From: Stigmatella aurantiaca DW4/3-1
GTDB lineage: Bacteria; Myxococcota; Myxococcia; Myxococcales; Myxococcaceae
Assembly: GCF_000165485.1 (NCBI RefSeq)
Contig: NC_014623.1
Coordinates: 6,590,893 to 6,654,892, forward strand
Direction of reading: 5' to 3'
Length of the DNA stretch: 64,000 bases
Positions 1 through 64,000 of the stretch are shown in pieces. The translations under genes and the position numbers were made by a program. A model generated the notes under the pieces. The model saw only the letters and a list, made by a program, of their open reading frames with translations, had not been told where the DNA came from and searched no databases. The first letter of the stretch is position 1. Every line of letters starts with the position of its first letter.

Positions 1-1971
1 GCCGCCCTGGGGGATGTGCTGAACGCGTCCATCACCGCCCGGCCGGCCGCGGGCGGCGAGCAGATCTCCCTGAGCATCGATCCCAACCTCGACGTGACCG
101 GGGACGGCGTCCGCGATCCGGAGGGCTACCAGCTCGATGTGCGGGAAGGGAGCGTGAAGATCCTCGGCGCCGACGCCTCAGGGGTGTTCTACGGCATCCA
201 GACGCTCCGCCAGCTCATCTCCCCCCAGGCCTATCAGGCGGCGTCGAAGCGCGAGGGCCGCCTCACGCAGATCGCCCTTCCGGAGGCCCGCATCACCGAC
301 GCCCCGGGGTTCGTCTATCGCGGCATGCACCTGGATGTGGGGCGCCACTTCCAGTCCAAGGAGACCGTCAAGAAGCTGCTCGATGTGATCTCCCACTTCA
401 AGATCAACAAGTTCAACATCCACCTGACCGACGACGAGGGCTGGCGGTTGGAGACGCCGGGCATCCCCGAGCTGACGAGCTACGGCGCGCGCCGGGGCTT
501 CGATCTCGCAGAGGCCGAGATGCTCCACGCGGGGCTCGGCTCAGGCAGTGATCTTCAGGACGGAGATCTCATCCGCCTCAAGCCGGCCACGCCGCAAAAG
601 GCCAACGCAGAGACGCCTCCGGCCTACCAGGGCTTCGAGACGGCGACGCTCAACTTCGTGGGCAAGGGAAGCGGCTACTACACCACCAAGGACTTCGAGG
701 AGATCCTCAAGTACGCCACGGAACGGCACATCGAGGTCATCCCCGAGATCGACGTGCCGGGCCACGCCCGGGCCGCCGTCAAGGCCATGGAGTACCGCTA
801 CCGGAAGCTCAAGGACCTGGATCCCGCCCAGGCGGCCGCTTACCGGCTGATCGATCCGAACGACACCTCCAAGCACAAGAGCGTCCAGGGCTACACGGAC
901 AACTTCATCAACCCGTGCCTGGACACCTCGTACGCCTTCCTGACCAAGGTCGCCGAGGAGATCAAGGCACGCTACGCCGCGGCAGGCGCGCCGCTGAAGA
1001 CCATCCACGCGGGAGGCGATGAGCTGCCCGCGCTGAACCCGAACGTGTGGTGGCAGGGCTCCCCGCTCTGCAAGGCCAACCCCGCGACCAAGGACATGGA
1101 TGACCACCAGCTCTTCAACCACTTCTTCACGCGCTGGAATCAGATCATCAAGGCGACCGGCGCGGAGATGACGGGCTGGGACGACATCATCCACAACGGG
1201 CTCACCCTGCCAGGGTTCATCCCGATGCCGTGGAGCAACGTCTGGGGCTGGGGCCGCGAGGATGACGCGTACAAGTACGCCAACCAGGGCTACCAGGTCA
1301 TCCTGTCCCACTCGACGAACCTCTACATGGACCTGGCCTACAACAAGGATCCCGACGAGCCGGGCTACTACTGGGCCAACTTCGTCGACGAGAAGAAGAC
1401 GTTCGAGTACCGGCCCTTCGACATCTACGCCAACGCCACCCACGACCGGATGGGCAACGCCATCAAGCCGGAAGATCTGGCGAGCAAGGTCCGCCTCACG
1501 GCGGAGGGCAAGAAGAACATCCTCGGCATGCACGGCCTGCTCTGGGGCGAGAACCTGAAGACGCCCGAGGTGGTCGAGTACCTCGCCTTCCCGAAGGTGC
1601 TCGGCGTCGCCGAGCGCGCGTGGAACCCGGAGCTTCCGGAGGTGAGCGCGATGCCGGCCCTGTGGGGCCAGTTCACCAACAGCCTGGGGCAGTATGTGCT
1701 GCCGCGCCTGGGGGCCTACCGGCCGGTGGATCTGCGCGATGAGCTTCCCGAGAGCGTGGGCGTGAACTACCGCATCCCACTCCCCGGCGGCCGCCTCATC
1801 GACGGCAAGCTGCACGCGAACGTGCGCTTCCCGGGCCTCGCCATCGAGTACTCGACCGACGACGGCAGGACCTGGACGGCGTACACGGAGCCCGTGGCGG
1901 CTCCCCAGAAGACGCTGCTCAGGACCCGGACGCTCGACGGACGCAGCAGCCGCGTCACCGGGCTCAACTAA
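1..1971 (+). CDS. GH20 beta-N-acetylhexosaminidase (chitobiase), 5' truncated by window edge
   Basis: This enzyme removes terminal GlcNAc from chitin oligosaccharides, the last step of chitin degradation. The frame is open from base 1, so the start lies upstream; 656 residues are visible. The order seen is part of the non-catalytic GH20b domain, the GH20 barrel from about residue 103 (YRGMHLDVGR), and a C-terminal Ig-like segment of the type found in chitobiases (about 590-656). The catalytic Asp-Glu pair is in HAGGDELPAL, encoded at about 1018-1023. Other family signatures are IHLTDDEGWR and IPEIDVPGHA. Serratia-type chitobiases are near 880 residues, so roughly the first 200 are missing. 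An intrinsic terminator follows directly. Two chitinases and a CBM protein lie just downstream on the other strand, which supports a chitinolytic role. The family is certain; the exact substrate is inferred. Confidence 0.93.
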   Translation, partial: AALGDVLNASITARPAAGGEQISLSIDPNLDVTGDGVRDPEGYQLDVREGSVKILGADASGVFYGIQTLRQLISPQAYQAASKREGRLTQIALPEARITDAPGFVYRGMHLDVGRHFQSKETVKKLLDVISHFKINKFNIHLTDDEGWRLETPGIPELTSYGARRGFDLAEAEMLHAGLGSGSDLQDGDLIRLKPATPQKANAETPPAYQGFETATLNFVGKGSGYYTTKDFEEILKYATERHIEVIPEIDVPGHARAAVKAMEYRYRKLKDLDPAQAAAYRLIDPNDTSKHKSVQGYTDNFINPCLDTSYAFLTKVAEEIKARYAAAGAPLKTIHAGGDELPALNPNVWWQGSPLCKANPATKDMDDHQLFNHFFTRWNQIIKATGAEMTGWDDIIHNGLTLPGFIPMPWSNVWGWGREDDAYKYANQGYQVILSHSTNLYMDLAYNKDPDEPGYYWANFVDEKKTFEYRPFDIYANATHDRMGNAIKPEDLASKVRLTAEGKKNILGMHGLLWGENLKTPEVVEYLAFPKVLGVAERAWNPELPEVSAMPALWGQFTNSLGQYVLPRLGAYRPVDLRDELPESVGVNYRIPLPGGRLIDGKLHANVRFPGLAIEYSTDDGRTWTAYTEPVAAPQKTLLRTRTLDGRSSRVTGLN

Positions 1972-1985
1972 CCGAAGCAGTGAGC

Positions 1986-2028
1986 CTCTCCGGCCCCGTG
2001 GGTTTCCCCGCGGGGCTGGAGAGAGTTT
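1986..2028 (+). terminator. Intrinsic terminator after the GH20 gene
   Basis: A 13-bp stem is formed by CTCTCCGGCCCCG (1986-1998) and CGGGGCTGGAGAG (2011-2023) with one internal mismatch, followed by a short GAGTTTG tail. It begins 15 bases after the stop codon. The T-tract is only three bases, which weakens the call slightly. Confidence 0.6.
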
Positions 2029-2077
2029 GTCAGCACCAGACTGGCGGGGGCCTGTCGCGTCCCCGCCCTTCCCTCAC

Positions 2078-2683
2078 ATGGCCATGATGAGAGCCCCCAC
2101 CTCGTATCATCGTCCGGCGATGGTGCCGGCGGATGCATCGCGTATGCGCGCTGTCATGGACGGGCACCGCGAGGCAACCGAAGCCCTGCTGGCGGAACTC
2201 CTGCCCCGGGTGCGCAACAAGGTCCGCTACTCGCTTCACTGTGACTCGGAAGTCGATGACATCACCCAGGAGGCCCTGGTCGCCATCTTGCGCGGGCTGC
2301 CCTCCTATCGCGGCGACGGCGCCTTCGAATCGTGGGCGGACCGGGTGGCGGGCCGGGTGGCGTTCGCCGCCTCGAGCCGCGTTCGCGCCGAGCGCAGCCA
2401 GCTCAACCTGGAAGAAGAGGACGTCGAGCTGAGCGCCTTGCCCGAAGAAGAGCCCTCCTCGGAAGACTGCCTGCTGCGCCGCCAGATGGCGAAGCTGCTG
2501 GAGCAGCTCTCCGACGAGCAACGCCGGGTACTGGTGCTTCACCACGTGATGGAGATGAGCGTCCCGGAGATGGCCGAGCAGCTGGAAGTCCCCTTCGAGA
2601 CGATCCGCAGCCGGCTCCGCCTGGGGAGGGCCCACCTGCGGGCCCTCTTCCTCGCACAGTTCGGCGAGGAGGCCGAGCCCTGA
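2078..2683 (+). CDS. ECF-type RNA polymerase sigma factor
   Basis: This is a small sigma-70-family factor with region 2 and region 4 only. Region 2 is visible in SEVDDITQEALVAILRGL and the following FESWADRVAGRVA stretch; region 4 is the helix-turn-helix in LSDEQRRVLVLHHVMEMSVPEMAEQL with the recognition helix VPFETIRSRLRLGRAHLRALF. The length of about 200 residues fits the ECF group. The start is uncertain: in-frame ATGs occur at 2078, 2087, 2120 and further down, and none has a strong ribosome binding site. No anti-sigma gene is adjacent; neighbours are a chitobiase upstream and convergent chitinases downstream. Control of those hydrolases is possible but is only inferred from position. Confidence 0.85.
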   Translation: MAMMRAPTSYHRPAMVPADASRMRAVMDGHREATEALLAELLPRVRNKVRYSLHCDSEVDDITQEALVAILRGLPSYRGDGAFESWADRVAGRVAFAASSRVRAERSQLNLEEEDVELSALPEEEPSSEDCLLRRQMAKLLEQLSDEQRRVLVLHHVMEMSVPEMAEQLEVPFETIRSRLRLGRAHLRALFLAQFGEEAEP

Positions 2684-2711
2684 GGGCCCCAGCCTCCCCG
2701 CCGTTCACCGG

Positions 2712-4553
2712 CTAGTACTTCGGGAGGTTCGGAATGCTCTGGTTGCAGTTGCTGGTGATGCCGAGGATCTGGCAGACCCGCTGGCCCGCGGAGTTCACCG
2801 TCGCCGCACCAGCCGGCGGGGCCATGTGGACGCGCTCCTTCCAGATCTGCCACACCATCATGCCATCCGTGGCCTTGCCCTTGTTCTTCATGTACGTGGC
2901 GAGCGTCTCGACGTTGTAATACTTCGTCGCCATGTTGTTCTGGCCGGTGAGCATCTCGGCGTCATACACGGTGCCCGGATCCGCGTTGAGCCGCAGCGTC
3001 GCCCCGCCCGCGCCCTCGGGAGCAATCTCCAGCCCCATCGCGATCGGGCCGCTGTAGATGGCCCGGTACGACTCATACCCTTCGCGAGGATCGTAGTACT
3101 CGCCCCCGTCGTAGGACATGAGGTTGATGTGGTGCAGCTTGTTCCCGTGGTTCTTCACCACGCTGTACATCGTTCCGCCGAAGGGAGAGCCCCACTGCAC
3201 CTTCCCCTCCTCGAACGGGGTGCCCTTCACGTAGTAGGCCCCCGTCGACCAGCCGGCGATGGAGATGCCCATCTTCAGCCCCCGCGACCGGATGGTGCTG
3301 TCCAGGCTGGTGATGATGTTGGCGATCTCCCCGTCCTTGGAGCAGCTGAACTGGTCCGGCCCCAGCTTGTTGCAGCTGCTGCCGCTCGACTCCCAGTCGA
3401 TGTCGATGCCGTCCGCGCCGAGGTCCTGCGCCAGATCCACGACACGCGGGGCGCTGAAGCTCGCCCACTGGGAGCCCTGGCTGTAGCTCCAGCCTCCGAC
3501 CGATAGCCACACCTGCGTGCCGCGCGCGCGCAAGGACTGGATGTTGCTGATGAGCGTCTGCGCTTGCGCCGGGGTGAACTTCTTCTGCCCGGTGTTCGTC
3601 GTGGCGCCCTCGAAGAACTCGAGCCCCGCCACCTCTTGATCGAACGCGAACGAGCCCTTCTGGTAGGCCGTGTTCGGCCGCACGAAGGACAGGTTCAGGT
3701 GCGTGTAGTAGCTGGGAATGTTCGCGGTCGTCAGGTCAACGATGCTGGTGTTCCAGCTGCTGGCGTAGCCGATGTACATCCGGCCCCCCGGCGGCGGGGG
3801 ATCCACCACCGGGAGGACGACGGTGACGCTCGCCGCGCTGGACGTCGCCGAGTTCCCGCCCGCATCGAAGGCCTTCGCCGTGTAGCTGTAGGTGCCATTC
3901 TGCGTGTGGGAGCTGAAGCTGTCCGAGGCGCTGTAGGGGCTGGAGGTGTCCGTGCTCAGCAGCACGCCGTTCTTGTAGAACTCCACCCGGGTCACCCCCA
4001 CGTTGTCGCTCGCCGGTGCGGAGAGGGTCACGCTCCCCACGCTGGTGAGGCGGGTGGGACTGGCCGACAGGCTGACCGTCGGGGGCGTCTTGTCGTCGGG
4101 ATCCGTGGGGGGAGTTCCATCGCAGGAATAGCCATTGATGGAGCAGGAGCTCAACCCGCCGTAGGTCCCCGCCCCCTCGAAGGTGACGGTGACGCTGCCC
4201 TGCGCGGGCACGACGTTGCCTCCCCACGAGTTGGGAAGGAAGGTCCACGAACCATCGGTGCCCTGGCTGACGGAGCCGCCCGCCCCCCAGGGGGAGCCAC
4301 GCACCGTGACGCTGCCATTGAACTTGACCTTGAGGGACCAGTCCGTGATGGCGCTGCTGGTGGTGTTCTGGATCGTGAACACCCCGTTGAAGCCTCCCTG
4401 CCAACTGGAGCTGGTGGCGAACGTGGCCTTCAAACCGGCGGCGGACGCCGCGAGCTGAAGGCTCTGCAACTGAACCGGCTCCCGTGGCTCTTCACCACAG
4501 GCGGCCAGGGCGCCCACGAGGGCGGTGACAATGAGTTTTCTCGGCTGACGCAT
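2712..4553 (-). CDS. Secreted GH18 chitinase lipoprotein with N-terminal CBM2-like and Ig-like domains
   Basis: An endo-acting chitinase of 613 residues. The N-terminus carries a lipoprotein signal ending LVGALAAC (lipid Cys 19). Residues about 40-135 form a CBM2-like beta-sandwich (TIQNTTSSAITDWSLKVKF, then WGGNVVPAQGS). An Ig-like module follows at about 157-247 (DKTPPTVSLS to ASVTVV), then the GH18 barrel from about 258. The catalytic motif is intact, DGIDIDWE at 381-388 with Glu388 as the acid, and the SVGGWSY strand is present. It is the third and last gene of a minus-strand operon, 27 bases after the second chitinase, with AGAGG five bases before the ATG. Family and activity are well supported; whether it prefers chitin or a related polymer cannot be read from sequence. 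Confidence 0.93.
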   Translation of the reverse strand: MRQPRKLIVTALVGALAACGEEPREPVQLQSLQLAASAAGLKATFATSSSWQGGFNGVFTIQNTTSSAITDWSLKVKFNGSVTVRGSPWGAGGSVSQGTDGSWTFLPNSWGGNVVPAQGSVTVTFEGAGTYGGLSSCSINGYSCDGTPPTDPDDKTPPTVSLSASPTRLTSVGSVTLSAPASDNVGVTRVEFYKNGVLLSTDTSSPYSASDSFSSHTQNGTYSYTAKAFDAGGNSATSSAASVTVVLPVVDPPPPGGRMYIGYASSWNTSIVDLTTANIPSYYTHLNLSFVRPNTAYQKGSFAFDQEVAGLEFFEGATTNTGQKKFTPAQAQTLISNIQSLRARGTQVWLSVGGWSYSQGSQWASFSAPRVVDLAQDLGADGIDIDWESSGSSCNKLGPDQFSCSKDGEIANIITSLDSTIRSRGLKMGISIAGWSTGAYYVKGTPFEEGKVQWGSPFGGTMYSVVKNHGNKLHHINLMSYDGGEYYDPREGYESYRAIYSGPIAMGLEIAPEGAGGATLRLNADPGTVYDAEMLTGQNNMATKYYNVETLATYMKNKGKATDGMMVWQIWKERVHMAPPAGAATVNSAGQRVCQILGITSNCNQSIPNLPKY

Positions 4554-4580
4554 ATGAGCCTCTGGAAAATGCGCGGTGGG

Positions 4581-6407
4581 TTACTGGTACCGGTCCAGGT
4601 ACGCGCGGTGGCTGTTGGAGAACTCGGAGTTGAAGTACTTGTCCCAGTTGATCGACCAGGTCATCAGCCCCTTGAAGCCCGGGTACCCCGACGACTGGCG
4701 CAGGACGTAGCTGCCACCGAAGGACTGGCCCTTGATGAGGTAATCGAGCGCCTTCTGGACGTTGGCGGGCGTCGTGTAGCCCCCGCCAGCGGCCTGGGGA
4801 GAGGCGGGCAGGCCAATGATGACCTGGTCTGGCCGGAGCGCCGGGAAGACGTTGCTCGTGTTGCGGCCCACCGGGAAGCCCTGGAGGAGCATCTCCGCCA
4901 TGGCCACGTGGAAGTCGGCGGTGCCCTGCGCGTACGCGCGGCCATCCAAGCCCTCCACGGAGCCGGTGTTGTAGTGCTGGACGTGCAGGTACGTCAGCCG
5001 GTCCCGCAGCGCGTGGATGACCGGGAGATAGGCACCCCACGGGCCGCCGTAGGCCACGAACCCGCCCTGAACGTAGGCCGTCTCGGGGGCCATGGTGAGG
5101 ATGAACCCCGTGCCGAACTGGTTGAGGATCTGCCGGGTGGCATCGATGAGGTTGACGATCTTCGGCGTGGTCGGGCTGCGGAAGTTGGTGTCCCCGCCGT
5201 TGAGGGACAGGGAGCTGCCCTCCAGGTCGAGATCCATTCCGTCAAAGCCATACGTGCTGATCAGCGACTTCATCGTGTTGATGAAGTTCTGCTTGGCGGT
5301 GGCATCGGCCAGATCCACGGTCCCGTTCGCGCCGCCAATCGAGATGAGCACCTTCTTGCCCTGGGCCTTCAGGGCGGCGATGTCCGCCTTGAAGTCGGCG
5401 ACGGTCGCGTTGTACGGCGTGAACGCCATGTTGCCGGTGGTGGGGCCGCCCACGGGCTCGGCGAACGCGACCTGGATGACATCGAACTTCGGGGAGATAT
5501 CCCGCAGGCGGATGTTGGTCGAGCCGTTGTCGAAGTTGTGCCAGTAGCCCACGATGATCTTGCTGCCCACGGGAGGGGGCGCCGACGTCTTCGCCGACAC
5601 GCTGTTGCTGGCCGGGGAGCGATTGCCCGCCGCGTCCCGCGCCTTCACCGTGAAGGTGTACGTCGTGTTGGCCGCGAGCCCAGAGACGGTGGCGCTCGTC
5701 CCGCTGGTGGTGGCCGCCGCCGAGGTCCCGTTGCCAACGAACACCTCATAGCCAGTGACGGCCACGTTGTCCGTCGAGGCGTTCCAGGCCAGCGAGACGC
5801 TGCTGCTGCTGACGCCCGTCGAGCGCAGGTTCGCAGGCGCCGTGGGCGCCTGGTTGTCGGTGCTCGGGGGAGGCGTCGTCACGCTGAGCGCGGAGCTGGC
5901 CGCGGAGCGGTTACCGGCCGCATCCCGGGCCTTCACGGTGAAGGTGTACGTCTGGTTCGCCGTCAGTCCGGAGACGGTGGCGCTCGTGGCGCTCGACGTG
6001 GCGACCACGGTGGTCGAGTTGCCGCTGAAGACCTCGTAGCCGGTGACGCCCACGTTGTCGGTGGAGGCATTCCAGGTCAGGGAGACGCTGGTGGACGTCT
6101 TGCTGGGGGAGGCAAGCCCGGTGGGGGCCGAAGGCGCCTGAACATCCACGGCGCCCCCTGTCTCCAGCCACAAGGCGGGAACGTTGGGAGGCTCCCACCC
6201 GACCAGGGAGGTGTGCGACTGGCGGCAATCATAGGCCTTGCCCGAGTAGGTGACGTTGTCACCCTGGGCATAGGCCACCGAGGGCGCCCAGGCACCGCGA
6301 TTGGCGGCGGCCGCCAGGGTCGGTACCAACGTCCACAACAGGGCCGCGAGGGCCATCCACGACACAATGCTCTGCCCTGATCGCCGGGCCGCGTGCGACA
6401 CACTCAT
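4581..6407 (-). CDS. Secreted GH18 chitinase with CBM5/12 and two FnIII domains
   Basis: A 608-residue chitinase. A cleavable signal peptide (ALAALLWTLVPTLAAAA) is followed by a CBM5/12 chitin-binding module (about 36-82: APSVAYAQGDNVTYSGKAYDC), two fibronectin type III domains (about 91-178 and 186-274) and the GH18 barrel from about 283. The catalytic motif is DGMDLDLEG with Glu396; the usual W or Y of DWE/DYE is Leu here, as in chitinase D-like enzymes. The two FnIII domains are very similar to each other at both protein and DNA level, indicating a duplication. ATG 6407 was chosen because AAAGGA sits six bases upstream; ATG 6413 would overlap that site. It is the middle gene of a three-gene operon. 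Confidence 0.93.
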   Translation of the reverse strand: MSVSHAARRSGQSIVSWMALAALLWTLVPTLAAAANRGAWAPSVAYAQGDNVTYSGKAYDCRQSHTSLVGWEPPNVPALWLETGGAVDVQAPSAPTGLASPSKTSTSVSLTWNASTDNVGVTGYEVFSGNSTTVVATSSATSATVSGLTANQTYTFTVKARDAAGNRSAASSALSVTTPPPSTDNQAPTAPANLRSTGVSSSSVSLAWNASTDNVAVTGYEVFVGNGTSAAATTSGTSATVSGLAANTTYTFTVKARDAAGNRSPASNSVSAKTSAPPPVGSKIIVGYWHNFDNGSTNIRLRDISPKFDVIQVAFAEPVGGPTTGNMAFTPYNATVADFKADIAALKAQGKKVLISIGGANGTVDLADATAKQNFINTMKSLISTYGFDGMDLDLEGSSLSLNGGDTNFRSPTTPKIVNLIDATRQILNQFGTGFILTMAPETAYVQGGFVAYGGPWGAYLPVIHALRDRLTYLHVQHYNTGSVEGLDGRAYAQGTADFHVAMAEMLLQGFPVGRNTSNVFPALRPDQVIIGLPASPQAAGGGYTTPANVQKALDYLIKGQSFGGSYVLRQSSGYPGFKGLMTWSINWDKYFNSEFSNSHRAYLDRYQ

Positions 6408-6459
6408 GGTCATTCCTTTGATGAAGCGTGAGGGTTTTGAGGAGATGGATTGAACGGTG

Positions 6460-8445
6460 TCAGGGCAGCTTCACCGGGCCGGCGTAGTACTCCTGGACAC
6501 GGGTGATCCAGTAGTAGCCGTCGGTCGGCACTGACTCGGGGGAGGCGCCCGGCTGGGGAATGCCACGGGTGCTCACCCCGACGCCGGCGCCCATGAGGAT
6601 GGCCACCACCCCAGCATTGGCCGCCTCTTGCATGTGCGAGCCCCAGGTAACGGTGTTGCCGCTCACCGAGACCTTGGGATCGTTCCACACATTCTTCGAG
6701 AAGTAGGCCAGGCGGTTGCCCGAGAGCGTGAGCGTGTCGCCAAAGAAGTACGGGGAGGCCGACTCTTCATAGCGCTGCACGGTGTTGTCCAGGTTCGGGA
6801 ACACGCCGGAGGCGTTGTACGCCGTGGGGCTGCGGCGCGAGGTGCCATTGATGTGCCCGGCGGGGATCTGCCAGAGCACGACGGGCAGCGAGAGCGTGTC
6901 CTTGAGCGTCCGGACGAACAGCAGGTAGTTGTTCCAGAGGTCCGCGTTCCAGAACCAGATGGAGCTCGCCGGATCATTCGGGTTCGCCCCGGCCGCACCC
7001 GCGCCATCCAGACCGTACTTGTCGATGGAGATGAACTCGGCACCGCCATACTTCACGCCCGCCTTCAGCGCGAAGCCCGCATTGGCCCGGGCATTGTCCT
7101 GGATCCGGGTCTTGCCCGCCTCGAAGCCATACACCTCCGTCGAGTGCATGATGCCCGTGCCGGGCGCTCCGGGAGCAGCCCAGAGGTTGAGCTGCCAGCC
7201 CAGGAACGCCTTCGGGGTGTGCTTGCGCAGGGCGTAGTTGATGCTCTGGACGAGGCCCGTCAACGTGTTCGGGAAGGACGGGTCCACACCCCGCTGGAGC
7301 ACGCCCGAGTCGTAGGCGGCATTGGTGGCGGCGGGCATCTGCGCCGGGTCGCCCCCGTACTGCGGGCCGTATTGCTGCTGGATGTAGCCCAGGGTGTCGG
7401 GCTCGATGACGTAGCCGACGCGGCCCGTGCCCATGATCGACGTCGCGGTCTGCCCCACGTCGCGCAGCCCTTGGAAGTACTGCGTGAGGAAGCTGGTGCT
7501 CTGCAGGTTGGCCCACACGGCGGCGGGGCTGTCGGTGTTCCCGCCAATCCCGTACACCACGAAGATGGGCGTCATGCCCTGCTCCTTGCTCTTCGTGGCC
7601 AGGCGAACGGCGCGGCTGTGCCACTCGCTGATCTGCGAGCCTCCGTTGAGGTACAGGTAGCCGTAATCGAGGCGCTTGCCCGCGGGGAAGAGCGGGTTCA
7701 CCTTGGTGAAGAATCCGTCGGTGCCCGTGAAGGGCTCGTAAACGGTGCCCAGCGCGACGTAGCTCGGGTGCCAGGAGCCATTGGGGTTGGTGTCCTGCGC
7801 CGTCGTCACCGACAGCGTGGCGCTGACCACGGACACGTTGCCCGCCGCATCGCGGGCCTTGACGGTGTAGCCGTACTGCGTCGAGGGCGAGAGAACCCCG
7901 TCTGTGTAGGCCAGCGACGCCGTGGTGCCAACCTGCGTGCCATTGCGGAACACGAGGTAGCCCGTGACGCCGGTGTTATCCGTCGACGCGTTCCACGCCA
8001 GTGAGACTTGCGTGCTCGTCACGCTGGTGGAGCGCAGGCCCGTCACCTGCGTGGGCGCCGTGGTGTCCCCTTGCGTGCCTCCATCCGTCCCGCCGTCCGT
8101 GCCTCCATCCGTTCCGGCATCGGTTCCCGTGCCCGAGCAGGCGCCGATCAGCTTGTACCAACCACTGGCGGTTCCCCAGACAGGGTCCGCCGTCCAGATG
8201 GCGACCAGCGCCTCGTAGAGGCTGCCCTGGTACACCACCCGGTCTCCCGGGTTGTAGATGGTGCTGGCATTCCACGCGGGAACCCCCGTGCAGCTCACCA
8301 GCTCTGCCGGGGCCACCGCGGACACGCCTTCCTCTTCGAAGGTGCCTTCGTCGGGGGACAGGCCGGGTTGGCAAGCCGTCGAAGACAGGGCCCACAGAGA
8401 CAACAAGCCCATCCACGCCGTGGCCTTCCAATGACGAAAGAACAT
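6460..8445 (-). CDS. Secreted CBM5/12-FnIII protein with unassigned catalytic-like region
   Basis: A 661-residue exported protein and first gene of the chitinase operon. It has a lipoprotein-like signal (SLWALSSTAC), a CBM5/12 chitin-binding module (about 51-104, PAWNASTIYNPGDRVVYQG), a Gly-Thr-Asp repeat linker, one FnIII domain (about 129-215) and about 440 further residues that I cannot place in a named glycosidase family. That region contains RVGYVIEPDTLGYIQQQYG, WQLNLWAAPG, EFISIDKYGLDG and LPVVLWQIPAGH, with many aromatics and acidic residues at strand ends, as in a TIM-barrel hydrolase. The position in an operon with two chitinases suggests action on chitin or an attached polymer. AAGGAAG precedes the ATG. 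Export and binding modules are well supported; the catalytic activity is not established. Confidence 0.75.
   Translation of the reverse strand: MFFRHWKATAWMGLLSLWALSSTACQPGLSPDEGTFEEEGVSAVAPAELVSCTGVPAWNASTIYNPGDRVVYQGSLYEALVAIWTADPVWGTASGWYKLIGACSGTGTDAGTDGGTDGGTDGGTQGDTTAPTQVTGLRSTSVTSTQVSLAWNASTDNTGVTGYLVFRNGTQVGTTASLAYTDGVLSPSTQYGYTVKARDAAGNVSVVSATLSVTTAQDTNPNGSWHPSYVALGTVYEPFTGTDGFFTKVNPLFPAGKRLDYGYLYLNGGSQISEWHSRAVRLATKSKEQGMTPIFVVYGIGGNTDSPAAVWANLQSTSFLTQYFQGLRDVGQTATSIMGTGRVGYVIEPDTLGYIQQQYGPQYGGDPAQMPAATNAAYDSGVLQRGVDPSFPNTLTGLVQSINYALRKHTPKAFLGWQLNLWAAPGAPGTGIMHSTEVYGFEAGKTRIQDNARANAGFALKAGVKYGGAEFISIDKYGLDGAGAAGANPNDPASSIWFWNADLWNNYLLFVRTLKDTLSLPVVLWQIPAGHINGTSRRSPTAYNASGVFPNLDNTVQRYEESASPYFFGDTLTLSGNRLAYFSKNVWNDPKVSVSGNTVTWGSHMQEAANAGVVAILMGAGVGVSTRGIPQPGASPESVPTDGYYWITRVQEYYAGPVKLP
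8075..8122 (-). repeat. Four 12-bp tandem units encoding a Thr-Asp-Gly-Gly linker
   Basis: On the plus strand the units are GTGCCTCCATCC, GTCCCGCCGTCC, GTGCCTCCATCC and GTTCCGGCATCG. Read on the minus strand they encode GTDAGTDGGTDGG-type sequence between the CBM5/12 and FnIII domains. This is a flexible inter-domain linker likely to vary in copy number between strains. Confidence 0.8.
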
Positions 8446-8566
8446 TACAGCCCTTCCTTTTTATCGAGTGACGCTCCGTGCCGATCTCCGGCAAAGAGGA
8501 ACACCCCGACTAGAGAGGAGAGCCCTTTTTTTCGGGTCAACCTGCCGAATCCACCCACCTGGAACA

Positions 8567-8590
8567 CCCCGAGCGGTTGCCGCCTCGGGG
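8567..8590 (-). terminator. Hairpin downstream of the GH31 gene, possible terminator
   Basis: CCCCGAG (8567-8573) and CTCGGGG (8584-8590) pair, with an inner CGG/CCG extension. It lies 20 bases after the stop of the GH31 gene on the minus strand. There is no T-tract on that strand directly after it, so factor-independent termination is uncertain. Confidence 0.35.
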
Positions 8591-8609
8591 CTCCTGGGAC
8601 GCGCCCGGG

Positions 8610-11009
8610 TTAAAGCCGGATCTCCACCCGGCTCCACCCAGCGTCCACCTCGACGAGCAGCACACCATCCACGAAGCGGTGCTCCCGTCCCCCCAGCACC
8701 TCCTTCGGCTCGGAGAGCGCGTAAACACAGAGCGTCTCCGTCGCCCGGGAGGGCGGCAATGCGCCCTCGGTGCTCCGCTCGAGCACGAAGCGGCCCGAGG
8801 CCCTTTCCCCGGACAACCGGGTCAGACGCGACGCGCCATACCCCTCGCCCGCGTCCTCGTACAGGCGAGCCTCCATGCGCGGCGCCGCGTGGATGTGCCA
8901 CGTGAGGTGCGCCCAGTTCGCAGACGTGGTGTGCAACGCAGGCTCGGTCAGGGCCAGGGCGCCGCCCTCCCGCAGCCACATGGGCACCGAGCTCAGCGGC
9001 GCATCGGCCAGGACGTGCTGCCGGCCCTCGACGGGCTCTCCCGAGGAGAGCCCCAGGTCGAAGAAGGGCAGCCACCGGCCCTCCGGCAAGTACACGTGCC
9101 GGCGCGTCCGCCCCTGGCGAATCACGGGGGCCACCAGCAGGTCCCTGCCGAAGAGGAAGACGTCATCCATGCGCAGCGCCTCCGTGTCCCCCGGCGCGTA
9201 CATGACGAGCGGACGCAGCGCGGGCAGCCCTTCCTGGGAGGACTCGTGCATCAGCGTGTAGAGCGTGGGCAGCAACCGGTAGCGCCGCTCCAGCCATTCC
9301 CGGGCAATGGACAGATACGGCTCACCGAAGCGCCAGGGCTCCTGGTGAGGCGTGCCCTTGGCGGAGTGATTGCGCAGGAGCGGATAGAAGGTGCCCAGCT
9401 GCGTCCACCGCACGAGCATCTCTCCGGTCGCGCGGCCCAGGAAGCCGGGCACGTCCGCCCCGGTGAAGGAGACGCCGGACAGGCCCAGGCCCAGCAGCAT
9501 GGCAATGGACAGCTCCAGGTGCGCCCAGTAGCTGGAGTTGTCGCCGGTCCACACCGCCGAGTAGCGCTGGATGCCGGCCGCGCCCGCCCGGGTCAGCAGG
9601 AAGGGGCGCCGCTCGGGCACCAGCTCTCGCAGTCCCTCGTAGGCCGCCCGTGCCATGCCGAGCGCATACACGTTGTGGACCTCCAGGTGGCGCCTGTCCC
9701 CGTGCCGGGCGTCGTGGGGCAGCGTGGGCCCCTCCACCCTGCCCAGATCCAACGCGGGCGCCGAGTTGATGGAGAAGGTCTCATTGCCATTGATGAGCCG
9801 GAAGCAGGCAGGCTCGTTCATGTCGTTCCAGAAACCCGCGATGCCTGTCTCGACGAACCCCCGGTGCAGCTGGCCCCACCACTTGCGCACGGGCTCCCGG
9901 GTGAAGTCCGGGAAGGTGGCGGGCTTGGGCCACACCTCTCCGAGCAGCACGCTGCCCCGGTCATTGCGGACCAGATAGTCACCCGCGAGCGCCTCGTCAT
10001 AGACGCGGTAGCCCGGCTCGGCCTTCACCCCTGGGTCGATGATGGTGACGAGCTTCACGCCCTGGGCCGCGGCCTCGCTCGCCAGGCCCGCGGGATCGGG
10101 GTAACGCGAGCGGTCCCACGTCCAGACCTTGTAGCCCTCCATATAGTCGATATCGAGGTACACGCAGTCCAACGGCAGCTTGTGGGCGCGGTAGTCGCGG
10201 ATGACCGAGCGAATCTCCCGCGCGTTCTCGTAGCCCCAGCGCGACTGCTGCACGCCCAAACTCCAGAGCGGGGGCAGCGGGGGGCGGCCGGTGAGCGCGG
10301 TGTAGCGCTTCAGCACGTCCGCGGGCATCGGGCCCGCGAACAGATAGGTGTCCAGCTCGGGACCCGCGGACTCCCACCGCACACGCGTGGGGTCCTCCGC
10401 GGCCACGTCCACCTCCAACCTCCACGACTCATCCAGGAAGAATCCCCAGGCGACGCCGTCACGCAGCCCCAGGCTGAAGGGAATGGACTGGTAGAGGGGA
10501 TCCGTGTCCGGGTGGTGGGGCACCACGTCGGTATTCCAGAAGACGAAGTGCATGCCGCGCTTGTCGAGCGTCCCCACCTTCTCCCCAAAACCAAGCCATG
10601 CCTCATCGGGCGGCGCGTGCAAGGTGAGCCGGGAGCGGAACCGGTTGACGGGATAGTCGGGCATCGTCTCGCCCGAGAAGCCTTCGCACCGGGCGAGCTC
10701 CCGGCCCCCCGTATCCCGCAGCACCCAGGTGCCGTGCTCTGGCTGAACCTCCAGCGAGAGCCCTTCCGCTTCGACCACCGCGGTGCCGCGCGCCTTGTCG
10801 TTGCGGACGGAGAGCGGTAGCTCCGAGTGCTCCACGACCGACCAGGACTGCTTGGGGCTCAGCTCGCGGGAGGTGAGCGAGGAGTTGCCTGGGGACGGAA
10901 TGTGGCGCACCCGGAGGACACCGGGCAGGGGGCTGCGGATCTCCAGTGCGGAGCGGGAACCCCAAAAGGTGACGCGGGTCGGTTCAATGGACAGGTCGTC
11001 GAGGCGCAT
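8610..11009 (-). CDS. GH31 alpha-glucosidase
   Basis: A 799-residue retaining alpha-glycosidase. The family architecture is complete: an N-terminal galactose-mutarotase-like sandwich (to about 240), then the barrel beginning PPLPPLWSLGVQQSRWGY. The nucleophile is Asp396 in GFWNDMNEP, and the acid/base is Asp490 in TGDNSSYW; the DIDYMEGYKVWTWD segment of the GH31 substrate pocket is also present. Beta-sandwich C-terminal domains follow (WLPFFDLGLSSGEPVEG). No signal peptide is visible, so it probably acts in the cytoplasm on imported maltodextrins or related alpha-glucosides. No clear ribosome binding site precedes the ATG at 11009. It is separated from the chitinase operon by 164 bases. Family members include alpha-glucosidases, alpha-xylosidases and glucan lyases; alpha-glucosidase is the most likely. 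Confidence 0.92.
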   Translation of the reverse strand: MRLDDLSIEPTRVTFWGSRSALEIRSPLPGVLRVRHIPSPGNSSLTSRELSPKQSWSVVEHSELPLSVRNDKARGTAVVEAEGLSLEVQPEHGTWVLRDTGGRELARCEGFSGETMPDYPVNRFRSRLTLHAPPDEAWLGFGEKVGTLDKRGMHFVFWNTDVVPHHPDTDPLYQSIPFSLGLRDGVAWGFFLDESWRLEVDVAAEDPTRVRWESAGPELDTYLFAGPMPADVLKRYTALTGRPPLPPLWSLGVQQSRWGYENAREIRSVIRDYRAHKLPLDCVYLDIDYMEGYKVWTWDRSRYPDPAGLASEAAAQGVKLVTIIDPGVKAEPGYRVYDEALAGDYLVRNDRGSVLLGEVWPKPATFPDFTREPVRKWWGQLHRGFVETGIAGFWNDMNEPACFRLINGNETFSINSAPALDLGRVEGPTLPHDARHGDRRHLEVHNVYALGMARAAYEGLRELVPERRPFLLTRAGAAGIQRYSAVWTGDNSSYWAHLELSIAMLLGLGLSGVSFTGADVPGFLGRATGEMLVRWTQLGTFYPLLRNHSAKGTPHQEPWRFGEPYLSIAREWLERRYRLLPTLYTLMHESSQEGLPALRPLVMYAPGDTEALRMDDVFLFGRDLLVAPVIRQGRTRRHVYLPEGRWLPFFDLGLSSGEPVEGRQHVLADAPLSSVPMWLREGGALALTEPALHTTSANWAHLTWHIHAAPRMEARLYEDAGEGYGASRLTRLSGERASGRFVLERSTEGALPPSRATETLCVYALSEPKEVLGGREHRFVDGVLLVEVDAGWSRVEIRL

Positions 11010-11065
11010 GGGGCCGGCAGCCTATGCGCTCCCACTCGCCCGTCCATAGAGGAACCCGCCCTTCC

Positions 11066-12850
11066 CTACCCCTTGCGCGGGAGCAGGTTGTCCACCATCC
11101 CCTTGAGGGATTGTTTGATGATCCCACTGGAATCCACGTCTCGCTTCAGGAGGGACTCCGCGAAATGCTTCGCCTGCTCGAGGGTGATGTGCGGCGGGAG
11201 CGGCGGGACATCCGGGTCCACGTAGGCCTCGTACACCACGGGCCGGTCCGAGCTCAGCGCCTCATCCCACGCGCGGGAGATCTGCTCCGGCCGGTCGACC
11301 CGGATGCCCTTGAGCCCCAAGGACTCGGCGTAGCGGGCATAAGGGAAGTCCGGCAGGTCCTGCGAGGCGGGCAGCTTGGGGTCTCCTGTCATCACCCGCT
11401 GCTCCCACGTCACCATGTTCAGGTCGCGGTTGTTGAGCACCAGCACGATGAGCCGGGGGTCCTTCCACTCCTTCCAGTACTTGGCGATGGTGATGAGTTC
11501 ACTGTTGCCGTTCATCTGCATGGCCCCATCGCCCACCAGGGCCAGCACCGGCCGGTGGGGAAAGGCAAACTTCGCGGCAATGGCATACGGAACCCCGCAA
11601 CCCATGGTGGCCAGATTTCCGGACAGGGAGGCCATCATTCCCTTGCGAATCCGGATGTCCCTTGCAAACCAATTGGTGCCAGAGCCCGAGTCCGCCGCCA
11701 GGATGGCGCCGTCCGGCACCTTGGGCGACAACTCCCAGAACACCCGCTGCGGGTTGATGGGGTTGGCCGAGTTCATCGCCTGCGCCTCGGCCGTCTTCCA
11801 CCACTGCCGCACGCCTTTCTCCACCTGCTCCCGCCAGCTGCGGTCCTCCTTGCGCTGGAGCAGTGGAATCAGGGCGCGCAGCGTCTCCTGGCTGTCGCCC
11901 ACCAGCGGCACCTCCATGGGGTAGCGAATGGCCAGCATCCGGCCATCGAGATCGATCTGCACGCCCCGGGCCTGTCCCTCCTTCGGCAGGAACTCCGCGT
12001 AGGGGAAGCTCGTGCCCACCATCAGCAGCGTGTCGCAGCCCATCATCAGGTCCCAGCTCGGCTTCGTCCCCAGCAGGCCGATGGAACCTGTCACGAACGG
12101 CAGGTCATCTGGCAGCACCGCCTTGCCCAGCAAGGCCTTGGCCACCCCCGCCCCCAGCAGTTCCGCCACCGCCACCACCTCGTCGGCCGCGTTCAGCACG
12201 CCCGCCCCCACCAGCATGGCGACCTTCTTGCCCGCGTTGAGCACCTCCGCCGCCCGGCGCAGATCCTGCTCCTGGGGGAGAACGCGGGGCACGGTGTACC
12301 CCACGCTGGAGTGAACGGTGCCGTGCGCGCGCTCCGGCTTCTGGTAGGGCTCCTCCTGGATGTCATTGGGGAGGATGACGCAGGTCACCGTGCGCTCGCA
12401 TTGGGCGATGCGCATGGCCCGGTCGATGGCATGGCGCACGGCCGCGGGTTTCGTCACCATGGTGATGTACTCGCCCGCCACGTCCTTGAAGAGCGTCAGC
12501 AGATCCACCTCCTGCTGATAGTGGCCGCCAAGCGCCGAGCGCGCTTGCTGGCCGACAATGGCCACCACGGGCTGGTGGTCCAGCTTCGCGTCATAGAGGC
12601 CGTTGAGCAGGTGAATGGCCCCCGGCCCCGAGGTGGCCATGCACACGCCCGTCTCACCGGTGAACTTGGCGTGGGCACAGGCCATGAAGGCCGCCATCTC
12701 CTCATGCCGCGTCTGGATGAATTGAATCTCGGCGTTGCGGCCCAGCGCGCCCATGACGCCGCTGATGCCATCGCCAGGGTAGCCATAGAGGCGGCGAACC
12801 CCCCATTGAGACAAGCGGTAGACCAGGTAATCGGAGACGGTGGCGCTCAT
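11066..12850 (-). CDS. Thiamine-diphosphate-dependent pyruvate oxidase-like enzyme
   Basis: A 594-residue member of the acetolactate synthase/pyruvate oxidase superfamily, closest in appearance to the YdaP/PoxB group. The activating glutamate is in IQTRHEEMAAF, and the diphosphate/metal site is GDGAMQMNGNSE followed by LNNRDLNMV. PYR, central and PP domains are in the usual order and length. ATG 12850 is preceded by GAGGAG with ideal spacing; an earlier TTG at 12868 overlaps that site and was rejected. The likely reaction is oxidative decarboxylation of pyruvate to acetate or acetyl phosphate; whether electrons go to quinone or oxygen is not readable here. It stands alone, 56 bases downstream of the GH31 gene start, in its own orientation group. 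Confidence 0.85.
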   Translation of the reverse strand: MSATVSDYLVYRLSQWGVRRLYGYPGDGISGVMGALGRNAEIQFIQTRHEEMAAFMACAHAKFTGETGVCMATSGPGAIHLLNGLYDAKLDHQPVVAIVGQQARSALGGHYQQEVDLLTLFKDVAGEYITMVTKPAAVRHAIDRAMRIAQCERTVTCVILPNDIQEEPYQKPERAHGTVHSSVGYTVPRVLPQEQDLRRAAEVLNAGKKVAMLVGAGVLNAADEVVAVAELLGAGVAKALLGKAVLPDDLPFVTGSIGLLGTKPSWDLMMGCDTLLMVGTSFPYAEFLPKEGQARGVQIDLDGRMLAIRYPMEVPLVGDSQETLRALIPLLQRKEDRSWREQVEKGVRQWWKTAEAQAMNSANPINPQRVFWELSPKVPDGAILAADSGSGTNWFARDIRIRKGMMASLSGNLATMGCGVPYAIAAKFAFPHRPVLALVGDGAMQMNGNSELITIAKYWKEWKDPRLIVLVLNNRDLNMVTWEQRVMTGDPKLPASQDLPDFPYARYAESLGLKGIRVDRPEQISRAWDEALSSDRPVVYEAYVDPDVPPLPPHITLEQAKHFAESLLKRDVDSSGIIKQSLKGMVDNLLPRKG

Positions 12851-12987
12851 CGGGGGCTCCTCGGCCAAGCACGGCGTGGCGTTTGCCGCTCAACCTGAGC
12901 ACCTCCCCAGGACCGTGGAAGACAGCCCCGGGACGGGCGCGAAGCTCCTGCCCCATCTGCCGCCCTGCGGGCAGGCAAGAAGCGGGG

Positions 12988-13398
12988 CTACGGCGTCACG
13001 GTCCAAGACCAATGGAAGTGGACCTCCAACGACGGGGACGCGGAGCCCTCGGGCAGCCGGGGAAACGGCGCCGCCTTCTTGACGGCGGCCAGCGCGGCGG
13101 CATCCCAGACCTTGGAGCCAGACTCCATGAGCAGGGCCGTGGAGATCAGCTTCCCATCCTGGGAGACCATGGCCTGGACGATCGCCTTCTTCCCAGGCCC
13201 CGGGGCATGCCTGGCGCTCGGCTGCTTCCAGCTGCGCGCGACCCGGTCAAAGACTTTCTTCTGGTAGTCGGCGCTGTCCAGCTGGCCTTGAAAGAAGGTC
13301 TGGAGCTGGGAATGGCCCCCCGCGGCCCACGCCACCGGGGCCACCAGCAGCGCGGCGGAGAGGGCCAGCAGGAAACGGAACGGGACATGGCGATTCAA
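12988..13398 (-). CDS. Periplasmic TonB C-terminal-domain protein
   Basis: A 136-residue protein with a cleavable signal peptide (FLLALSAALLVAPVAWAA) followed by a TonB-C fold (about 45-136: VARSWKQPSARH, IVQAMVSQDGKLIS, KVWDAAALAAVKKAAPFPRLP). TTG 13398 is taken as the start because AGGAGG lies six bases upstream. Unlike true TonB, it has no membrane anchor plus proline-rich spacer, so coupling to ExbB/ExbD is doubtful; a structural periplasmic role is as likely. Its start is 14 bases after the stop of the small lipoprotein gene, so the two are probably one transcript. Confidence 0.7.
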   Translation of the reverse strand: MNRHVPFRFLLALSAALLVAPVAWAAGGHSQLQTFFQGQLDSADYQKKVFDRVARSWKQPSARHAPGPGKKAIVQAMVSQDGKLISTALLMESGSKVWDAAALAAVKKAAPFPRLPEGSASPSLEVHFHWSWTVTP

Positions 13399-13412
13399 GG
13401 CGGTCCTCCTGG

Positions 13413-13664
13413 CTAGGGGCTCTCGGAAGTCTGGGTCCGGTTCGCCTCGCGCCGCTCTTTCTGCGCCTGCTCGCGCTCGTCCTGGATCTGCTGGGCGGTG
13501 CGGCACACGCGCCGTGGAATGTGGCTGCCCGTCACGGGAACCTCCTCACAGATGAGGTTCTTGTCCTGTGAGGCCTCGGCCACGGCCGTCCGCTGGGGCT
13601 GTGCGCTGGCACAAGCCAGCAACACGCCCACGCCCATGCCCAACACCCACTGTGTCTTTCTCAA
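13413..13664 (-). CDS. Small lipoprotein of unknown function
   Basis: An 83-residue protein with lipobox LLAC after a short hydrophobic segment (VLGMGVGVLLAC). The mature part has the motif LICEEVPVTGSHIPRRVCRT and a charged C-terminal tail QDEREQAQKERREANR, likely helical. Proteins with this two-cysteine VPVTGS-RRVC motif occur as small exported proteins in gammaproteobacteria and myxobacteria; no function is known to me. The TTG at 13664 has GGGAG eight bases upstream. It is the first gene of a pair with the TonB-C protein. Confidence 0.65.
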   Translation of the reverse strand: MRKTQWVLGMGVGVLLACASAQPQRTAVAEASQDKNLICEEVPVTGSHIPRRVCRTAQQIQDEREQAQKERREANRTQTSESP

Positions 13665-14074
13665 GCTGCGGACTCCCGTTCGGGGTTTGCCTCGGCAGAA
13701 TGCCCGGAGTGCCCGAGAGATGAAATCGCGCACCGCCCCCCTTGCCAGCCCAGCGTGCGCTCCCCATCTAGCCTCTCCCGGCCCAGCCCCCTTCTGTGAG
13801 AGAAACGCTGGGAGCGCCGAACCCACACAATCCGTGAAGCCCGCCCACCCCTACCTCAAATTCTCACAACCTGAGAGACGGGGTTGAAAATCACAGGCCG
13901 GGTAGAAATTTTAAACGGCGCTTCATTTTCTTGATGAGTTTGTTGAAGCAAGCCGCTAAAGTTTTAAGGGCGGTGAAACCCGAAACACATCGAGTTCGCG
14001 GAGCTTGGGGGCGGCCTTTTCCCAGGGTCCCGAGACTCGCCCACGCGGTGGTCAATTCCACGAGGAGGAAGTCC
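13665..14074. other. Intergenic region between divergent lipoprotein and choice-of-anchor A genes
   Basis: About 410 bases with no convincing gene. The right half (13850-13970) is markedly AT-richer than its surroundings and probably carries the promoter of the plus-strand gene. A short inverted repeat TCTCA-N5-TGAGA is at 13862-13876. No confident -35/-10 pair could be chosen. Confidence 0.5.
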
Positions 14075-15340
14075 GTGAAGAACAATTCCCTTGGTTGGTG
14101 GGTGGTCCTGAGTCTTTCGGCGTCTGCGTGTGGCGTGCAGGATCTGTCGGAGATGGAAGCCCAGGATGGGTCCTCGCTCCAGCGTCCTTCCACCATCACG
14201 GCCGACAAGGCGCGCCCGCCCTCGGGCGAGGCCACGTATGGCGTCGCCGCGGAGGATTATTCTCCTCCCGAGAGCAGCATCACCTCCTTCTCGACGCCCG
14301 ATGAGAACGGCAATTACCTCGGCTCGGTCGCCTTGAAGATCACCGCGACGGATGTCGGCTCGGGCGTGCAGGAAATCACCTACTACCTGGTGGGGGCGTC
14401 GACGGGCAGCGGCACGGTGACGGGTTCGACCGTCTATGTCCCCCTGATCGAGAACGCGGGCCTGACGACCGTCATCTATTACGCCCGTGACAAGGCTGGA
14501 AACGTCGAGGAAGCCAAGAGCTTCGACGTCAACATCGTCTTCGATCAGCCGGGCGTGAGCTGCCTGCCGGTGAACCTGGACGATTACAACCTCTTCGTGC
14601 TGGGCAACTACACCGGTGGCCATGACGTGCAGGGCAAGGTGGCGGCGGGCGGCAACGTCTCCATGCAGAGCTTCGCCGTGGGCGCGGGGCTGCCAGCGAC
14701 CAATACCAACCACGTGCTGGTCGTGGGTGGCAACCTCAACGTGAGCAACGGCACCATCTACGGTGACACCTATTACGGTGGCAGCCTCACCACCAATCAG
14801 AGCGCCACGGTGCGCCGCGGCACCCTGAACCAGGGGACGCCCTTCAACTTCACCTCGCTGAGCTCGGACCTGCAGACGCTGTCCTCCCAGCTCTCCAACG
14901 ATCTGGCCGTCAACGCCACCCCCCGCATCGAGCCGTGGGGCGGCCTCTTCCTCAAGGGAAACGATCCCAAGCTGAACGTCTTCTCGCTGAATGCCAGCAT
15001 CTTCAGCACCACCCGGTACATGGAGCTCGAGGCACCGGCGGACTCGCGGATCGTCGTGAACATCTACGGCCCCTCGGCTTCGTTCTCCAACTTCAGCCAG
15101 CACAACTTCCGGGGCGGCATCGACCAGACGGGCATCCTCTATAACTTCGTCGACGCCACGCAGATCACGGCCTCGGGCTTCGGCTTCTGGGGAACGGTGC
15201 TGGCGCCGCTGGCCGACATCACCTTCAACAACGGCAGCTGGGACGGCGGCATCTACGCCAACTCGCTGACGGGCAACGCCGAGGGCCACATCAACCCGCT
15301 GAAGGACTTCGAGTTCTGCGAAGGGCAGAACAACTACTAA
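14075..15340 (+). CDS. Choice-of-anchor A domain lipoprotein
   Basis: A 421-residue exported protein. GTG 14075 is the start, with GAGGAGGAA just upstream. The signal ends LSLSASAC, a lipobox-like site. Residues about 60-160 hold an Ig-like segment (SSITSFSTPDENGNYLGSVALKITATD). From about 165 comes the choice-of-anchor A domain: LDDYNLFVLGNYTGGHDVQGKVAAGGNVS, then GGNLNVSNGTIYGDTYYGG, and the closing GFWGTVLAPLADITFNNGSWDGGIYANSL. Such domains occur in surface and spore-associated proteins and often bear sorting signals; here none is seen beyond the lipid anchor. A strong terminator follows. A surface or matrix role is inferred. Confidence 0.85.
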   Translation: MKNNSLGWWVVLSLSASACGVQDLSEMEAQDGSSLQRPSTITADKARPPSGEATYGVAAEDYSPPESSITSFSTPDENGNYLGSVALKITATDVGSGVQEITYYLVGASTGSGTVTGSTVYVPLIENAGLTTVIYYARDKAGNVEEAKSFDVNIVFDQPGVSCLPVNLDDYNLFVLGNYTGGHDVQGKVAAGGNVSMQSFAVGAGLPATNTNHVLVVGGNLNVSNGTIYGDTYYGGSLTTNQSATVRRGTLNQGTPFNFTSLSSDLQTLSSQLSNDLAVNATPRIEPWGGLFLKGNDPKLNVFSLNASIFSTTRYMELEAPADSRIVVNIYGPSASFSNFSQHNFRGGIDQTGILYNFVDATQITASGFGFWGTVLAPLADITFNNGSWDGGIYANSLTGNAEGHINPLKDFEFCEGQNNY

Positions 15341-15366
15341 AGAAGCATCCGCCACGGGTGACCGCG

Positions 15367-15401
15367 GGGCATCGGACTGCTGGAAGTCCGGTGCCCTTTT
15401 T
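15367..15401 (+). terminator. Intrinsic terminator after the choice-of-anchor A gene
   Basis: GGGCATCGGACT (15367-15378, one G upstream) pairs with AGTCCGGTGCCC (15385-15396), with one G-T pair and a six-base loop, followed by TTTTT (15397-15401). This is the clearest intrinsic terminator in the window. Confidence 0.9.
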
Positions 15402-15481
15402 CATTTCCTCTTCGACCCCGGGCCGGGCAGAACTCACGCCCAGCGGTTGTTGCTGGCGGCACGTTGCCGAAGGGGAAGCGC

Positions 15482-16255
15482 ATGCGTCGCAGGGTGCACC
15501 TCACAGAGGTAGGACAAGGAAGAGGGCCTCGGGTTCTCCTCCTGCCCGGGTTGGGCGCGAGGGGCTCAGGTTTCCGAGCCCTCGCGGGCCAGCTCGCCGA
15601 GGTGGCCCGTCCGGTCCTGGTGGAGTACCCCGAAGGCACACATGCCGCCTGTGGCGCCAAGGCGCTCTCGGAGCAGGTGCTCCAGGAGGCGGGAGCGCCG
15701 GATGCGGTGGTGGCCAGCTCCTTTGGCGGCATGGTGGCCGCCCACCTGGCGGTCGCGGGGGTCACCCGAGGGGTGGCGTTTCTCGGCTCCTTCACCCGGC
15801 CCGAACACCTGGGCATGAGGGGGGCGCTGCTGGCCCTGATGGGACCCATCGCCGTGCTGGGACGGCCTGGGAGGGTTGCGGCCTCCCTGGCCTCGTGGCA
15901 GCGGATCCCCGGAGCGCAGGTGCCGGAGGTGGTCCCCACCACGGCGGTAGAGCGCATCACCACCCTGCACCGGGCATTCGCCGTTGGCCGTGAGCTGCCC
16001 CCTCCGGACCTGCGCGCCTTCCCCGTCTCCTGTGTGTGCCTCCAGGGGGACCGGGATGTGCTGGTGCCCCCCGCCACGCTGGAACGGCTGGCCGCCTCGC
16101 TCCCTCCCGGGACGCCCCGGCACCTGCTGCGCGGGGCGGGACACGTTCCTTACTTCACCCACCCACAGGAGTGCGCCCGGCTGCTCCGGCCCTGGCTCGC
16201 GGCGTTGGCCCCCGCCCCTTCTCTCTCCGGAGCGAGCGCCGAGACCGCGGCCTGA
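15482..16255 (+). CDS. Alpha/beta hydrolase
   Basis: A 257-residue hydrolase with the fold's usual landmarks: oxyanion strand VLLLPGLGARGSGF, nucleophile elbow VASSFGGMVA (Ser in S-x-G-G context), and the catalytic His near the end in GAGHVPYFTHP. The acid is probably the Asp of CLQGDRDVLVPP. AAGGGGAAG lies upstream of the ATG; an earlier in-frame start at 15464 lacks one. No signal peptide is seen. Substrate is unknown; esterase, lipase or C-C hydrolase activities are all possible. It stands between a terminator and a convergent P450 gene. Confidence 0.8.
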   Translation: MRRRVHLTEVGQGRGPRVLLLPGLGARGSGFRALAGQLAEVARPVLVEYPEGTHAACGAKALSEQVLQEAGAPDAVVASSFGGMVAAHLAVAGVTRGVAFLGSFTRPEHLGMRGALLALMGPIAVLGRPGRVAASLASWQRIPGAQVPEVVPTTAVERITTLHRAFAVGRELPPPDLRAFPVSCVCLQGDRDVLVPPATLERLAASLPPGTPRHLLRGAGHVPYFTHPQECARLLRPWLAALAPAPSLSGASAETAA

Positions 16256-16283
16256 GCCCTCGCGGCGCCCCAAGCCACCCGGC

Positions 16284-17534
16284 TCACTGCGGGCGGAGCT
16301 GGACCTCCAGCGACTCCATCTTGCGGAGCACCGGGTGAGGCCCGAACGAAGGCGGCCCCAGCAGCTGCATCCGCGGAAACCGCCGGACGAGCGTGCTCAC
16401 GGCGAGCTGCACCTCGAGGCGCGCCAGGTTCGCCCCGATGCAGTAGTGAACCCCGTGCCCAAAGGCGATGCTCGCGTTCGTGTGGCGGCGCACGTCGAAG
16501 ACGTCCGCGCTGGAGAAGGTGCCCTCGTCGCGCAGCGCACTGTTCAGCATGACCAGGACCAACTGCCCCTTCTTGATGGTCACCCCGCCGAGCTCCACGT
16601 CCTCCAGGGCGTAGCGGGCAAGCCCCATCTTCCCGAAGTTGTCGAAGCGAAGCACTTCTTCAATCACGTTCCGGCTGAGCTCGGGCTCGGCCTTCACCTG
16701 CGCGAGCACTTCGGGCCGTTGCAGGAGGTTGTACACGGTGAAGCTGATCAAATGGACGGTGGTCTCGAAGCCGCCCACGATGAGCGCGGCCACCAGTGAA
16801 AGGAGCTCCTGGGCGTTGAGCGAGTCTCCCCGCTCCTCGGTTCTGATGAGCGTGGTGAGGATGTCCTCCTCTTGGGGATGCCGTCGCCGGTCCTCGACCG
16901 TCTCGCGAATCAGCTCGAGCCCTCCAGCGATGTCGGGCCGCATCGCCTCCACTTCCCTGGCGCAGACCAGCCCCGGAACGAAGTTCTTGATCATCGCGTC
17001 CGTGAACCGCTGGAACTGCACCTCGCGCCCCTTGGGGATCTTCAACATCGAGCCGATCACCCGGGCTGGGATCAGATCGGCGATCTCCGCCACCACGTTG
17101 ACGGTGCCCTTGGCCTCCACCCCATCGAGGATCTCATCCACGATGGCTTGGATCTCTGGCCGGAGCCGCTCGATGGCCCGAGGGGTGAGCGCGGGGCTGA
17201 CGAGCTTGCGCACCCGGGCGTGATCCGCGTCCGCGAGCGCGAACAGACCGTACTGGCTCAGCTCGGCAAGCTCGGGAATCTGGTGGGTGAGGCCCAGCTC
17301 CGCATCGAACTCCCACACCGACCGGTTGGCCGTGAACCGCTTGTTGTCCCGGAGCACGGCGATGGCATCTTCATACCGGCAGAGCAACCAACCACGTCCC
17401 TCTTCCCAATAGGGAAGCGCCGGTTGCGCCCGGAGCCTCTCCAGCATGGGGTACGGGTTCACATCGAACTCGGCGGTGGAGGGATCGAACTTCACGGCAG
17501 GCGGCGCCTCGCGCGTCATGTGCTCAAGCGACAT
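16284..17534 (-). CDS. Bacterial cytochrome P450
   Basis: A 416-residue soluble class I P450. The I-helix oxygen-binding motif is GGFETT (254-259), the E-x-x-R pair is Glu293/Arg296, and the heme loop is FGHGVHYCIGANLARLE with Cys365 as the iron ligand. No membrane anchor is present, as is typical of bacterial P450s fed by a ferredoxin. Its start overlaps the end of the ferredoxin gene by 11 bases, so the two are co-transcribed and the ferredoxin is the likely electron donor. No reductase gene is nearby. The substrate is unknown; no polyketide or peptide synthetase genes are in reach to suggest one. Confidence 0.95.
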   Translation of the reverse strand: MSLEHMTREAPPAVKFDPSTAEFDVNPYPMLERLRAQPALPYWEEGRGWLLCRYEDAIAVLRDNKRFTANRSVWEFDAELGLTHQIPELAELSQYGLFALADADHARVRKLVSPALTPRAIERLRPEIQAIVDEILDGVEAKGTVNVVAEIADLIPARVIGSMLKIPKGREVQFQRFTDAMIKNFVPGLVCAREVEAMRPDIAGGLELIRETVEDRRRHPQEEDILTTLIRTEERGDSLNAQELLSLVAALIVGGFETTVHLISFTVYNLLQRPEVLAQVKAEPELSRNVIEEVLRFDNFGKMGLARYALEDVELGGVTIKKGQLVLVMLNSALRDEGTFSSADVFDVRRHTNASIAFGHGVHYCIGANLARLEVQLAVSTLVRRFPRMQLLGPPSFGPHPVLRKMESLEVQLRPQ

Positions 17535-17751
17535 CGGAAGCCTCCTTCCGGGAGCACACGTCCACGGCGAACGAGAGCGCCTGACGCGGGCACTCCCGTA
17601 TCGCTTGCTCCACCCTGGCGCGCAGCCCGGGCGTCACCGCTCCTGGAAGGAGGTGCAGGGCGTCCTTTTCATCCAGGAAGAAGGCCTCCGGCGCCGCGCG
17701 GACGCAGGCACCGTTGGCCTCACAGCGATCCCCATCAATCACAATCTTCAT
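17524..17751 (-). CDS. Single-cluster ferredoxin, P450 partner
   Basis: A 75-residue ferredoxin of the type paired with bacterial P450s. Cluster ligands are Cys10 and Cys16 in CEANGAC, and Cys54 in RECPRQAL; the variable middle position (normally a fourth Cys in 4Fe-4S proteins) is Asn13, so a 3Fe-4S cluster or a non-cysteinyl fourth ligand is expected. ATG 17751 is preceded by GGGGGA; the longer reading frame upstream has no support. It overlaps the P450 start, the usual arrangement for a dedicated redox pair. Confidence 0.92.
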   Translation of the reverse strand: MKIVIDGDRCEANGACVRAAPEAFFLDEKDALHLLPGAVTPGLRARVEQAIRECPRQALSFAVDVCSRKEASDVA

Positions 17752-18284
17752 GTGTCCCCCCCGCTGAGTGAACGAAACCACCGGCAGGGTTCCCCTCCGG
17801 GAGTCCCATGCCGGTGCCCAACACCTCGCCCTACGACGACTTGTCGAAAGAGCACCTCGATGCCATGCGCGTCCGCGCCGAGGATCTGGCTTCGTACGGT
17901 CTTTGGATGGAGGATCCGTCCTCCCGCGATGACACTGACGCAGGCAACCGCCGAGCAGGACTCATGCGCTCGCCGTCCAGCGGGGGGATATCGGTCAGCG
18001 GGAGGGATTCACGGAGCAGGTCCAGCAACGGGGCCCACGGAGCCACGTTCAGCGGATTCTCTGCACCGTTGAGCTTCAGGGAAATGTGCTGCGCCCACGT
18101 CTCCACGCGAACACCCTCCTCGGTCCACCCAGGCCCAGGCGCATTGGACAGTGCGCGGAACAAGGGTGGTACCGGCGAAGAGGCTCAGCGTTTCACGACG
18201 AACACGTGGCGGGGCCCCCGGGTGTCCAAGTGACGGGTACACCACGGAAAAGCCCCGGCCCATGCGGGGACGGCCCGGCCCCGC
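17752..18284. pseudogene. Region without an intact gene; possible gene remnants on both strands
   Basis: About 530 bases upstream of the ferredoxin. Two stretches look protein-like but do not make a normal gene: a plus-strand piece at about 17808-17930 (SPYDDLSKEHLDAMRVRAED then LASYGLWMEDPS) that decays into low-complexity Ser/Arg sequence, and a minus-strand piece at about 17985-18163 (TWAQHISLKLNGAENPLN, then PLLDLLRESLPLTDI). They may be fragments of inactivated genes. No family could be assigned to either, and the ferredoxin promoter must also lie here. Confidence 0.3.
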
Positions 18285-19205
18285 TCAGACTTCGCGGCCG
18301 AAGGTCTGCTTGCCGCGGGAGCCACCGCCCGGGGTGTTGCCGAGCGTCTCGACGTGATCGTCGTTCTCCTGGGCCAGCGTCGCCTCGTCCTTGGTGCCCT
18401 GGGCATTGTCGACCACGAGCATGCCGCCGCCGCCATTCTTCTCCCAGCTGGCGTCCACGGCCGAAGCGAGCTTCTGGGCGTCCACCGAATACTTGGTGCC
18501 GGAGGAGGGATCCTTCACCGTGTAATTGCCCTGGGCATCCTTGCCATCCACCGTCACCCAGTGCGCGCTGCCAGGCTGCTGCGCGTCCCCGTCCTCAAGC
18601 TTGTTGGCGTCCAGCTGGACCATCACCTTCTTGTCGTTGAGCACCGCGTTGTCCAGCGACTGGGCATCGACCTTGGCCTTGCCATCCACCACCTCGAAGC
18701 CCTCATGCGCCAGCATGTTGGACATCTGGTGCGGCGTCGTTCCCGAGCCATCGGTGAACCGGGACTCCAGCGAGTCCATCATCTCGCCGGTGGGCTGCTC
18801 GATGTACTTCCCCTCCGACTTCGCCAGCTCGGCGACGGCCGCGGGCGCGCAGTTTTTCTCCTTGGTCTGCTGAACCACGCCCCCCGAGTCTTCCCAAGCG
18901 CTGAGGCCCTGGTGCGGGTCCGGCAGGTCCCCGGAAGCCTCCAGGGTGGGCGCCTCGAGCGACGTGTCCGGCTGCTCGGACGAAGCGCCCGAGTACTTGG
19001 CGGTCCAATCCGCCAGGGCCTGAGACGCCTGCTCGAAGGTGTCCTGGTAGAGCCCGAGCTGGGCCGCCGTGGGCTGCTGGGCTGCGGGCTGCGGCGTGAC
19101 CTGGTCCAGCGCGGCGGCCTGGGTCCCCACTGCTCCCGCTGGCGAAGAAGTCTCCGGCCGCGCCAGAGGGTTTCTCAAGACATTGGTGGGAAGGGTCACG
19201 CTCAT
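18285..19205 (-). CDS. C39-like cysteine-peptidase-fold protein with disordered N-terminus
   Basis: A 306-residue protein. The first 100 residues are rich in Ala, Pro, Gln, Ser and Thr, with no signal peptide. The second part resembles a papain-like C39 fold: Cys119 in EKNCAPAAVAELAKSEGKY, His215 in GSAHWVTVDG and Asp232 in YTVKDPSSGTKYSVD form a plausible Cys-His-Asp triad in the expected order and spacing. Such domains cut peptides or process leader sequences. It lies 104 bases after the FHA activator gene in the same direction and may be co-transcribed; GCGAGGAG precedes the ATG. The architecture (unstructured N-terminus, compact enzymatic C-terminus) is shared with the lytic transglycosylase at 23876 and resembles secreted effectors, but secretion is inference. 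Confidence 0.65.
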   Translation of the reverse strand: MSVTLPTNVLRNPLARPETSSPAGAVGTQAAALDQVTPQPAAQQPTAAQLGLYQDTFEQASQALADWTAKYSGASSEQPDTSLEAPTLEASGDLPDPHQGLSAWEDSGGVVQQTKEKNCAPAAVAELAKSEGKYIEQPTGEMMDSLESRFTDGSGTTPHQMSNMLAHEGFEVVDGKAKVDAQSLDNAVLNDKKVMVQLDANKLEDGDAQQPGSAHWVTVDGKDAQGNYTVKDPSSGTKYSVDAQKLASAVDASWEKNGGGGMLVVDNAQGTKDEATLAQENDDHVETLGNTPGGGSRGKQTFGREV

Positions 19206-19222
19206 GGGGGCACTCCTCGCCT

Positions 19223-19240
19223 AAAGTCAGTAAAAGTCAG
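19223..19240. repeat. Direct repeat AAAGTCAG spaced ten bases apart
   Basis: AAAGTCAG occurs at 19223-19230 and 19233-19240, one helical turn apart, 18-35 bases upstream of the C39-like gene. One turn spacing is typical of a regulator binding two half-sites on one DNA face. No regulator is assigned. Confidence 0.4.
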
Positions 19241-19309
19241 GGGATGTAGGGACAACATCCTCATTATCTGAGGAAGCCGTAGAAAGTTTCCTCGGTCTTT
19301 TCCGATTTC

Positions 19310-20713
19310 TCATTGTCCTCGGGGACCTTTGTCGTCCGCCGAGGCCCCCGCGCGGTCCTCCAAGCCGTGCTTTCGCAGCAGCTTGCGCAGATAGACCCGG
19401 TCGATTCCCGCTTCCCGGGAAGCCCGGGAAATGTTGCCTTCGCAACGTTCGATCAAGCCCCGGAGGTAGTCGCGCTCGAACCCTTCGATGAGGCGCTCCT
19501 TGGCCTCCTTGAAGGGAAGGTCCATCTCGGTGGCGGCCCCCGCCTTGGGAAGGGCGGTCTCGCCCGAGAGCGCCTCCATCTCTGGCAGGGCGTCCTCGCC
19601 CAGGCTCACCACCTGCTCCACCACATTGCGCAGCTCGCGCACATTGCCCGGCCACGGGTACTGGGCCAGCAACGCCCGCGTCTGGTCCGACAAGGCGCTG
19701 GGAGGCCGCCCCATCCGCTCCAGCATGGTGTCGATGAGCAGGGGGATGTCGTCGGGCCGCTCGCGCAGGGGCGGCAACGTGACGCGGAGCACCGCGAGCC
19801 GGTGGAACAGGTCCCTGCGGAACTTACCGGCCTTGACCGCCTCTTCCAGGTCCACGTGCGTCGCGGTGATCACCCGGGTGTTCACGGTCCGGTAGTCGTT
19901 GGAGCCCACCCGCTTGACCTGGCGGCGCTCCAGCACGCGCAGCAACCGGGGCTGAAGCTCCAGGGGCAGCTCGCCGACTTCATCCAGGAAGACGGTGCCG
20001 CCGTTGGCGCGCTCGAAGGCCCCGGCCCGGTCGGCCTGGGCCCCGGTGAAGGCGCCCTTCACGTGGCCAAACAGCTCCGACTCGATGAGCGTGGGGGCAA
20101 CCCCCGCCATGTCCACGATGACGAAAGGCCCCTGGCTGCGCTGGCTCTGCTGGTGCAGCGTCTCGGCGCACACATCCTTGCCCGTGCCCGTCTCCCCTTG
20201 AATGAGCACATCCGCCCCTCCGGGGGCCATGCGCTCCAGCAGGGTGAAGGCCTCGCGCATCTTGCGGCTGTTGCCCACCAGCGCCCCGAAGTGATCCTTC
20301 TTCGAGAGGAGCAGCGAGCGCTCCCGGGTATCCTCCGGCACCAGCTTGAGCTCCGTGGTGCCCAGGGTGATGGCGCTGCCTGGGCGCAGTTCCACCTGGG
20401 AGAAGCGCAGCCCCTCGCAGAAGGAGCCGTTGCGCGAATCCAGGTCGATCGCCAGCACGTGCTCGTCCCGGACCTCCAACTTCAGGTGCTGGCGCGAGAT
20501 GGTCTTGTCGCTCAAGACGATGTCGCAGGTAGGCGCTTTGCCCACCGTATACTCAGCGCGCGTGAGGGCATGGCTGCTGCCCGCCTCCGGGCCTGAGAGC
20601 ACCAACAGCTTCAACCGCACCCGGCCTGGCTTGGCCCGGCGAAGGGTTGCGGTGGGATCCAAAGATTCCTGCTCGTCGTCTTGAAACTCCGGCACGCGGC
20701 GAGATGCTAACAC
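19310..20713 (-). CDS. Sigma-54-dependent activator with N-terminal FHA domain
   Basis: A 467-residue enhancer-binding protein. It has an FHA phosphothreonine-binding domain (about 35-125: YTVGKAPTCDIVLSDKTISR then LDSRNGSF), an AAA+ domain (about 145-365) with Walker A GETGTGKD, an intact GAFTGA loop for contacting sigma-54 and Walker B TVFLDEVGE, and a C-terminal Fis-type helix-turn-helix (GNISRASREAGIDRVYLRKLLRKHG). FHA in place of a receiver means the signal is probably threonine phosphorylation by a Ser/Thr kinase, and one is encoded immediately upstream in the same direction. The closest sigma-54 promoter seen drives the transglycosylase at 23876. GTG 20713 is used as start; a GTG six codons later is also possible. 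Confidence 0.93.
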   Translation of the reverse strand: MLASRRVPEFQDDEQESLDPTATLRRAKPGRVRLKLLVLSGPEAGSSHALTRAEYTVGKAPTCDIVLSDKTISRQHLKLEVRDEHVLAIDLDSRNGSFCEGLRFSQVELRPGSAITLGTTELKLVPEDTRERSLLLSKKDHFGALVGNSRKMREAFTLLERMAPGGADVLIQGETGTGKDVCAETLHQQSQRSQGPFVIVDMAGVAPTLIESELFGHVKGAFTGAQADRAGAFERANGGTVFLDEVGELPLELQPRLLRVLERRQVKRVGSNDYRTVNTRVITATHVDLEEAVKAGKFRRDLFHRLAVLRVTLPPLRERPDDIPLLIDTMLERMGRPPSALSDQTRALLAQYPWPGNVRELRNVVEQVVSLGEDALPEMEALSGETALPKAGAATEMDLPFKEAKERLIEGFERDYLRGLIERCEGNISRASREAGIDRVYLRKLLRKHGLEDRAGASADDKGPRGQ

Positions 20714-20773
20714 GCTCCGCGCCCGGCGGCATCTGCCGGCACGAGGGCCCGCGGAAAGATCCGGGCCCCTCGC

Positions 20774-23518
20774 TTACCTGCGGGGACGGCGTGGAGGGTG
20801 GGCGGGGCGGCGGGCGATCTGTTTGGGAATCGACTCCAACCAGGAGTCCACCTCGGCCACGCGGGACTCCAGGCCCGCCTCGGCGAAGCGCTCGCGGGCG
20901 TGGACCGCCTCACCGCGCGCCTCCGGCGGATGGCCGGACAACCAGAGCGCCCGGGCCAAGGCAAAGCCCGACTCCGCCAGGACATCGGCGGGCGCCGAAG
21001 CAAAGGAGACGGCTCTGCGCAGGGGCTCGATCGACTCGCGCGCCCGTCCCATGCCCAGCAGCGCCTGTCCGACCCCATCGTATGAATACTGGAGCCCCTC
21101 GTCCTCGGCGGGGAGCACCTGCTGCTTGACCGCCAATGCCTGCTCGGACACACGAAGGGCCTCGGCATGGCGGCCCAGCCCCATCAGGGACATGCCCACC
21201 TCGTCCAGGGCATCCGCGAACGCCACGCTCCGCTCGCCGATCAAGGCCTTCCGGATCTCGGCCGCGGCCTGCGCATGCACCAGCGCCCGTGCGTAGTCCC
21301 CCTGCTCCCGCAGGAACACCGCGAGCAGGCCATGACGGTGGGCCATGTCCGGGTGCATCGGGCCCACCGCGGCCTCGGTCTCCTTCAGGGCCACCTCCAG
21401 CATCTCCCGCGCCCGCTTGGGCTCGCCCAACTCCATCAGCGTCCTGCCCAGCAAGAAGGTGTTCCGGGCCAGCTTCGGATGACCTGGTTCCAGGACCCGC
21501 TCCAGCAACTGGCGGGATTGCACCAGCAGCGATTGGGCCTCCTGGAAACGGTTCTGGGAGATCGCCAGGTTGGCCTGGACGACGCGCAGGTCGGACTCCA
21601 GCTCCGGCTCGCCCCCCAGACGCTGGAGCGTGGCCTCCGCGAGGCCTCCCCAGCTCGACGCTTGCGAGAAGTGCTTCTGCCCATCCTCCACGAAGATCAG
21701 CCGGTTGAGGATGGACACCTTCAACCGGTCCGCACGCCCCGCCTCGGCGTCATAGACGGCCTGGGACAGGTGCCGCGCCGCCTCGGCAGACTCCCCCAGC
21801 CGGTCCTGCACCACGCCCAACTGCAAGCGCAGCTCCGCGATGAGGGGCAGGTGGCCGGTGGCCTGCACGGAAGCCTCGAGTTGCCGCGCGGCCGCCAAGG
21901 CGGCGGGATACCGGCCCGCGGTCACCTGGGCCTTCACCTCCGCGAGCTTCCCTTCGAGCCGCTCGATGTCCGCGCGCCGCACCGGATCCGACGGCAGCCG
22001 CTGCTGGTCCGCCAGGGACTCGGCGTCCTCACACTCCTGCAAGGACGGCAGCGCGTACGCCGCCTCCACCGCTTTCTCCACCAGGGCGCCATCCGCCTGC
22101 TCGAGCAGCCCCACCGTGGCCCGCATGTCCTTGCGCCGCCGCTCCAGGCACACCACCCGCCGCGCCAACAACTCCTCGGGCTGGACCCCGTCCACGCGCG
22201 TGGCCACACACGCCGACATGCTCTGGCGAGCCCAATCGCTCGCGTATCCATCCAGCACCTGGGCGACATGCGCGGCGGTCTCCCGCGCCAGGGGCCGTCC
22301 GGTGGCCACGAAGGCGGCCTCCAGGGCCTGCCGCTGGGGCGCTCCCCACACCTCATCCACCAATGCCCCAGCGCCCGTACACACCTGAGACTGCTGGTAC
22401 ACCCCTCCCGCCACCACCGCCAGCCCCACCCCCGCCGTGCAGGCCGCCACGGCCCACTTGCGCCGCTGGAGCAGACGCCGCTCCTGGGAGAGCGCATCCA
22501 GGAGCTCGTCCATCGAGGAGAAGCGCGAGGCGGGCTCGAGTGACAGCCCGCGCATCACCGCGTTCCGGACCCACGCGGGCACCTTCACCTCGCGCGGTGG
22601 CTCCCGGATGATGTCCGCAGGCACAGAGGCCTTGACCACCAAGGGGGCATCGGACGCCCGCATCGGCTCGGTCCGCTCGGTGCCCAGCGCATGGGGGCCC
22701 GAGGACGCGTACGATCTCATGCTCGCGGGCTCGAAGGCCCGTTGGCGGTAAAGCCCCCAGTAGAGCGCCACACAGAAGCTGAACTGGTCCGAGCGCGCAT
22801 CGAGCTCGGCGTCCCGGAATTGCTCGGGGGACATGTAGTTGGGGGTGCCCATCACCAGACCTGTCTCGGTGAGGGTGGTCTCCAACATGCGGTTCTCCGG
22901 CGGCAACATCAGCCGGGCCTCTTCGGGAAGCGGCTCCTCCTTGTCCTCCCCTACCTTCCGCGCCAGACCAAAATCGGTGACGAAGACGCGGCCCGCCCGG
23001 CTCACCAGGACGTTCGCGGGCTTGAAGTCCCGGTGCACCAGCCCCGCCGCGTGGGCCGCCCGCAGCCCCTGTCCGGCCGCCAGGAACCGCTCCAGCACCT
23101 CCCGCCAGGAGCGCGGCTTCTCCTTCAACCAGGAGGCCAGCGTTCCCCCGTCCACGATCTCCATGGCGAGGAACACCTGATCTCCCCAGACCCCCACATC
23201 GAAGATGGGGATGACGTTGGGGTGGGAGACCCGCGCCATGGCCTGGGCCTCGCGGAGCAACCGCGCCCGGGCCTCCTCTGAATCCGTTCCGCCGTTGGAC
23301 TGCAGCAGCTTGAGCGCCACCTTGCGATCCAGGTCCGGATCATAGGCGGCGTACACCACCCCCATCCCGCCCTTTCCCAGTTGCTTGAGCAGGATGTAGC
23401 GCCCGACTTGAGAGACAGGAGGCGCATCTTCCGGCGTCATGGCCGACCCAGAGCGAGCCGTGTTCGGCACGGCGTTGGTTGCCCCCTTGCGCTCGCTCCG
23501 AGTGTTTTTCGAGTTCAT
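20774..23518 (-). CDS. Membrane Ser/Thr protein kinase with TPR sensor region
   Basis: A 914-residue kinase. The catalytic domain (about 40-340) is complete: glycine loop GKGGMGVVY, Lys70 in VALKLL, HRDFKPANVL with Asp164 and DFG with Asp182. A single membrane helix follows at about 354-374 (WAVAACTAGVGLAVVAGGVY), then a long helical region with many TPR-like repeats (for example ARNTFLLGRTLMELGEPKRA). This is the common myxobacterial layout: kinase inside, TPR region beyond the membrane. ATG 23518 was chosen; an upstream frame to 23596 lacks a start context. Gene order with the FHA activator, which binds phosphothreonine, suggests the kinase signals to it. Direct phosphorylation is inferred. 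Confidence 0.93.
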   Translation of the reverse strand: MNSKNTRSERKGATNAVPNTARSGSAMTPEDAPPVSQVGRYILLKQLGKGGMGVVYAAYDPDLDRKVALKLLQSNGGTDSEEARARLLREAQAMARVSHPNVIPIFDVGVWGDQVFLAMEIVDGGTLASWLKEKPRSWREVLERFLAAGQGLRAAHAAGLVHRDFKPANVLVSRAGRVFVTDFGLARKVGEDKEEPLPEEARLMLPPENRMLETTLTETGLVMGTPNYMSPEQFRDAELDARSDQFSFCVALYWGLYRQRAFEPASMRSYASSGPHALGTERTEPMRASDAPLVVKASVPADIIREPPREVKVPAWVRNAVMRGLSLEPASRFSSMDELLDALSQERRLLQRRKWAVAACTAGVGLAVVAGGVYQQSQVCTGAGALVDEVWGAPQRQALEAAFVATGRPLARETAAHVAQVLDGYASDWARQSMSACVATRVDGVQPEELLARRVVCLERRRKDMRATVGLLEQADGALVEKAVEAAYALPSLQECEDAESLADQQRLPSDPVRRADIERLEGKLAEVKAQVTAGRYPAALAAARQLEASVQATGHLPLIAELRLQLGVVQDRLGESAEAARHLSQAVYDAEAGRADRLKVSILNRLIFVEDGQKHFSQASSWGGLAEATLQRLGGEPELESDLRVVQANLAISQNRFQEAQSLLVQSRQLLERVLEPGHPKLARNTFLLGRTLMELGEPKRAREMLEVALKETEAAVGPMHPDMAHRHGLLAVFLREQGDYARALVHAQAAAEIRKALIGERSVAFADALDEVGMSLMGLGRHAEALRVSEQALAVKQQVLPAEDEGLQYSYDGVGQALLGMGRARESIEPLRRAVSFASAPADVLAESGFALARALWLSGHPPEARGEAVHARERFAEAGLESRVAEVDSWLESIPKQIARRPAHPPRRPRR

Positions 23519-23672
23519 GACGATGCACCTGATGACCGCAAAACCGGCCAGACGAACCGCACCTTCAACTTCTGGACCTGCTCCTCTTGCCCACACGCCC
23601 GCCCAGAACTCTATAAGGATCCACTCGGGGTTGCGCGTTCTTCAGGGAAGTCTTGGGGAGGCCGCCCTCCCT

Positions 23673-23707
23673 GGTGACGGGAGTCACCATGGGTGACCGC
23701 CGTCATC
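23673..23707. promoter_or_regulatory. Two tandem palindromes, candidate activator binding sites
   Basis: GGTGAC-GGGA-GTCACC (23673-23688) is a perfect palindrome. It is followed three bases later by GGTGAC-CGCC-GTCATC (23692-23707), with one mismatch. The repeats start 19 bases apart, near two helical turns. They lie about 110-145 bases upstream of the sigma-54 promoter at 23818, the normal distance for enhancer-binding proteins. Confidence 0.6.
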
Positions 23708-23817
23708 AGACTCGCACGATCCAGGGCGAACCAGAACCGCCCAGGAGCGGCTCGGCCCCTCGGCCTCCAAACAAGAAAATCAGGCGTTTATCCCACTGCC
23801 GAGGCACGGTGGGTGAT

Positions 23818-23833
23818 TGGCACACCTCATGCT
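23818..23833 (+). promoter_or_regulatory. Sigma-54 promoter of the lytic transglycosylase gene
   Basis: TGGCAC-ACCTC-ATGCT matches the -24/-12 consensus TGGCAC-N5-TTGCW at all but one position, with GG (23819-23820) and GC (23831-23832) exactly ten bases apart. The ATG of the transglycosylase is 43 bases downstream of the -12 element. An FHA-type sigma-54 activator is encoded 3 kb away. Confidence 0.75.
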
Positions 23834-23875
23834 CTAGAGCAGCCCGTCCTCCACATCTTTCTTCAGGAACCCGCC

Positions 23876-24811
23876 ATGAGCCTCGCTCCCCTGTCCCGGA
23901 ACACCTCAGCCCTCAGCCCCTCGAACGACCAGTCCCTGATCCGGAGCAGCAGCCTCGCCCAGACGGCGCAGACGGCGGGCTGCGCGCGAGGCAGTGCCCT
24001 TCCCCAGGGGATGAAGGCGTTGCAGCAGGACAGCTTTCAGGCGGGCCCCGAGCTCGGCGGGCAGTGGGCGAAGTTCATGGAAAGCGCCGCGAGCCTCGTG
24101 GATGCGGTGACCCAGCTGCAGAACCTCCTGCAGTCCCCCGAGCTCGGTGGGGAGCAAGGGCTGGAGGGCGCTGACGGAGCCCAGGCCATGCCCTCGCCCT
24201 TCGAGGACAGCTTCGCGCCCGAGGCCTCTGCCGGACAGGCGGCTGCCCCCACCCCGTCCGCGCCGAGCCAGGCGGGCGCGGCAGGCGCTTCGGGAGGAAC
24301 GGACTCCGCGGGCGCGTCGACGGCCTCGGGTGAAGCCAAGCTGGGCTCCGGGCTGCCCCCTGCCCTGAACCAGTACAAGGGCGCCATCGAGTCGGCAGCA
24401 TCCAAGGCGGGCGTGCCGGCCTCGATGCTGGCGGGCCAGATCTGGCAAGAGTCGCGCGGCAACCTGGGCGCCACCTCCACCAACGGCGGCAATGGCCTGA
24501 CGGACACCGGGTTGATGCAGATCAACCCCAACACCTTCGGCGAATTGCAGAGCAAGCACCCCGAGCTGCAGGGCAAGAACCTCTCCGATCCGGAGACGAA
24601 CATCCTGGCGGGCGCCTTCTACATGAAGGACATGAAGGAGCAGTTCGGAAACTGGGATCTCGCCCTGCGCGCCTACAACTCCGGCCCCAACGGCGTCGAC
24701 CGCAGCAACCCGAACGCCATCCCTGCCGGCACGGGCGACGCCACCTACGTCCAGAAGGTGAAGCAGTTCTCGGAAATCATCGCCACCGGCAACGGCACCC
24801 TGCCCGCGTAG
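23876..24811 (+). CDS. SLT-family lytic transglycosylase with disordered N-terminus
   Basis: A 311-residue peptidoglycan-cleaving enzyme. The first 160 residues are low-complexity (Ala, Ser, Gly, Pro, Gln) with no signal peptide. The C-terminal domain (about 163-311) is a soluble-lytic-transglycosylase fold: catalytic Glu192 in GQIWQESRGNLGAT, then DTGLMQINPNTFGEL and DLALRAYNSGPNGVD. ATG 23876 has AGGA eight bases before it. The lack of a signal peptide with a peptidoglycan-active domain implies a non-Sec route, as for transglycosylases tied to type III or other secretion machines, or release by lysis. It has its own sigma-54 promoter and lies in a block with the FHA activator, kinase and C39-like protein. 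Confidence 0.88.
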   Translation: MSLAPLSRNTSALSPSNDQSLIRSSSLAQTAQTAGCARGSALPQGMKALQQDSFQAGPELGGQWAKFMESAASLVDAVTQLQNLLQSPELGGEQGLEGADGAQAMPSPFEDSFAPEASAGQAAAPTPSAPSQAGAAGASGGTDSAGASTASGEAKLGSGLPPALNQYKGAIESAASKAGVPASMLAGQIWQESRGNLGATSTNGGNGLTDTGLMQINPNTFGELQSKHPELQGKNLSDPETNILAGAFYMKDMKEQFGNWDLALRAYNSGPNGVDRSNPNAIPAGTGDATYVQKVKQFSEIIATGNGTLPA

Positions 24812-24864
24812 TGCCCCACGGGATTCTCTCCCTTTGAACAGGGGCGGCGGATAACTTCCGGCCC

Positions 24865-27252
24865 ATGGAGAGCGAGAGAACCATGTGGACGGGCTATCAC
24901 CCACGCAGGTCTTGTGCGGGCCGCCGGGGCCTGCTGATGTTCATTGCCATCCTGGGAGGCCTGAGCGCGGCGAAAGCAGCCGCCGAAGGCCCCAGTACAC
25001 CTTACGCCTCCGTGGATCCGTTCATCGGAACCGGTGGCGATGGCCACACGTTCCCAGGCGCCGCCGTGCCCTTCGGGATGATCCAGCTGAGCCCCGACAC
25101 GCAGATCCGCCATTTTCGCGAGAGCTACAAATGGGCGGCGGGCTATCGCCACGATGACACCACCATCCAGGGCTTTTCCCACACGCACTTCTCTGGAACT
25201 GGGCATTCCGACCTCGGCGACGTGCTGATCATGCCCATCGCGGGTGAAGTCCGGTTGGAGCCGGGCGACCTCGACAAGCCCGGCAGCGGATACCGCTCCC
25301 GTTTCAGCCATGACGACGAGAAGGCCGAGCCCGGCTACTACGCGGTCACCCTGACGGATCCAGGGATCCGCGCCGAGCTGACGGTGAGCCGCCGTGCCGG
25401 TCTTCACCGGTACCGGTTCCCCCAAGGCACTCCCGCGCACGTGCTCATCGACCAGCGCGCGAGCATCTACAATTATCCCGGCAAGGTCCTGTGGTCGCGC
25501 GTGCGCGTGCACCCGGACGGCGCGGTCACCGGCTTCCGCGAACTCCGCGGCTGGGCGCCCGGACGTCCCCTGTTTTTTGCCATGCGCTTCTCTCAGCCTC
25601 TGACCGGGCATGCCCTGCACAACCGCGAGGAGCGGATCGAATACAAGGGCTTTTCGACCCCAGGCCGGAACACCGCCGAGCGCGCACAGCTCGAAGGCCG
25701 GGAGTTGGTCGGCGTCTTCGACTTCGGTGAGCTGAAGAACCAAGAGCTGCTCGTGAAGGTGGCCATCTCTCCTGTCAGCGAGGAGAACGCCCTGCGGAAC
25801 CTGGACGGGGACCTGCCGGGCTGGGACTTCGATGCCACCCGGGCGGCCGCACGCGAAGCGTGGACCCAAGCCCTCGCGGTGGCCGACATCGACGCACCGG
25901 CGCCCATGCGGAAGATGCTCTACACCGCGCTCTACCACGCCATGATCGCGCCCAGCCTGTTCACCGACCTCGATGGCCGCTTCCGGGGCCCCGACAACCA
26001 GGTCCACCAGGCAGAGGGGTTCACGTTCTACTCGACGTTCTCTCTGTGGGACACCTACCGCGCCGAACACCCCTTGCTGACCTTGCTCCAGCCGGAGCAG
26101 CGCAACAACGACTTCATCCATTCCTTGATTGCCTCCAGCCAGGTGAGCCCCTACGGCGTCCTGCCGGTCTGGCAGTTTCACGGCTTGGAGACGTGGTGCA
26201 TGATCGGCTACCACGCGGTGCCGGTCATTGCCGACGCATACCTGAAAGGCATTCGCGGGTACCCCGCGGATCAGGCGCTCGACGCGATGGTGGCCAGTGC
26301 CACCTACAAACCCTACGGAGGGCTCGAGCACTACATGTCCCTGGGCTACGTCCCCATCGACAAGGAGCCCGAGGCGGCCTCCAAGACGCTGGAGTACGCC
26401 TATGATGACTGGACCATCGCCCGGATGGCGCGGGCCATGGGAAGAGAAGCCGTCGCCGCCCAGTTCGAGATGCGCGCGAAGAACTACCGCAACGTGTTCG
26501 ACACCAAGACCGGCTTCGTGCGTGCACGCAAGTCCGATGGCAGCTTCCGCGAGCCGTTTGATCCCGCCGCGGTGGGCTACGGCAGTGACTACACCGAAGG
26601 CAACGCCTGGCAGTACTCCTGGTACGTGCCACAGGACACCGCCGGCTTGATTTCGCTGCTGGGAGGCGACGCGAAGCTGACCGCGAAGCTGGATGCCGTC
26701 TTCGATGCCAAGGTCTCCGCCGAGTCATTCGCGCACGTCGAGGACATCTCGGGCCTGATTGGCCACTACGCACATGGCAACGAGCCGAGCCACCACGTCG
26801 CCTACCTCTACAACTACACGGGCCAGCCCTGGCGCACGCAGGAGCGTCTGAAGCAGATCATCGACACCCAATACAAGGCGGCCACCGACGGCCTGGCGGG
26901 CAATGACGACTGCGGCCAGATGTCGGCCTGGCTGGTGTTCACAGCACTCGGCTTCTACCCCGTCACCCCGGGCAGCAACGAGTATGTGATCGGCCGGCCC
27001 TTCGTCGAGCGCGCCGCGCTGAACCTGCCCAACGGCAAGCGCTTCACCGTGGTGGCCGAGAACCTGGACGAGGGCCGCCCCTACATCGGCAAGGTGACGC
27101 TCAACGGAAAACCTCTGGAGCGCAGCTTCGTGCGCCACGAGGAACTCCTGGCGGGCGGAGAGCTTCGCTTCGTGATGCAAGCCAAGCCGAACAAGGCTTG
27201 GGCCACCCAGAAAGGCAGCCGGCCTTACTCCTTGTCCAACGCCCAGCGTTGA
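24865..27252 (+). CDS. Secreted GH92 alpha-mannosidase
   Basis: A 795-residue exo-alpha-mannosidase of family GH92, which acts on alpha-1,2-, 1,3- or 1,4-linked mannose in glycoproteins and yeast mannan with calcium. A signal peptide is visible (LLMFIAILGGLSAAKAAAEG). Family signatures are present from start to end: VDPFIGTGGDGHTFPGAAVP, FSHTHFSGTG, IGHYAHGNEPSHHVAYLY with the proposed catalytic Glu, and DDCGQMSAWLVFTALGFYPV. ATG 24865 and ATG 24883 are both possible starts; neither has a strong ribosome binding site. It is 53 bases after the transglycosylase stop and may share its transcript. With the chitinases it suggests digestion of fungal or eukaryotic glycans. Confidence 0.93.
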   Translation: MESERTMWTGYHPRRSCAGRRGLLMFIAILGGLSAAKAAAEGPSTPYASVDPFIGTGGDGHTFPGAAVPFGMIQLSPDTQIRHFRESYKWAAGYRHDDTTIQGFSHTHFSGTGHSDLGDVLIMPIAGEVRLEPGDLDKPGSGYRSRFSHDDEKAEPGYYAVTLTDPGIRAELTVSRRAGLHRYRFPQGTPAHVLIDQRASIYNYPGKVLWSRVRVHPDGAVTGFRELRGWAPGRPLFFAMRFSQPLTGHALHNREERIEYKGFSTPGRNTAERAQLEGRELVGVFDFGELKNQELLVKVAISPVSEENALRNLDGDLPGWDFDATRAAAREAWTQALAVADIDAPAPMRKMLYTALYHAMIAPSLFTDLDGRFRGPDNQVHQAEGFTFYSTFSLWDTYRAEHPLLTLLQPEQRNNDFIHSLIASSQVSPYGVLPVWQFHGLETWCMIGYHAVPVIADAYLKGIRGYPADQALDAMVASATYKPYGGLEHYMSLGYVPIDKEPEAASKTLEYAYDDWTIARMARAMGREAVAAQFEMRAKNYRNVFDTKTGFVRARKSDGSFREPFDPAAVGYGSDYTEGNAWQYSWYVPQDTAGLISLLGGDAKLTAKLDAVFDAKVSAESFAHVEDISGLIGHYAHGNEPSHHVAYLYNYTGQPWRTQERLKQIIDTQYKAATDGLAGNDDCGQMSAWLVFTALGFYPVTPGSNEYVIGRPFVERAALNLPNGKRFTVVAENLDEGRPYIGKVTLNGKPLERSFVRHEELLAGGELRFVMQAKPNKAWATQKGSRPYSLSNAQR

Positions 27253-27315
27253 GCCCAGCCCCAGGACCGCGCCCACCTCTGGCCACCCGATTGCCATCAG
27301 CCGAGGTGGGCCGGT

Positions 27316-28431
27316 TCAGCCGCCGATGGATGGCTTTTCCATCCAGACAGGAGGCGCATACCCAGCCGGCTTATCGCCGACAGAACTCCCGGCATTCAAG
27401 ATCCGTGACTGATACGCATCGGTGAACATCGGGTAAGGGAACGGCGGAGTCCGGGCACTCACTTCGTTGAGCCGCTGGCGCAACTTTGTGGGGAGTTCAA
27501 AGTCCAGTGAGGCGAGATTGTCGTCGAGCTGGCTGACCTTGCTCGCGCCAATGATGACCGAGGCCAATCCGGGTTGGGTGGCGGCCCAGTTCAGCGCCAC
27601 CTGCGCCATGCTGCGGCCCACCTCCTGGGCCACCTCCTCGAGAGCCGCCACCACCCGCCAGTTGTGCTCGGTGAAGAGGCCGACCGTCGGGCCCGACGCT
27701 TTTTGCGTGAGCCTGCCCTCGCCCGTGCCACCGCCCTCGCCCGGCCGGTATTTTCCGGAGAGCAACCCCATCCCGAGCGGGCTCCATGCGGTGATCCCCA
27801 ACCCGAGCGTCTGCGCCAATGGCACGAACTCAGGCTCGATGTTCCGTTCGATCAAAGAGTATTGCAATTGCAGGTTGATGAGCGGCGTCAGCGCATGGGC
27901 TTCGGCATACGTTTGTGCGCGCCCCGCGTACCACCCTGGCACATCGGACAGTCCCGCATAGCGGATCTTCCCAGCCCGCACGAGGTCATCGAATGTCCGC
28001 ATGACCTCCTCCGCGGGGGTGATCCGATCCCACGTGTGCAACAGATAGAGATCGATGTAGTCGGTGCGCAACCGGCGCAGCGAGGCTTCCACGGCGCGCA
28101 TCATGCTCTTGCGGCCGTTGCCACCCGCATTCGGATTGCCAAACTCGACGTTGTTGCTGAACTTGGTGGTCAGCACGACGCGATCGCGCACCCCTGCCTC
28201 GGCAACGAATTTGCCCAGCATCGCCTCGCTCGTGCCCTGGGTATAGAAGTCGGCGGTATCAAAGAAGTTGCCGCCCGCGGCCAGGTAACGGTCGAAAATG
28301 GCGCGCGACACCTCCTCCGTCGATCCCCAAGAGCCATACAGGCCGTTGGTCCCAAAAGTCATGGTGCCGAGGGCCAGGGGACTGACACGAAGGCCTGAAC
28401 GGCCAAGGGCGTAGTAGCGATCAATGGGCAT
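27316..28431 (-). CDS. Aldo/keto reductase
   Basis: A 371-residue NADPH-dependent aldo/keto reductase. The catalytic tetrad is recognisable: Asp and Tyr in FFDTADFYTQGTSEAMLGK, Lys in VVLTTKFSN, and His in YLLHTWDRITP. Cofactor-binding C-terminal elements are present. It resembles the YajO/Tas-like group of AKRs that act on diverse aldehydes. ATG 28431 is preceded by AAAGGAAG. A 16-bp operator at 28461-28476 lies just upstream and is repeated before the tetR gene that follows, so this gene is very likely controlled by that repressor. Substrate and inducer are unknown. Confidence 0.9.
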   Translation of the reverse strand: MPIDRYYALGRSGLRVSPLALGTMTFGTNGLYGSWGSTEEVSRAIFDRYLAAGGNFFDTADFYTQGTSEAMLGKFVAEAGVRDRVVLTTKFSNNVEFGNPNAGGNGRKSMMRAVEASLRRLRTDYIDLYLLHTWDRITPAEEVMRTFDDLVRAGKIRYAGLSDVPGWYAGRAQTYAEAHALTPLINLQLQYSLIERNIEPEFVPLAQTLGLGITAWSPLGMGLLSGKYRPGEGGGTGEGRLTQKASGPTVGLFTEHNWRVVAALEEVAQEVGRSMAQVALNWAATQPGLASVIIGASKVSQLDDNLASLDFELPTKLRQRLNEVSARTPPFPYPMFTDAYQSRILNAGSSVGDKPAGYAPPVWMEKPSIGG

Positions 28432-28460
28432 GGGACAGCTTCCTTTGCGTGGGTAGATAT

Positions 28461-28476
28461 TGGACTGAACAGTCAA
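28461..28476. promoter_or_regulatory. TetR operator upstream of the aldo/keto reductase
   Basis: TGGACTGAACAGTCAA contains the perfect palindrome GACTG-AA-CAGTC (28463-28474). It matches the sequence upstream of tetR (29125-29140) at 13 of 16 positions, the shared form being TGGACT-N-A-N-C-N-GTCAA. It lies between the tetR stop and the aldo/keto reductase start. Confidence 0.75.
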
Positions 28477-28520
28477 ATTCTGGGGACGGGCAAGCGCCCG
28501 CCGGTGAGCTTCCGAACGGG

Positions 28521-29105
28521 CTAGGGAGCCTTCAGCCCATCGAGGGCGACGCGGGCGATGTCTCGAAGTGCTTCGGGGGAGGACCCTGCCTTGGCGCTGA
28601 TCCGCATGCCCCGGATCGTCGAGAGAAGAAAGCGCCCCGCCGCACGCTCGTCCGCCGACGGCCGGATCTCGCCCTTGCGCTTGGCCTCCTGCACGATGCG
28701 CTCGAACGCGGCTTCACAGAGCATGCTGGCGGACTTCACCATCGATGCGACCTCGGGATCCGACGGCGCGAGTTCCGCGGTCGCGTTCACGGACAGGCAG
28801 CCCCGGGCCATCTCGCTGGGGCTTTGGTCCGCGATGGACAGCAGCACCTTTCCGAGCGCGGCCAGCGGCGAGGCCGCGGTCCGAAGGTTCTCGAAGAGTT
28901 CCGCGCCCATCTCGGACTGGTAGTACCTCAGTGCTTCCAGGTAGATCCGGCGCTTGTCGCCAAAAGTGTCGTACATGCTCTGGCGCCCAATGCCCATCGC
29001 GCGCAGAAGGTCGTCGGTCGAGGTCGCCTCGTACCCCTTCTCCCAGAAGACGAACATGGCCCGCTTCAACGCCTCATCGCGGTCGAACTCTTTGGTGCGC
29101 GCCAT
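28521..29105 (-). CDS. TetR-family transcriptional regulator
   Basis: A 194-residue repressor. The N-terminal helix-turn-helix is clear (ALKRAMFVFWEKGYEATSTD, then DLLRAMGIGRQSMYDTFGDK), followed by an all-helical ligand domain. The same 16-bp operator is found both upstream of this gene and upstream of the aldo/keto reductase that follows on the same strand, so it probably represses itself and that gene. The ligand is likely an electrophile or aldehyde, inferred only from the target's function. Confidence 0.92.
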   Translation of the reverse strand: MARTKEFDRDEALKRAMFVFWEKGYEATSTDDLLRAMGIGRQSMYDTFGDKRRIYLEALRYYQSEMGAELFENLRTAASPLAALGKVLLSIADQSPSEMARGCLSVNATAELAPSDPEVASMVKSASMLCEAAFERIVQEAKRKGEIRPSADERAAGRFLLSTIRGMRISAKAGSSPEALRDIARVALDGLKAP

Positions 29106-29124
29106 GCCTGACTCATAAGAATTC

Positions 29125-29140
29125 TGGACTCATCTGTCAA
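29125..29140. promoter_or_regulatory. TetR operator upstream of tetR
   Basis: TGGACTCATCTGTCAA, 20 bases upstream of the tetR ATG. It shares TGGACT and GTCAA arms, plus central A and C, with the copy at 28461-28476. The complementary strand carries TTGACA, which could be the -35 element of the tetR promoter, so repression by occlusion is plausible. Confidence 0.7.
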
Positions 29141-29252
29141 TTAATCCAGCGGCGATGTGCGACAGTGCGACACCCAGGACGCCCTCCTGCCCTCAAGTAG
29201 GCAAGGGTAAGCACCCACGCTGGCCGGGAGATTCTCCTGTAGAAGCGGCGGC

Positions 29253-29618
29253 ATGAAGAATGACGTCTTGGTGCTCTCCTACGCAGGCTGTGGAACCTGC
29301 AAGAAAGCCCTCCAGTGGCTGAACCAGCACGGGGTGGCCTACCGCCTCCGCGCCATCGTGGACGAGCCCCCCACACAGGCCGAGCTTGCCCAGTGGATCC
29401 CCCGGAGTGGAGTGTCCGTGCGCAAGTGGCTCAACACCAGCGGACAGAGCTACCGCGCCCTCGGCAAGGAGAAGGTGGACGCCGCCAGTGACGCCCAGCT
29501 CATCCAATGGCTCGCGGCGGACGGAAAGCTCGTCAAGCGGCCCGTCCTCGTCCAAGGCAGCACGGTGCTCGTCGGCTTCAAACCCGAGACCTACACGCAA
29601 CACATCTCAGGCACGTAA
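29253..29618 (+). CDS. ArsC/Spx/MgsR-family thioredoxin-fold protein
   Basis: A 121-residue protein of the arsenate reductase family. It has a redox motif Cys13-Gly-Thr-Cys16 (AGCGTCKKALQWL), the conserved RPVLVQ segment (KRPVLVQGSTVLVGFKPETY) and normal family length. Members are either glutaredoxin-dependent arsenate reductases or Spx-like regulators; the second Cys in CxxC favours the YffB/Spx-like branch over classical ArsC. No arsenic resistance genes are nearby. Exact role is unknown. Confidence 0.87.
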   Translation: MKNDVLVLSYAGCGTCKKALQWLNQHGVAYRLRAIVDEPPTQAELAQWIPRSGVSVRKWLNTSGQSYRALGKEKVDAASDAQLIQWLAADGKLVKRPVLVQGSTVLVGFKPETYTQHISGT

Positions 29619-29660
29619 ACACTGCATCGCCCACTCTTCCCCCATCCCACGAGAACATCC

Positions 29661-30908
29661 TTGACGCAACGACATCTCAGCAGAGGCGAATTCCTTGCCC
29701 TCTCGGGCCTGCTGGCAGGCTCCTCGCTTTTGACCCACACGGCCACGGCCGCCCCCAACAAACCACCCCCTGCGGGGGGAAGCACGGGACCGCGCGGGAC
29801 CAAGCCCGCACCGGCCAAGCCAGACCGGGCCCAATGCGAGCGCTTGATGTGGCAGTGCCGGGGCTCCCTCACGCAGGGCGCCACCGAGGATCTGGGCACC
29901 GAGCTCATCCGCGTCGGAGAGTGGATCAGCCGTCAAGGCATCCAAGCGGACATGTATGGCTATGGCGAGTTCATCCAGTCCTTCGAGCGGAACATCGCGG
30001 AGCGGCTCGGCTTCGAGGCCGCGTGCTTCATGCCCACGGGCACCGTGGCGCAGCTCTGCGCGCTGCGCGTCTACGCGGACGCGGGCACCAACCGGATCAT
30101 CGGCGTCCATCCCTCGTCCCACCACGTCTTGCACGAGGATGACAGCTACTCGGTGCTGCACGGGCTGCGCGCGGCGACGCTCGCGCCCTGGTCCAGGCCC
30201 CTGCTCGCCCGCGACGTGAAAAATGCCCAGGAGCGTCCGGCGGTGGTCAGCGTCGAGCTGCCCGTCCGCTGGCTGGGCGGACAGCTCCAGACCTGGGAGC
30301 AGTTGGAGGAACTCAAGCGCACGTGCCGGGAACTGGGCGTGAAGTTCCACATGGATGGGGCCCGGTTGTGGGAGTGTCAGCCCTTCTACGGCCGCTCCTA
30401 TGCGGACATCTGCCGCGGCTTCGACTCCGTGTACGTGTCGCTCTACAAGACGGTGGGCGCCATGGGCGGGGCCGTGCTGGTGGGGGGACAAGGCTTCATC
30501 AACGAGGCACGCATCTGGCGGCACCGGCACGGAGGGAACCTCTTTCAGATGCTGCCCTACGTGGCCTCCGCGGCGATGCGCCTGGAAGAGGCGCTGGCCC
30601 GGATCCCCGGCGACGTCCAGCGCGCGAAGGCCCTGTCCGAGGGGTTGGCCTCCGACTCGCGCCTCACGGTGCTTCCCAGACCGGTCCAGACCAACATGTT
30701 CCATGTGTTCTTCCGGGGAGAGCCCGCGGCGCTGGAGCGGCAGCGCGACCGCATCGCACGGGAGCAGGGCATCTGGGTCGCGGACGAGTTCAGCAACACG
30801 CGCGTCCCTGGCGTGGTCGAAGTGGAGCTGCAAACGGGCAAGGGGTTCGAGTCCCTCGACCCCAAGGAGGCGGTGCGTGCCTTCCTCTCGCTGCTCGAAC
30901 CCGCGTGA
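29661..30908 (+). CDS. Threonine aldolase-like PLP enzyme with export-like N-terminus
   Basis: A 415-residue fold-type I PLP enzyme of the threonine aldolase/beta-eliminating lyase family. The Schiff-base lysine is in VYVSLYKTVGAMGGAVL, and the cofactor-binding Asp is in KFHMDGARLWE. The N-terminus is unusual: QRHLSRGEFLALSGLLAGSS followed by LLTHTATAAP looks like a Tat-type signal, but the second Arg of the twin-arginine pair is Gly. A TTG start at 29661 gives this full signal; no strong ribosome binding site was found. Cytoplasmic threonine aldolases lack such a leader. If exported, Tat would be expected because PLP enzymes fold with their cofactor. Substrate could be L-threonine or another beta-hydroxy amino acid. 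Confidence 0.8.
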   Translation: MTQRHLSRGEFLALSGLLAGSSLLTHTATAAPNKPPPAGGSTGPRGTKPAPAKPDRAQCERLMWQCRGSLTQGATEDLGTELIRVGEWISRQGIQADMYGYGEFIQSFERNIAERLGFEAACFMPTGTVAQLCALRVYADAGTNRIIGVHPSSHHVLHEDDSYSVLHGLRAATLAPWSRPLLARDVKNAQERPAVVSVELPVRWLGGQLQTWEQLEELKRTCRELGVKFHMDGARLWECQPFYGRSYADICRGFDSVYVSLYKTVGAMGGAVLVGGQGFINEARIWRHRHGGNLFQMLPYVASAAMRLEEALARIPGDVQRAKALSEGLASDSRLTVLPRPVQTNMFHVFFRGEPAALERQRDRIAREQGIWVADEFSNTRVPGVVEVELQTGKGFESLDPKEAVRAFLSLLEPA

Positions 30909-31120
30909 TCCGCGTTCGCGCTGGGGATCCATGAACCCCCAGCGGTCAACACCGGCCACGGCCCATGGCTGATCAAGGACGTTTACATCCGTGTTTTCCA
31001 GACCCCGGGGCAAGCCCGTGTCTCGTAACCGATGGCACCTTGGGCAGGCAAGCCAGCGGCACCGGCTCTTCCATGCATTCATGAGACTGCGTGGAAAGCG
31101 CAAGTGGAGGAGTGCCTGCA

Positions 31121-32443
31121 ATGATCAGAGGCTGGTGGCGCAGGGGGATGGCGGGAGTACTCGCCATGGGACTGACGTATGGGAATGTTTGCTGGGCGGA
31201 GTGGACGTTCTTCGGGCCCCCCCAGGGGGCTCCCCGCGACGCCTGGGGAATCACGGAAGACGAAGGCGGCAACCTCTGGATTGCCGGGGGCGAGGAAGGG
31301 CTTTTTCTCCGGCGTCCGGGCGCCACCCAGTTCGAGCGATTCACCTTGGCGAATGGCCTGCGGCCCTATGGCTATCTCGATGACGGCAGTGCTCCCGTAG
31401 GCCCGAAACACCTCAAGGTCATCGCGGTGGCGGGAGGCCCTCCTGGCACGGTGTTCGTGGGCTACGAAGGCCTGGGCGCGTGCGAGAGCAATTTCTATGG
31501 GCCCAGCCGCGAACGGGATCCGAACATCTACAAGAGTGGTGACGCGGACAAGGTCACCCTGACGGAGTCGGGCATCCAGACCGTCCACTACGACATCTCC
31601 TCCGGGGCGATCGCGGAGAATGGAGAGGCCGGAGAGCGTGAGAAGATCTGCTCCGTGCGGCGCATCGTGTGGGACAAGAAGTACGGCAACCTGTGGTTCG
31701 GCGCCAACCATGCCTTCGCCTGGGGGGATCCGAACCATCAGGCCGCCCCCTCCTGCAAGGGACAGCGCCACTGCTCGGGGGTGATGGAACACACGCACCC
31801 GCATATCAATGCGAAGAACGCATCGGGCCATGTCTTCCGGCTCACCGACGCGTACCACGGAATCGCGGTACTGCCGGATGGAGACGTGTGGTTCGGCGGC
31901 GCCAACCGCACCACCCGCTTTCGCTTCATGACCGTGAAGCCGCCGCGTGACTTCGAGGGCGCCCGCAAGAAGTCCGAGAACGCGTCCGCCATCGCCAACC
32001 GCATCGATGTCTGGCCGGACCTGGTGGACGAGAAGGGCATCCCAGGCCCTTCGGACCGGATCGACGACAATGTGTCCGGCATGGCGTTGATGCCGGATGG
32101 CTCGGTGTGGGTGAGCTCCTATGCGTGGGGGCTGGCGCTGCTCAACGCCACGGGCACCGTCAACCGGTATGCCCTCAACACCGGTCCGGACCGGTTCATC
32201 ACCTCGCTCCTGAGAGACCCATCCGACAACAGTCTCTGGGCCGGGCTGCGCTGGGGAGGAGGACTCATCCGGATGAAGGACAACCAGGTGACTCGGTATA
32301 CCTCGTCGCTCGGCACCCTGACCTCCCGTCCCATCTGGGACCTCCAATCCACGGTCCGCGAGGGCCAGCGGCGGCTCCTCGTGGCCTTTGGGCGTGACGA
32401 GTACGGCCAGGACGGCGGCATCGGCATCTATGTAGGCGAGTAG
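31121..32443 (+). CDS. Secreted beta-propeller protein of unknown function
   Basis: A 440-residue protein with a short signal (GMAGVLAMGLTYGNVCWA). The mature part is a beta-propeller: repeated blades with the W-x-G or N-L-W-x-G pattern, such as GGNLWIAGGEEGLFL, YGNLWFGANHAFAWGD, DGDVWFGGANRTTRF, DGSVWVSSYAWGLAL and DNSLWAGLRWGGGLI. These resemble two-component-regulator propeller blades but no kinase or DNA-binding part is attached. Two Cys pairs (about 130-190 region and PSCKGQRHC) could form disulfides outside the cell. ATG 31121 is preceded by GGAGGAG. No function is assigned. Confidence 0.75.
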   Translation: MIRGWWRRGMAGVLAMGLTYGNVCWAEWTFFGPPQGAPRDAWGITEDEGGNLWIAGGEEGLFLRRPGATQFERFTLANGLRPYGYLDDGSAPVGPKHLKVIAVAGGPPGTVFVGYEGLGACESNFYGPSRERDPNIYKSGDADKVTLTESGIQTVHYDISSGAIAENGEAGEREKICSVRRIVWDKKYGNLWFGANHAFAWGDPNHQAAPSCKGQRHCSGVMEHTHPHINAKNASGHVFRLTDAYHGIAVLPDGDVWFGGANRTTRFRFMTVKPPRDFEGARKKSENASAIANRIDVWPDLVDEKGIPGPSDRIDDNVSGMALMPDGSVWVSSYAWGLALLNATGTVNRYALNTGPDRFITSLLRDPSDNSLWAGLRWGGGLIRMKDNQVTRYTSSLGTLTSRPIWDLQSTVREGQRRLLVAFGRDEYGQDGGIGIYVGE

Positions 32444-32564
32444 CAGACCGAGAAGCCCTCCCACCGCCCTCGGACGGGCCCTGCTTGCACTCCCCGGGGG
32501 GGCAAGCAGCTTGGCCTGGCCGAGGCCGCCGCTCCTCGCCGGATCGGCGCTACACTGCGCGGGC

Positions 32565-35060
32565 ATGACGCACCCCTCCGGGCTGGGGCTCGCTCCCGGC
32601 CACCGCGTGAAGTGGATCGATGGCCGCATCGCCGTCGAAGCCGACGATGACCGCAGCCGCCTCCGCGCCGCGCTGGAGCGCAACCTCGTGGCCGGAGATG
32701 GAGGCCACACGCTCATCCTCGGGGGCCAGATCCGCGCCCACCTTCGCCCCCCCGCTCACGTCGAGCCCCTCACGGCCTTCGAGGCGCGCTTCCTCGCCGA
32801 CAACAACGTGCCCCTGTCGCTCCCCACCGGCACGCCCGCGTTCTCTCCGCGCACCGACCTCCACACCCATTTCGCCGGCGCTCTTCCCGGGCGGCTCCTG
32901 GTCGAGCTGGCCGCTGCCACGGAAGGCGTCACGGTGCCTCGCGGTGTGCTCGCGGAGGCAGGCATCGACGCTCGTCAGGATGTCCCCGCCGCCGCCCTCA
33001 CCGCGCTGGCGCGTGACCGGCTCGCCCGAAGCCTCGATGTGCCCCTCGACCAGCAGATCACGTTCCAGGACATGGAGCGCCTCTACGCTCGGCGAAGCCC
33101 CCTCACCAAACACCCCCGCCTCTTCGTCCCACAACTCTGGGCCATTGCCCGGGGGTTCGCCGCCACGGGGGTGCACTATGCCGAGCTCTCGCTGTCCACG
33201 GCGGTAGAGCCAGAGATCCTTGCCGCGCTTCATGCTTCGCTCGACAGCATCGAGGCAGACAGCGGGGTGCGCCTCCGCTTCCTCGTGGCCATGTCCCGTC
33301 ACGATGACCTCGAATGGGACCTCGATGTTCTCGACCGCCTCGAGCAGTGTCTCCCCAGCCGTGCCATCGCGGGCGTGGACATCATGGGCCATGAGACGTG
33401 CTCCACACGGGCCTTCGTGCCGGTCCTCGAGCGCGCCGGGGCCCTCGGGCGAGCGCGGCCTGGCTTCGTGGTCCGCGTGCATGCCGGGGAGAACCCGGCG
33501 TTCCCCGAGAACGTCCGCGAGGCCGTCCGCGCGCTCCTGCCCTTCCCAGGGATCGAGATCCGCATCGGCCACGGGCTCTACGGCGTCGACGGCGAGACCC
33601 TGGCCTCCATGGCCCGCAACTCGGACCGGGTGATCGTCGAGTTCAACCTCACGTCCAACCTCGCGCTCAACAACATCCAGACCACCCTGCAGGTTCCCTT
33701 GCGGCGGTACGTGGATGCCGGCGTCTCGGCCGTCCTTGGCAGCGATGGTGCCGGCCTCTATGGAACCTCTGCCGCCGACGAAGCACGCGCCGCCCTCGCG
33801 TGCGGCCTTGACGAGCCGCGGCTTGCCTGGCTCCGGCACACGGAAGACTTGCTGCTGAAAAGGCGCCAGGAGAACGAGCGCCCCCAGCCCGCCCTCCGTG
33901 ACTGGCTCCCTCCTCTCCCCTTGCCCCGACGGCACTTCACCCCGGCCCGAGCCGCCGAACTCGCGGCACGGCGCGGCTCGGTGCGGGCAGCCCAGGAGCA
34001 ACGGCTGAGTCAACTGGGGGCCACCGTCACCAACGAAGCGCCAGTCCTGACCGGCCGTCCCCTGTTGTGGCTCGCAGGGGCGTGGCGTCATGCGTTCGCG
34101 GCTTGGTCGCCGGAAGAGATCCGGACCACCTCCGGGATCCTCACGGACGTGCTGCGCGGACTCGCCTCCCGCGGGGGTCTGCTCCTGACCGGCGGGACAT
34201 GCCATGGCATGGAAGGGCTGAGCCACGGTCTTGCCGCGCAGGTGGGCGTCGATGTCCTCGGCGCCATCGTGGAGGAGACGCTTGCCGAGGACCTCGACGC
34301 ACGCGTTCAAACCTTCTGGCGCTGCGCGCGCTCCTTGTACGAGAAGGCCGCGCCCGTGGTTCGCCTGGTGCGCGACGCGAATGGGCTCGGACTTTTCCTC
34401 GGCGGAGGCCTCATTGTCGCCGACGAGCAACAGGCCGCCCACAACCTCCGCGCCCGGCACGTGCTGCTCTCGGGACTGCGAGGCGCCGCCGTGGATGCCG
34501 CCCGAGCCAGCCAACATGTTCGCTTCGTCGATGACGCGGCCAGCATCCTGGCGGCCCTCGATGACACGCGTCCCTGGGGCCAGCTCCGCTACCCAGGCCC
34601 CAATGACGCCGCGGATGTCGTCCTCATCCGGCGCGGCCCCTTGGGGGATGACGAGCTTCTGCTGATCCGGCGCCACGACGACAGCGACGCCGCCGCGGGG
34701 CGCATGTCCCTGCCCGGAGGGTTCGTGCACCCCGGCGAGGCGCCGCGCGACGCCGCCGTCCGCGAGCTGCTCGAAGAGACGGGCCTCCGGATGCCAGCGT
34801 CCGCGCTGAGCCCCGTTGCCATCGTGGAAGGAGGAGGACGCGACCCGCGCGACACGGAGGAACGGTGGGTGCGCAGCCACGTCTTCGCGGTCCGCATGGA
34901 CGGCGAGGACGCCACACCGCACGGCGCCTCGGGCAATCTCGTTCTCGGAGGTTCGGATGCCGCGGCGGCGCTCTTTGTCTCCATTGCCCACCGGCCACGT
35001 CTGGCCTTCGATCACGACAGCCTGGTGACCCAGGCTCTTGCGGTGCTCTCCCGCGGCTGA
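32565..35060 (+). CDS. Adenosine-deaminase-like / SLOG-like / Nudix three-domain protein
   Basis: An 831-residue protein with three nucleotide-related parts. Residues about 90-430 form an adenosine-deaminase-like amidohydrolase barrel with metal and catalytic residues in place: His100-x-His102 in TDLHTHFAGA, HAGE at 306-309, His336 in RIGHGLYG and Asp394 in GSDGAGLYGT. The second Asp of the usual ADA Asp-Asp pair is Gly395, so purine contacts may differ. Residues about 499-667 look like a SLOG/LOG-type Rossmann fold (RPLLWLAGAW, GLLLTGGTCHGMEGLSHG, GLGLFLGGGLIVADE). Residues about 680-825 are a Nudix hydrolase with a perfect Nudix box from Gly719 (GFVHPGEA to RELLEETGL). ATG 32565 has no ribosome binding site. 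The combination suggests sensing, hydrolysis and deamination of a nucleotide derivative. The SLOG call is inference; ADA and Nudix are strong. Confidence 0.8.
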   Translation: MTHPSGLGLAPGHRVKWIDGRIAVEADDDRSRLRAALERNLVAGDGGHTLILGGQIRAHLRPPAHVEPLTAFEARFLADNNVPLSLPTGTPAFSPRTDLHTHFAGALPGRLLVELAAATEGVTVPRGVLAEAGIDARQDVPAAALTALARDRLARSLDVPLDQQITFQDMERLYARRSPLTKHPRLFVPQLWAIARGFAATGVHYAELSLSTAVEPEILAALHASLDSIEADSGVRLRFLVAMSRHDDLEWDLDVLDRLEQCLPSRAIAGVDIMGHETCSTRAFVPVLERAGALGRARPGFVVRVHAGENPAFPENVREAVRALLPFPGIEIRIGHGLYGVDGETLASMARNSDRVIVEFNLTSNLALNNIQTTLQVPLRRYVDAGVSAVLGSDGAGLYGTSAADEARAALACGLDEPRLAWLRHTEDLLLKRRQENERPQPALRDWLPPLPLPRRHFTPARAAELAARRGSVRAAQEQRLSQLGATVTNEAPVLTGRPLLWLAGAWRHAFAAWSPEEIRTTSGILTDVLRGLASRGGLLLTGGTCHGMEGLSHGLAAQVGVDVLGAIVEETLAEDLDARVQTFWRCARSLYEKAAPVVRLVRDANGLGLFLGGGLIVADEQQAAHNLRARHVLLSGLRGAAVDAARASQHVRFVDDAASILAALDDTRPWGQLRYPGPNDAADVVLIRRGPLGDDELLLIRRHDDSDAAAGRMSLPGGFVHPGEAPRDAAVRELLEETGLRMPASALSPVAIVEGGGRDPRDTEERWVRSHVFAVRMDGEDATPHGASGNLVLGGSDAAAALFVSIAHRPRLAFDHDSLVTQALAVLSRG

Positions 35061-35074
35061 CCCAGCGGCGTCAC

Positions 35075-36316
35075 CTACCTTGGACGCTGAAACACGAGCG
35101 ACACGTTGGTGCCCCCAAAGCCGAACGAGTTGCTCATGACCGCATCCACGCGCTGCTCCCGCGCGTTATTGGGGATGCAGTCGAGCGTGATGCGCGGGTC
35201 CTGCTTCTGGATGTTGATGGTGGGCGGGAGGATGCCGCGTTGGAGCGCCAGGACGCTGATGACGGCCTCCGCCGCGCCAGCAGCCCCGTTCATGTGCCCT
35301 GTCATGGACTTGGTGGACGAGACGGCAACCCCGCGGGCCGCCGCGCCGAACACACTGGCGATGCCCTCCATCTCCAGCACATCGCCAAGGTCCGTGGACG
35401 TTCCATGCGCGTTGATGTAGCCGATGTCCGAGGGCGCCAGCTGTGCGTCCTTGAGCGCCAACCGCATGCTTCGCTGGGCCCCCTCATGTTCCGGAGCAGG
35501 CTGCGTCACGTGGTACGCATCCGAGCTGGCCCCGTAACCGGTCAGCTCCGCATACACCTTCGCGCCGCGCGCAAGGGCGCTCTCCCACGCCTCCAACACC
35601 AGCATCCCGGCCCCCTCCGCCACCACGAAACCATCACGGTCCACGTCGAAGGGACGGCTGGCCTGCTGCGGCGCATCGTTGCGCGTGGAGAGCGCCTTCA
35701 TCGCGGCGAACCCTCCCACGCCCAGCAGCGTCACGGGGGCCTCGGCCCCTCCCACCACGGCGGCATCGAAGTCGCCGCGCTGGATGCCTCGAAAGGCTTC
35801 TCCCAGGGCGTGGGCACTGGTGGAACAGGCGGAGTTGGAGGACCAGCTCGGCCCCTTGATGCCATGACGGATGGAGATGTAACCCGGGGCCATGTTGATG
35901 ATCATCTGGAGGATGAAGAAGGGGCTGATGCGATCCGGTCCCTTCTCCAAGGCGCGCCGGTAGGTCTCCTCAAGGCTGCCCAGCCCTCCTATCCCCGAGC
36001 CGACGATGACGGCGACCCGCTCGGCGTTCTGGGCGGTGACCGCCAGGCCTGAGTCCTTCAAAGCCATGTCCGCGGCGGCCACCGCGAACTGACAGAACCG
36101 GTCCATCCGGCGCAGTTCCCGCCGGTCGATGAAATCCTCGGGGCGGAAATCCTTCACCTCGCCTGCGATGCGGCAGTCCAGGCCGCTGGCATCGAAGTGC
36201 GTGATGGGTCCCACACCGCTCTGGCCTCGGATGAGGGCTTCCCAGCTCCTCTCCACTCCCGTGCCACAGGGGCTGATGAGCCCCAGTCCCGTGACCACGA
36301 CGCGCCGCTTATCCAT
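35075..36316 (-). CDS. fabF: Beta-ketoacyl-ACP synthase II
   Basis: A 413-residue condensing enzyme that extends acyl-ACP with malonyl-ACP in fatty acid synthesis. The Cys-His-His triad is complete: Cys164 in [14 protein letters not shown], His304 in INAHGTSTD and His341 in [14 protein letters not shown], with Lys336. Length and motifs are those of FabF. It stands alone, without acpP, fabD or fabG, so it is more likely a secondary copy for a special lipid than the housekeeping gene. A perfect AT-rich inverted repeat sits 39 bases upstream of the start, so the gene is probably under dedicated repression. It converges on the ADA-SLOG-Nudix gene with 14 bases between stops. Confidence 0.93.
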
Positions 36317-36354
36317 CTGGCTCCTCTCTTCGGGGATGAATGGCTCTTTACATC

Positions 36355-36375
36355 ATAGTATGATCATCATACTAT
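36355..36375. promoter_or_regulatory. Perfect inverted repeat, operator at the fabF promoter
   Basis: Arms ATAGTATGA (36355-36363) and TCATACTAT (36367-36375) are exact complements with a 3-base spacer. Read on the minus strand the repeat contains TATAGT and TATGAT sequences suited to a -10 element, so a bound repressor would block fabF. Its AT content is striking in this genome. Size and symmetry fit TetR or MarR binding; no such regulator gene is adjacent. Confidence 0.75.
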
Positions 36376-36431
36376 AAATTCATCCCAGAGCCCTGCGGCT
36401 GACCTCGCGCCCCTCCAACGAGGGCCGCGGG

Positions 36432-39400
36432 TCAGTGGACCGTCCGGGTGCCCTGCTCCTCCTCGTCGCCGTGCCGGGCTCGGGGAGAATCCCCCCCCGC
36501 CAGCAGGGAAAGCAGATCCTTCGTGGTGAGACGTGCCGCGACATCCGTCCCCTCGAGCACACCCGCCACGAGGGCGCGCTTGTCCGAGTGGAGCGAGAGG
36601 ATCTGCTCTTCGATGGTGCCGCGCGCGATGAGCCGGTACACGGTCACCGGCCGCGTTTGCCCGATTCGATGGGCCCGGTCCGTCGCCTGATCTTCGACCG
36701 CCGGGTTCCACCACGGATCCAGGTGGATGACATAGTCGGCGGCGGTGAGGTTGATGCCCGTGCCACCCGCCTTGAGCGAGATGAGGAACACGTCCCCCTT
36801 TCCCTCCTGGAACGCCTGGATCCTCTTCGCGCGTGCGCCCAGGGGCGTCGAGCCATCCAGGTACTGATACGTGAAGCCACCGCGCTCCACCTCCTCCCGG
36901 ACAAGCTCGAGGTGCGAGGTAAACTGGCTGAAGACCAGCACGCGGTGGCCTTCGCTCTTCAGTTCCTCCAGCAACTCGAGGAGGCGCCTCATCTTCGAGG
37001 ACGAGATGCCCGACTGTGCGTCGTAGAGGCGTGGATGCGAGGCGAGCAGCCGCAGCCGCGTGAGGGCCGCCAGCACCTGGAACCGCTGCTGCTCATCCCT
37101 CAGGCCCTTGCCTTGGGAGCTGACCTCCGCGACCGCCGCCAGGCGCGCATCCTCGTAGAGGGTCCACTCCTCTTCGGAGAGCGCCACTGGCACCTGGATC
37201 TCCGTGCGCGAGGGCAGCTCCCGTGCGACCTCCTGCTTCGTACGCCGAAGCAAGAAAGGACGCAGCACGCGTGACAGGGCGGCGCTCGCCTCGGGATCCT
37301 TCCCCCGCTCGATGGGGGCGGCAAAGCGCTCCCGGAACTGCTCCCAACTGCCAAGCAACCCCGGAAAGACGATCGCGAAGAGGCTCCACAGCTCCCCGAG
37401 GTGATTCTCGAGAGGCGTTCCCGAGAGTGCGATGCGGAACCCCGCCTTCAGCTGCCGGGCAGCCCGGGCCCGCCGGGTCTGGGGGTTCTTCAGCGCCTGC
37501 GCCTCATCGGCGACAAGGGTCGAGAACGGAATCTCCCCAAGGCTCGCCGCATCGCGCACCAACAGGCCGTAGCTCACGATGAGCACGTCGTTCTTCTTGA
37601 GCTTCGCGAGACACTCCAGCCGCTCCGCTTCCTCCGCGTAGAGAATGGGACGCAGGCTCGGCGCGAAGCGGTGGATCTCCTGGACCCAGTTGAAGGCGAC
37701 TGAGGTCGGCGCGAGCACCAGCGCGGGACCCAGCCGCGCCCGATCGAGGAGCACCGCCAGCGCTTGCACGGTCTTCCCAAGCCCCATGTCATCGGCGAGG
37801 CACGCCCCCGCCCCCCAGGCCGCCACACGGCTGAGCCACGCGTGGCCGTCCACCTGGTAATCGCGCAGCGTGGTTCCCAACGAGGCCGGCGGTTTCGGCT
37901 TGAGCGAGAGCGACGCGGCCAGGCGCTCCGTCAGAAGCTGCCACGCCGGGGCCGCTTCAACGTCCGCGCCGCCCTCGCGCAACGCGCTGATGGCGGGGAC
38001 CGCTCCCGGCGAGAGTTCCACCCGGTTCTTTCCAATGAAGGAGTGATCAGCGACCGCAACCAAGCGCTGCCGCAAGGCCTCGCTGAGCTCGACCCACCGG
38101 TGTGCATCGACACGCACGAAGCGTTTCTGCCGCCGGGCCGCATCCAGAAGCACCGCCAGTTCGATCCTTCCTGCCTCGACCTTCAATTCGCCCGAGACGC
38201 CGAACCAATCCCGCTTTCGCTCGACCTGCACCTTCAACGCGTCGGGGCCAACCGCTGAGGCAATGAATGGCTTCTCGTCCACCCATTCGACCTCGAGGCC
38301 TTCGGGAGGCTTCTGCAAGGCAGCGACAAGCTCCAGGGCCCCCTCCGTGTCGCCAAGACGAAAGCAGAAGGGGGGTCCTTCCTCGGCCGTCGAGAGGGGC
38401 AGCGAGGCAATGTCCGCGCGGGCGCGCTCCTCTTCCCTCAACAACTGGCGGCGCACGTAGCCTCGCTCCCCCCCGCGGGAGAGCAGGACATCCCGGGGGC
38501 CTACGCCGGGATGGAACAGCGGTGCCCCTGGCCCTGGCCGCACGAGCAGCTCGAGTTCGAGCGACACGTCCGGCAGCAGGCGCAGACGGACGACGGTGCC
38601 CGTTTCCGTCTGAAGCTCACGCCCTTTCAACGTCTGCGGCACCACCAAGGGAAGACGCGCTTCGAGGCGAGCCAACCGCTCCAGCAGCTGCTCATGGCTC
38701 TCAGGGGGAAACTGGTCGCCGTGCTTCTCGAGGACCGCCCAGAGCTGCCGCGCCTCCTCATTCACGTCGATGAGCAGGCACCGGCCCCGTTGCTCCTCGA
38801 CCATGAACAGGGGCTCGCCTGGAGCGAACGTGCGCAGCAACGCCCCCAGGAGCTTGGGACCGAGGCGCTCTCCTTCGATGGACGGCTCCAAGCGGATGTG
38901 GTCTTCCGCGGCCAGTGCCGTGAAGCCAAGCTGCACGCGCCTGACCTCCAAGGGTGACTCAGGACTCAACTCGAGCGCGGCACGGGGATGACCGGCCAGC
39001 GCGAGAAAGGCCCGGGAAGGAAACGTGCCCGTCCCGCGGGAGGTGGGAGCCCACGAAGCGAGGTACTCGGCGATCCGGAGGTCCGTGTCGGAAAGCAGCT
39101 CGCGATGCTCTTCGAGCAATCGGATCGCGGTCATCCGCGCACCGGAACTCAGAGTCCCTCTGCGGGTCTGTTTCTTCACGAGGGGCGACAGCGTCAAGGT
39201 CCCGAGCTCATGCTCGATGAGCCACCACACCTCGATCGTGGCGCGGGGCTTCGCCGCCTCCACCTCGAACAGTTCGAGTTCTTTCAAAGCGCGCGCCCAG
39301 CCCGGACTCAGGAGTTCCTCGGCGAGCCGCCTTGCCTCAGCGCTCCGGACAGTGTCCGCGAGCAGATCGAGGACCGTGTCGACGAGCGCGAGCGCGTGGA

Positions 39401-40280
39401 CACAGCCCCGTTGCCGGATCCCGCAACTGCACTCCGCCCGGCCCGCTCCACCGCCAGGGAACGTCAACCGGGCCAACACCCCCACGGTGCCGTAGTCCGG
39501 CCCCCCACGAACGACACGGTCCCGTTCCTTCCACGTGAGCGCGCATGCGGCCGCATCGAAGCTCCAGGACTCCAAGGCTCGACGTTCGCGAGAGCGAGGA
39601 GAGGCATGAGGCCGAAGCGTGCGGCGCACTTCCAGCAGGCGGCTCCACAACGGCGCCAGCAGCGCGTCCTCGTGCTGTTCCGAGCGTGCGGCCTCCTCGG
39701 TGAGGGCCCGCCGCACCGAGCCCGCCTCCTGCTGCAGAAAAGCCCAGGCCGCCTCGGTGAGCGCCGTTTCCAGCCCCCTGCCACGTGCGCCAACATGACG
39801 GAACGCCCCCTCCCTCGAACCGACATCCCGGAGGGCGAGACCGCCCAAGACATGGCGGAGCCCGTTGCGCTGCGCCTCGTGAATGGCCAGGTCCGAGATG
39901 AGGACCGACGCGGAGACGGCGAGCGCGTGCCGGACGTGGTGCTCCTCCGCCCATCGCTCCAGCGCATCCCGTGCCGAGAACGGCCCTTCGGATGGTCCCG
40001 CCACGGCGCCTTGCTGGGCGAGAAAGGACAGGCTGAGGGCAACCGCGTGCTTGCACACGGCTTGCCGCACCGGGCATGTGCAGTTGGACACGAGCATCCC
40101 GTCCGAGGCGGTCACCCGGACGCGGTACTCGGACGTTCCAACCACCAGACCATCGAGGGCGTCCTTTTCGAGGATGCAGGAGCGGACGCGCCCCTCCCGC
40201 CAGTAAGCCTCGCCGCGCTCAAAGGCGTTTCCCGCGGACGCGCGAAGGTTCTCGGAGGTGAGCAGCGTGGACAACGGCAT
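36432..40280 (-). CDS. SNF2-family helicase with two SWIM-type zinc fingers
   Basis: A 1282-residue Swi2/Snf2 ATPase. The C-terminal half has the full motor: DDMGLGKTVQALAVL (Walker A), VADEAQALKNPQTRRA (Walker B, DEAQ), ALSGTPLENHLGELWSL, the SLKAGGTGINLTAADYVIHL strand and QATDRAHRIGQTRPVTVYRL (motif VI). The N-terminal half carries a SWIM zinc finger (CTCPVRQAVCKHAVALSLSF, about 87-107) and a second SWIM-like site (CSCGIRQRGCVHALAL, about 282-298). Bacterial members move along duplex DNA or displace proteins such as RNA polymerase. Two SWIM motifs are unusual. No nuclease or other defence gene is adjacent, so a housekeeping role is the default reading. ATG 40280 starts MPLSTLLTSENLRASAGNAF. 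Confidence 0.93.
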   Translation of the reverse strand: MPLSTLLTSENLRASAGNAFERGEAYWREGRVRSCILEKDALDGLVVGTSEYRVRVTASDGMLVSNCTCPVRQAVCKHAVALSLSFLAQQGAVAGPSEGPFSARDALERWAEEHHVRHALAVSASVLISDLAIHEAQRNGLRHVLGGLALRDVGSREGAFRHVGARGRGLETALTEAAWAFLQQEAGSVRRALTEEAARSEQHEDALLAPLWSRLLEVRRTLRPHASPRSRERRALESWSFDAAACALTWKERDRVVRGGPDYGTVGVLARLTFPGGGAGRAECSCGIRQRGCVHALALVDTVLDLLADTVRSAEARRLAEELLSPGWARALKELELFEVEAAKPRATIEVWWLIEHELGTLTLSPLVKKQTRRGTLSSGARMTAIRLLEEHRELLSDTDLRIAEYLASWAPTSRGTGTFPSRAFLALAGHPRAALELSPESPLEVRRVQLGFTALAAEDHIRLEPSIEGERLGPKLLGALLRTFAPGEPLFMVEEQRGRCLLIDVNEEARQLWAVLEKHGDQFPPESHEQLLERLARLEARLPLVVPQTLKGRELQTETGTVVRLRLLPDVSLELELLVRPGPGAPLFHPGVGPRDVLLSRGGERGYVRRQLLREEERARADIASLPLSTAEEGPPFCFRLGDTEGALELVAALQKPPEGLEVEWVDEKPFIASAVGPDALKVQVERKRDWFGVSGELKVEAGRIELAVLLDAARRQKRFVRVDAHRWVELSEALRQRLVAVADHSFIGKNRVELSPGAVPAISALREGGADVEAAPAWQLLTERLAASLSLKPKPPASLGTTLRDYQVDGHAWLSRVAAWGAGACLADDMGLGKTVQALAVLLDRARLGPALVLAPTSVAFNWVQEIHRFAPSLRPILYAEEAERLECLAKLKKNDVLIVSYGLLVRDAASLGEIPFSTLVADEAQALKNPQTRRARAARQLKAGFRIALSGTPLENHLGELWSLFAIVFPGLLGSWEQFRERFAAPIERGKDPEASAALSRVLRPFLLRRTKQEVARELPSRTEIQVPVALSEEEWTLYEDARLAAVAEVSSQGKGLRDEQQRFQVLAALTRLRLLASHPRLYDAQSGISSSKMRRLLELLEELKSEGHRVLVFSQFTSHLELVREEVERGGFTYQYLDGSTPLGARAKRIQAFQEGKGDVFLISLKAGGTGINLTAADYVIHLDPWWNPAVEDQATDRAHRIGQTRPVTVYRLIARGTIEEQILSLHSDKRALVAGVLEGTDVAARLTTKDLLSLLAGGDSPRARHGDEEEQGTRTVH

Positions 40281-40419
40281 GGGCCGCTGACTCTAACCGC
40301 GCCGCGCAGCTCTGGAGGGCAATCTGAGCCGCTCGGGCATCGCCTGCTCGCCCGCTGAGGAGCCCTTCGCCTCCCCGGGCCATCCAACCCAGCAACACGG
40401 GAAGAACCCGAACCGGCCG

Positions 40420-41370
40420 TCAGAACCCCAGGGTGCGGATGGCCTGACGGATCGTGTCCGCGCTGCGCTTCAGCCCCTCCCGCTCGGGCGGGCTCAGGGA
40501 CAGCTCCAGGGCGGCCTCGACCCCTCCCCGGTTGACGATGCTTGGCACGCTCATGCACACATCGCGAATGTCCAGATACCCTTCCAGGCGGGAGCTCACG
40601 GGCAGAACGCGCTGCTCGTTGTGAAGCATCGCCTCCAGGATCTGGGCCGTGGCCAACCCAATGGCATAATTGGTGGCGCCCTTGCCCCGGATGACATGGT
40701 AGGCGGCGTTGCGCACGTCATCGAAAATGCGCGTGCGGTCCTGCTCCAGAAGCTGCGCGCGCCCGGGCACGGACCACTGCATCAGCGGCAATCCGCCCAC
40801 CGAGGCCAAGCTCCACAGGGGAATCTCCGAGTCCCCATGCTCGCCCGCGATGAAGGCGTGCACGTTCTGCACCGCCACGTTCAAGTGGCGCGCCAGCAGG
40901 AAGCGGAACCGCGAGGAATCCAGCACGGTTCCGCTGCCCAAGACACGCCGGGCCGGAAGCCCACTCAACTGCTGCACCACGTACGTCAGCACATCCACCG
41001 GATTGGTCACCACGAGCAGCAAGGCCTCCGGTGCCACCTTCATCAACTGGGGCACGAGCGAGCGGCACAGCGCCACATTCGCACCCGCCAGCTCCATGCG
41101 TGTCTGCCCGGGTTTCTGCTTGGCCCCCGCCGTGATGACGACCACATCGGCTCCCGCGCAGACGCCGATGTCGTCGGAGCCCTCCAAGGTGGCCATGGGC
41201 ACGAACTGGAGCCCATGGTTGAGGTCGAGGACTTCCGCATCCACCTTGGCGCGGTTGACATCGTAGAGGGCGAGATGTTTGGCCACCCCCCGGATCATGG
41301 CCGCGTAAGCAATGGTAGCCCCTACCGCACCGGCCCCGACAATGGCGATCTTGCTGACTTGTTCTGGCAT
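40420..41370 (-). CDS. ldh: L-lactate dehydrogenase
   Basis: A 316-residue NAD-dependent dehydrogenase converting pyruvate and L-lactate. The Rossmann start is KIAIVGAGAVGATIAYA. Gln85 and Arg91 in KQKPGQTRMEL identify LDH; malate dehydrogenases have Arg at the Gln85 position. Substrate and catalytic residues Asp151 and Arg154 (LDSSRFR) and His178 (GEHGDSEIP) are present. ATG 41370 is used although its ribosome binding site is weak; an upstream in-frame extension to 41415 is not supported. It lies alone on the minus strand between the SNF2 gene and a lipoprotein. Confidence 0.92.
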   Translation of the reverse strand: MPEQVSKIAIVGAGAVGATIAYAAMIRGVAKHLALYDVNRAKVDAEVLDLNHGLQFVPMATLEGSDDIGVCAGADVVVITAGAKQKPGQTRMELAGANVALCRSLVPQLMKVAPEALLLVVTNPVDVLTYVVQQLSGLPARRVLGSGTVLDSSRFRFLLARHLNVAVQNVHAFIAGEHGDSEIPLWSLASVGGLPLMQWSVPGRAQLLEQDRTRIFDDVRNAAYHVIRGKGATNYAIGLATAQILEAMLHNEQRVLPVSSRLEGYLDIRDVCMSVPSIVNRGGVEAALELSLSPPEREGLKRSADTIRQAIRTLGF

Positions 41371-41421
41371 AGACGGCCAACTCAAGCACAGGCCAGCAGG
41401 GGGCTCCAGCCTCATCGATGG

Positions 41422-41958
41422 CTAATAATACCGCCAGGTCCCGTTGCAGGACGAGCCCGTGAAGGCATAGGGCTGGGCCCTGGCTTGAGACACCTTCCCG
41501 TCGAGGCCGCCTTCGTCACAGTAGCGCAGGGAGTAATCGGCATTGGGCGACGCACTCTCGAACGAGCCGATGCACAACTCATCGACGTATCGCTTGAGGG
41601 TGATTTCAGCCCAGTCATCGGTGTGGCTGCCAGAGGGGCTGTTGTAGACGCGAATGATCGTTCCCGCATTCACCCGGAACAGCATCATTGAGCGCGCCTC
41701 GTCATTGACCCAGCCCGAGCCGCTCGCGTTGGGCATGATCATCGCCGCGTCGTTGTAGATATACCAGCCGACCTGATCTCCGCCGCAGCCGTTGTTCTCC
41801 CAGAACGTGATGACCGGAGGAGAAACGAGCGGGCTGACCTCTTCCTTCTGCGTGAGGGGAGAGACCTCCTGGCTCGCTTCGGCAGACACAGGCTCAGACT
41901 CAGGACCACACGCCGCGGCAAACAGCAGGACACTCAGCAAACCGTTTCGAAGATTCAT
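41422..41958 (-). CDS. Small secreted lipoprotein, beta/gamma-crystallin-like
   Basis: A 178-residue lipoprotein with lipobox FAAAC (VLLFAAACGPES). After a Ser/Glu-rich linker come segments such as VITFWENNGCGGDQVGWYIY, then SMMLFRVNAGTIIRVYNSPS and YVDELCIGSFE, reminiscent of peptidase-inhibitor I36 or crystallin-like beta folds with several cysteines likely paired. GAGGAGAAG precedes the ATG at 41958. Function is unknown; the fold assignment is tentative. Confidence 0.6.
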   Translation of the reverse strand: MNLRNGLLSVLLFAAACGPESEPVSAEASQEVSPLTQKEEVSPLVSPPVITFWENNGCGGDQVGWYIYNDAAMIMPNASGSGWVNDEARSMMLFRVNAGTIIRVYNSPSGSHTDDWAEITLKRYVDELCIGSFESASPNADYSLRYCDEGGLDGKVSQARAQPYAFTGSSCNGTWRYY

Positions 41959-42152
41959 GGGACACTTCTCCTCGCGATGAATGGGAAGACGCGAAAGCCT
42001 CCACCGCCCTCTCAGGCAGCGGCCCAGAGCCCCCGGGGGCGCCCTGTTCGCGAGGAGCGATGTACATGGACGCATCCCCCCCCGCGCGGCCCATGCAGCC
42101 AGGCGCTCTGCCGATGCAGTGAACCGGCCTCACAGGCCCGCGAGCCGTCAGG

Positions 42153-42767
42153 TCAGGAAGTCCGCTTCGCGCTCCGCAAGGAGCACAGGCCCGTGAGGGT
42201 CTCCACCAATTGGTCCACGGAGGACGTGGGAAAAACGGGGCACGTGAGCTTGAGGCTCACCACGCCGTGGAATGCCCCCCACAACACCTCGGCCAGGGGA
42301 ACAACGGGGACCGTGTCCGCCACCTCGCCCTGGTCCTTCAGTGCCTCCACGAGCTGGACCAGCACCTGAAAGGCCCGTCCTCCGGCGTCCTCGGGGCCGC
42401 GAAAGATGTCGGTGGTGAACTCTGGATCGGTCATGAAGAGCAACCGGTAGGTCTCCGGATCCTCGAGGCCAAAGCCGATATACGCCTCGGCGAGCGCCCG
42501 GAGCCGACGCACCGCGAGGGGCTCGGCGGCCGCTGGCTCCAGCCGTGCGAGCATCTCCTCGAAGCCCTGCAGACAGAGCGCCCGAGCGATGGCATCCCGG
42601 CTCTTGAAGTGCAGGTAGATGGCCGCCGGCGAGTACTCGATGGCCTCGGCGAGCTTGCGCATCGTGAGGCCCGCGAAGCCCTCCCGCACGACCAACTCCC
42701 GCGCCACCCGAAGGATGGCGGCGCGCACCTCGCCCTTCTGCCGCTCCCGGCGCTCCACGGTCCCCAT
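42153..42767 (-). CDS. TetR-family transcriptional regulator
   Basis: A 204-residue repressor. The helix-turn-helix spans about 15-60 (AILRVARELVVREGFAGLTM then LAEAIEYSPAAIYLHFKSRD). The C-terminal helical domain has the VLWGAFHGVVSL segment of the TetR_C_13-like group. ATG 42767 was chosen with GGAG upstream; a longer frame to 42803 overlaps the promoter. A 23-bp near-palindrome lies in the divergent gap with the epimerase gene, with a perfect -10 element for the latter beside it, so it very likely represses that gene and itself. Confidence 0.92.
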   Translation of the reverse strand: MGTVERRERQKGEVRAAILRVARELVVREGFAGLTMRKLAEAIEYSPAAIYLHFKSRDAIARALCLQGFEEMLARLEPAAAEPLAVRRLRALAEAYIGFGLEDPETYRLLFMTDPEFTTDIFRGPEDAGGRAFQVLVQLVEALKDQGEVADTVPVVPLAEVLWGAFHGVVSLKLTCPVFPTSSVDQLVETLTGLCSLRSAKRTS

Positions 42768-42811
42768 CTCGACGTCTCCACTTGACTTGAGTGAACACCT
42801 CATAATATCTG

Positions 42812-42840
42812 AACACCGTTCACTGAACGGCGTTTATAAT
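42812..42840. promoter_or_regulatory. TetR operator and -10 element of the epimerase promoter
   Basis: Near-palindrome of 23 bp at 42812-42834 with core CCGTTCA-C-TGAACGG and flanking AAC/GTT; only one symmetric pair and the central base break symmetry. It abuts TATAAT at 42835-42840, an exact -10 consensus for the plus-strand gene. A repressor bound here would cover that promoter. Confidence 0.75.
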
Positions 42841-42870
42841 CTAAACGGCCAACAGACGGGGAGGCGTTCC

Positions 42871-43827
42871 ATGGGAAAATGGGCACTGTGGGGAGCCGCC
42901 GGAGTGGTGGGACAGAGCGTCGCGGCCGCGCTGCGCAGCCAGGGGAAGCCCTACCGGGTGGTGGGCCGCTCGCTTGGCGGCTTGAAGGCCACGTTCGGGG
43001 ATGATCCGCTGGCGGAACAGGTGACGTGGAATCCAGAGGACGCGGCGTCGGTGCGCGCGGCGGTCCGGGGGGTCGACACGCTCATCTACCTCGTCGGGGT
43101 GCCCTATCAGGACTTTCGCCTTCACCCCCTGTTGATGCAGCGCACGCTCGAGGCGGCCATCGCGGAAGGCGTGGAACGGCTGGTGCTCATCGGGACGGTG
43201 TACCCGTACGGCCATGCCCGGACGACCCCTGTGCGCGAAGACCATCCGCGCGAGCCGCATACCTTCAAGGGGCGGATGCGCAAAGAGCAGGAGGACCTGG
43301 TGCTCGCCGCGGATGCCGCTGGCCGTATCCGGGGCACCATTTTGCGTCTGCCGGACTTCTACGGACCGGGCGTGGACAAGAGCTTCCTGTATTCCGCCTT
43401 CCAGGCGGCGCTTCAGGGCAACACGGCGAACCTGGTGGGGCCCATCGACGTGCCCCATGAGTTCGTCTTCGTTCCAGACGTGGGGCCCGTGGTGCTCTCC
43501 CTGGCGAACGAGCCGAAAGCGTATGGGCGGTTCTGGAACCTGGCGGGCGCGGGGTCGACGACCCAGAGAGCCCTGGTCGAGCGCATCTTCCAGGAAGCGG
43601 GCCGCACGCCGCGCTTCCGGGTCGCGTCAAAGCTGATGCTGCGCCTGCTCGGGCTGGGCAATCCGTTCATGCGCGAGCTCGTGGAGATGCACTATCTGCT
43701 CACGCACCCGGTGCTCATGGACGACTCGGCCCTGCGCGGCCTGCTCGGCACGGTGCACAAGACGTCCTATGAAGAGGGCATCCGCCGCACCCTGCGCGAG
43801 ATGGGCCAGACGCAGCGCTCGGCATGA
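42871..43827 (+). CDS. NAD(P)-binding epimerase/dehydratase-family protein
   Basis: A 318-residue Rossmann protein of the extended/atypical SDR type. The cofactor motif is degenerate: ALWGAAGVVGQSVAAAL. The region GTVYPYGHARTTPVREDHPR replaces the usual Tyr-x-x-x-Lys. ATG 42871 has GGGGAGG upstream; the open frame continues upstream but has no support there. Transcribed divergently from tetR behind a TATAAT box and operator. Substrate is unknown; it resembles oxidoreductases annotated as NAD-dependent epimerases. Confidence 0.83.
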   Translation: MGKWALWGAAGVVGQSVAAALRSQGKPYRVVGRSLGGLKATFGDDPLAEQVTWNPEDAASVRAAVRGVDTLIYLVGVPYQDFRLHPLLMQRTLEAAIAEGVERLVLIGTVYPYGHARTTPVREDHPREPHTFKGRMRKEQEDLVLAADAAGRIRGTILRLPDFYGPGVDKSFLYSAFQAALQGNTANLVGPIDVPHEFVFVPDVGPVVLSLANEPKAYGRFWNLAGAGSTTQRALVERIFQEAGRTPRFRVASKLMLRLLGLGNPFMRELVEMHYLLTHPVLMDDSALRGLLGTVHKTSYEEGIRRTLREMGQTQRSA

Positions 43828-43868
43828 GGGGGCCCCTCCCCCTTCATGCCACACATGGAGACGCCGGG

Positions 43869-44864
43869 TTACCGGGGGATGCACCCGGCCGCAGGCGTCG
43901 AGGCCACCACCGTGCCAAGGTGCTGGAAGTAGTCGTTCCAGATCGGAAGGGTGCCATCGGCTCCCGCGTGTTCGCCAATGATATAGGTGCTGGCCTTGGG
44001 CAGCCCCACCGCCGCATAGGCGGAGATGTCCGTGGTGGCGTTGCCATACACGCGGACGATGTCGAGCCCGACATCGTCGAGCAGGTAGGACAGGTAGTCG
44101 ATCTTGTACTGCTCGGTGTCGGGCGGAATGGGCCCCCCTCCATAGGGATTGGTGTGCACATGCCCATTCAGGAGGCCCTTGTACTGGATCCACTCCCGCG
44201 TGTCCTTGGCAACCCAGTAGGGCCGGCCCGTGAGATAGACGATCTGATAGCCCAGGGCCGCATAGCTGTTCACCACATCCACCGCGTAAGGATAGGCCTG
44301 GGCCGTGCTGACACCGAGGTAATCGCCCACCATTTCAAAGTCGTTGAGGGTCAAGGTGCCATCGATGTCGAACAGGACGGTCTTGCGGCCCGGTTCGACC
44401 ACGGAGACAAAACCACTGGCCGAGCTGAGATCGCCTTCGACGATCATCGCCACCCGGTACTCTCCCACGGGCCGGGAGATGGGCACGTAGATCTTCCCAT
44501 CGGAGTCCGTGCGGTACTTGCCGACATATTGCCAGCCTGGCGTCAGGGTTCCCGTGATGTAGACATGGACATCCTCATCCTCGAGGTCCTTGTGGAGGAC
44601 GCCGCTGTAGTCGAACTTGCCCACGACCGTGGCCTGGACACCGGCGGGAACAATCTGATCGTGCACCATGTGATAGGGCGGATAGGTCCAGGACAGGAGC
44701 TGGCTTCCCGAGTGCCGGAAGCTCCGCCGCGCCGGGCCCTGGAGCGCCGGTGGGTTCGCGACCGAGGCATAGTCCGGGCACGTGGGCTGCGCAAAGGCAG
44801 CCGAGGGAACAGCACACAGAATCCAGAGCATCCGCGCAAGCATTTGAGCAACAGTCCGTGTCAA
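43869..44864 (-). CDS. Secreted lipin/LNS2-like (App1-type) phosphatase
   Basis: A 331-residue exported HAD-type phosphatase. A signal peptide (LARMLWILCAVPSAAFA) is followed by an Ig-like segment (about 60-157) and an LNS2 domain. The HAD nucleophile motif is FDIDGTLTLND with Asp166 and Asp168; the family's second part, VYLTGRPYWVAKDTREW then IVRVYGNATTDISAYAAVGL, is also present. LNS2 domains act as phosphatidate phosphatases in lipins and App1; here a secreted form could act on lipids outside the cell. TTG 44864 was chosen for the AGGAGG five bases upstream. Confidence 0.83.
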   Translation of the reverse strand: MTRTVAQMLARMLWILCAVPSAAFAQPTCPDYASVANPPALQGPARRSFRHSGSQLLSWTYPPYHMVHDQIVPAGVQATVVGKFDYSGVLHKDLEDEDVHVYITGTLTPGWQYVGKYRTDSDGKIYVPISRPVGEYRVAMIVEGDLSSASGFVSVVEPGRKTVLFDIDGTLTLNDFEMVGDYLGVSTAQAYPYAVDVVNSYAALGYQIVYLTGRPYWVAKDTREWIQYKGLLNGHVHTNPYGGGPIPPDTEQYKIDYLSYLLDDVGLDIVRVYGNATTDISAYAAVGLPKASTYIIGEHAGADGTLPIWNDYFQHLGTVVASTPAAGCIPR

Positions 44865-44974
44865 GAGCGCCTCCTGGGCCAAACTCCGGCTCGAGTCTGA
44901 CGTCTCCAGCCGGAAGTTGGGCGCGCCTTATAGCGCACCTCGCGGCCGTCAATCCCTGGCATGCGCGAGCAGAC

Positions 44975-45859
44975 TCATTCCCCCCTCTCTTGTGCCCTCG
45001 CACGCACTTCCGCCGCGAAAAGGTCCGCTGCGGGTGTACGCGGTGCGCCCTTGCGCCAGAGAAGCGCCGCGAGTTCGGAGCGTGGCGCGGGCGTGAGGCG
45101 CTTGACCACCAATTTCTCGGCATCGGCAAGCCGCGGCTCGGGAAGCACCGTGACGGCCAGCCCCGCCCGGACGATGGCAAGCACGGTGGCCACGGCGTTT
45201 GACTCGAGCGTGACGCGGGGCACGAGCCGCATCGCTGAAAACCAGGCATCAACGCGGGCGCGCACCCTCAACCCAGACGTCAGCAAGGCAAAAGGCTCGT
45301 CCACGAGTTGCCGCGCCCCTACTGACTCTCCCGCTGCCAGGGGATGGCCTCGCGCGACGACGAGCGCAAGCCTGCTGTCGAAGACCGGCTCCGCCTCGAG
45401 GTCCAACGAGCGCGCGGGCGCGTAGCCCAGCCCCACATCCAGCTTGCCATCCACGAGCCGCCGCTCCAATCGCCGGACGACAGCCTCCTCGGCGCTCAAT
45501 GCCAACCCGGGGTGCCTGCGCAGCACGGCGGCCAGCGCTGGAATCACGACGCCGCGCATGCTCGGCGGATAGCCCACGCGCAGAGCGCCCGTGGTGAGCC
45601 CGCGCAGCGCTCCCACCGCCACCATGCCCGCGTTCACGTCTTCCAGTGCGCGCGAGGCATAGGAGCGGAACAACTCCCCTGCCTGGGTCAACCGCACGCC
45701 GCTGCGCGCGCGCTCGAAGAGGGGCGTTCCGAGCTCCTCCTCGAGTTGGCGGATCTGCTGCGACAACGTGGGTTGAGAGACGTGGACGCGCCGCGCGGCG
45801 CGCCCGAAGTGCAGCGTGCCTGCGACTGCGGAGAAGTAGCGGAGGTGGCGCAGCTCCAT
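44975..45859 (-). CDS. LysR-family transcriptional regulator
   Basis: A 294-residue activator/repressor. The winged helix is at the start (MELRHLRYFSAVAGTLHFGR, then VHVSQPTLSQQIRQLEEELG), followed by a ligand-binding domain of the CynR/CbbR type. It is divergent from the TPP synthase gene, with an ATAG-N7-CTAT site between them, the normal LysR arrangement. ATG 45859 was chosen at the start of the conserved MELRHLRYF; a longer frame extends into the next gene's leader. The inducer is unknown. Confidence 0.93.
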   Translation of the reverse strand: MELRHLRYFSAVAGTLHFGRAARRVHVSQPTLSQQIRQLEEELGTPLFERARSGVRLTQAGELFRSYASRALEDVNAGMVAVGALRGLTTGALRVGYPPSMRGVVIPALAAVLRRHPGLALSAEEAVVRRLERRLVDGKLDVGLGYAPARSLDLEAEPVFDSRLALVVARGHPLAAGESVGARQLVDEPFALLTSGLRVRARVDAWFSAMRLVPRVTLESNAVATVLAIVRAGLAVTVLPEPRLADAEKLVVKRLTPAPRSELAALLWRKGAPRTPAADLFAAEVRARAQERGE

Positions 45860-45868
45860 CGGGGCATC

Positions 45869-45883
45869 ATAGATGGTGCCTAT
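45869..45883. promoter_or_regulatory. LysR box between lysR and the TPP synthase gene
   Basis: ATAG-N7-CTAT (arms 45869-45872 and 45880-45883) satisfies the T-N11-A rule. It is 10 bases from the lysR ATG and 77 bases from the synthase ATG. Such sites bind LysR proteins controlling both divergent genes. Confidence 0.5.
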
Positions 45884-45959
45884 CGGGTTCATGAGAACAA
45901 ACGAATGTACGAATCGATGGCCGCGGGTAGATCTTTCCTCGTCACGAAGGAGACACCCC

Positions 45960-47603
45960 ATGAAAGCATCCGACCTGTTCGTCAAAGCGCTCGAAGCCGA
46001 GGGCGTGCGCTGTGTCTTCGGCCTCCCCGGTGAGGAAAACCTGGACCTGCTCGAATCGATGCGCGCCTCGGGCATGCGCCTCATCGTCACGCGTCATGAG
46101 CAGGCCGCGGGCTTCATGGCCGCCACGCAAGGCCGGCTGACCGGACGCGCGGGCGTGTGCCTGGCGACCCTGGGCCCCGGTGCGACCAACCTCGTCACGG
46201 CCGCGGCCTATGCCCAGCTCGGCGCCATGCCCATGGTGATGCTCACCGGTCAAAAGCCCATCAAGGCCAGCAAGCAGGGGCACTTTCAGATCGTCGACGT
46301 GGTGGGGATGATGCGGCCCCTGACCAAGTCGACCCGTACGCTCGTCTCCGCGGAGCATGTCCCCTCGGCGGTGCGTGAGGCGTTCCGGCGCGCGGAAGAG
46401 GAGCGCCCAGGTGCCACTCACCTGGAATTGCCCGAGGACGTGGCGCGCGAAACCACCTCCGCGGCCCCTCTCGCGCCCAGCATTCACCGCAGGCCCGTGG
46501 CCGACGAGGCCTCCATCGCGCAGGCCGTCGAGGCCATCGCCTCCGCCCGCCGCCCGCTGCTGATGATTGGCGCGGGCGCCAACCGCAAGTTGACCTGGGA
46601 GATGCTTCGCGTCTTCGTGGACCGGGTGGGAATGCCCTTCTTCAGCACCCAGATGGGCAAGGGCGTCGTCGACGAGACGCACCCTCTCTGGATGGGCACC
46701 GCGGCGCTCTCCGATGGCGACTTCGTCCACCGGGCCATCGACGCCTCGGACTGCATCGTCAACGTGGGCCATGACGTCATCGAAAAGCCCCCCTTCGTCA
46801 TGCGGGACTCCCGCCGCACGGTGGTCCACTTGAACTTCTCCTCGGCCGAGGTCGACCCCGTGTACTTCCCTCAGGTGCAGATCACGGGTGACATCGCCAA
46901 TGCGGTGTGGCGCCTCGCGGAGGGCGTGGGTCAACGTTCACACTGGGACTTCGCGCCCTTCGAGCGCGCCCGGGCGGAGCTCGACGCGCAGCTCGCGAGC
47001 GGCGCGAGCGATGACCGTTTCCCCCTCTACCCCGCGCGGCTCGTCGCGGAGGTGCGGCGCGCGATGCCAGATGACGGCATCGTGTGCCTGGACAATGGCA
47101 TGTACAAGCTCTGGTTCGCCCGCTACTACCGGTGCCGGCGGCCCAACACGCTGCTGCTCGACAATGCGCTCGCGACGATGGGCGCGGGGCTCCCGTCCGC
47201 CATCGCGGCGAAGCTGGTCCACCCTCGGCGCAAAGTGCTCGCGGTCTGTGGGGACGGCGGGTTCATGATGAACTCGCAGGAGTTGGAGACGGCGGTCCGT
47301 CTGAAGCTCGACCTGACGGTGGCCGTGGTGCGCGACGATGGCTATGGAATGATTCGCTGGAAGCAAGAGCAGATGGGTCTCCCTGACTTCGGGATGGCAC
47401 TGGGCAATCCGGACTTCGTCCGCTACGCGGAGGCGTACGGCGCGCACGGACACCGCCCAGCAAGCGCCACGGAGTTCGGCGCCACGCTCTCCCGCTGCCT
47501 CGAGTCGGGAGGCGTGCACGTCATCGACTTGCCCATCGACTACTCGGAGAACGCTCGTGCGCTCGGCGCGGGCATCGAGTCAGGCGCCATCCACGCGTCA
47601 TGA
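45960..47603 (+). CDS. Acetolactate synthase-type TPP enzyme
   Basis: A 547-residue thiamine-diphosphate enzyme of the acetolactate synthase large-subunit type. The activating Glu47 is in RLIVTRHEQAAGFMA; the FAD/substrate-loop segment TLGPGATNLVTAAAYAQL and the diphosphate site GDGGFMMNSQELETAVRL are present. AAGGAG lies eight bases before the ATG. It is followed by an aldehyde dehydrogenase, and no small regulatory subunit is present, so a catabolic synthase or carboligase is more likely than branched-chain biosynthesis. It is under the divergent LysR. Confidence 0.88.
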   Translation: MKASDLFVKALEAEGVRCVFGLPGEENLDLLESMRASGMRLIVTRHEQAAGFMAATQGRLTGRAGVCLATLGPGATNLVTAAAYAQLGAMPMVMLTGQKPIKASKQGHFQIVDVVGMMRPLTKSTRTLVSAEHVPSAVREAFRRAEEERPGATHLELPEDVARETTSAAPLAPSIHRRPVADEASIAQAVEAIASARRPLLMIGAGANRKLTWEMLRVFVDRVGMPFFSTQMGKGVVDETHPLWMGTAALSDGDFVHRAIDASDCIVNVGHDVIEKPPFVMRDSRRTVVHLNFSSAEVDPVYFPQVQITGDIANAVWRLAEGVGQRSHWDFAPFERARAELDAQLASGASDDRFPLYPARLVAEVRRAMPDDGIVCLDNGMYKLWFARYYRCRRPNTLLLDNALATMGAGLPSAIAAKLVHPRRKVLAVCGDGGFMMNSQELETAVRLKLDLTVAVVRDDGYGMIRWKQEQMGLPDFGMALGNPDFVRYAEAYGAHGHRPASATEFGATLSRCLESGGVHVIDLPIDYSENARALGAGIESGAIHAS

Positions 47604-47629
47604 GAACGAACGAGAAAGTGGGGAATGCC

Positions 47630-49063
47630 ATGCTGGCTGAACGATACCCGTATTACCTGGCCAACCGGCCACGACAGCCCAACGCGGCGCTGGCCGTGAC
47701 CGACAAGTACACCGGCGAGACCGTGACGCATGTGGCCCTCGCGGACGCCGACGCCGTGGAGCAAGCCATCGCCGCCGCGGCCCTCGCGGCAGGCCCGATG
47801 CGCCGGCTGGCACCGTATGTCCGGCAGGAAGTGCTCGAGCACTGCGTCCGCCGTTTTCATGAGCGGGCCGAGGAATTCGCGCTCGCCCTCTGCATCGAGG
47901 CGGGCAAGCCCCTGCGCGACGCCCGGGGCGAAGTGACGCGGCTCATCGAGACCTTCAAGGCGGCGGCCGGGGAAGCCGTGCGGGGGGGAGGCGAACTCCT
48001 GAACTTGGAGGTGTCACCGCGCACGGCCGGCTACCGGGGATTCACCCAGCGCGTCCCCATTGGCCCATGCTCCTTCATCACCCCCTTCAACTTCCCGCTC
48101 AACCTGGTGGCGCACAAGGTGGCCCCCGCCATTGCCGCGGGATGTCCCTTCGTGCTCAAGCCCTCGGACCGCACGCCGGTGAGCGCGCTGCTCATGGCGG
48201 AAGTGCTCGCCGAAACGGCCCTCCCCGAAGGCGCCTTCTCGGTCCTCCCGGTGCGATTGGAAGACATCGGGCCGTTCATCGAGGATGACCGGCTCAAGCT
48301 GCTCTCCTTCACCGGCTCGGAAAAGGTGGGATGGGACCTCAAGGTGCGGGCTGGCCGCAAGAAGGTGGTTCTCGAGCTGGGTGGCAACGCGGCCTGCGTG
48401 GTGGACCGCGATCAAGGCGACCGGCTGGACTTCGTCGCGGACCGGATTGCCCTTGGCGCCTTCTTCCAGGCGGGGCAGAGCTGCATCTCGGTGCAGCGCG
48501 TGCTCGTGCACGAGGAGCTGTATGGCGCTTTGCGCGAACGGCTCATCGCACGGGCGCGGGCACTGCGCCCCGGAAACCCCCGGGAGGAATCCACCACCTT
48601 GGGGCCCATGATCGACGAGCCCGCCGCGCGCCGGCTGGAAGGATGGATTGCACAGGCAGTAGGACGCGGGGCACGGATCCTGACCGGAGGGGGGCGCCGC
48701 GGAGCCCTGCTTGACGCCACCGTGCTGGAGGGCGTCCCCGAGGATGAGCCGTTGTCTGCCGAAGAGGCATTCGGTCCGGTCGTGCTCCTCCAGCCTTTCC
48801 ACACGTTCGACGACGCACTCCGTGCGGTGAATGGCGGGCGCTATGGATTGCAGGCGGGCCTCTTCACCCGCGACCTGTCACGAACCCTGAAGGCCTGGGA
48901 CGAGTTGGAGGTCGGGGGCGTCATCGTGGGAGACGTGCCGAGCTTCCGCGTCGATACGATGCCCTACGGCGGCGTGAAGGGCTCAGGCTTGGGGCGTGAA
49001 GGCGTGAAGTACGCCATGGAGGACATGACCGAGCCAAGGCTGCTCGTCCTGCGCCAAGAATGA
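47630..49063 (+). CDS. NAD(P)-dependent aldehyde dehydrogenase
   Basis: A 477-residue aldehyde dehydrogenase. The oxyanion Asn154 is in ITPFNFPLNLVAHK, the general base Glu249 in VVLELGGNAACVV and the nucleophile Cys285 in FFQAGQSCISVQR. ATG 47630 has GGGGA at good spacing and opens the conserved MLAERYPYYLANRP; an upstream ATG at 47600 overlaps the synthase stop but has no ribosome binding site. Tight spacing with the TPP synthase suggests a shared pathway in which the aldehyde is its product or substrate. Identity of the aldehyde is unknown. Confidence 0.92.
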   Translation: MLAERYPYYLANRPRQPNAALAVTDKYTGETVTHVALADADAVEQAIAAAALAAGPMRRLAPYVRQEVLEHCVRRFHERAEEFALALCIEAGKPLRDARGEVTRLIETFKAAAGEAVRGGGELLNLEVSPRTAGYRGFTQRVPIGPCSFITPFNFPLNLVAHKVAPAIAAGCPFVLKPSDRTPVSALLMAEVLAETALPEGAFSVLPVRLEDIGPFIEDDRLKLLSFTGSEKVGWDLKVRAGRKKVVLELGGNAACVVDRDQGDRLDFVADRIALGAFFQAGQSCISVQRVLVHEELYGALRERLIARARALRPGNPREESTTLGPMIDEPAARRLEGWIAQAVGRGARILTGGGRRGALLDATVLEGVPEDEPLSAEEAFGPVVLLQPFHTFDDALRAVNGGRYGLQAGLFTRDLSRTLKAWDELEVGGVIVGDVPSFRVDTMPYGGVKGSGLGREGVKYAMEDMTEPRLLVLRQE

Positions 49064-49077
49064 GGCGGCGTGTCTTG

Positions 49078-50091
49078 TCAGGTATGCCAGGCGTGCCGAC
49101 GCCCCGACTCGCGCCAGCGCGTCGGCGTCACCCCTTCCCAGGCGTGAAACGCGCGTGAAAAAGAGTTCAGCTCCTCGAAGCCCAGGAGGAAGGCGACTTC
49201 TCCCGCGTCGAGTTCGGTGTTGGCCAGCAGCCGGCGCGCGGTGTCCCTGCGAACGTCATCCAGCAGGCTCTGATACGTCGTTCCAAACTCTCCGAGCCTG
49301 CGCTGAAGGGTGCGCTGGCTCATGTGCATCTCCTTGGCCAGCTTCCCGATGCTGGGGCGCTCACCGCACATGCGGCGGCTCAGAATCGCCCTCGCATCGT
49401 CGGCCACCGAACGCGACGTCCGCTGCTCACTCAGTTGGGCTTCCAACCCCGGCACCATCACTGCGAGCAGGTCGGCGTTGTGCGTCACAAAGGGCCTCGC
49501 AAGCGCCGCCTCCTCAATGACCAGGAGATCGATCGGCGCGTCGAAGCGAACGTCGCTCCCGAAATGCCGCCGGAGGGCGCTCTCGCCCGCCCGGCGCCTC
49601 GCCAATTCGACCCGTCGCGGAAGAAGAGGCCCCCCAAAGCCCCGGCGCGCCAGGGCAAGAATGGAGGCAAACGTCGCGTCGACGAGCATCATCGGGAGTG
49701 ACTCTTCGACGTGCACCCAGTGAAACCGGATCCTCGCCTCCCCCTCCACCGCCTCGACGGACACCTGCTCCCCACAAACGAGGAGCTTGTAACGCGCGAA
49801 CTTCCTGAGCGCGTCCCCCAGGGTCGGCGAGTGGAGCGCCGCCAGCGATGCGACATCGAATTGATGCGGCAACGCCTCGGCCCCCACCCTCAACCCGAGA
49901 TCCTGGCTGCCGCCGACCTCCTCCACCGCGCGCCAGAACGCGAAGAACTCTCGCGTGGAGAGCTTGGCCCTCGGGGGTTGAAACCGGGAAGGCACGAGCC
50001 CCGCGTGGCGAAGCAGGCGCTCCACATCCACACCCAGGGCGGCGAACCGGTCAAGCAAGACGCTCGGCACGGGAACGAAGTCCGCGGACAA
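49078..50091 (-). CDS. AraC-family transcriptional regulator
   Basis: A 337-residue regulator. The C-terminal double helix-turn-helix (about 235-330) is clear: IGKLAKEMHMSQRTLQRRLG and the LDAGEVAFLLGFEELNSFSR then AFHAWEGVTPTRWRE pattern. The N-terminal part is the arabinose-binding-like domain of OruR/ArgR-type members (VPVPSVLLDRFAALGVDVER). TTG 50091 starts one base after the SDR stop, with GGGAGGGG just upstream, so the pair is one operon. A longer open frame into the SDR gene was rejected as a shadow. Confidence 0.9.
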   Translation of the reverse strand: MSADFVPVPSVLLDRFAALGVDVERLLRHAGLVPSRFQPPRAKLSTREFFAFWRAVEEVGGSQDLGLRVGAEALPHQFDVASLAALHSPTLGDALRKFARYKLLVCGEQVSVEAVEGEARIRFHWVHVEESLPMMLVDATFASILALARRGFGGPLLPRRVELARRRAGESALRRHFGSDVRFDAPIDLLVIEEAALARPFVTHNADLLAVMVPGLEAQLSEQRTSRSVADDARAILSRRMCGERPSIGKLAKEMHMSQRTLQRRLGEFGTTYQSLLDDVRRDTARRLLANTELDAGEVAFLLGFEELNSFSRAFHAWEGVTPTRWRESGRRHAWHT

Positions 50092-50092
50092 T

Positions 50093-50977
50093 TCAGCCCC
50101 TCCCTGGCTTGGCGAGCTTCGCCACCGGTGACTCGGAAAAAGGAGCCAGCCCGTCGAAGTCGGTCGACAGGCTGAGGGCCCTCCACTTCGCGTCCTCTTC
50201 CGCGCGCGCCTCGGCAATGAGGCCCGAAAGAAACACGGCGTCGGAGCCCAGCAGAAGCCGGAGCGGCGGCTCCTTTTCAGAGGCCACCTGGAGAATGGCC
50301 TGCGCGCACTTCGCCGGATCGCCCCGCATGATGTCGGGGTTCTCATGCCGGTACGCGACCATCGCACCGACGGTTGACTGATAATCGCTCTGGATGTCGC
50401 CCGTCTTCATGGAAGACCCCGCCCAATCGGTGCGCATCCCACCGGGCTCGACGACGGTGACACGAATGCCCAGACTCCCCACTTCTTTCGCGAGGACTTC
50501 CGAGAAGCCGCCCACTGCCCACTTCGCGGATTGGTAGGCCGCAAGGCCCGGGGTCGAGCCGCGTCCCCCGATAGAGGAGATCTGGATGATGTGGCCCTCG
50601 CGTTGCGCGCGGAGGATGGGCAGCGCGGCCCGCGTCACGTTCACGACGCCGAAAAAATTCGTCTCGATTTGAGCGCGAAAGTCATCCTCCGCGACGTCCT
50701 CGATCGAGTTGACGTTCGCGTACCCGGCGTTGTTGACGACCACGTCGAGACGCCCGAAAGCGGACGTCGCCACGGCCACGGCCGCGCGCGCCGCGGCAGG
50801 CTCCGCCACATCGAGCCCGACGGCGCGCACCCGCTCGCCGTACTGCGCGACAAGCGACTGGAGGTCTTCGGGCTTGCGCGCCGTGGCCACGAGGCGGTGG
50901 CCCGCGGCAAGCACAGCCTTCGCGAGTTCACGGCCGAGGCCGCGAGAGCTTCCGGTGATGAGCCAAACCTTTGACAT
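50093..50977 (-). CDS. Short-chain dehydrogenase/reductase
   Basis: A 294-residue classical SDR. The cofactor motif is TGSSRGLG (8-15), NNAG is at 82-85 (VNNAGYANV), and the active site is Ser134/135, Tyr148 and Lys152 (AAYQSAKWA). The early Arg of the cofactor loop (ATARKPEDL) favours NADPH. AAGGAA precedes the ATG. It is the first gene of an operon with the AraC regulator. Substrate unknown. Confidence 0.93.
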   Translation of the reverse strand: MSKVWLITGSSRGLGRELAKAVLAAGHRLVATARKPEDLQSLVAQYGERVRAVGLDVAEPAAARAAVAVATSAFGRLDVVVNNAGYANVNSIEDVAEDDFRAQIETNFFGVVNVTRAALPILRAQREGHIIQISSIGGRGSTPGLAAYQSAKWAVGGFSEVLAKEVGSLGIRVTVVEPGGMRTDWAGSSMKTGDIQSDYQSTVGAMVAYRHENPDIMRGDPAKCAQAILQVASEKEPPLRLLLGSDAVFLSGLIAEARAEEDAKWRALSLSTDFDGLAPFSESPVAKLAKPGRG

Positions 50978-51113
50978 GGGGACATTCCTTGGGAGGGGCA
51001 GAACAGCAGCCCCCTCCATACAGGGATGAGGCCTCCCCTCCGTCATCCGAGCGCGCCAATTTATCATCGGATCGCGCCATGAGCGCCTGGCCTCCCGGAG
51101 CAGGCATCGCGCG

Positions 51114-51629
51114 TCAGCGCGGACGCTGCACGAACGCGTCGAGCTTGGCGAGCGTCTGCTGGCCGAGCGCCACCGCCCCGAACGACTTCACCTTCTCGCA
51201 AGCCTGTGCGGAGAGGAAGACGGAGCGCATGGTGAGCCGGGTCTTCTGGCCCTGAGCCTCGAAGGTCACGGTGACCTCGAACGCCATCGGATCGTCGTCC
51301 ACGTCAGAGTCGTGCCGGTACACCAGCCGCTCGGGACGCGTCACCTCCCGGTAGGTGATTCGATTCGGGAACTCGGTGCCATCGGGTCCGGTGAGCAGGA
51401 AGCGCCACATCCCCCCTGGCTTCACCTCCATCTGGTGCACCCGGGTGGAGAAGCCCTCCGGGCCCCACCATTGCTCCACATGGACTGGGTCCGTCCATGC
51501 GTCAAACACCAACTCGCGCGGGGCATCCACCACACGGGAGAGAACAATCTCTCGATCGGCGGTGGAACTCGGTGAGGGGGTACCAAGCATCGGGCGGCTC
51601 TCCTGCGGAGGGTGGGTCACGGGGGTCAT
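51114..51629 (-). CDS. AHSA1/SRPBCC-domain protein
   Basis: A 171-residue START-like protein of the AHSA1 (activator of Hsp90 ATPase) family. Signatures are REIVLSRVVDAPRELVFDAW, VEQWWGPEGFST and the closing GQKTRLTMRSVFLS. Its ATG overlaps the stop of the arsR gene (ATGA), the very common ArsR-SRPBCC pairing. Members bind small hydrophobic ligands or stress-related partners; the actual ligand here is unknown. It is presumably regulated with ArsR from the operator at 51996-52031. Confidence 0.92.
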   Translation of the reverse strand: MTPVTHPPQESRPMLGTPSPSSTADREIVLSRVVDAPRELVFDAWTDPVHVEQWWGPEGFSTRVHQMEVKPGGMWRFLLTGPDGTEFPNRITYREVTRPERLVYRHDSDVDDDPMAFEVTVTFEAQGQKTRLTMRSVFLSAQACEKVKSFGAVALGQQTLAKLDAFVQRPR

Positions 51630-51991
51630 CGTCGACGTCCTTTCTTCACTTCGTCGGGCTGCTTCTGATTCGCCTGCAAGGTCTTGAGGTACGACTCCAA
51701 CCGGTCGAGCCGCTGCTCCCAATGCTCACGGTATTGCTCGACCCAATCGGAGACCTCGCGCAGCGGTGCCGCCGCCAGCGTGCACGGCCGCCACTGCGCC
51801 TCCCGGCTCCGGGTAATCAGCCCCGCCCGCTCCAGCACCTTGAGGTGCTTGGTCACCGCCGGGAGGCTGATGTCGAAGGGAGCTGCCAGCTCGGTGACCG
51901 CCGCCTCGCCCTTCGACAGCCGGGCAAGGATCGCCCGCCGGGTCGGGTCGGCAAGCGCGGCGAACGTCAGGGACAAGGGATCGGTCTGCAT
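51626..51991 (-). CDS. ArsR-family transcriptional regulator
   Basis: A 121-residue winged-helix regulator: FAALADPTRRAILARLSKGE, then DISLPAVTKHLKVLERAGLI and the wing SREAQWRPCTL. The cysteine pair of metal sensors is missing, so it is not a classical arsenic or metal sensor; this is the subgroup paired with AHSA1 proteins. A perfect 10-bp inverted repeat lies immediately upstream. First gene of an overlapping two-gene operon. Confidence 0.93.
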   Translation of the reverse strand: MQTDPLSLTFAALADPTRRAILARLSKGEAAVTELAAPFDISLPAVTKHLKVLERAGLITRSREAQWRPCTLAAAPLREVSDWVEQYREHWEQRLDRLESYLKTLQANQKQPDEVKKGRRR

Positions 51992-51995
51992 CGGT

Positions 51996-52031
51996 ATTTA
52001 ACCCATCGTATAAATAACCAGTGGGTTAAAT
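51996..52031. promoter_or_regulatory. ArsR operator: widely spaced perfect inverted repeat
   Basis: ATTTAACCCA (51996-52005) and TGGGTTAAAT (52022-52031) are exact complements, 16 bases apart. The spacer contains TATAAAT-like sequence on both strands and probably holds the -10 element. It starts four bases upstream of the arsR start codon. Two half-sites at 26-bp centre distance could bind one dimer bridging, or each half be part of a longer site. Confidence 0.7.
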
Positions 52032-52166
52032 GCAAGCTTTGGCCTGACGAGCCCCGTTAGAAACAATTAATTCAAGTAAAAACAATTTTATTTGCTATTG
52101 CCGATAAACAGGAATTCTGTTAAAGGCGCACATCCTTCCCCCCTGTTCACTCAAGAGGATGGCGTC

Positions 52167-54440
52167 ATGCACCGCGTCAAACCGGATGAATCGCTCCTTG
52201 CCGTTCGCCCCCGCCGGACCCGTATCCTGGGACTTGCCGTGACCGTCCTCGCGGCCACCGCCAGCTGCGCGGAGGCCCCTGAGCCCGAGCAACCCGCGGC
52301 GCCCGCCGTCCAGCAGGCCCCGCTCGCGGCAAACCTGTTGACGGTCACCTTGCAGACCTGGTCAGGCCACTACCTCGTCGCCGACAAGGGGGGGGGGGCC
52401 GACTTGATGGCCTACAGCACCCAGGCGAAGGACTGGGAAACCTTCACGCTCACGGATGTCAACGGCGGTTCGCTCGTCAGCGGAGACGTGGTGACGCTGC
52501 AGAGCATCAGCGGCCAGTGGGGCTCGGCGATCAACGGCGGGGGTGGGGCCATCCGGTTCACGGCACCGGCGCCTCAGGCCTGGGAGCAGTTCAGCGTCGT
52601 GAAGCTCTCGGGGAGCGGCAACATCGTCAACGGCGACAAGATCGCCCTGAAGACGACGGTCACCGGCCAGTTCGTCTCCGCCGTCAACGCGGGCGGCAGC
52701 ACCGTGACCGCCGCGGGCGCCTCGGCGCGCGAGTGGGAGACGCTCACGCTGGGTGTCATCTCGGGCGGAGGCGGAGGCGGAGGGGGGACCGGGCCGGACT
52801 TCGGGCCCAACGTCTTCATCTTCGATCCCTCCATGCCGGCGTCGACGATCCAGAGCCGGCTCAACAGCATCTTCGCGCAGCAGGAGAAGAACCACTTCGG
52901 CAACGAGCGGTACGCGTACTTCTTCAAGCCGGGCCAGTACAACCTCGACGTCCAGATCGGCTTCTACATGAACGTCTTCGGGCTCGGCCAGTCGCCCGAC
53001 GACGTGACGATCACCGGCGCGGTCCGCACCAAGGCGGACTGGTTCCAGGGCAATGCCACCCAGAACTTCTGGCGCGGCACGGAGAACCTCTCCGTCGTCC
53101 CGACGCTGGACTCCAACAAGATGGTGTGGGCCGTCTCCCAGGCGACCACGATGCGCCGCATCCATGTGAAGGGCTCCATCAACCTCTGGGACAGCGCCTG
53201 GAACAACGCCTGGTCAAGCGGCGGGTTCATCGCGGACTCCAAGATCGACAACATCATCAACTCGGGCACCCAGCAGCAATTCCTCACCCGGAACACCAGC
53301 CTGAACAACTGGCAGGGCCAGAACTGGAACATGGTCTTCGTGGGGGATGAGCAGGCGCCGTCGGGGACCTGGCCGAATCAGGTTTACACGGTGGTCGACA
53401 CCACGCCGGTCATCCGGGAGAAGCCCTACCTGTTCATCGACAGCGCGGGCAACTACGCCGTCAAGGTCCCCTCCCTGCGCACGAACAGCAAGGGGAGGAC
53501 GTGGGCCAATGGGATCACCCCCGGGGAGGTCCTGAGCATCGACAAGTTCCACATCGCCCGCTCCGACCGGGACACGGCCGCCACGCTCAACGCCGCGCTG
53601 AGCTCCGGCAAGCATCTGATCCTGACCCCCGGCATCTATCACCTCTCGGGTCCTCTCCAGGTGTCGAACCCGGGGACCATCGTGCTGGGGCTCGGCCTCG
53701 CGACGCTCATCCCGGACCAGGGCACCAGCGCGATGAACGTCGCGGACGTCGACGGTGTGACCATCGGGGGGATTCTCTTCGACGCGGGCATCAACAACTC
53801 CCCCGTGTTGCTCACGCTGGGGAACACGACGAGCAACGTCAGCCACGCGAGCAACCCCACGGCCCTCTTCGATGTGTCCTGCCGCGTGGGTGGAGCGGCG
53901 GTGGGCAACGCGACGAGCTGCCTCACGGTCAACAGCAACGACGTGCTGCTCGACAACGTCTGGCTGTGGCGCGCCGATCACGGCAGCGGGGTGGGTTGGG
54001 ACGTGAACAAGGGCATCAACGGCGTCACCGTCAACGGCAACAACGTGTCTGCCTATGGCCTCTTCGTCGAGCACTTCGAGGGCTACCAGACCCTCTGGAA
54101 TGGCAACGGGGGCCGCGTCTACTTCTACCAGTCCGAGATTCCCTACGATGTTCCGAACCAGAGCCGGTGGACGCATGACGGCGTGCGAGGCTACGCGTCG
54201 TACAAGGTCGCCAACTCGGTGACGAGCCATGACGCCCGGGGCCTCGGCATCTACTCCGTTTTCTGGAACCCGGTCATCCTGGAGAACGCCATCGAGACTC
54301 CGTCCAACTCCGGCGTGAAGTTCCAGCACATGATCACGGTGTTCCTCGGCAGCACCGCCGGCGCCGCGATCAACCACATCATCAACGGCACCGGAAACGC
54401 CGTCACCAACCAGAACATGGTGGCGAAGTCGTCCTACTAG
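52167..54440 (+). CDS. Secreted lipoprotein with fascin-like trefoil and GH55-like beta-helix
   Basis: A 757-residue exported protein. A lipoprotein-like signal (LGLAVTVLAATASC) precedes a beta-trefoil of the fascin type (about 52-205: LQTWSGHYLVADKGG, LQSISGQWGSAINGG, LKTTVTGQFVSAVNAGG), a poly-Gly linker and a large parallel beta-helix (about 220-757). The helix resembles GH55-type beta-1,3-glucanases: NERYAYFFKPGQYNLDVQIG, FYMNVFGLGQSPDDVTITGA, HLILTPGIYHLSGPLQVSNP and DGVTIGGILFDAG. Proteins like this are often labelled 'adenylyl cyclase' in databases without support; a secreted glucan-active enzyme is more likely. It has a strong terminator downstream and an AT-rich promoter region upstream (52032-52166). 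Confidence 0.8.
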   Translation: MHRVKPDESLLAVRPRRTRILGLAVTVLAATASCAEAPEPEQPAAPAVQQAPLAANLLTVTLQTWSGHYLVADKGGGADLMAYSTQAKDWETFTLTDVNGGSLVSGDVVTLQSISGQWGSAINGGGGAIRFTAPAPQAWEQFSVVKLSGSGNIVNGDKIALKTTVTGQFVSAVNAGGSTVTAAGASAREWETLTLGVISGGGGGGGGTGPDFGPNVFIFDPSMPASTIQSRLNSIFAQQEKNHFGNERYAYFFKPGQYNLDVQIGFYMNVFGLGQSPDDVTITGAVRTKADWFQGNATQNFWRGTENLSVVPTLDSNKMVWAVSQATTMRRIHVKGSINLWDSAWNNAWSSGGFIADSKIDNIINSGTQQQFLTRNTSLNNWQGQNWNMVFVGDEQAPSGTWPNQVYTVVDTTPVIREKPYLFIDSAGNYAVKVPSLRTNSKGRTWANGITPGEVLSIDKFHIARSDRDTAATLNAALSSGKHLILTPGIYHLSGPLQVSNPGTIVLGLGLATLIPDQGTSAMNVADVDGVTIGGILFDAGINNSPVLLTLGNTTSNVSHASNPTALFDVSCRVGGAAVGNATSCLTVNSNDVLLDNVWLWRADHGSGVGWDVNKGINGVTVNGNNVSAYGLFVEHFEGYQTLWNGNGGRVYFYQSEIPYDVPNQSRWTHDGVRGYASYKVANSVTSHDARGLGIYSVFWNPVILENAIETPSNSGVKFQHMITVFLGSTAGAAINHIINGTGNAVTNQNMVAKSSY

Positions 54441-54464
54441 TCCATCCGCAACGTTGAAGAGACG

Positions 54465-54503
54465 CGGCCCAGGGCGCAAGCGAATGCGCGCCCTGGGCCG
54501 TTT
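54465..54503 (+). terminator. Intrinsic terminator after the beta-helix gene
   Basis: CGGCCCAGGGCGC (54465-54477) pairs perfectly with GCGCCCTGGGCCG (54488-54500) over 13 bp with a ten-base loop, followed by TTT. It is 24 bases after the stop codon. Confidence 0.82.
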
Positions 54504-54601
54504 CCATTGCGCACAGCCCGGTGCAAACCCCGAACCTTGTTGACTCGTCCATTCATGGCCCCATCATCGCGTGTGGCTGTCCACTCAAGGAGGGGCATGG
54601 A

Positions 54602-56800
54602 ATGTCTTCCACATTCACGATGATGGGCCAGAGAGGTCCGGCGCGCGCCAAACGCAGACCCTGTCGCGGGCTCATGCTCCTGGCGGGGCTGCTGCTGGTG
54701 GGCTGCGCCAGCTCCAAGCGATCGATCGCCCCAGGACACCCCGGTGCCCCTGCCCTCTGGACCCCCGCGAACAAGGCTGGCTTCGGCACCGCGCGCAGCG
54801 CGGCAAGCCGGGTCTGGTACACGCTGGGCTCACGCGGAGACCTCACGGAAGTCTATTACCCGACCCTCAGCACCCCGAGCGTGAGGGAGCTGCGCTTCGT
54901 GGTCTCCGACGGCCGCACCTTCGCCGAGCTGGAATCCGAGGCCACCGAGCACCGTGTCGAGCTCGCGGACCCACGCAGCCTCACCTTCCGTCAGGTGAAC
55001 ACGGCCCGCTCCGGCAGGTACCGCCTCACCAAGACCTACGTGACGGACCCAGAGCGGCACGTGGTGCTCATCGGCGTGCGCTTCGAGTCCCTCTCCGGTG
55101 AGCCCTACTCGCTTCATGTGGTGTACGACCCGTCGCTGTCCAACGATGGGATGGATGACGTTGGCACGAGCCAGGAGGGTGCGCTGCTCGCATCCGATGG
55201 AACCTCCGCGAGCGCCCTGCTGGCGGCCCCTGCCCTGACGCGGACATCGAGCGGCTACCTGGGCGTGAGCGATGGCTGGAGCGATCTCCAGGACAACTTT
55301 CAGCAAGACTGGGCGTACGCCTCGGCGGCCCCCGGCAACGTGGTGCAGACGGCCCAGTTGGAGGTGGACGGGCGAGACCGCCAGCAGGTGACGCTCGCGC
55401 TCGGGTTTGGCACCACCCCAGACGAGGCCCGCGTGGCCGCCCGGGATTCGCTGGCCTCGGGCTTCGAGCAGGTGGCGGAGCGGTACGCCGCGGGCTGGCA
55501 TGGCTACCTCGACGGGCTGCCCCGCGCTCCAGCGAGCGCGCAGCCGTGGCAGGTGACCTATGACGTCTCGCTGATGGTGCTGGCGGCCTCGGAGGACAAG
55601 ACCTACAGGGGGGCCTACATTGCCTCGCCCAGCATGCCGTGGGTCTGGGGCACTGGGGACCTGGAGCGGCCCTCCGGCCCCTACCACCTCGTCTGGTCCC
55701 GCGACCTGTATCAGGTCGCCACCGCGCTGCTGGCCGCGGGAGATCGGCCGGGGGCGGAGCGCGCGTTGGACCATCTCTTCCAGGTCCAGCAGAAACCGGA
55801 CGGCTCCTTCCCTCAGAACGCCGAGGTGAGTGGAAAGCCGCGCTGGACCAGCCTGCAGCTCGATGAGGTGGCGCTTCCCATCGTGCTGGCCTGGCAGCTC
55901 GGCCGGGCCGACGCGGCGACGTACACCGGGCACATCCAGAAGGCGGCGGACTTCCTGGTGGCCAACGGCCCCGTCTCCCCACAAGAGCGCTGGGAGAACC
56001 AGGGCGGCTACTCACCTGGAACGATCGCGGCGGAGATCGCGGGGCTCATCTGTGCCGCCGACCTCGCGCGCCGCAACAGAGACACCGCCTCCGCCGTGCG
56101 CTACGAGTCCACCGCGGATTCCTGGCAGCGGCAGGTGGACGCCTGGACGCTCACGAGCAACGGCCCGCTGGCGCCGCATCCTTATTACCTGCGGATCACC
56201 AAGGATGGGAACCCGAATGCCGGAACCTCTTACTCGCTGGGGGATGGCGGCCCTGCCGCCGTGGACCAACGGCACGTGGTGGACACGAGCTTCCTCGAGC
56301 TGGTGCGGCTGGGCGTGAAGCCGGCGAACCACCCGGCCATCGTGCAGACCCTGCCGGTGGTGGACGCCCAGCTCCAGGTCCAGACGCCCCAGGGGCCGCT
56401 CTGGCACCGGTATGACTTCGACGGCTACGGCGAGACGCGCGAGGGCGGTGAGTGGGTGATCAGCGAGCCCGGCACCGGACAAACCCTCGGGAGGGCCTGG
56501 CCCCTCTTCGCGGGCGAGCGGGGAGAGTACGCGCTCGCCGCCGGGCAGCCCGCGGACGGGTATCTCGCCACGATGGCGGGCTCGGGCAGCGAGGGGTACA
56601 TGCTGCCCGAGCAGGTCTGGGATGGGCGGCCTCCCACCGGCCAGCCCGGCTTCGTGGCGGGAAAGGGGACGTTCTCCGCCACCCCCCTCACCTGGACGCA
56701 TGCCCAGTTCATTCGCTTGGCCTGGTCCATCCAGGTGGGCTACCCCATCGCGCAACCCACCGTGGTGGCCTGCCGCTACACGGGCATCTGCCAGCGGTAG
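54602..56800 (+). CDS. Secreted GH15 glucoamylase (glucan 1,4-alpha-glucosidase) lipoprotein
   Basis: A 732-residue lipoprotein (lipobox LLVGC after LMLLAGLLLVG). It has the N-terminal beta-sandwich of bacterial glucoamylases (about 45-290) and the (alpha/alpha)6 barrel beyond it. Signatures include VWGTGDLERPSGPYHLVWSR, SLQLDEVALPIVLAW with the likely acid Glu, and MLPEQVWDGRPP with the likely base Glu. It releases glucose from the non-reducing ends of starch, glycogen or dextrins. AAGGAGG precedes the ATG at 54602. Membrane-anchored outside the cytoplasm. Confidence 0.92.
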   Translation: MSSTFTMMGQRGPARAKRRPCRGLMLLAGLLLVGCASSKRSIAPGHPGAPALWTPANKAGFGTARSAASRVWYTLGSRGDLTEVYYPTLSTPSVRELRFVVSDGRTFAELESEATEHRVELADPRSLTFRQVNTARSGRYRLTKTYVTDPERHVVLIGVRFESLSGEPYSLHVVYDPSLSNDGMDDVGTSQEGALLASDGTSASALLAAPALTRTSSGYLGVSDGWSDLQDNFQQDWAYASAAPGNVVQTAQLEVDGRDRQQVTLALGFGTTPDEARVAARDSLASGFEQVAERYAAGWHGYLDGLPRAPASAQPWQVTYDVSLMVLAASEDKTYRGAYIASPSMPWVWGTGDLERPSGPYHLVWSRDLYQVATALLAAGDRPGAERALDHLFQVQQKPDGSFPQNAEVSGKPRWTSLQLDEVALPIVLAWQLGRADAATYTGHIQKAADFLVANGPVSPQERWENQGGYSPGTIAAEIAGLICAADLARRNRDTASAVRYESTADSWQRQVDAWTLTSNGPLAPHPYYLRITKDGNPNAGTSYSLGDGGPAAVDQRHVVDTSFLELVRLGVKPANHPAIVQTLPVVDAQLQVQTPQGPLWHRYDFDGYGETREGGEWVISEPGTGQTLGRAWPLFAGERGEYALAAGQPADGYLATMAGSGSEGYMLPEQVWDGRPPTGQPGFVAGKGTFSATPLTWTHAQFIRLAWSIQVGYPIAQPTVVACRYTGICQR

Positions 56801-56828
56801 CGCCCGCCGGGGCGTGCGCCGCCCTGGC

Positions 56829-58697
56829 CTACCAGGGGCAGTCCACGACTTCCACGGTGCGCGTCACCGGCGGGGCGGCGTTTCCGCCACTGTCCGTCAG
56901 CGAGTAGGTCACCGTGTAGGTTCCCTCGGCCCAGCCGTTCACCTCGCCCGTGCGCCAGACCGTGTGTGCCAAGTTCCCGTAGCACGCATCCGTCGCCTCC
57001 ACCCCTGGGTCCGCCCACTGGCTGCCGCACGTGTGCGTCTGGTGCGCTGCGCCCTTGAGCACCAGCACTGGCGCCGTCCGGTCATCGACGTGGACGGTCC
57101 GGGAGGCCGTCACACTGCCCGTGGCGTCCCACGCGGCATACGAGACCGAATAGGAACCTTCCACGCTCAGGTTCGGACCAGGGCCCGAGGCGTCGCTGCC
57201 CGTGTTGTACGCATGCACCTGCAACGGGCCGCCGCACCCGTCGAACGCCCGGGCCCCTGGATCGGTGTAAGTCCCCGCGCCGCACTCCAGGGTCAGCTCC
57301 GCGCTGCCCTGGAGCACCAGCGCCGGCGTTCCCGTGGCGCAGGGCGCGGCCTGCAGGTCCGAGAAGCGGCGCACCTTGATGCGGGTCCGGCCCAAGGCCG
57401 GATCATATTGCTTGTAGGCCACCAGATTCTGCGCCGTCCCCAGCGAGGCGACCGAGGGCCGCTCCTCCCCCGAGGAGGGATGGAGGTCCGAGAGAATCTG
57501 CTCCGCGCCGGGGGTCACCTCACCGCTGGAGTTGACACGGATGCTGATCAGCTTGCGCGCCCCGCCGCGCGTCCCCTGGTAGGAGATCCGGAAGCTGCTC
57601 GTGTCGAAGCTCACGGTGGCGGGAGAAACAGCCTCCGCTCCCAGGGTGAGCGCCGTGTCGTCGAGCACCCTCCACGGCGAAATGCTCACCCGTTTGCCCT
57701 TCAGGACACCCCCCGCTTCATTCCAGACCACCAGGAAGTTGCTCCCATCGAAGGCGAGGGCAGGGGTGCTCCCACCCGAGCCCGCCAGCGTGAGGGAGGC
57801 GATGGGCTGGGCCACTCCCGGAAAGAACCGGGTCACGCGAATCGGGCCCGAGGAGCCCTCGGACCAGGCCGCCAGGTAGGAGCCTCCGCCGTAGGCGAGC
57901 CGGGCGTTGTAGCCATTCGGCGCGATGGGGAAAGCCGTGGTGTCCACGAGTTCGCCCGAGGGACGCACCCGGGCCCCATGAAGCAGGTATGTGGAGGAGC
58001 TGCCATTCTGGGGAATGGTCCAGCCCTCCCAGACGGCCAGGTAGTTTGTCCCGTCGAAGGCCACCGAGGGCCGGCTGGTTTCCCGGCTGCCCGTGCTGAG
58101 AACCAAGCCATAGGGGGTGAGCACGGCCCCATCCGAAGCACGCACCAGCACGCCCATGGTGCGAAGGTAGGGGGAGATATTGCTCTGGCGATACTCGGTG
58201 AAGACGACCAGGAAGTTCGTCCCATCGAAGGCCACCGAGGGATCGCCCATCGGGGTATAGACCGTGTAAGGATTGGGGCGAACATTGATGGGCGCGGCAT
58301 CCAGCAAAGCGCCATCGGACGCCCTCACCCTCACCCCTTTGATCACCGGCTGCTGCGGGGTCGAGGGATAGAACTCCGTCCAGACCACGAAGTAGAGGCC
58401 GTTGCCTGCCGCGACGGCGGGCGTGACCTGGTGCTGAGTGTAGAACTCCGCATACAGCGGGGTCTCTGGAGAGACCTCGAAGGCGCTGGGACTCGCCATG
58501 ACGGAGGGAGTCCGCCGCGCCCGCTGAATCACCTCATCCACATCAAAGGGCAAAGAGGCGGCCATTTCCGCCTTCTCCGGCAGGGACGGCTCGGCGGGCT
58601 GGGGAGAACCACAGGCGGTGAGCGTGCCCAGCAGGACACACAACGCCAAAGAGGAAGACTTCTTTGAACTTTCCAGGAGGGGGATGGAGAGGGTCAT
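56829..58697 (-). CDS. DUF5011-type lipoprotein with propeller-like repeats
   Basis: A 622-residue exported lipoprotein (VLLGTLTAC). The first 450 residues carry repeated units of the type PSVAFDGTNFLVVFTE, PSVAFDGTNYLAVWEG, ARLAYGGGSYLAAWSEG and PALAFDGSNFLVVWNEA, suggesting a beta-propeller. Two DUF5011/HYR-like Ig domains follow (LVLQGSAELTLECGAGTY, TDPGARAFDGCGGPL and the similar LKGAAHQTHTCGSQWADPGV). These are common in large myxobacterial surface lipoproteins; no function is known. ATG 58697 has AAGGTAG upstream. Confidence 0.8.
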   Translation of the reverse strand: MTLSIPLLESSKKSSSLALCVLLGTLTACGSPQPAEPSLPEKAEMAASLPFDVDEVIQRARRTPSVMASPSAFEVSPETPLYAEFYTQHQVTPAVAAGNGLYFVVWTEFYPSTPQQPVIKGVRVRASDGALLDAAPINVRPNPYTVYTPMGDPSVAFDGTNFLVVFTEYRQSNISPYLRTMGVLVRASDGAVLTPYGLVLSTGSRETSRPSVAFDGTNYLAVWEGWTIPQNGSSSTYLLHGARVRPSGELVDTTAFPIAPNGYNARLAYGGGSYLAAWSEGSSGPIRVTRFFPGVAQPIASLTLAGSGGSTPALAFDGSNFLVVWNEAGGVLKGKRVSISPWRVLDDTALTLGAEAVSPATVSFDTSSFRISYQGTRGGARKLISIRVNSSGEVTPGAEQILSDLHPSSGEERPSVASLGTAQNLVAYKQYDPALGRTRIKVRRFSDLQAAPCATGTPALVLQGSAELTLECGAGTYTDPGARAFDGCGGPLQVHAYNTGSDASGPGPNLSVEGSYSVSYAAWDATGSVTASRTVHVDDRTAPVLVLKGAAHQTHTCGSQWADPGVEATDACYGNLAHTVWRTGEVNGWAEGTYTVTYSLTDSGGNAAPPVTRTVEVVDCPW

Positions 58698-58842
58698 GTC
58701 TACCTTGGGGGGTCTTCGCCCGCAGATTCGAGCGAGGGACAGAGGGTGTCCCCACACAGCATGAAATACCCTCTCACCGCAAATTTCATCTATATCTGTA
58801 AGCGAGAACCATGCTGCGGTGTGCCACGCTTTGGCGCCGCCC

Positions 58843-59307
58843 TCATTCCTCAGGGGGGGCGACGGCGAGGGGCTCGCCACCGAGGGAGAGGTCCCCCCCC
58901 GTGACAGGGCGGCCACAGGCCTGACATGCCAGGAACGTGTGAAGGCGCTGCCCGCAGTCGTGCACGAAGGCGCCTCCGGCGCGCGGCCCCGCGGGCACCC
59001 ACCGCTGGCCCCACTGCAACAGGGAGAGCAACGTGGGCGCCAGCTCCGCGCCCGCCTCGGTGAGGTGGTACTCGCTGCGCTGGGGCCGCTCGGAATAGAG
59101 GACCCGGCGCAGGACGCCCGAGTCCGACAGCTTGCGCAGGCGCGCGGTGAGCACGTCCCGGGGGGCCCCCGTGTTGTGGGCGATGCCCTCGAAGCGGCGC
59201 ACCCCGTAGAAGACCTCCCGGAGGATGAGCAGAGACCACTTCTCCCCCACCACGTCCAATGCGGAGGCCAGGGAGCACACCCGGGGGGCCACGTCCTGCT
59301 TTGACAT
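58843..59307 (-). CDS. HxlR-family transcriptional regulator
   Basis: A 154-residue winged-helix regulator: ALDVVGEKWSLLILREVFYG, then RRFEGIAHNTGAPRDVLTAR and LTEAGAELAPTLLSLLQWG. The C-terminus has extra cysteines (HDCGQRLHTFLACQACGRP) that could hold zinc or sense redox state. It is divergent from the DUF1304 gene with two GTTTG-N5-CCAAC sites between them, so it probably controls both. Confidence 0.93.
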   Translation of the reverse strand: MSKQDVAPRVCSLASALDVVGEKWSLLILREVFYGVRRFEGIAHNTGAPRDVLTARLRKLSDSGVLRRVLYSERPQRSEYHLTEAGAELAPTLLSLLQWGQRWVPAGPRAGGAFVHDCGQRLHTFLACQACGRPVTGGDLSLGGEPLAVAPPEE

Positions 59308-59327
59308 GGCCGCATCCTAATTTATCG

Positions 59328-59342
59328 GTTGGAAAAACAAAC
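59328..59342. promoter_or_regulatory. HxlR operator copy 1
   Basis: GTTGG-AAAAA-CAAAC, which on the other strand reads GTTTG-TTTTT-CCAAC. It begins 20 bases upstream of the HxlR start codon and is the same motif as at 59364-59378 in the opposite orientation. Confidence 0.7.
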
Positions 59343-59363
59343 CCACGTGCTAGGGTGAAGCCA

Positions 59364-59378
59364 GTTTGAATTACCAAC
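59364..59378. promoter_or_regulatory. HxlR operator copy 2
   Basis: GTTTG-AATTA-CCAAC, flanked by CA and TG so that the symmetric core extends to CAGTT/AACTG. It lies 55 bases upstream of the DUF1304 ATG. Two copies of one motif 36 bp apart in a divergent gap point to control of both genes. Confidence 0.7.
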
Positions 59379-59433
59379 TGACTGAACCGGTGCCCCTCCT
59401 GGCCGCACCGGCTCGAACGAGGGGAACCTTCCG

Positions 59434-59796
59434 ATGCATATCGCCGCGCAGGTGCTGGTGGGACTGGTCGCCGCCATCCACGTCTACATTCTGGTGCTGG
59501 AGGCGTTCTTGTGGCGCGCCCCCCTGGGAAGGAAGGTCTTCAAGACCGACGCGGATTTCGCCGCCAAGTCCGCGACGCTCGCCGCCAACCAAGGGCTGTA
59601 CAACGGCTTCCTCGCCGCCGGACTGGTGTGGGGCCTCGTGGCGAGCGATCCCATCGGCTTCCAGGTCAAGCTCTTCTTCCTGGCCTGCGTCGCCGTGGCC
59701 GGCATCGTCGGGGCCCTCACGGTCAGCTCGCGCATCTTCTTTGTCCAGACCGTGCCCGCGCTCATCGCGGGGTCGCTGGTCCTCCTGGCGCATTGA
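59434..59796 (+). CDS. DUF1304 membrane protein
   Basis: A 120-residue integral membrane protein of the DUF1304 family with four predicted helices (about 3-25, 45-70, 75-95, 98-118). The conserved start MHIAAQVLVGLVAAIHVYI, EAFLWRAP and KSATLAANQGLYNGFLAAGL are all present. Function is unknown. It is divergent from hxlR, a common pairing in many genomes. Its stop codon lies inside a 12-bp tandem repeat and its end overlaps the opposite PanE-like gene by 35 bases. Confidence 0.92.
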   Translation: MHIAAQVLVGLVAAIHVYILVLEAFLWRAPLGRKVFKTDADFAAKSATLAANQGLYNGFLAAGLVWGLVASDPIGFQVKLFFLACVAVAGIVGALTVSSRIFFVQTVPALIAGSLVLLAH

Positions 59797-60766
59797 CGGC
59801 TTCCTTGACGGCTTCCTTGACGGCTGCCTGGAGGGCTTCGAGGTGCTGGACAGGCAGCCCCATGCTCTTTCCCAGGGCGATGTATTCACCCATCATCTGC
59901 CGCGTCTGCGTGGAGACCTTGGTGAAGTGGAACTGCACGTAGGTCTCCACATCGAAGGGCGCCAGACGGGTGCCCAGCAAGAGGAGCTTGAGCGGCAGGG
60001 GCCGCAGGAGCCCCGGGGTGCCCTTGCCGGGTTTCCCTTCCACGATCTGAACGGCTTCCCGGGCCGCCTCGCGAACGGCTTTCGCGGAAGGCCCCTCTTG
60101 GAATCGCGCGAAGCTCCAGCCCGCGGTCTCCAGCCCACTCACGAAGACGTTTAGCAAGGCGGTGGGAACCGCGGTGGCCCGGACCACATCGGGATCTTCA
60201 TGGGCTGGATAGCCCCCCTGCCGAAGCGTCCGGATCACCTTCTGGAGCCGCTCCGGAGGACCGCTGAACAGGCCTCGTGCCATGGGCGGAAACCAGAACG
60301 CCATCCCCTGCCCGGACGGATCCCCCGGCTTCAAGGGCGTCTGGAAGCTGACGAAGGGAATCATTCCGCAGACGAGCCGGGAAGCGGGCACCCACTGCGA
60401 GAGCCAATCCCTGTCCTTGAGGCCGGGCTGGAGCATGACCCAGGTGGCCTCTCCCGTGACGCGGGCCAGCTCGCTCACCCAGGTTCCCTCGTGCAGCGCG
60501 GCGGAGGAGACGCAGAGCCAGACCTGGTCCCAGGCCTGGTTCGCCACCTCCTGGGGCGAGACGAGCACCCCGAATCCGGAGAGGCTCACCGGCAGGGCAT
60601 GTGAGAAGCGGCTGAGTTCCTGAAGGGTGAAGCCCGCGCGGGTGGACGCCACGTGCGGCTCCTTCACCAGGAAGGAGAGCTCGCAACCCGCCGCCTTCAG
60701 GAATTTTCCGAAAACCTGACCGACAGCTCCTGCTCCGACCAGAAGGACTCGAAGACGTGCGCTCAT
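59762..60766 (-). CDS. Ketopantoate reductase-like (PanE/ApbA family) oxidoreductase
   Basis: A 334-residue NADPH-type oxidoreductase with the PanE N-terminal Rossmann motif VLLVGAGAVGQVFGKFL. The domain order and length fit the family. However, the catalytic Lys usually found in the K-x-x-x-N-x-x-x-N-P segment is not seen; the matching stretch reads VVRATAVPTALLNVFV with Arg. Ketopantoate reduction is therefore uncertain. The C-terminus ends in the repeated AAVKEAVKEAVN, produced by a 12-bp tandem repeat, and overlaps the DUF1304 gene. Confidence 0.78.
   Translation of the reverse strand: MSARLRVLLVGAGAVGQVFGKFLKAAGCELSFLVKEPHVASTRAGFTLQELSRFSHALPVSLSGFGVLVSPQEVANQAWDQVWLCVSSAALHEGTWVSELARVTGEATWVMLQPGLKDRDWLSQWVPASRLVCGMIPFVSFQTPLKPGDPSGQGMAFWFPPMARGLFSGPPERLQKVIRTLRQGGYPAHEDPDVVRATAVPTALLNVFVSGLETAGWSFARFQEGPSAKAVREAAREAVQIVEGKPGKGTPGLLRPLPLKLLLLGTRLAPFDVETYVQFHFTKVSTQTRQMMGEYIALGKSMGLPVQHLEALQAAVKEAVKEAVNAPGGPATPR
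59793..59828. repeat. Three 12-bp tandem units at overlapping convergent gene ends
   Basis: TTGACGGCTTCC twice, then TTGACGGCTGCC. Read on the minus strand it encodes the repeated AVKEAVKEAV tail of the PanE-like protein; the plus-strand DUF1304 stop codon TGA sits within the first unit. Copy-number change would alter one protein's tail without affecting the other's reading. Confidence 0.85.
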
Positions 60767-60905
60767 GGCGGCGTCCTAGCCTGTCTCCGGCAGACATGCC
60801 GTAAAAACACTCCCGGCCGAAGCGGTGCTCGCCAGCGCCCTGTAGACTGCGCTCTGGGCCGACGCATCCCACACAGACTTCCGTCGGCTCCCCCGCAGCA
60901 TTCGG

Positions 60906-62582
60906 ATGGAACGACGTCTTCTCATGAGCGGTCTTCCCCTGGGACGCCCCCCTCTCACAGGAAGCGCGCGGCGCTCGCCCCTGCTTTCCCGTCTCCCCCT
61001 CCCGGTGTTCGTCCTGGCGGTGGCGCTCGCCGTGCGCGGGGCGTACCTCCTCACCGCGCACGGTCCGGCCTTCGATGCGCCTCTGGTCGACGCGGACTAT
61101 TACGACTCCCTGGGAGAGCGGCTTGCTCGCGGCGAGGGCTTCCCGGAAGGCCCCTTCTGGCAGCCGCCGCTCTACCCGGCCGTGCTGGGTGGCCTCTACT
61201 GGCTGGGCGGGCACAGCCTGTGGTGGCCTCGGCTCCTCCAGGCCTGTCTGGGCGCTTTCACCGCGGCGCTCGCCTGCGGGGTGGCGCGGCGCATCTCTGG
61301 CCGTCCGGGCGTGGGAGTGCTCGCGGGGATGCTGGTGGCCCTGCATGGCCCGCTCATCTTCTATGACGGAGAGCTGCTGGCCACCTCGCTCGGCACCTTC
61401 CTGGCGACCGCGGCGCTCTGGCTGGCCCTGCGCGAGCCTCGCTCTTTCTGGACGGCACTGGGCTGCGGCGCCTGCATGGGCCTCGGAGCGCTCACGGTGG
61501 CGCCCCTGCTGCTGCTCCTTCCACCGTTGGCCTGGGCCCTCGCGCAAGGCCGTCCCGTCCGCGCCGTGCTGTGTGGGGCCGTCTGCGCCGCCCTGGTGCT
61601 GTGCGCCACCGCCTTCAACCACGCCCGCACCGGCGAGTGGCTGCTCATCTCCGCCAATGGCGGCATCAACCTGTGGCTGGGCAACAACGCGGACGTGGAC
61701 GGGGCCATGGCCATTCGCCCCGGAGCGGCCTGGGAGACGCTGGTGAACGAGCCCGCGCGCTACGGCTTCCACACCCCAGCGTCCCAGGATGCGTACTTCA
61801 CCCGCAGGGCGCTGAGCTGGTGCGGCTCCCAGCCACTCACCTGCGCGAGCAACCTGCTGTGGAAGCTCCGGCTGCTCCTCATGGCCCGCGAGCTGCCCCG
61901 GAACGAAGCTCTCGCCGTCGTCCGCTCGCAGTCCCCCGTGCTGTGGGCCCTCACCGTGAGCCCGGGGGGCGTGGCGCTCCCCTACGCCCTGCTGTGGCCG
62001 CTCGCGGCGGCGGGGAGCGTGGCCCTCTGGCGCCAGGGGCGCTCCGGCACGGTGGAGGCACGGGCGGCGCTGACCGTGGCGGGGACTGCCCTCTTGCTCG
62101 CCGCGCCCTCCCTCCTCTTCTTCGTCTCCGGCCGTTACCGGGCGCCGCTCGCCCCAGTGCTGTGCGTGCTCGCGGCGCTGGGACTCCATGCGCTGACCTC
62201 ACGCGCGGCCCCCCGGGGGGTACCGGCCGCAATGGCCCTCGCCGTCCTGGGGCTGTCCGTGTGGCCCATGCGGCTGGCGGTGGATGCCGTCGACTTCGAG
62301 GCCGAGCTGCACTACGCCGTGGGCGGACGGCGGGCCCGGCTCGGCGATGACGTGGGCGCGGTGGAGGCCTGGCGCCAGGCGGTGAGCCGCAAGCCAGACT
62401 CTCTGGAAGCGGGCTTCAACCTCGGGCTTGCCCTCGAGCGGCTTGGACGCCTGGACGAGGCGGCCCATACCTATGAAGCCCTGCTGCGCTGGCATCCGGA
62501 CGAAGCGCGGGTGCACTCCCGGCTCGCCCAGGTGCGGAACGCAGTGCGCCATGGCCCCCCGGCGAGCCCTGTGAACCCGTAA
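60906..62582 (+). CDS. Polytopic GT39-like glycosyltransferase with C-terminal TPR
   Basis: A 558-residue membrane protein with about ten hydrophobic helices between residues 30 and 460, followed by a soluble C-terminus with two TPR-like units (GDDVGAVEAWRQAVSRKPDS, NLGLALERLGRLDEAAHTYE). The first outside loop has an acidic motif (PLVDADYYDSLGERLARGEG) as in GT39/ArnT-like lipid-linked-sugar transferases. It likely transfers a sugar from a polyprenyl donor. ATG 60906 or 60924 may start it; no clear ribosome binding site was found. Substrate unknown. Confidence 0.82.
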   Translation: MERRLLMSGLPLGRPPLTGSARRSPLLSRLPLPVFVLAVALAVRGAYLLTAHGPAFDAPLVDADYYDSLGERLARGEGFPEGPFWQPPLYPAVLGGLYWLGGHSLWWPRLLQACLGAFTAALACGVARRISGRPGVGVLAGMLVALHGPLIFYDGELLATSLGTFLATAALWLALREPRSFWTALGCGACMGLGALTVAPLLLLLPPLAWALAQGRPVRAVLCGAVCAALVLCATAFNHARTGEWLLISANGGINLWLGNNADVDGAMAIRPGAAWETLVNEPARYGFHTPASQDAYFTRRALSWCGSQPLTCASNLLWKLRLLLMARELPRNEALAVVRSQSPVLWALTVSPGGVALPYALLWPLAAAGSVALWRQGRSGTVEARAALTVAGTALLLAAPSLLFFVSGRYRAPLAPVLCVLAALGLHALTSRAAPRGVPAAMALAVLGLSVWPMRLAVDAVDFEAELHYAVGGRRARLGDDVGAVEAWRQAVSRKPDSLEAGFNLGLALERLGRLDEAAHTYEALLRWHPDEARVHSRLAQVRNAVRHGPPASPVNP

Positions 62583-62700
62583 AATACGACAATGCCGCTT
62601 TTCAAGCGCCGTCCATGCGCTTAAGACAGACACGTGCGCGGCGGCACCGGTCCGAAACCGGGTCCTCGCGCGAATCCCCCGAAGTCCCCTGGAGGTGCGT

Positions 62701-63525
62701 ATGACGAGCGGTCATTCCATGAAGGTCCTGGCCATCCTGGCGGCCCTGGCGGCGGGCTGTGGAAGCGGCCCCTCTGCCGTGGAGAGCGTCGAGCTGAAGG
62801 GCGCGGACGAGGGCGTGGGGACCCGCGACAGCGCGCTGACCAGCTGCGTCACCGCGGGGGCCAATCTCCAGACGACCACGGACCTGAACCTGCGCTCTGG
62901 CCCCGCGACGAGCTACGGCATCCTCCTGACCATGCCAGGCAGCGCCATCGCCAAGGAAGCCGGCGGCGGCTGTCCCACCAGCGGTTGGTACAAGGTGACT
63001 TACAGCGGCATCACCGGCTGGGCCTCGGGCACCTACCTCAACCTGGCGACGTCCACCCCGCCCTCGACGACGCGTGACAGCGCCATCGTCCGGGCCCAGA
63101 GCGCGATGGGCTTCTCCTACTGGTGGGGCCACGGCGGCTGGAAGGAGGGCGCCGCCAAGGGCTCGTGCTCCGGCAACTGCCCGAGCTGCACCCACAGCGG
63201 CTCGTACGGCGCGGACTGCTCTGGCTTCCTCGCCAAGGCATGGGTGGTGCCCAGCAGCAACAGCAACATGGCGACCGACTCGCACCCCTACAGCACCATC
63301 AGCTTCAACTCCGACACCAGCCAGTGGACGACCATCTCCCGGGACAACCTGCTGAAGGCGGACGCCCTCGTGTACAACACGGACGGCGCTGGCCACACCT
63401 TCCTCTACGAGTCGGGAGATGGCTGGGGCAGCATGTGGGCCTACGAGTGCAAGGGCTGCGCGTACGGCTGCGTGCACAACCTGCGGACCGCCACCACCAC
63501 CTACCACGCCATCCGGCACTACTGA
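62701..63525 (+). CDS. SH3-NlpC/P60 lipoprotein
   Basis: A 274-residue lipoprotein (lipid Cys20 in LAALAAGC). A bacterial SH3 domain (about 50-117: LNLRSGPATSYGILLTMPGS, YSGITGWASGTYLNL) precedes an NlpC/P60-type peptidase: Cys173 in GADCSGFLAKAWVV and His232 in DGAGHTFLYESGD. Such enzymes cut peptide bonds in cell-wall stem peptides. Four extra cysteines (SCSGNCPSCTH) before the nucleophile may form disulfides. GGAGGTG is ideally placed before the ATG. It may share a transcript with the protein that follows. Confidence 0.87.
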   Translation: MTSGHSMKVLAILAALAAGCGSGPSAVESVELKGADEGVGTRDSALTSCVTAGANLQTTTDLNLRSGPATSYGILLTMPGSAIAKEAGGGCPTSGWYKVTYSGITGWASGTYLNLATSTPPSTTRDSAIVRAQSAMGFSYWWGHGGWKEGAAKGSCSGNCPSCTHSGSYGADCSGFLAKAWVVPSSNSNMATDSHPYSTISFNSDTSQWTTISRDNLLKADALVYNTDGAGHTFLYESGDGWGSMWAYECKGCAYGCVHNLRTATTTYHAIRHY

Positions 63526-63553
63526 GCAGGCCCTTCCCCGGAGGGCTCGAGCC

Positions 63554-64000
63554 ATGAAGAAGCACAAGCGCGGTGTCATCCTCATCGGAGGGCTCGCCGT
63601 GCTCGTGCTCGGCGTCGCGCTCGGGGTGGCGCGAATGGGCACCCGGCCGCCGCCCGGCGCACCGCCCCCCACGGAGGATGCCCCTCCCCTCGCCGACACC
63701 TCCCAGCGCCCGGGTGAACGTCCTGGCCGCCCGTCCCCAGCGGACCCGGGACAGGGCCCGGCAAAGTCCTCGAAGCCCCGGGAGGTCTTCGCCGAGCTGG
63801 GCTGGGGCAGCGGTCCCTCCCAGCTTGGGCGCGAGCGCCCCCAAGAAGGCAACCCCGAGGCCCCCATGTCCCTGGCGACGACACCGCAGGGGGAAGCCGT
63901 GGTGCTGGATCAAATCAACGGCCGCCTCGTGCGGCTGGGCCCGGACGGGCTCGTGCGCGGCACCACACCCCTGACCCAGCAGACGCCCCAGGACGTCACC
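63554..64000 (+). CDS. Membrane-anchored protein, 3' truncated by window edge
   Basis: An open frame of 149 residues running off the window, starting at ATG 63554, 28 bases after the NlpC/P60 stop. The start is MKKHKRGVILIGGLAVLVLG, a membrane anchor, then a Pro/Gly-rich linker and the conserved-looking block VFAELGWGSGPSQLGRERPQ, EGNPEAPMSLATTPQGEAVV and LDQINGRLVRLGPDG. The last part resembles the first blade of an NHL-type beta-propeller, which would continue outside the window. Function is unknown. Confidence 0.75.
   Translation, partial: MKKHKRGVILIGGLAVLVLGVALGVARMGTRPPPGAPPPTEDAPPLADTSQRPGERPGRPSPADPGQGPAKSSKPREVFAELGWGSGPSQLGRERPQEGNPEAPMSLATTPQGEAVVLDQINGRLVRLGPDGLVRGTTPLTQQTPQDVT

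Follow-up and report, generated by a model that had tools for sequence, protein, structure and literature searches.

A fusion of adenosine deaminase-fold, SLOG and Nudix domains in Stigmatella aurantiaca and its probable relation to NAD breakdown products

Cad1, or CAAD, the CARF-fused adenosine deaminase of type III CRISPR systems, consists of a Rossmann-type sensor followed by an adenosine deaminase (ADA) domain (passages of PMC12669630). The two Asp residues by which canonical ADA recognizes adenosine, Asp19 and Asp296, are replaced by Gly and Asn in this enzyme. The same passages report that TaqCad1, in which both positions are changed, deaminates ATP and not adenosine, is inactive on AMP, and loses its ATP deamination in Asn549 variants; Cad1 functions in the absence of Asp296. 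They also cite RdrB of the RADAR system as an ADA-family deaminase that converts ATP to ITP, and Sideraki 1996 for the severe impairment of mouse ADA when Asp296 is changed to Asn.

The TRPM2 chanzyme of choanoflagellates carries a SLOG domain (MHR1/2) and a NUDT9-type Nudix domain in one chain with an ion channel. According to the parts of PMC13143021 and PMC11479946 that deal with it, MHR1/2 senses ADP-ribose (ADPR), and this sensing is coupled with an ADPR-cleaving Nudix domain. The SIR2-SLOG effectors ThsA are activated by cADPR isomers (excerpts of PMC11204291), and ADPR pyrophosphatases tend to be fused with NAD-recycling enzymes (excerpts of PMC3680494).

The window, a stretch of 64,000 nucleotides of the Stigmatella aurantiaca DW4/3-1 genome, encodes a protein that resembles each of these systems in part. 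Like Cad1, it joins an ADA domain to a Rossmann-type ligand-binding domain, but the latter is a SLOG domain that follows the ADA domain and is itself followed by a Nudix domain, which Cad1 lacks. Like the chanzyme, it contains SLOG and Nudix domains in one chain, but has a deaminase instead of the ion channel. It shares an ADA-family deaminase with RADAR RdrB, from which its architecture differs, and a related Nudix domain with NadM-Nudix and NrtR, whose NMN adenylyltransferase and DNA-binding domains, respectively, it lacks. The preliminary description of the locus knew of no system with this order of domains. The open-access papers searched, among which the main SLOG survey is not found, agree: no description of an ADA-SLOG-Nudix architecture was found in it.

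Architecture and relatives of the fusion protein

The open reading frame of 831 codons begins at the ATG at 32565 and ends with the stop codon at 35060. A TTG located 18 codons upstream is a possible longer start, but in a homolog that is 92% identical the first start codon falls on the Met of the window protein. The parts of the gene are as follows.

32565..35060, + strand, whole gene, ADA-SLOG-Nudix fusion of 831 residues, found in 12 of 12 aligned proteins including that of the window
32565..32831, + strand, N-terminal cap (residues 1-89), a short β-rich region and a helix
32832..33887, + strand, adenosine deaminase-fold domain (residues 90-441), PF00962, structural Z 25-29
33888..34052, + strand, linker (residues 442-496), mostly helical in the AlphaFold model
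34053..34574, + strand, SLOG (Smf/LOG-type Rossmannoid) domain (residues about 497-670), from the model, its Z scores and weak LOG profile matches
34590..35051, + strand, Nudix domain (residues 676-829), PF00293, with profile matches to NadM, NrtR, the TRPM2 chanzyme and NUDT9

Pfam recognizes A_deaminase at residues 95-421 (E 9.8e-24) and NUDIX at residues 682-785 (E 2.4e-15), each scoring better than its curated cut-off; the middle region has no Pfam match at threshold, and a family was sought for the cap without one being found. The ADA, SLOG and Nudix parts lie in one open frame in all 12 aligned full-length proteins. The Nei-Gojobori dN/dS is 0.05-0.24 across the three domains in all 15 within-genus pairs of Hyalangium, where all three are under purifying selection. 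The fusion is therefore not a frameshift or assembly artifact, and the single chain proposed earlier at this locus is confirmed by the reading frame, Pfam, the fold model and the homologs.

Besides the 12 full-length proteins of Hyalangium, Archangium and Rhodoferax, which have the same domain order, there are three copies that are incomplete or decayed. One of these, the partial L060, is included in an alignment of 13 rows. The gene is sparsely distributed: one of seven genus members has no counterpart of it, and it is carried by 11 of 195 Myxococcota genomes and 3 of 103 genomes of the Rhodoferax genus. The Hyalangium proteins are 49-51% identical to those of Rhodoferax and 39-41% identical to those of Archangium, which belongs to the same family. 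A tree joins the Hyalangium and Rhodoferax proteins (support 100/99), although it has no outgroup and carries a long-branch warning. Judged from these sequences, gene transfer between phyla is possible; it is no more than that because, if the tree were rooted on the branch of Rhodoferax, no such transfer would be required. Carriage on mobile elements was considered and rejected: all seven records in the phage collection match the Nudix domain only and the plasmid matches are Nudix or ADA pieces (among 20 of 38 records listed), none in either collection covering 80% of the query, and of the 40 pattern matches in a scan of viral contigs none was confirmed as a relative.

Active and binding sites of the three domains

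The deaminase domain contains the following elements, aligned to Salmonella ADA (6n9m) and other ADAs.

32862..32876, + strand, HxHxA with zinc ligands His100 and His102, Ala104 replacing the canonical Asp19 of HxHLD; invariant in 12 of 12
33480..33491, + strand, HAGE with zinc ligand His306 and catalytic Glu309; invariant in 12 of 12
33570..33572, + strand, catalytic His336 (RIGHG); invariant in 12 of 12
33744..33749, + strand, zinc ligand Asp394, then Gly395 replacing the canonical Asp296; 12 of 12

The six metal and catalytic residues (His100, His102, His306, Glu309, His336 and Asp394) are thus invariant, and Asp394 and Gly395 are kept in the partial L060 as well. The intact ADA metal site of the preliminary description holds in this respect. 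It does not make the protein an adenosine deaminase, however, because both adenosine-recognition Asp residues are replaced in all 12 proteins. The pair is Ala and Gly here, compared to Gly and Asn in Cad1. The domain belongs to the PF00962 fold by its family match, zinc and catalytic residues and structural Z, whereas the profile of canonical adenosine deaminase, TIGR01430, gives 77.5 bits against a cut-off of 216.55. VIA-align relates the domain to ADAL, AMP deaminase, Cad1 and ADA with Z of 25-29. Human ADAL ranks first (28.6) but is tied within 1 with others, the Cad1 chains (25-28, 19-24% identity) being among these best matches; the Arabidopsis N6-mAMP deaminase scores 25-26. The rows of a fold search with the whole model were filled by ADA-type structures.

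The middle domain is modeled confidently by AlphaFold (pLDDT 91.1 for this region) and has a Rossmannoid SLOG fold. Comparison with solved SLOG structures, the check proposed when the domain was first suggested, gives Z of 14-18 for Moco carrier, LOG, TRPM and DprA proteins. On the predicted structure the middle region belongs to the SLOG superfamily, as had been proposed, with sequence support confined to weak matches. These include profile matches to LOG proteins. LSDAT_prok (PF18171, 'SLOG in TRPM, prokaryote') has the best Pfam E-value among the middle domains and matches 3 of the 12, but its scores (22.4 bits at most, in L016, and 19.9 in L015) are below the gathering cut-off of 25.4; the SLOG family LDcluster4 matches 4 of the 12 with E of 0.014 or worse. 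Among 299 genomes of the Rhodoferax family, 4 have weak matches of 20-23 bits; these are LOG proteins, as judged by eye from their sequences. Pfam matches of single middle domains to 'Alpha_GJ', 'CheB_methylest' and 'DUF6197' were taken as chance.

34188..34217, + strand, SLOG glycine motif TGGTxxGxEG (residues 542-551); Thr542, Gly543, Gly544, Thr545, Gly548, Glu550 and Gly551 invariant in 12 of 12
34344..34427, + strand, second SLOG motif, Lys594 of (E/D)KA and GGGxxVxDE (residues 613-621), from the alignment to LOG

Lys594, Gly613-615, Val618, Asp620 and Glu621 are likewise invariant in all 12. The RK and PGGxGTxxE motifs of the LOG phosphoribohydrolases are catalytic. In all 12 proteins they are replaced by (E/D)K and GGGxxVxDE, so that, with the Arg and the GT residues gone, ligand binding is more likely than catalysis for this domain. 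A LOG enzyme had been the initial idea, since Nudix, LOG and ADA acting in that order would form a neat pathway (from ADP-ribose through AMP and adenine to hypoxanthine); it was dropped for the same replacements. Descent from TRPM2 is not claimed either: TRPM2 chanzyme chains match the SLOG domain with Z of 14-16, whereas Moco carrier and LOG proteins match it as well or better (16-18), and LSDAT_prok stays below its cut-off.

34719..34787, + strand, Nudix box (residues 719-741), complete in the window protein
34839..34868, + strand, RDPRDTxxxW segment past the box (residues 759-768); Arg759, Asp760, Arg762, Asp763 and Trp768 invariant in 13 of 13

The Nudix domain scores 57.1 bits with PF00293 (cut-off 21.1). 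The box of the window protein, G719-x5-E725-x7-R733-E734-x2-E737-E738-x-G740, is as perfect as was stated at the outset. Its first Gly, its Arg and its four Glu are invariant in all 13 rows, but four of these (L018, L019, L020 and L060) have 10-11 extra residues separating the first Gly from the first Glu, and in L060 Thr takes the place of the last Gly. A profile search of the Protein Data Bank finds NadM-Nudix (2.2e-12), 3gz8 and 3gz5 (1.0e-11 and 3.2e-11; titled 'MutT/nudix', and which we take to be NrtR), the TRPM2 chanzyme (1.5e-10) and the ADP-ribose pyrophosphatase 1q33 (1.2e-9; presumably human NUDT9), all ahead of MutT itself (1mut, 1.7e-6). A shorter profile, made in search of the NUDT9-type segment past the box, finds 1q33 at 1.1e-4 only, and this segment is not claimed for the protein. 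The family is broad, and four entries score above NadM, namely 2fml and 3i9x (unnamed MutT/nudix proteins), the transcription regulator AraR, and 2yyh, titled 8-oxo-dGTPase; this speaks against a reading in terms of NAD.

The NAD connection

In all four Rhodoferax/Burkholderiales loci (L015, L016, L017 and L021, in the last of which the copy is decayed) the gene and an operon pncB-nadE-nadM(Nudix) are divergently oriented. Pfam and NCBIfam name pncB and nadM-Nudix in four of the four and nadE in three. This type of pncB (at least 71% identity, others having 60% or less) occurs in 8 of the 103 genomes of the genus. The SLOG part is present in three of these eight, with a decayed copy in a fourth, and in none of the remaining 95; two sister genomes have an NrtR-like gene at this divergent site. 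Around the copies in Hyalangium, Archangium and G666, where the neighbors were read mostly by eye, no NAD genes were recognized. In four of six Hyalangium genomes the gene is at the same place beside fabF. No purine-salvage operon was recognized around the homologs (neighbors named in part by Pfam/NCBIfam), and, the middle domain being Rossmannoid, the earlier idea of nucleotide signaling is left standing. The link to NAD and ADP-ribose gains support from the Nudix relatives and from the NAD-salvage neighborhood in Rhodoferax.

Since some relatives adjoin genes that rebuild NAD, the likely role of the fusion protein is to process or sense products of NAD breakdown, in a manner not yet described. 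We tentatively favor, with somewhat less than even confidence, an NAD-turnover enzyme in which the Nudix domain splits ADP-ribose, the deaminase acts on an adenine nucleotide and SLOG is a ligand-binding regulator. ADP-ribose formed when NAD is broken down would be converted by the Nudix domain to AMP and ribose-5-phosphate. Having lost adenosine-type recognition, the deaminase would strip a 5'-substituted adenine nucleotide of its 6-amino group, the simplest candidates being the newly released AMP, which would become IMP, and uncleaved ADP-ribose. SLOG might bind an ADP-ribose-like nucleotide and regulate both activities, as the SLOG of TRPM2 does its channel. We infer every substrate, the order of the steps and the regulatory role from what is observed: the architecture, the intact metal and Nudix sites, the SLOG fold, the lost Asp pair and LOG motifs, and the Rhodoferax neighborhood. 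Such a protein would tie NAD breakdown to adenine-nucleotide deamination within one enzyme, would be a bacterial protein with both kinds of TRPM2 ADP-ribose module, the channel absent, and would suggest that Cad1-like active sites occur in nucleotide deaminases beyond CRISPR immunity. A single purified protein and commercially available nucleotides would suffice for a direct test of these claims.

Several observations stand against the NAD-turnover reading. Only one genus shows the NAD neighborhood, which may thus reflect a single historical event, and five of the eight genomes with the associated pncB type have no intact gene. The loss of Asp296 could also mean a weak or dead deaminase, and TaqCad1, with both positions changed, is the enzyme for which the passages cited above report no AMP activity.

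Alternative readings

A bolder reading, possible yet doubtful, is a SLOG-gated adenine-nucleotide deaminase with the Nudix domain as the eraser of the signal, that is, a built-in off-switch. The ADA positions altered in Cad1 are altered here too, Cad1 likewise pairs a Rossmann-type sensor with ADA and is among the best structural matches, and the LOG residues lost from SLOG point to binding. The chanzyme and ThsA provide precedents for SLOG domains that respond to ADPR or its cyclic isomers. However, Gly and not Asn occupies the position equivalent to Asn549, ATP binding and oligomeric gating are hypothetical here, and no signal-producing partner (TIR, Sir2 or cyclase) was recognized by eye among the neighbors. 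A related and rather unlikely version places a sensor, an effector and a timer in one chain of a soluble protein: an SLOG domain that binds ADP-ribose would sense an NAD-derived nucleotide, the Cad1-like deaminase would answer by acting on adenine nucleotides, and the Nudix domain would reset the system by hydrolyzing the signal. If this were true, both ADP-ribose module types of animal TRPM2 would be put to use in keeping NAD in balance and not in CRISPR immunity.

A role in clearing adenine nucleotides that are damaged or modified at N6 is quite improbable. The Nudix domain would convert the triphosphate to the monophosphate, an ADAL-like deaminase would convert this to IMP, and SLOG would recognize the modified nucleotide as its relative LOG does cytokinin nucleotides. 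The rank of ADAL and the score of the N6-mAMP deaminase fit this, but the LOG motif is not kept, the Rhodoferax context is NAD salvage, and MutT is outscored by NadM, 3gz8/3gz5, the chanzyme and 1q33, even if the 8-oxo-dGTPase-titled 2yyh is higher still.

An antiphage effector that depletes or poisons nucleotide pools upon infection, in a role like that of RADAR or Cad1, is very unlikely. The patchy spread and the altered ADA positions would suit it; the shared place beside fabF in four of six Hyalangium genomes, the adjoining NAD-salvage operon and the results with phages, plasmids and viral contigs would not. The tie to defense suggested earlier found no backing in PADLOC. The CARF_ADA model matches residues 95-410 with its positions 259-556 of 605, which is the ADA part; neither PADLOC nor Pfam finds a CARF domain, about 90 residues preceding the ADA domain, and RADAR has no match in the fusion protein or in the six of its window neighbors that were scanned. 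The scan covered ten neighbors (six of the window, one of L026 and three of L019) and matched two. An SNF2 helicase at 36432-40280 has strong matches, the 'DpdE' model end to end (1282 of 1282, 3004 bits), but scores 43.3 with the NCBIfam DpdE profile (cut-off 500); the PADLOC model looks as if it were built from this helicase or a near twin. An Archangium neighbor (L019) matches MkoB and DrmC more weakly (best 1.4e-11). Neither was accepted as evidence of defense.

The least probable reading, in which the Nudix domain alone works and a weak or dead deaminase serves as a scaffold or binding module, draws on the change of Asp296 to Gly and the impaired mouse ADA variant, but is opposed by the six invariant metal and catalytic positions, by the dN/dS of the domain (0.10-0.17) and by the function of Cad1 lacking Asp296. 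The N-terminal cap, with dN/dS of 0.14-0.45, is the least constrained part of the protein.

Architecture and the three domains

The fusion gene is located in a 10.26-Mb single-contig genome. Its product consists of a cap, an adenosine-deaminase-fold (ADA) domain, a SLOG domain and a Nudix domain, an order common to all 12 full-length proteins of the alignment set (the window's own included), which are 39-94% identical in pairs.

32565-35060, (+) strand: fusion-protein ORF, 831 residues

Pfam recognizes A_deaminase at residues 95-421 (E 9.8e-24) and NUDIX at residues 682-785 (E 2.4e-15), with no family between the two. The protein reaches 77.5 bits with the NCBIfam adenosine deaminase model, far under the 216.55-bit cut-off, and in PADLOC it matches no more than a short stretch of Nudix and, within the CARF_ADA model, the ADA part. 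Among the titles and abstract openings listed by a literature search, none describes an architecture with SLOG, Nudix and adenosine deaminase domains, in line with the preliminary description, which knew of no system with this domain order; the SLOG survey of Burroughs et al. 2015 may list one, and neither PMC9503650 nor PMC7159879 uses the term adenosine deaminase in its main text. The individual domains are known, and their combination appears to be new.

The zinc and catalytic positions of the ADA domain are invariant in the 12 full-length proteins, so the metal site is indeed intact, as had been claimed. The fold matches of this domain count as tied (Z 27.8-28.6).

Fold matches of the ADA domain
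Human ADAL: Z 28.6
Snail AMP deaminase: Z 28.0
Cad1: Z 27.9
Salmonella ADA: Z 27.8

Alignment to ADA 6n9m identifies two changed sites, the equivalents of mouse D19 and D296. The fusion protein has HTHFAG where ADA has HRHLDG, and (S/T)DGx where ADA has TDDP. Of these, D19 of the mouse enzyme makes contact with both the 5'- and the 3'-hydroxyl. According to PMC12669630, the D296N mutant of mouse ADA is severely impaired, and the same two positions are changed in Cad1: they are Gly and Asn in TaqCad1, which is described there as lacking adenosine deaminase activity and as converting ATP to ITP, but not AMP, ADP or N6-methyl-AMP. We infer that the ADA domain of the fusion protein is a deaminase of some nucleotide rather than an adenosine deaminase of the salvage type.

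The middle segment (residues about 497-670) had been described as a Rossmann fold of LOG/SLOG type. Its predicted model (pLDDT 91.1, pTM 0.88; folded with its own 12-row alignment) supports this, as it aligns to solved SLOG structures with Z of 14.4-18.3. A Foldseek search of solved structures with the model gave 87 matches at E <= 0.001, the best 25 of which include Moco carrier proteins, LOG and TRPM2.

VIA-align comparisons of the middle-domain model
Moco carrier 6y01: Z 18.3, rmsd 2.9, 162 aligned
LOG 5its: Z 16.7, rmsd 2.9, 168 aligned
TRPM2 chanzyme 8sre: Z 15.9, rmsd 2.9, 179 aligned
DprA 3maj: Z 14.4, rmsd 4.2, 166 aligned

The best Pfam E-value belongs to LSDAT_prok ('SLOG in TRPM, prokaryote'), which matches 3 of the 12 members, its best score of 22.4 bits missing the cut-off of 25.4; LDcluster4 matches four of the 12 at E 0.014 or worse. 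A profile search of the PDB reached LOG 5zbj weakly (E 0.069), and LOG proteins in other genomes are matched by the middle-domain profile at 20-23 bits. As modeled, the middle domain is a SLOG domain of unsettled subfamily. LOG carries RK and PGGxGTxxE, whereas the fusion-protein family has (E/D)K and GGGxxVxDE; the residues replaced are presumably the catalytic ones of LOG. Because both motifs are replaced, the SLOG domain is unlikely to release a base in the manner of LOG and more likely to bind a ligand.

The better-scoring PDB matches of the Nudix profile are the MutT/nudix entries 2fml and 3i9x, AraR, and 2yyh (titled 8-oxo-dGTPase).

Further PDB matches of the Nudix profile
NadM-Nudix: E 2.2e-12, ranked after 2fml, 3i9x, AraR and 2yyh
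3gz8/3gz5 (which we take to be NrtR): ranked after NadM-Nudix
TRPM2 chanzyme: E 1.5e-10, positions 4-145 of 152
1q33 ADP-ribose pyrophosphatase (presumably human NUDT9): E 1.2e-9
Nematostella TRPM2: E 5.1e-7, further down the list

With NadM, NrtR, the TRPM2 chanzyme and NUDT9 among its relatives, an ADP-ribose assignment of the Nudix domain is favored, though not proven. The Nudix boxes of the three Archangium proteins (L018-L020) and of a partial copy (L060) have 10-11 extra residues between the first glycine and the first glutamate; in L060, Thr replaces the last box glycine.

Distribution and evolution

Eight loci came from a pattern scan of GTDB species genomes; later searches for relatives used a profile built on the middle domain. 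This profile matched 11 of 195 Myxococcota genomes: six of Hyalangium (the window's own included), three Archangium MAGs, a fragment in G008, and G666 from another family, the last two copies being truncated by contig ends. Six of the seven genomes searched in the window's genus have the gene, which was not found in G003. In Rhodoferax, a genus of another phylum, the middle domain occurs in 3 of 103 genomes. The samples of its family (1/299, plus four weak LOG-like matches), order (1/399) and phylum (1/398) have the centre genome G147 itself as their sole real match, and the fusion gene is therefore rare.

The tree, which has no outgroup and carries a long-branch warning, places Hyalangium with Rhodoferax, and Archangium with G008 and G666 (100/99). 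The Hyalangium protein is about 50% identical to that of Rhodoferax versus about 40% to that of Archangium, a member of its own family. Together with the rarity of the gene, these groupings suggest a possible transfer between phyla; no such transfer would be needed if the root lay on the Rhodoferax branch. In 15 Hyalangium pairs dN/dS is low in the ADA (0.10-0.17), SLOG (0.05-0.17) and Nudix (0.13-0.24) domains, showing that all three parts are maintained in this genus.

Gene neighborhood and possible function

At four Rhodoferax loci (L015, L016, L017 and L021) three co-directed genes diverge from the fusion gene. They are named by NCBIfam as nicotinate phosphoribosyltransferase (pncB), NAD+ synthase (at L021 identified from its N-terminus only) and NMN adenylyltransferase/Nudix (NadM, matching full length yet under the equivalog cut-offs). 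The L021 copy is broken, and no SLOG match was found in it.

L021:7785-9402 (Rhodoferax, G150): decayed fusion gene next to this pncB operon, its ADA pieces split between two frames

This pncB type is present in 8 of the 103 Rhodoferax genomes, four of which (G573, G571, G552 and G611) contain neither the fusion gene nor a remnant. Hence the fusion gene is optional in this genus, where it is met only with this pncB type. G573 has kept the operon, with nothing resembling the fusion gene beside pncB, and in G611 pncB stands in a row between genes resembling nicotinamidase and NadM (by eye). In G571 and G552 a nicotinamidase-like gene (by eye; NCBIfam gives no match at 1e-10) lies beside pncB, followed by a divergent NrtR-like gene, matched over most of its length by the NrtR model at 141 and 145 bits against a cut-off of 400.

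L091:8177-8839 (sister Rhodoferax-genus genome): NrtR-like Nudix regulator gene, divergent from nicotinamidase-like gene and pncB
L092:8602-9276 (sister Rhodoferax-genus genome): NrtR-like Nudix regulator gene, divergent from nicotinamidase-like gene and pncB

The position of these two genes is that of the fusion gene in carriers.

ADP-ribose signals that NAD is being consumed, and the ADPR pyrophosphatases that scavenge it are often fused to NAD-recycling enzymes (PMC3680494). That a nucleotide-type deaminase and a ligand-binding SLOG domain share a chain with an ADPR-type Nudix domain, with NAD-rebuilding genes adjacent in one lineage, would be best explained if the fusion protein processed ADP-ribose and its adenine nucleotide. 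The protein could be a metabolic chain, in which the deaminase would consume the Nudix product, or a gated effector, in which the SLOG ligand would switch the deaminase and the Nudix domain would erase the ligand. The two are indistinguishable from sequence. The gated design has two precedents, each showing only a part of it: TaqCad1, a sensor that also degrades its activator, combined with an ADA domain, and the TRPM2 chanzyme, which has an ADPR-sensing MHR1/2 and an ADPR-cleaving NUDT9-H (PMC11479946).

Four of the six Hyalangium copies have a propeller gene on one side and fabF on the other; the remaining two lie elsewhere. No NAD gene was recognized by eye among the neighbors of the Archangium copies, two of which share a hemerythrin-like neighbor (L018, by Pfam; L020, by eye). 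Toxin- and antitoxin-like genes adjoin the third, the first of them having no PADLOC match.

L019:10746-11392 (Archangium): PIN-domain toxin-like and AbrB-like antitoxin-like genes (by eye)

The window also contains a helicase gene.

36432-40280, (-) strand: SNF2-type helicase, matching the PADLOC 'DpdE' model end to end at 3004 bits

Since the NCBIfam DpdE model gives the same protein only 43.3 against a cut-off of 500, the PADLOC model looks like an over-broad defense model.
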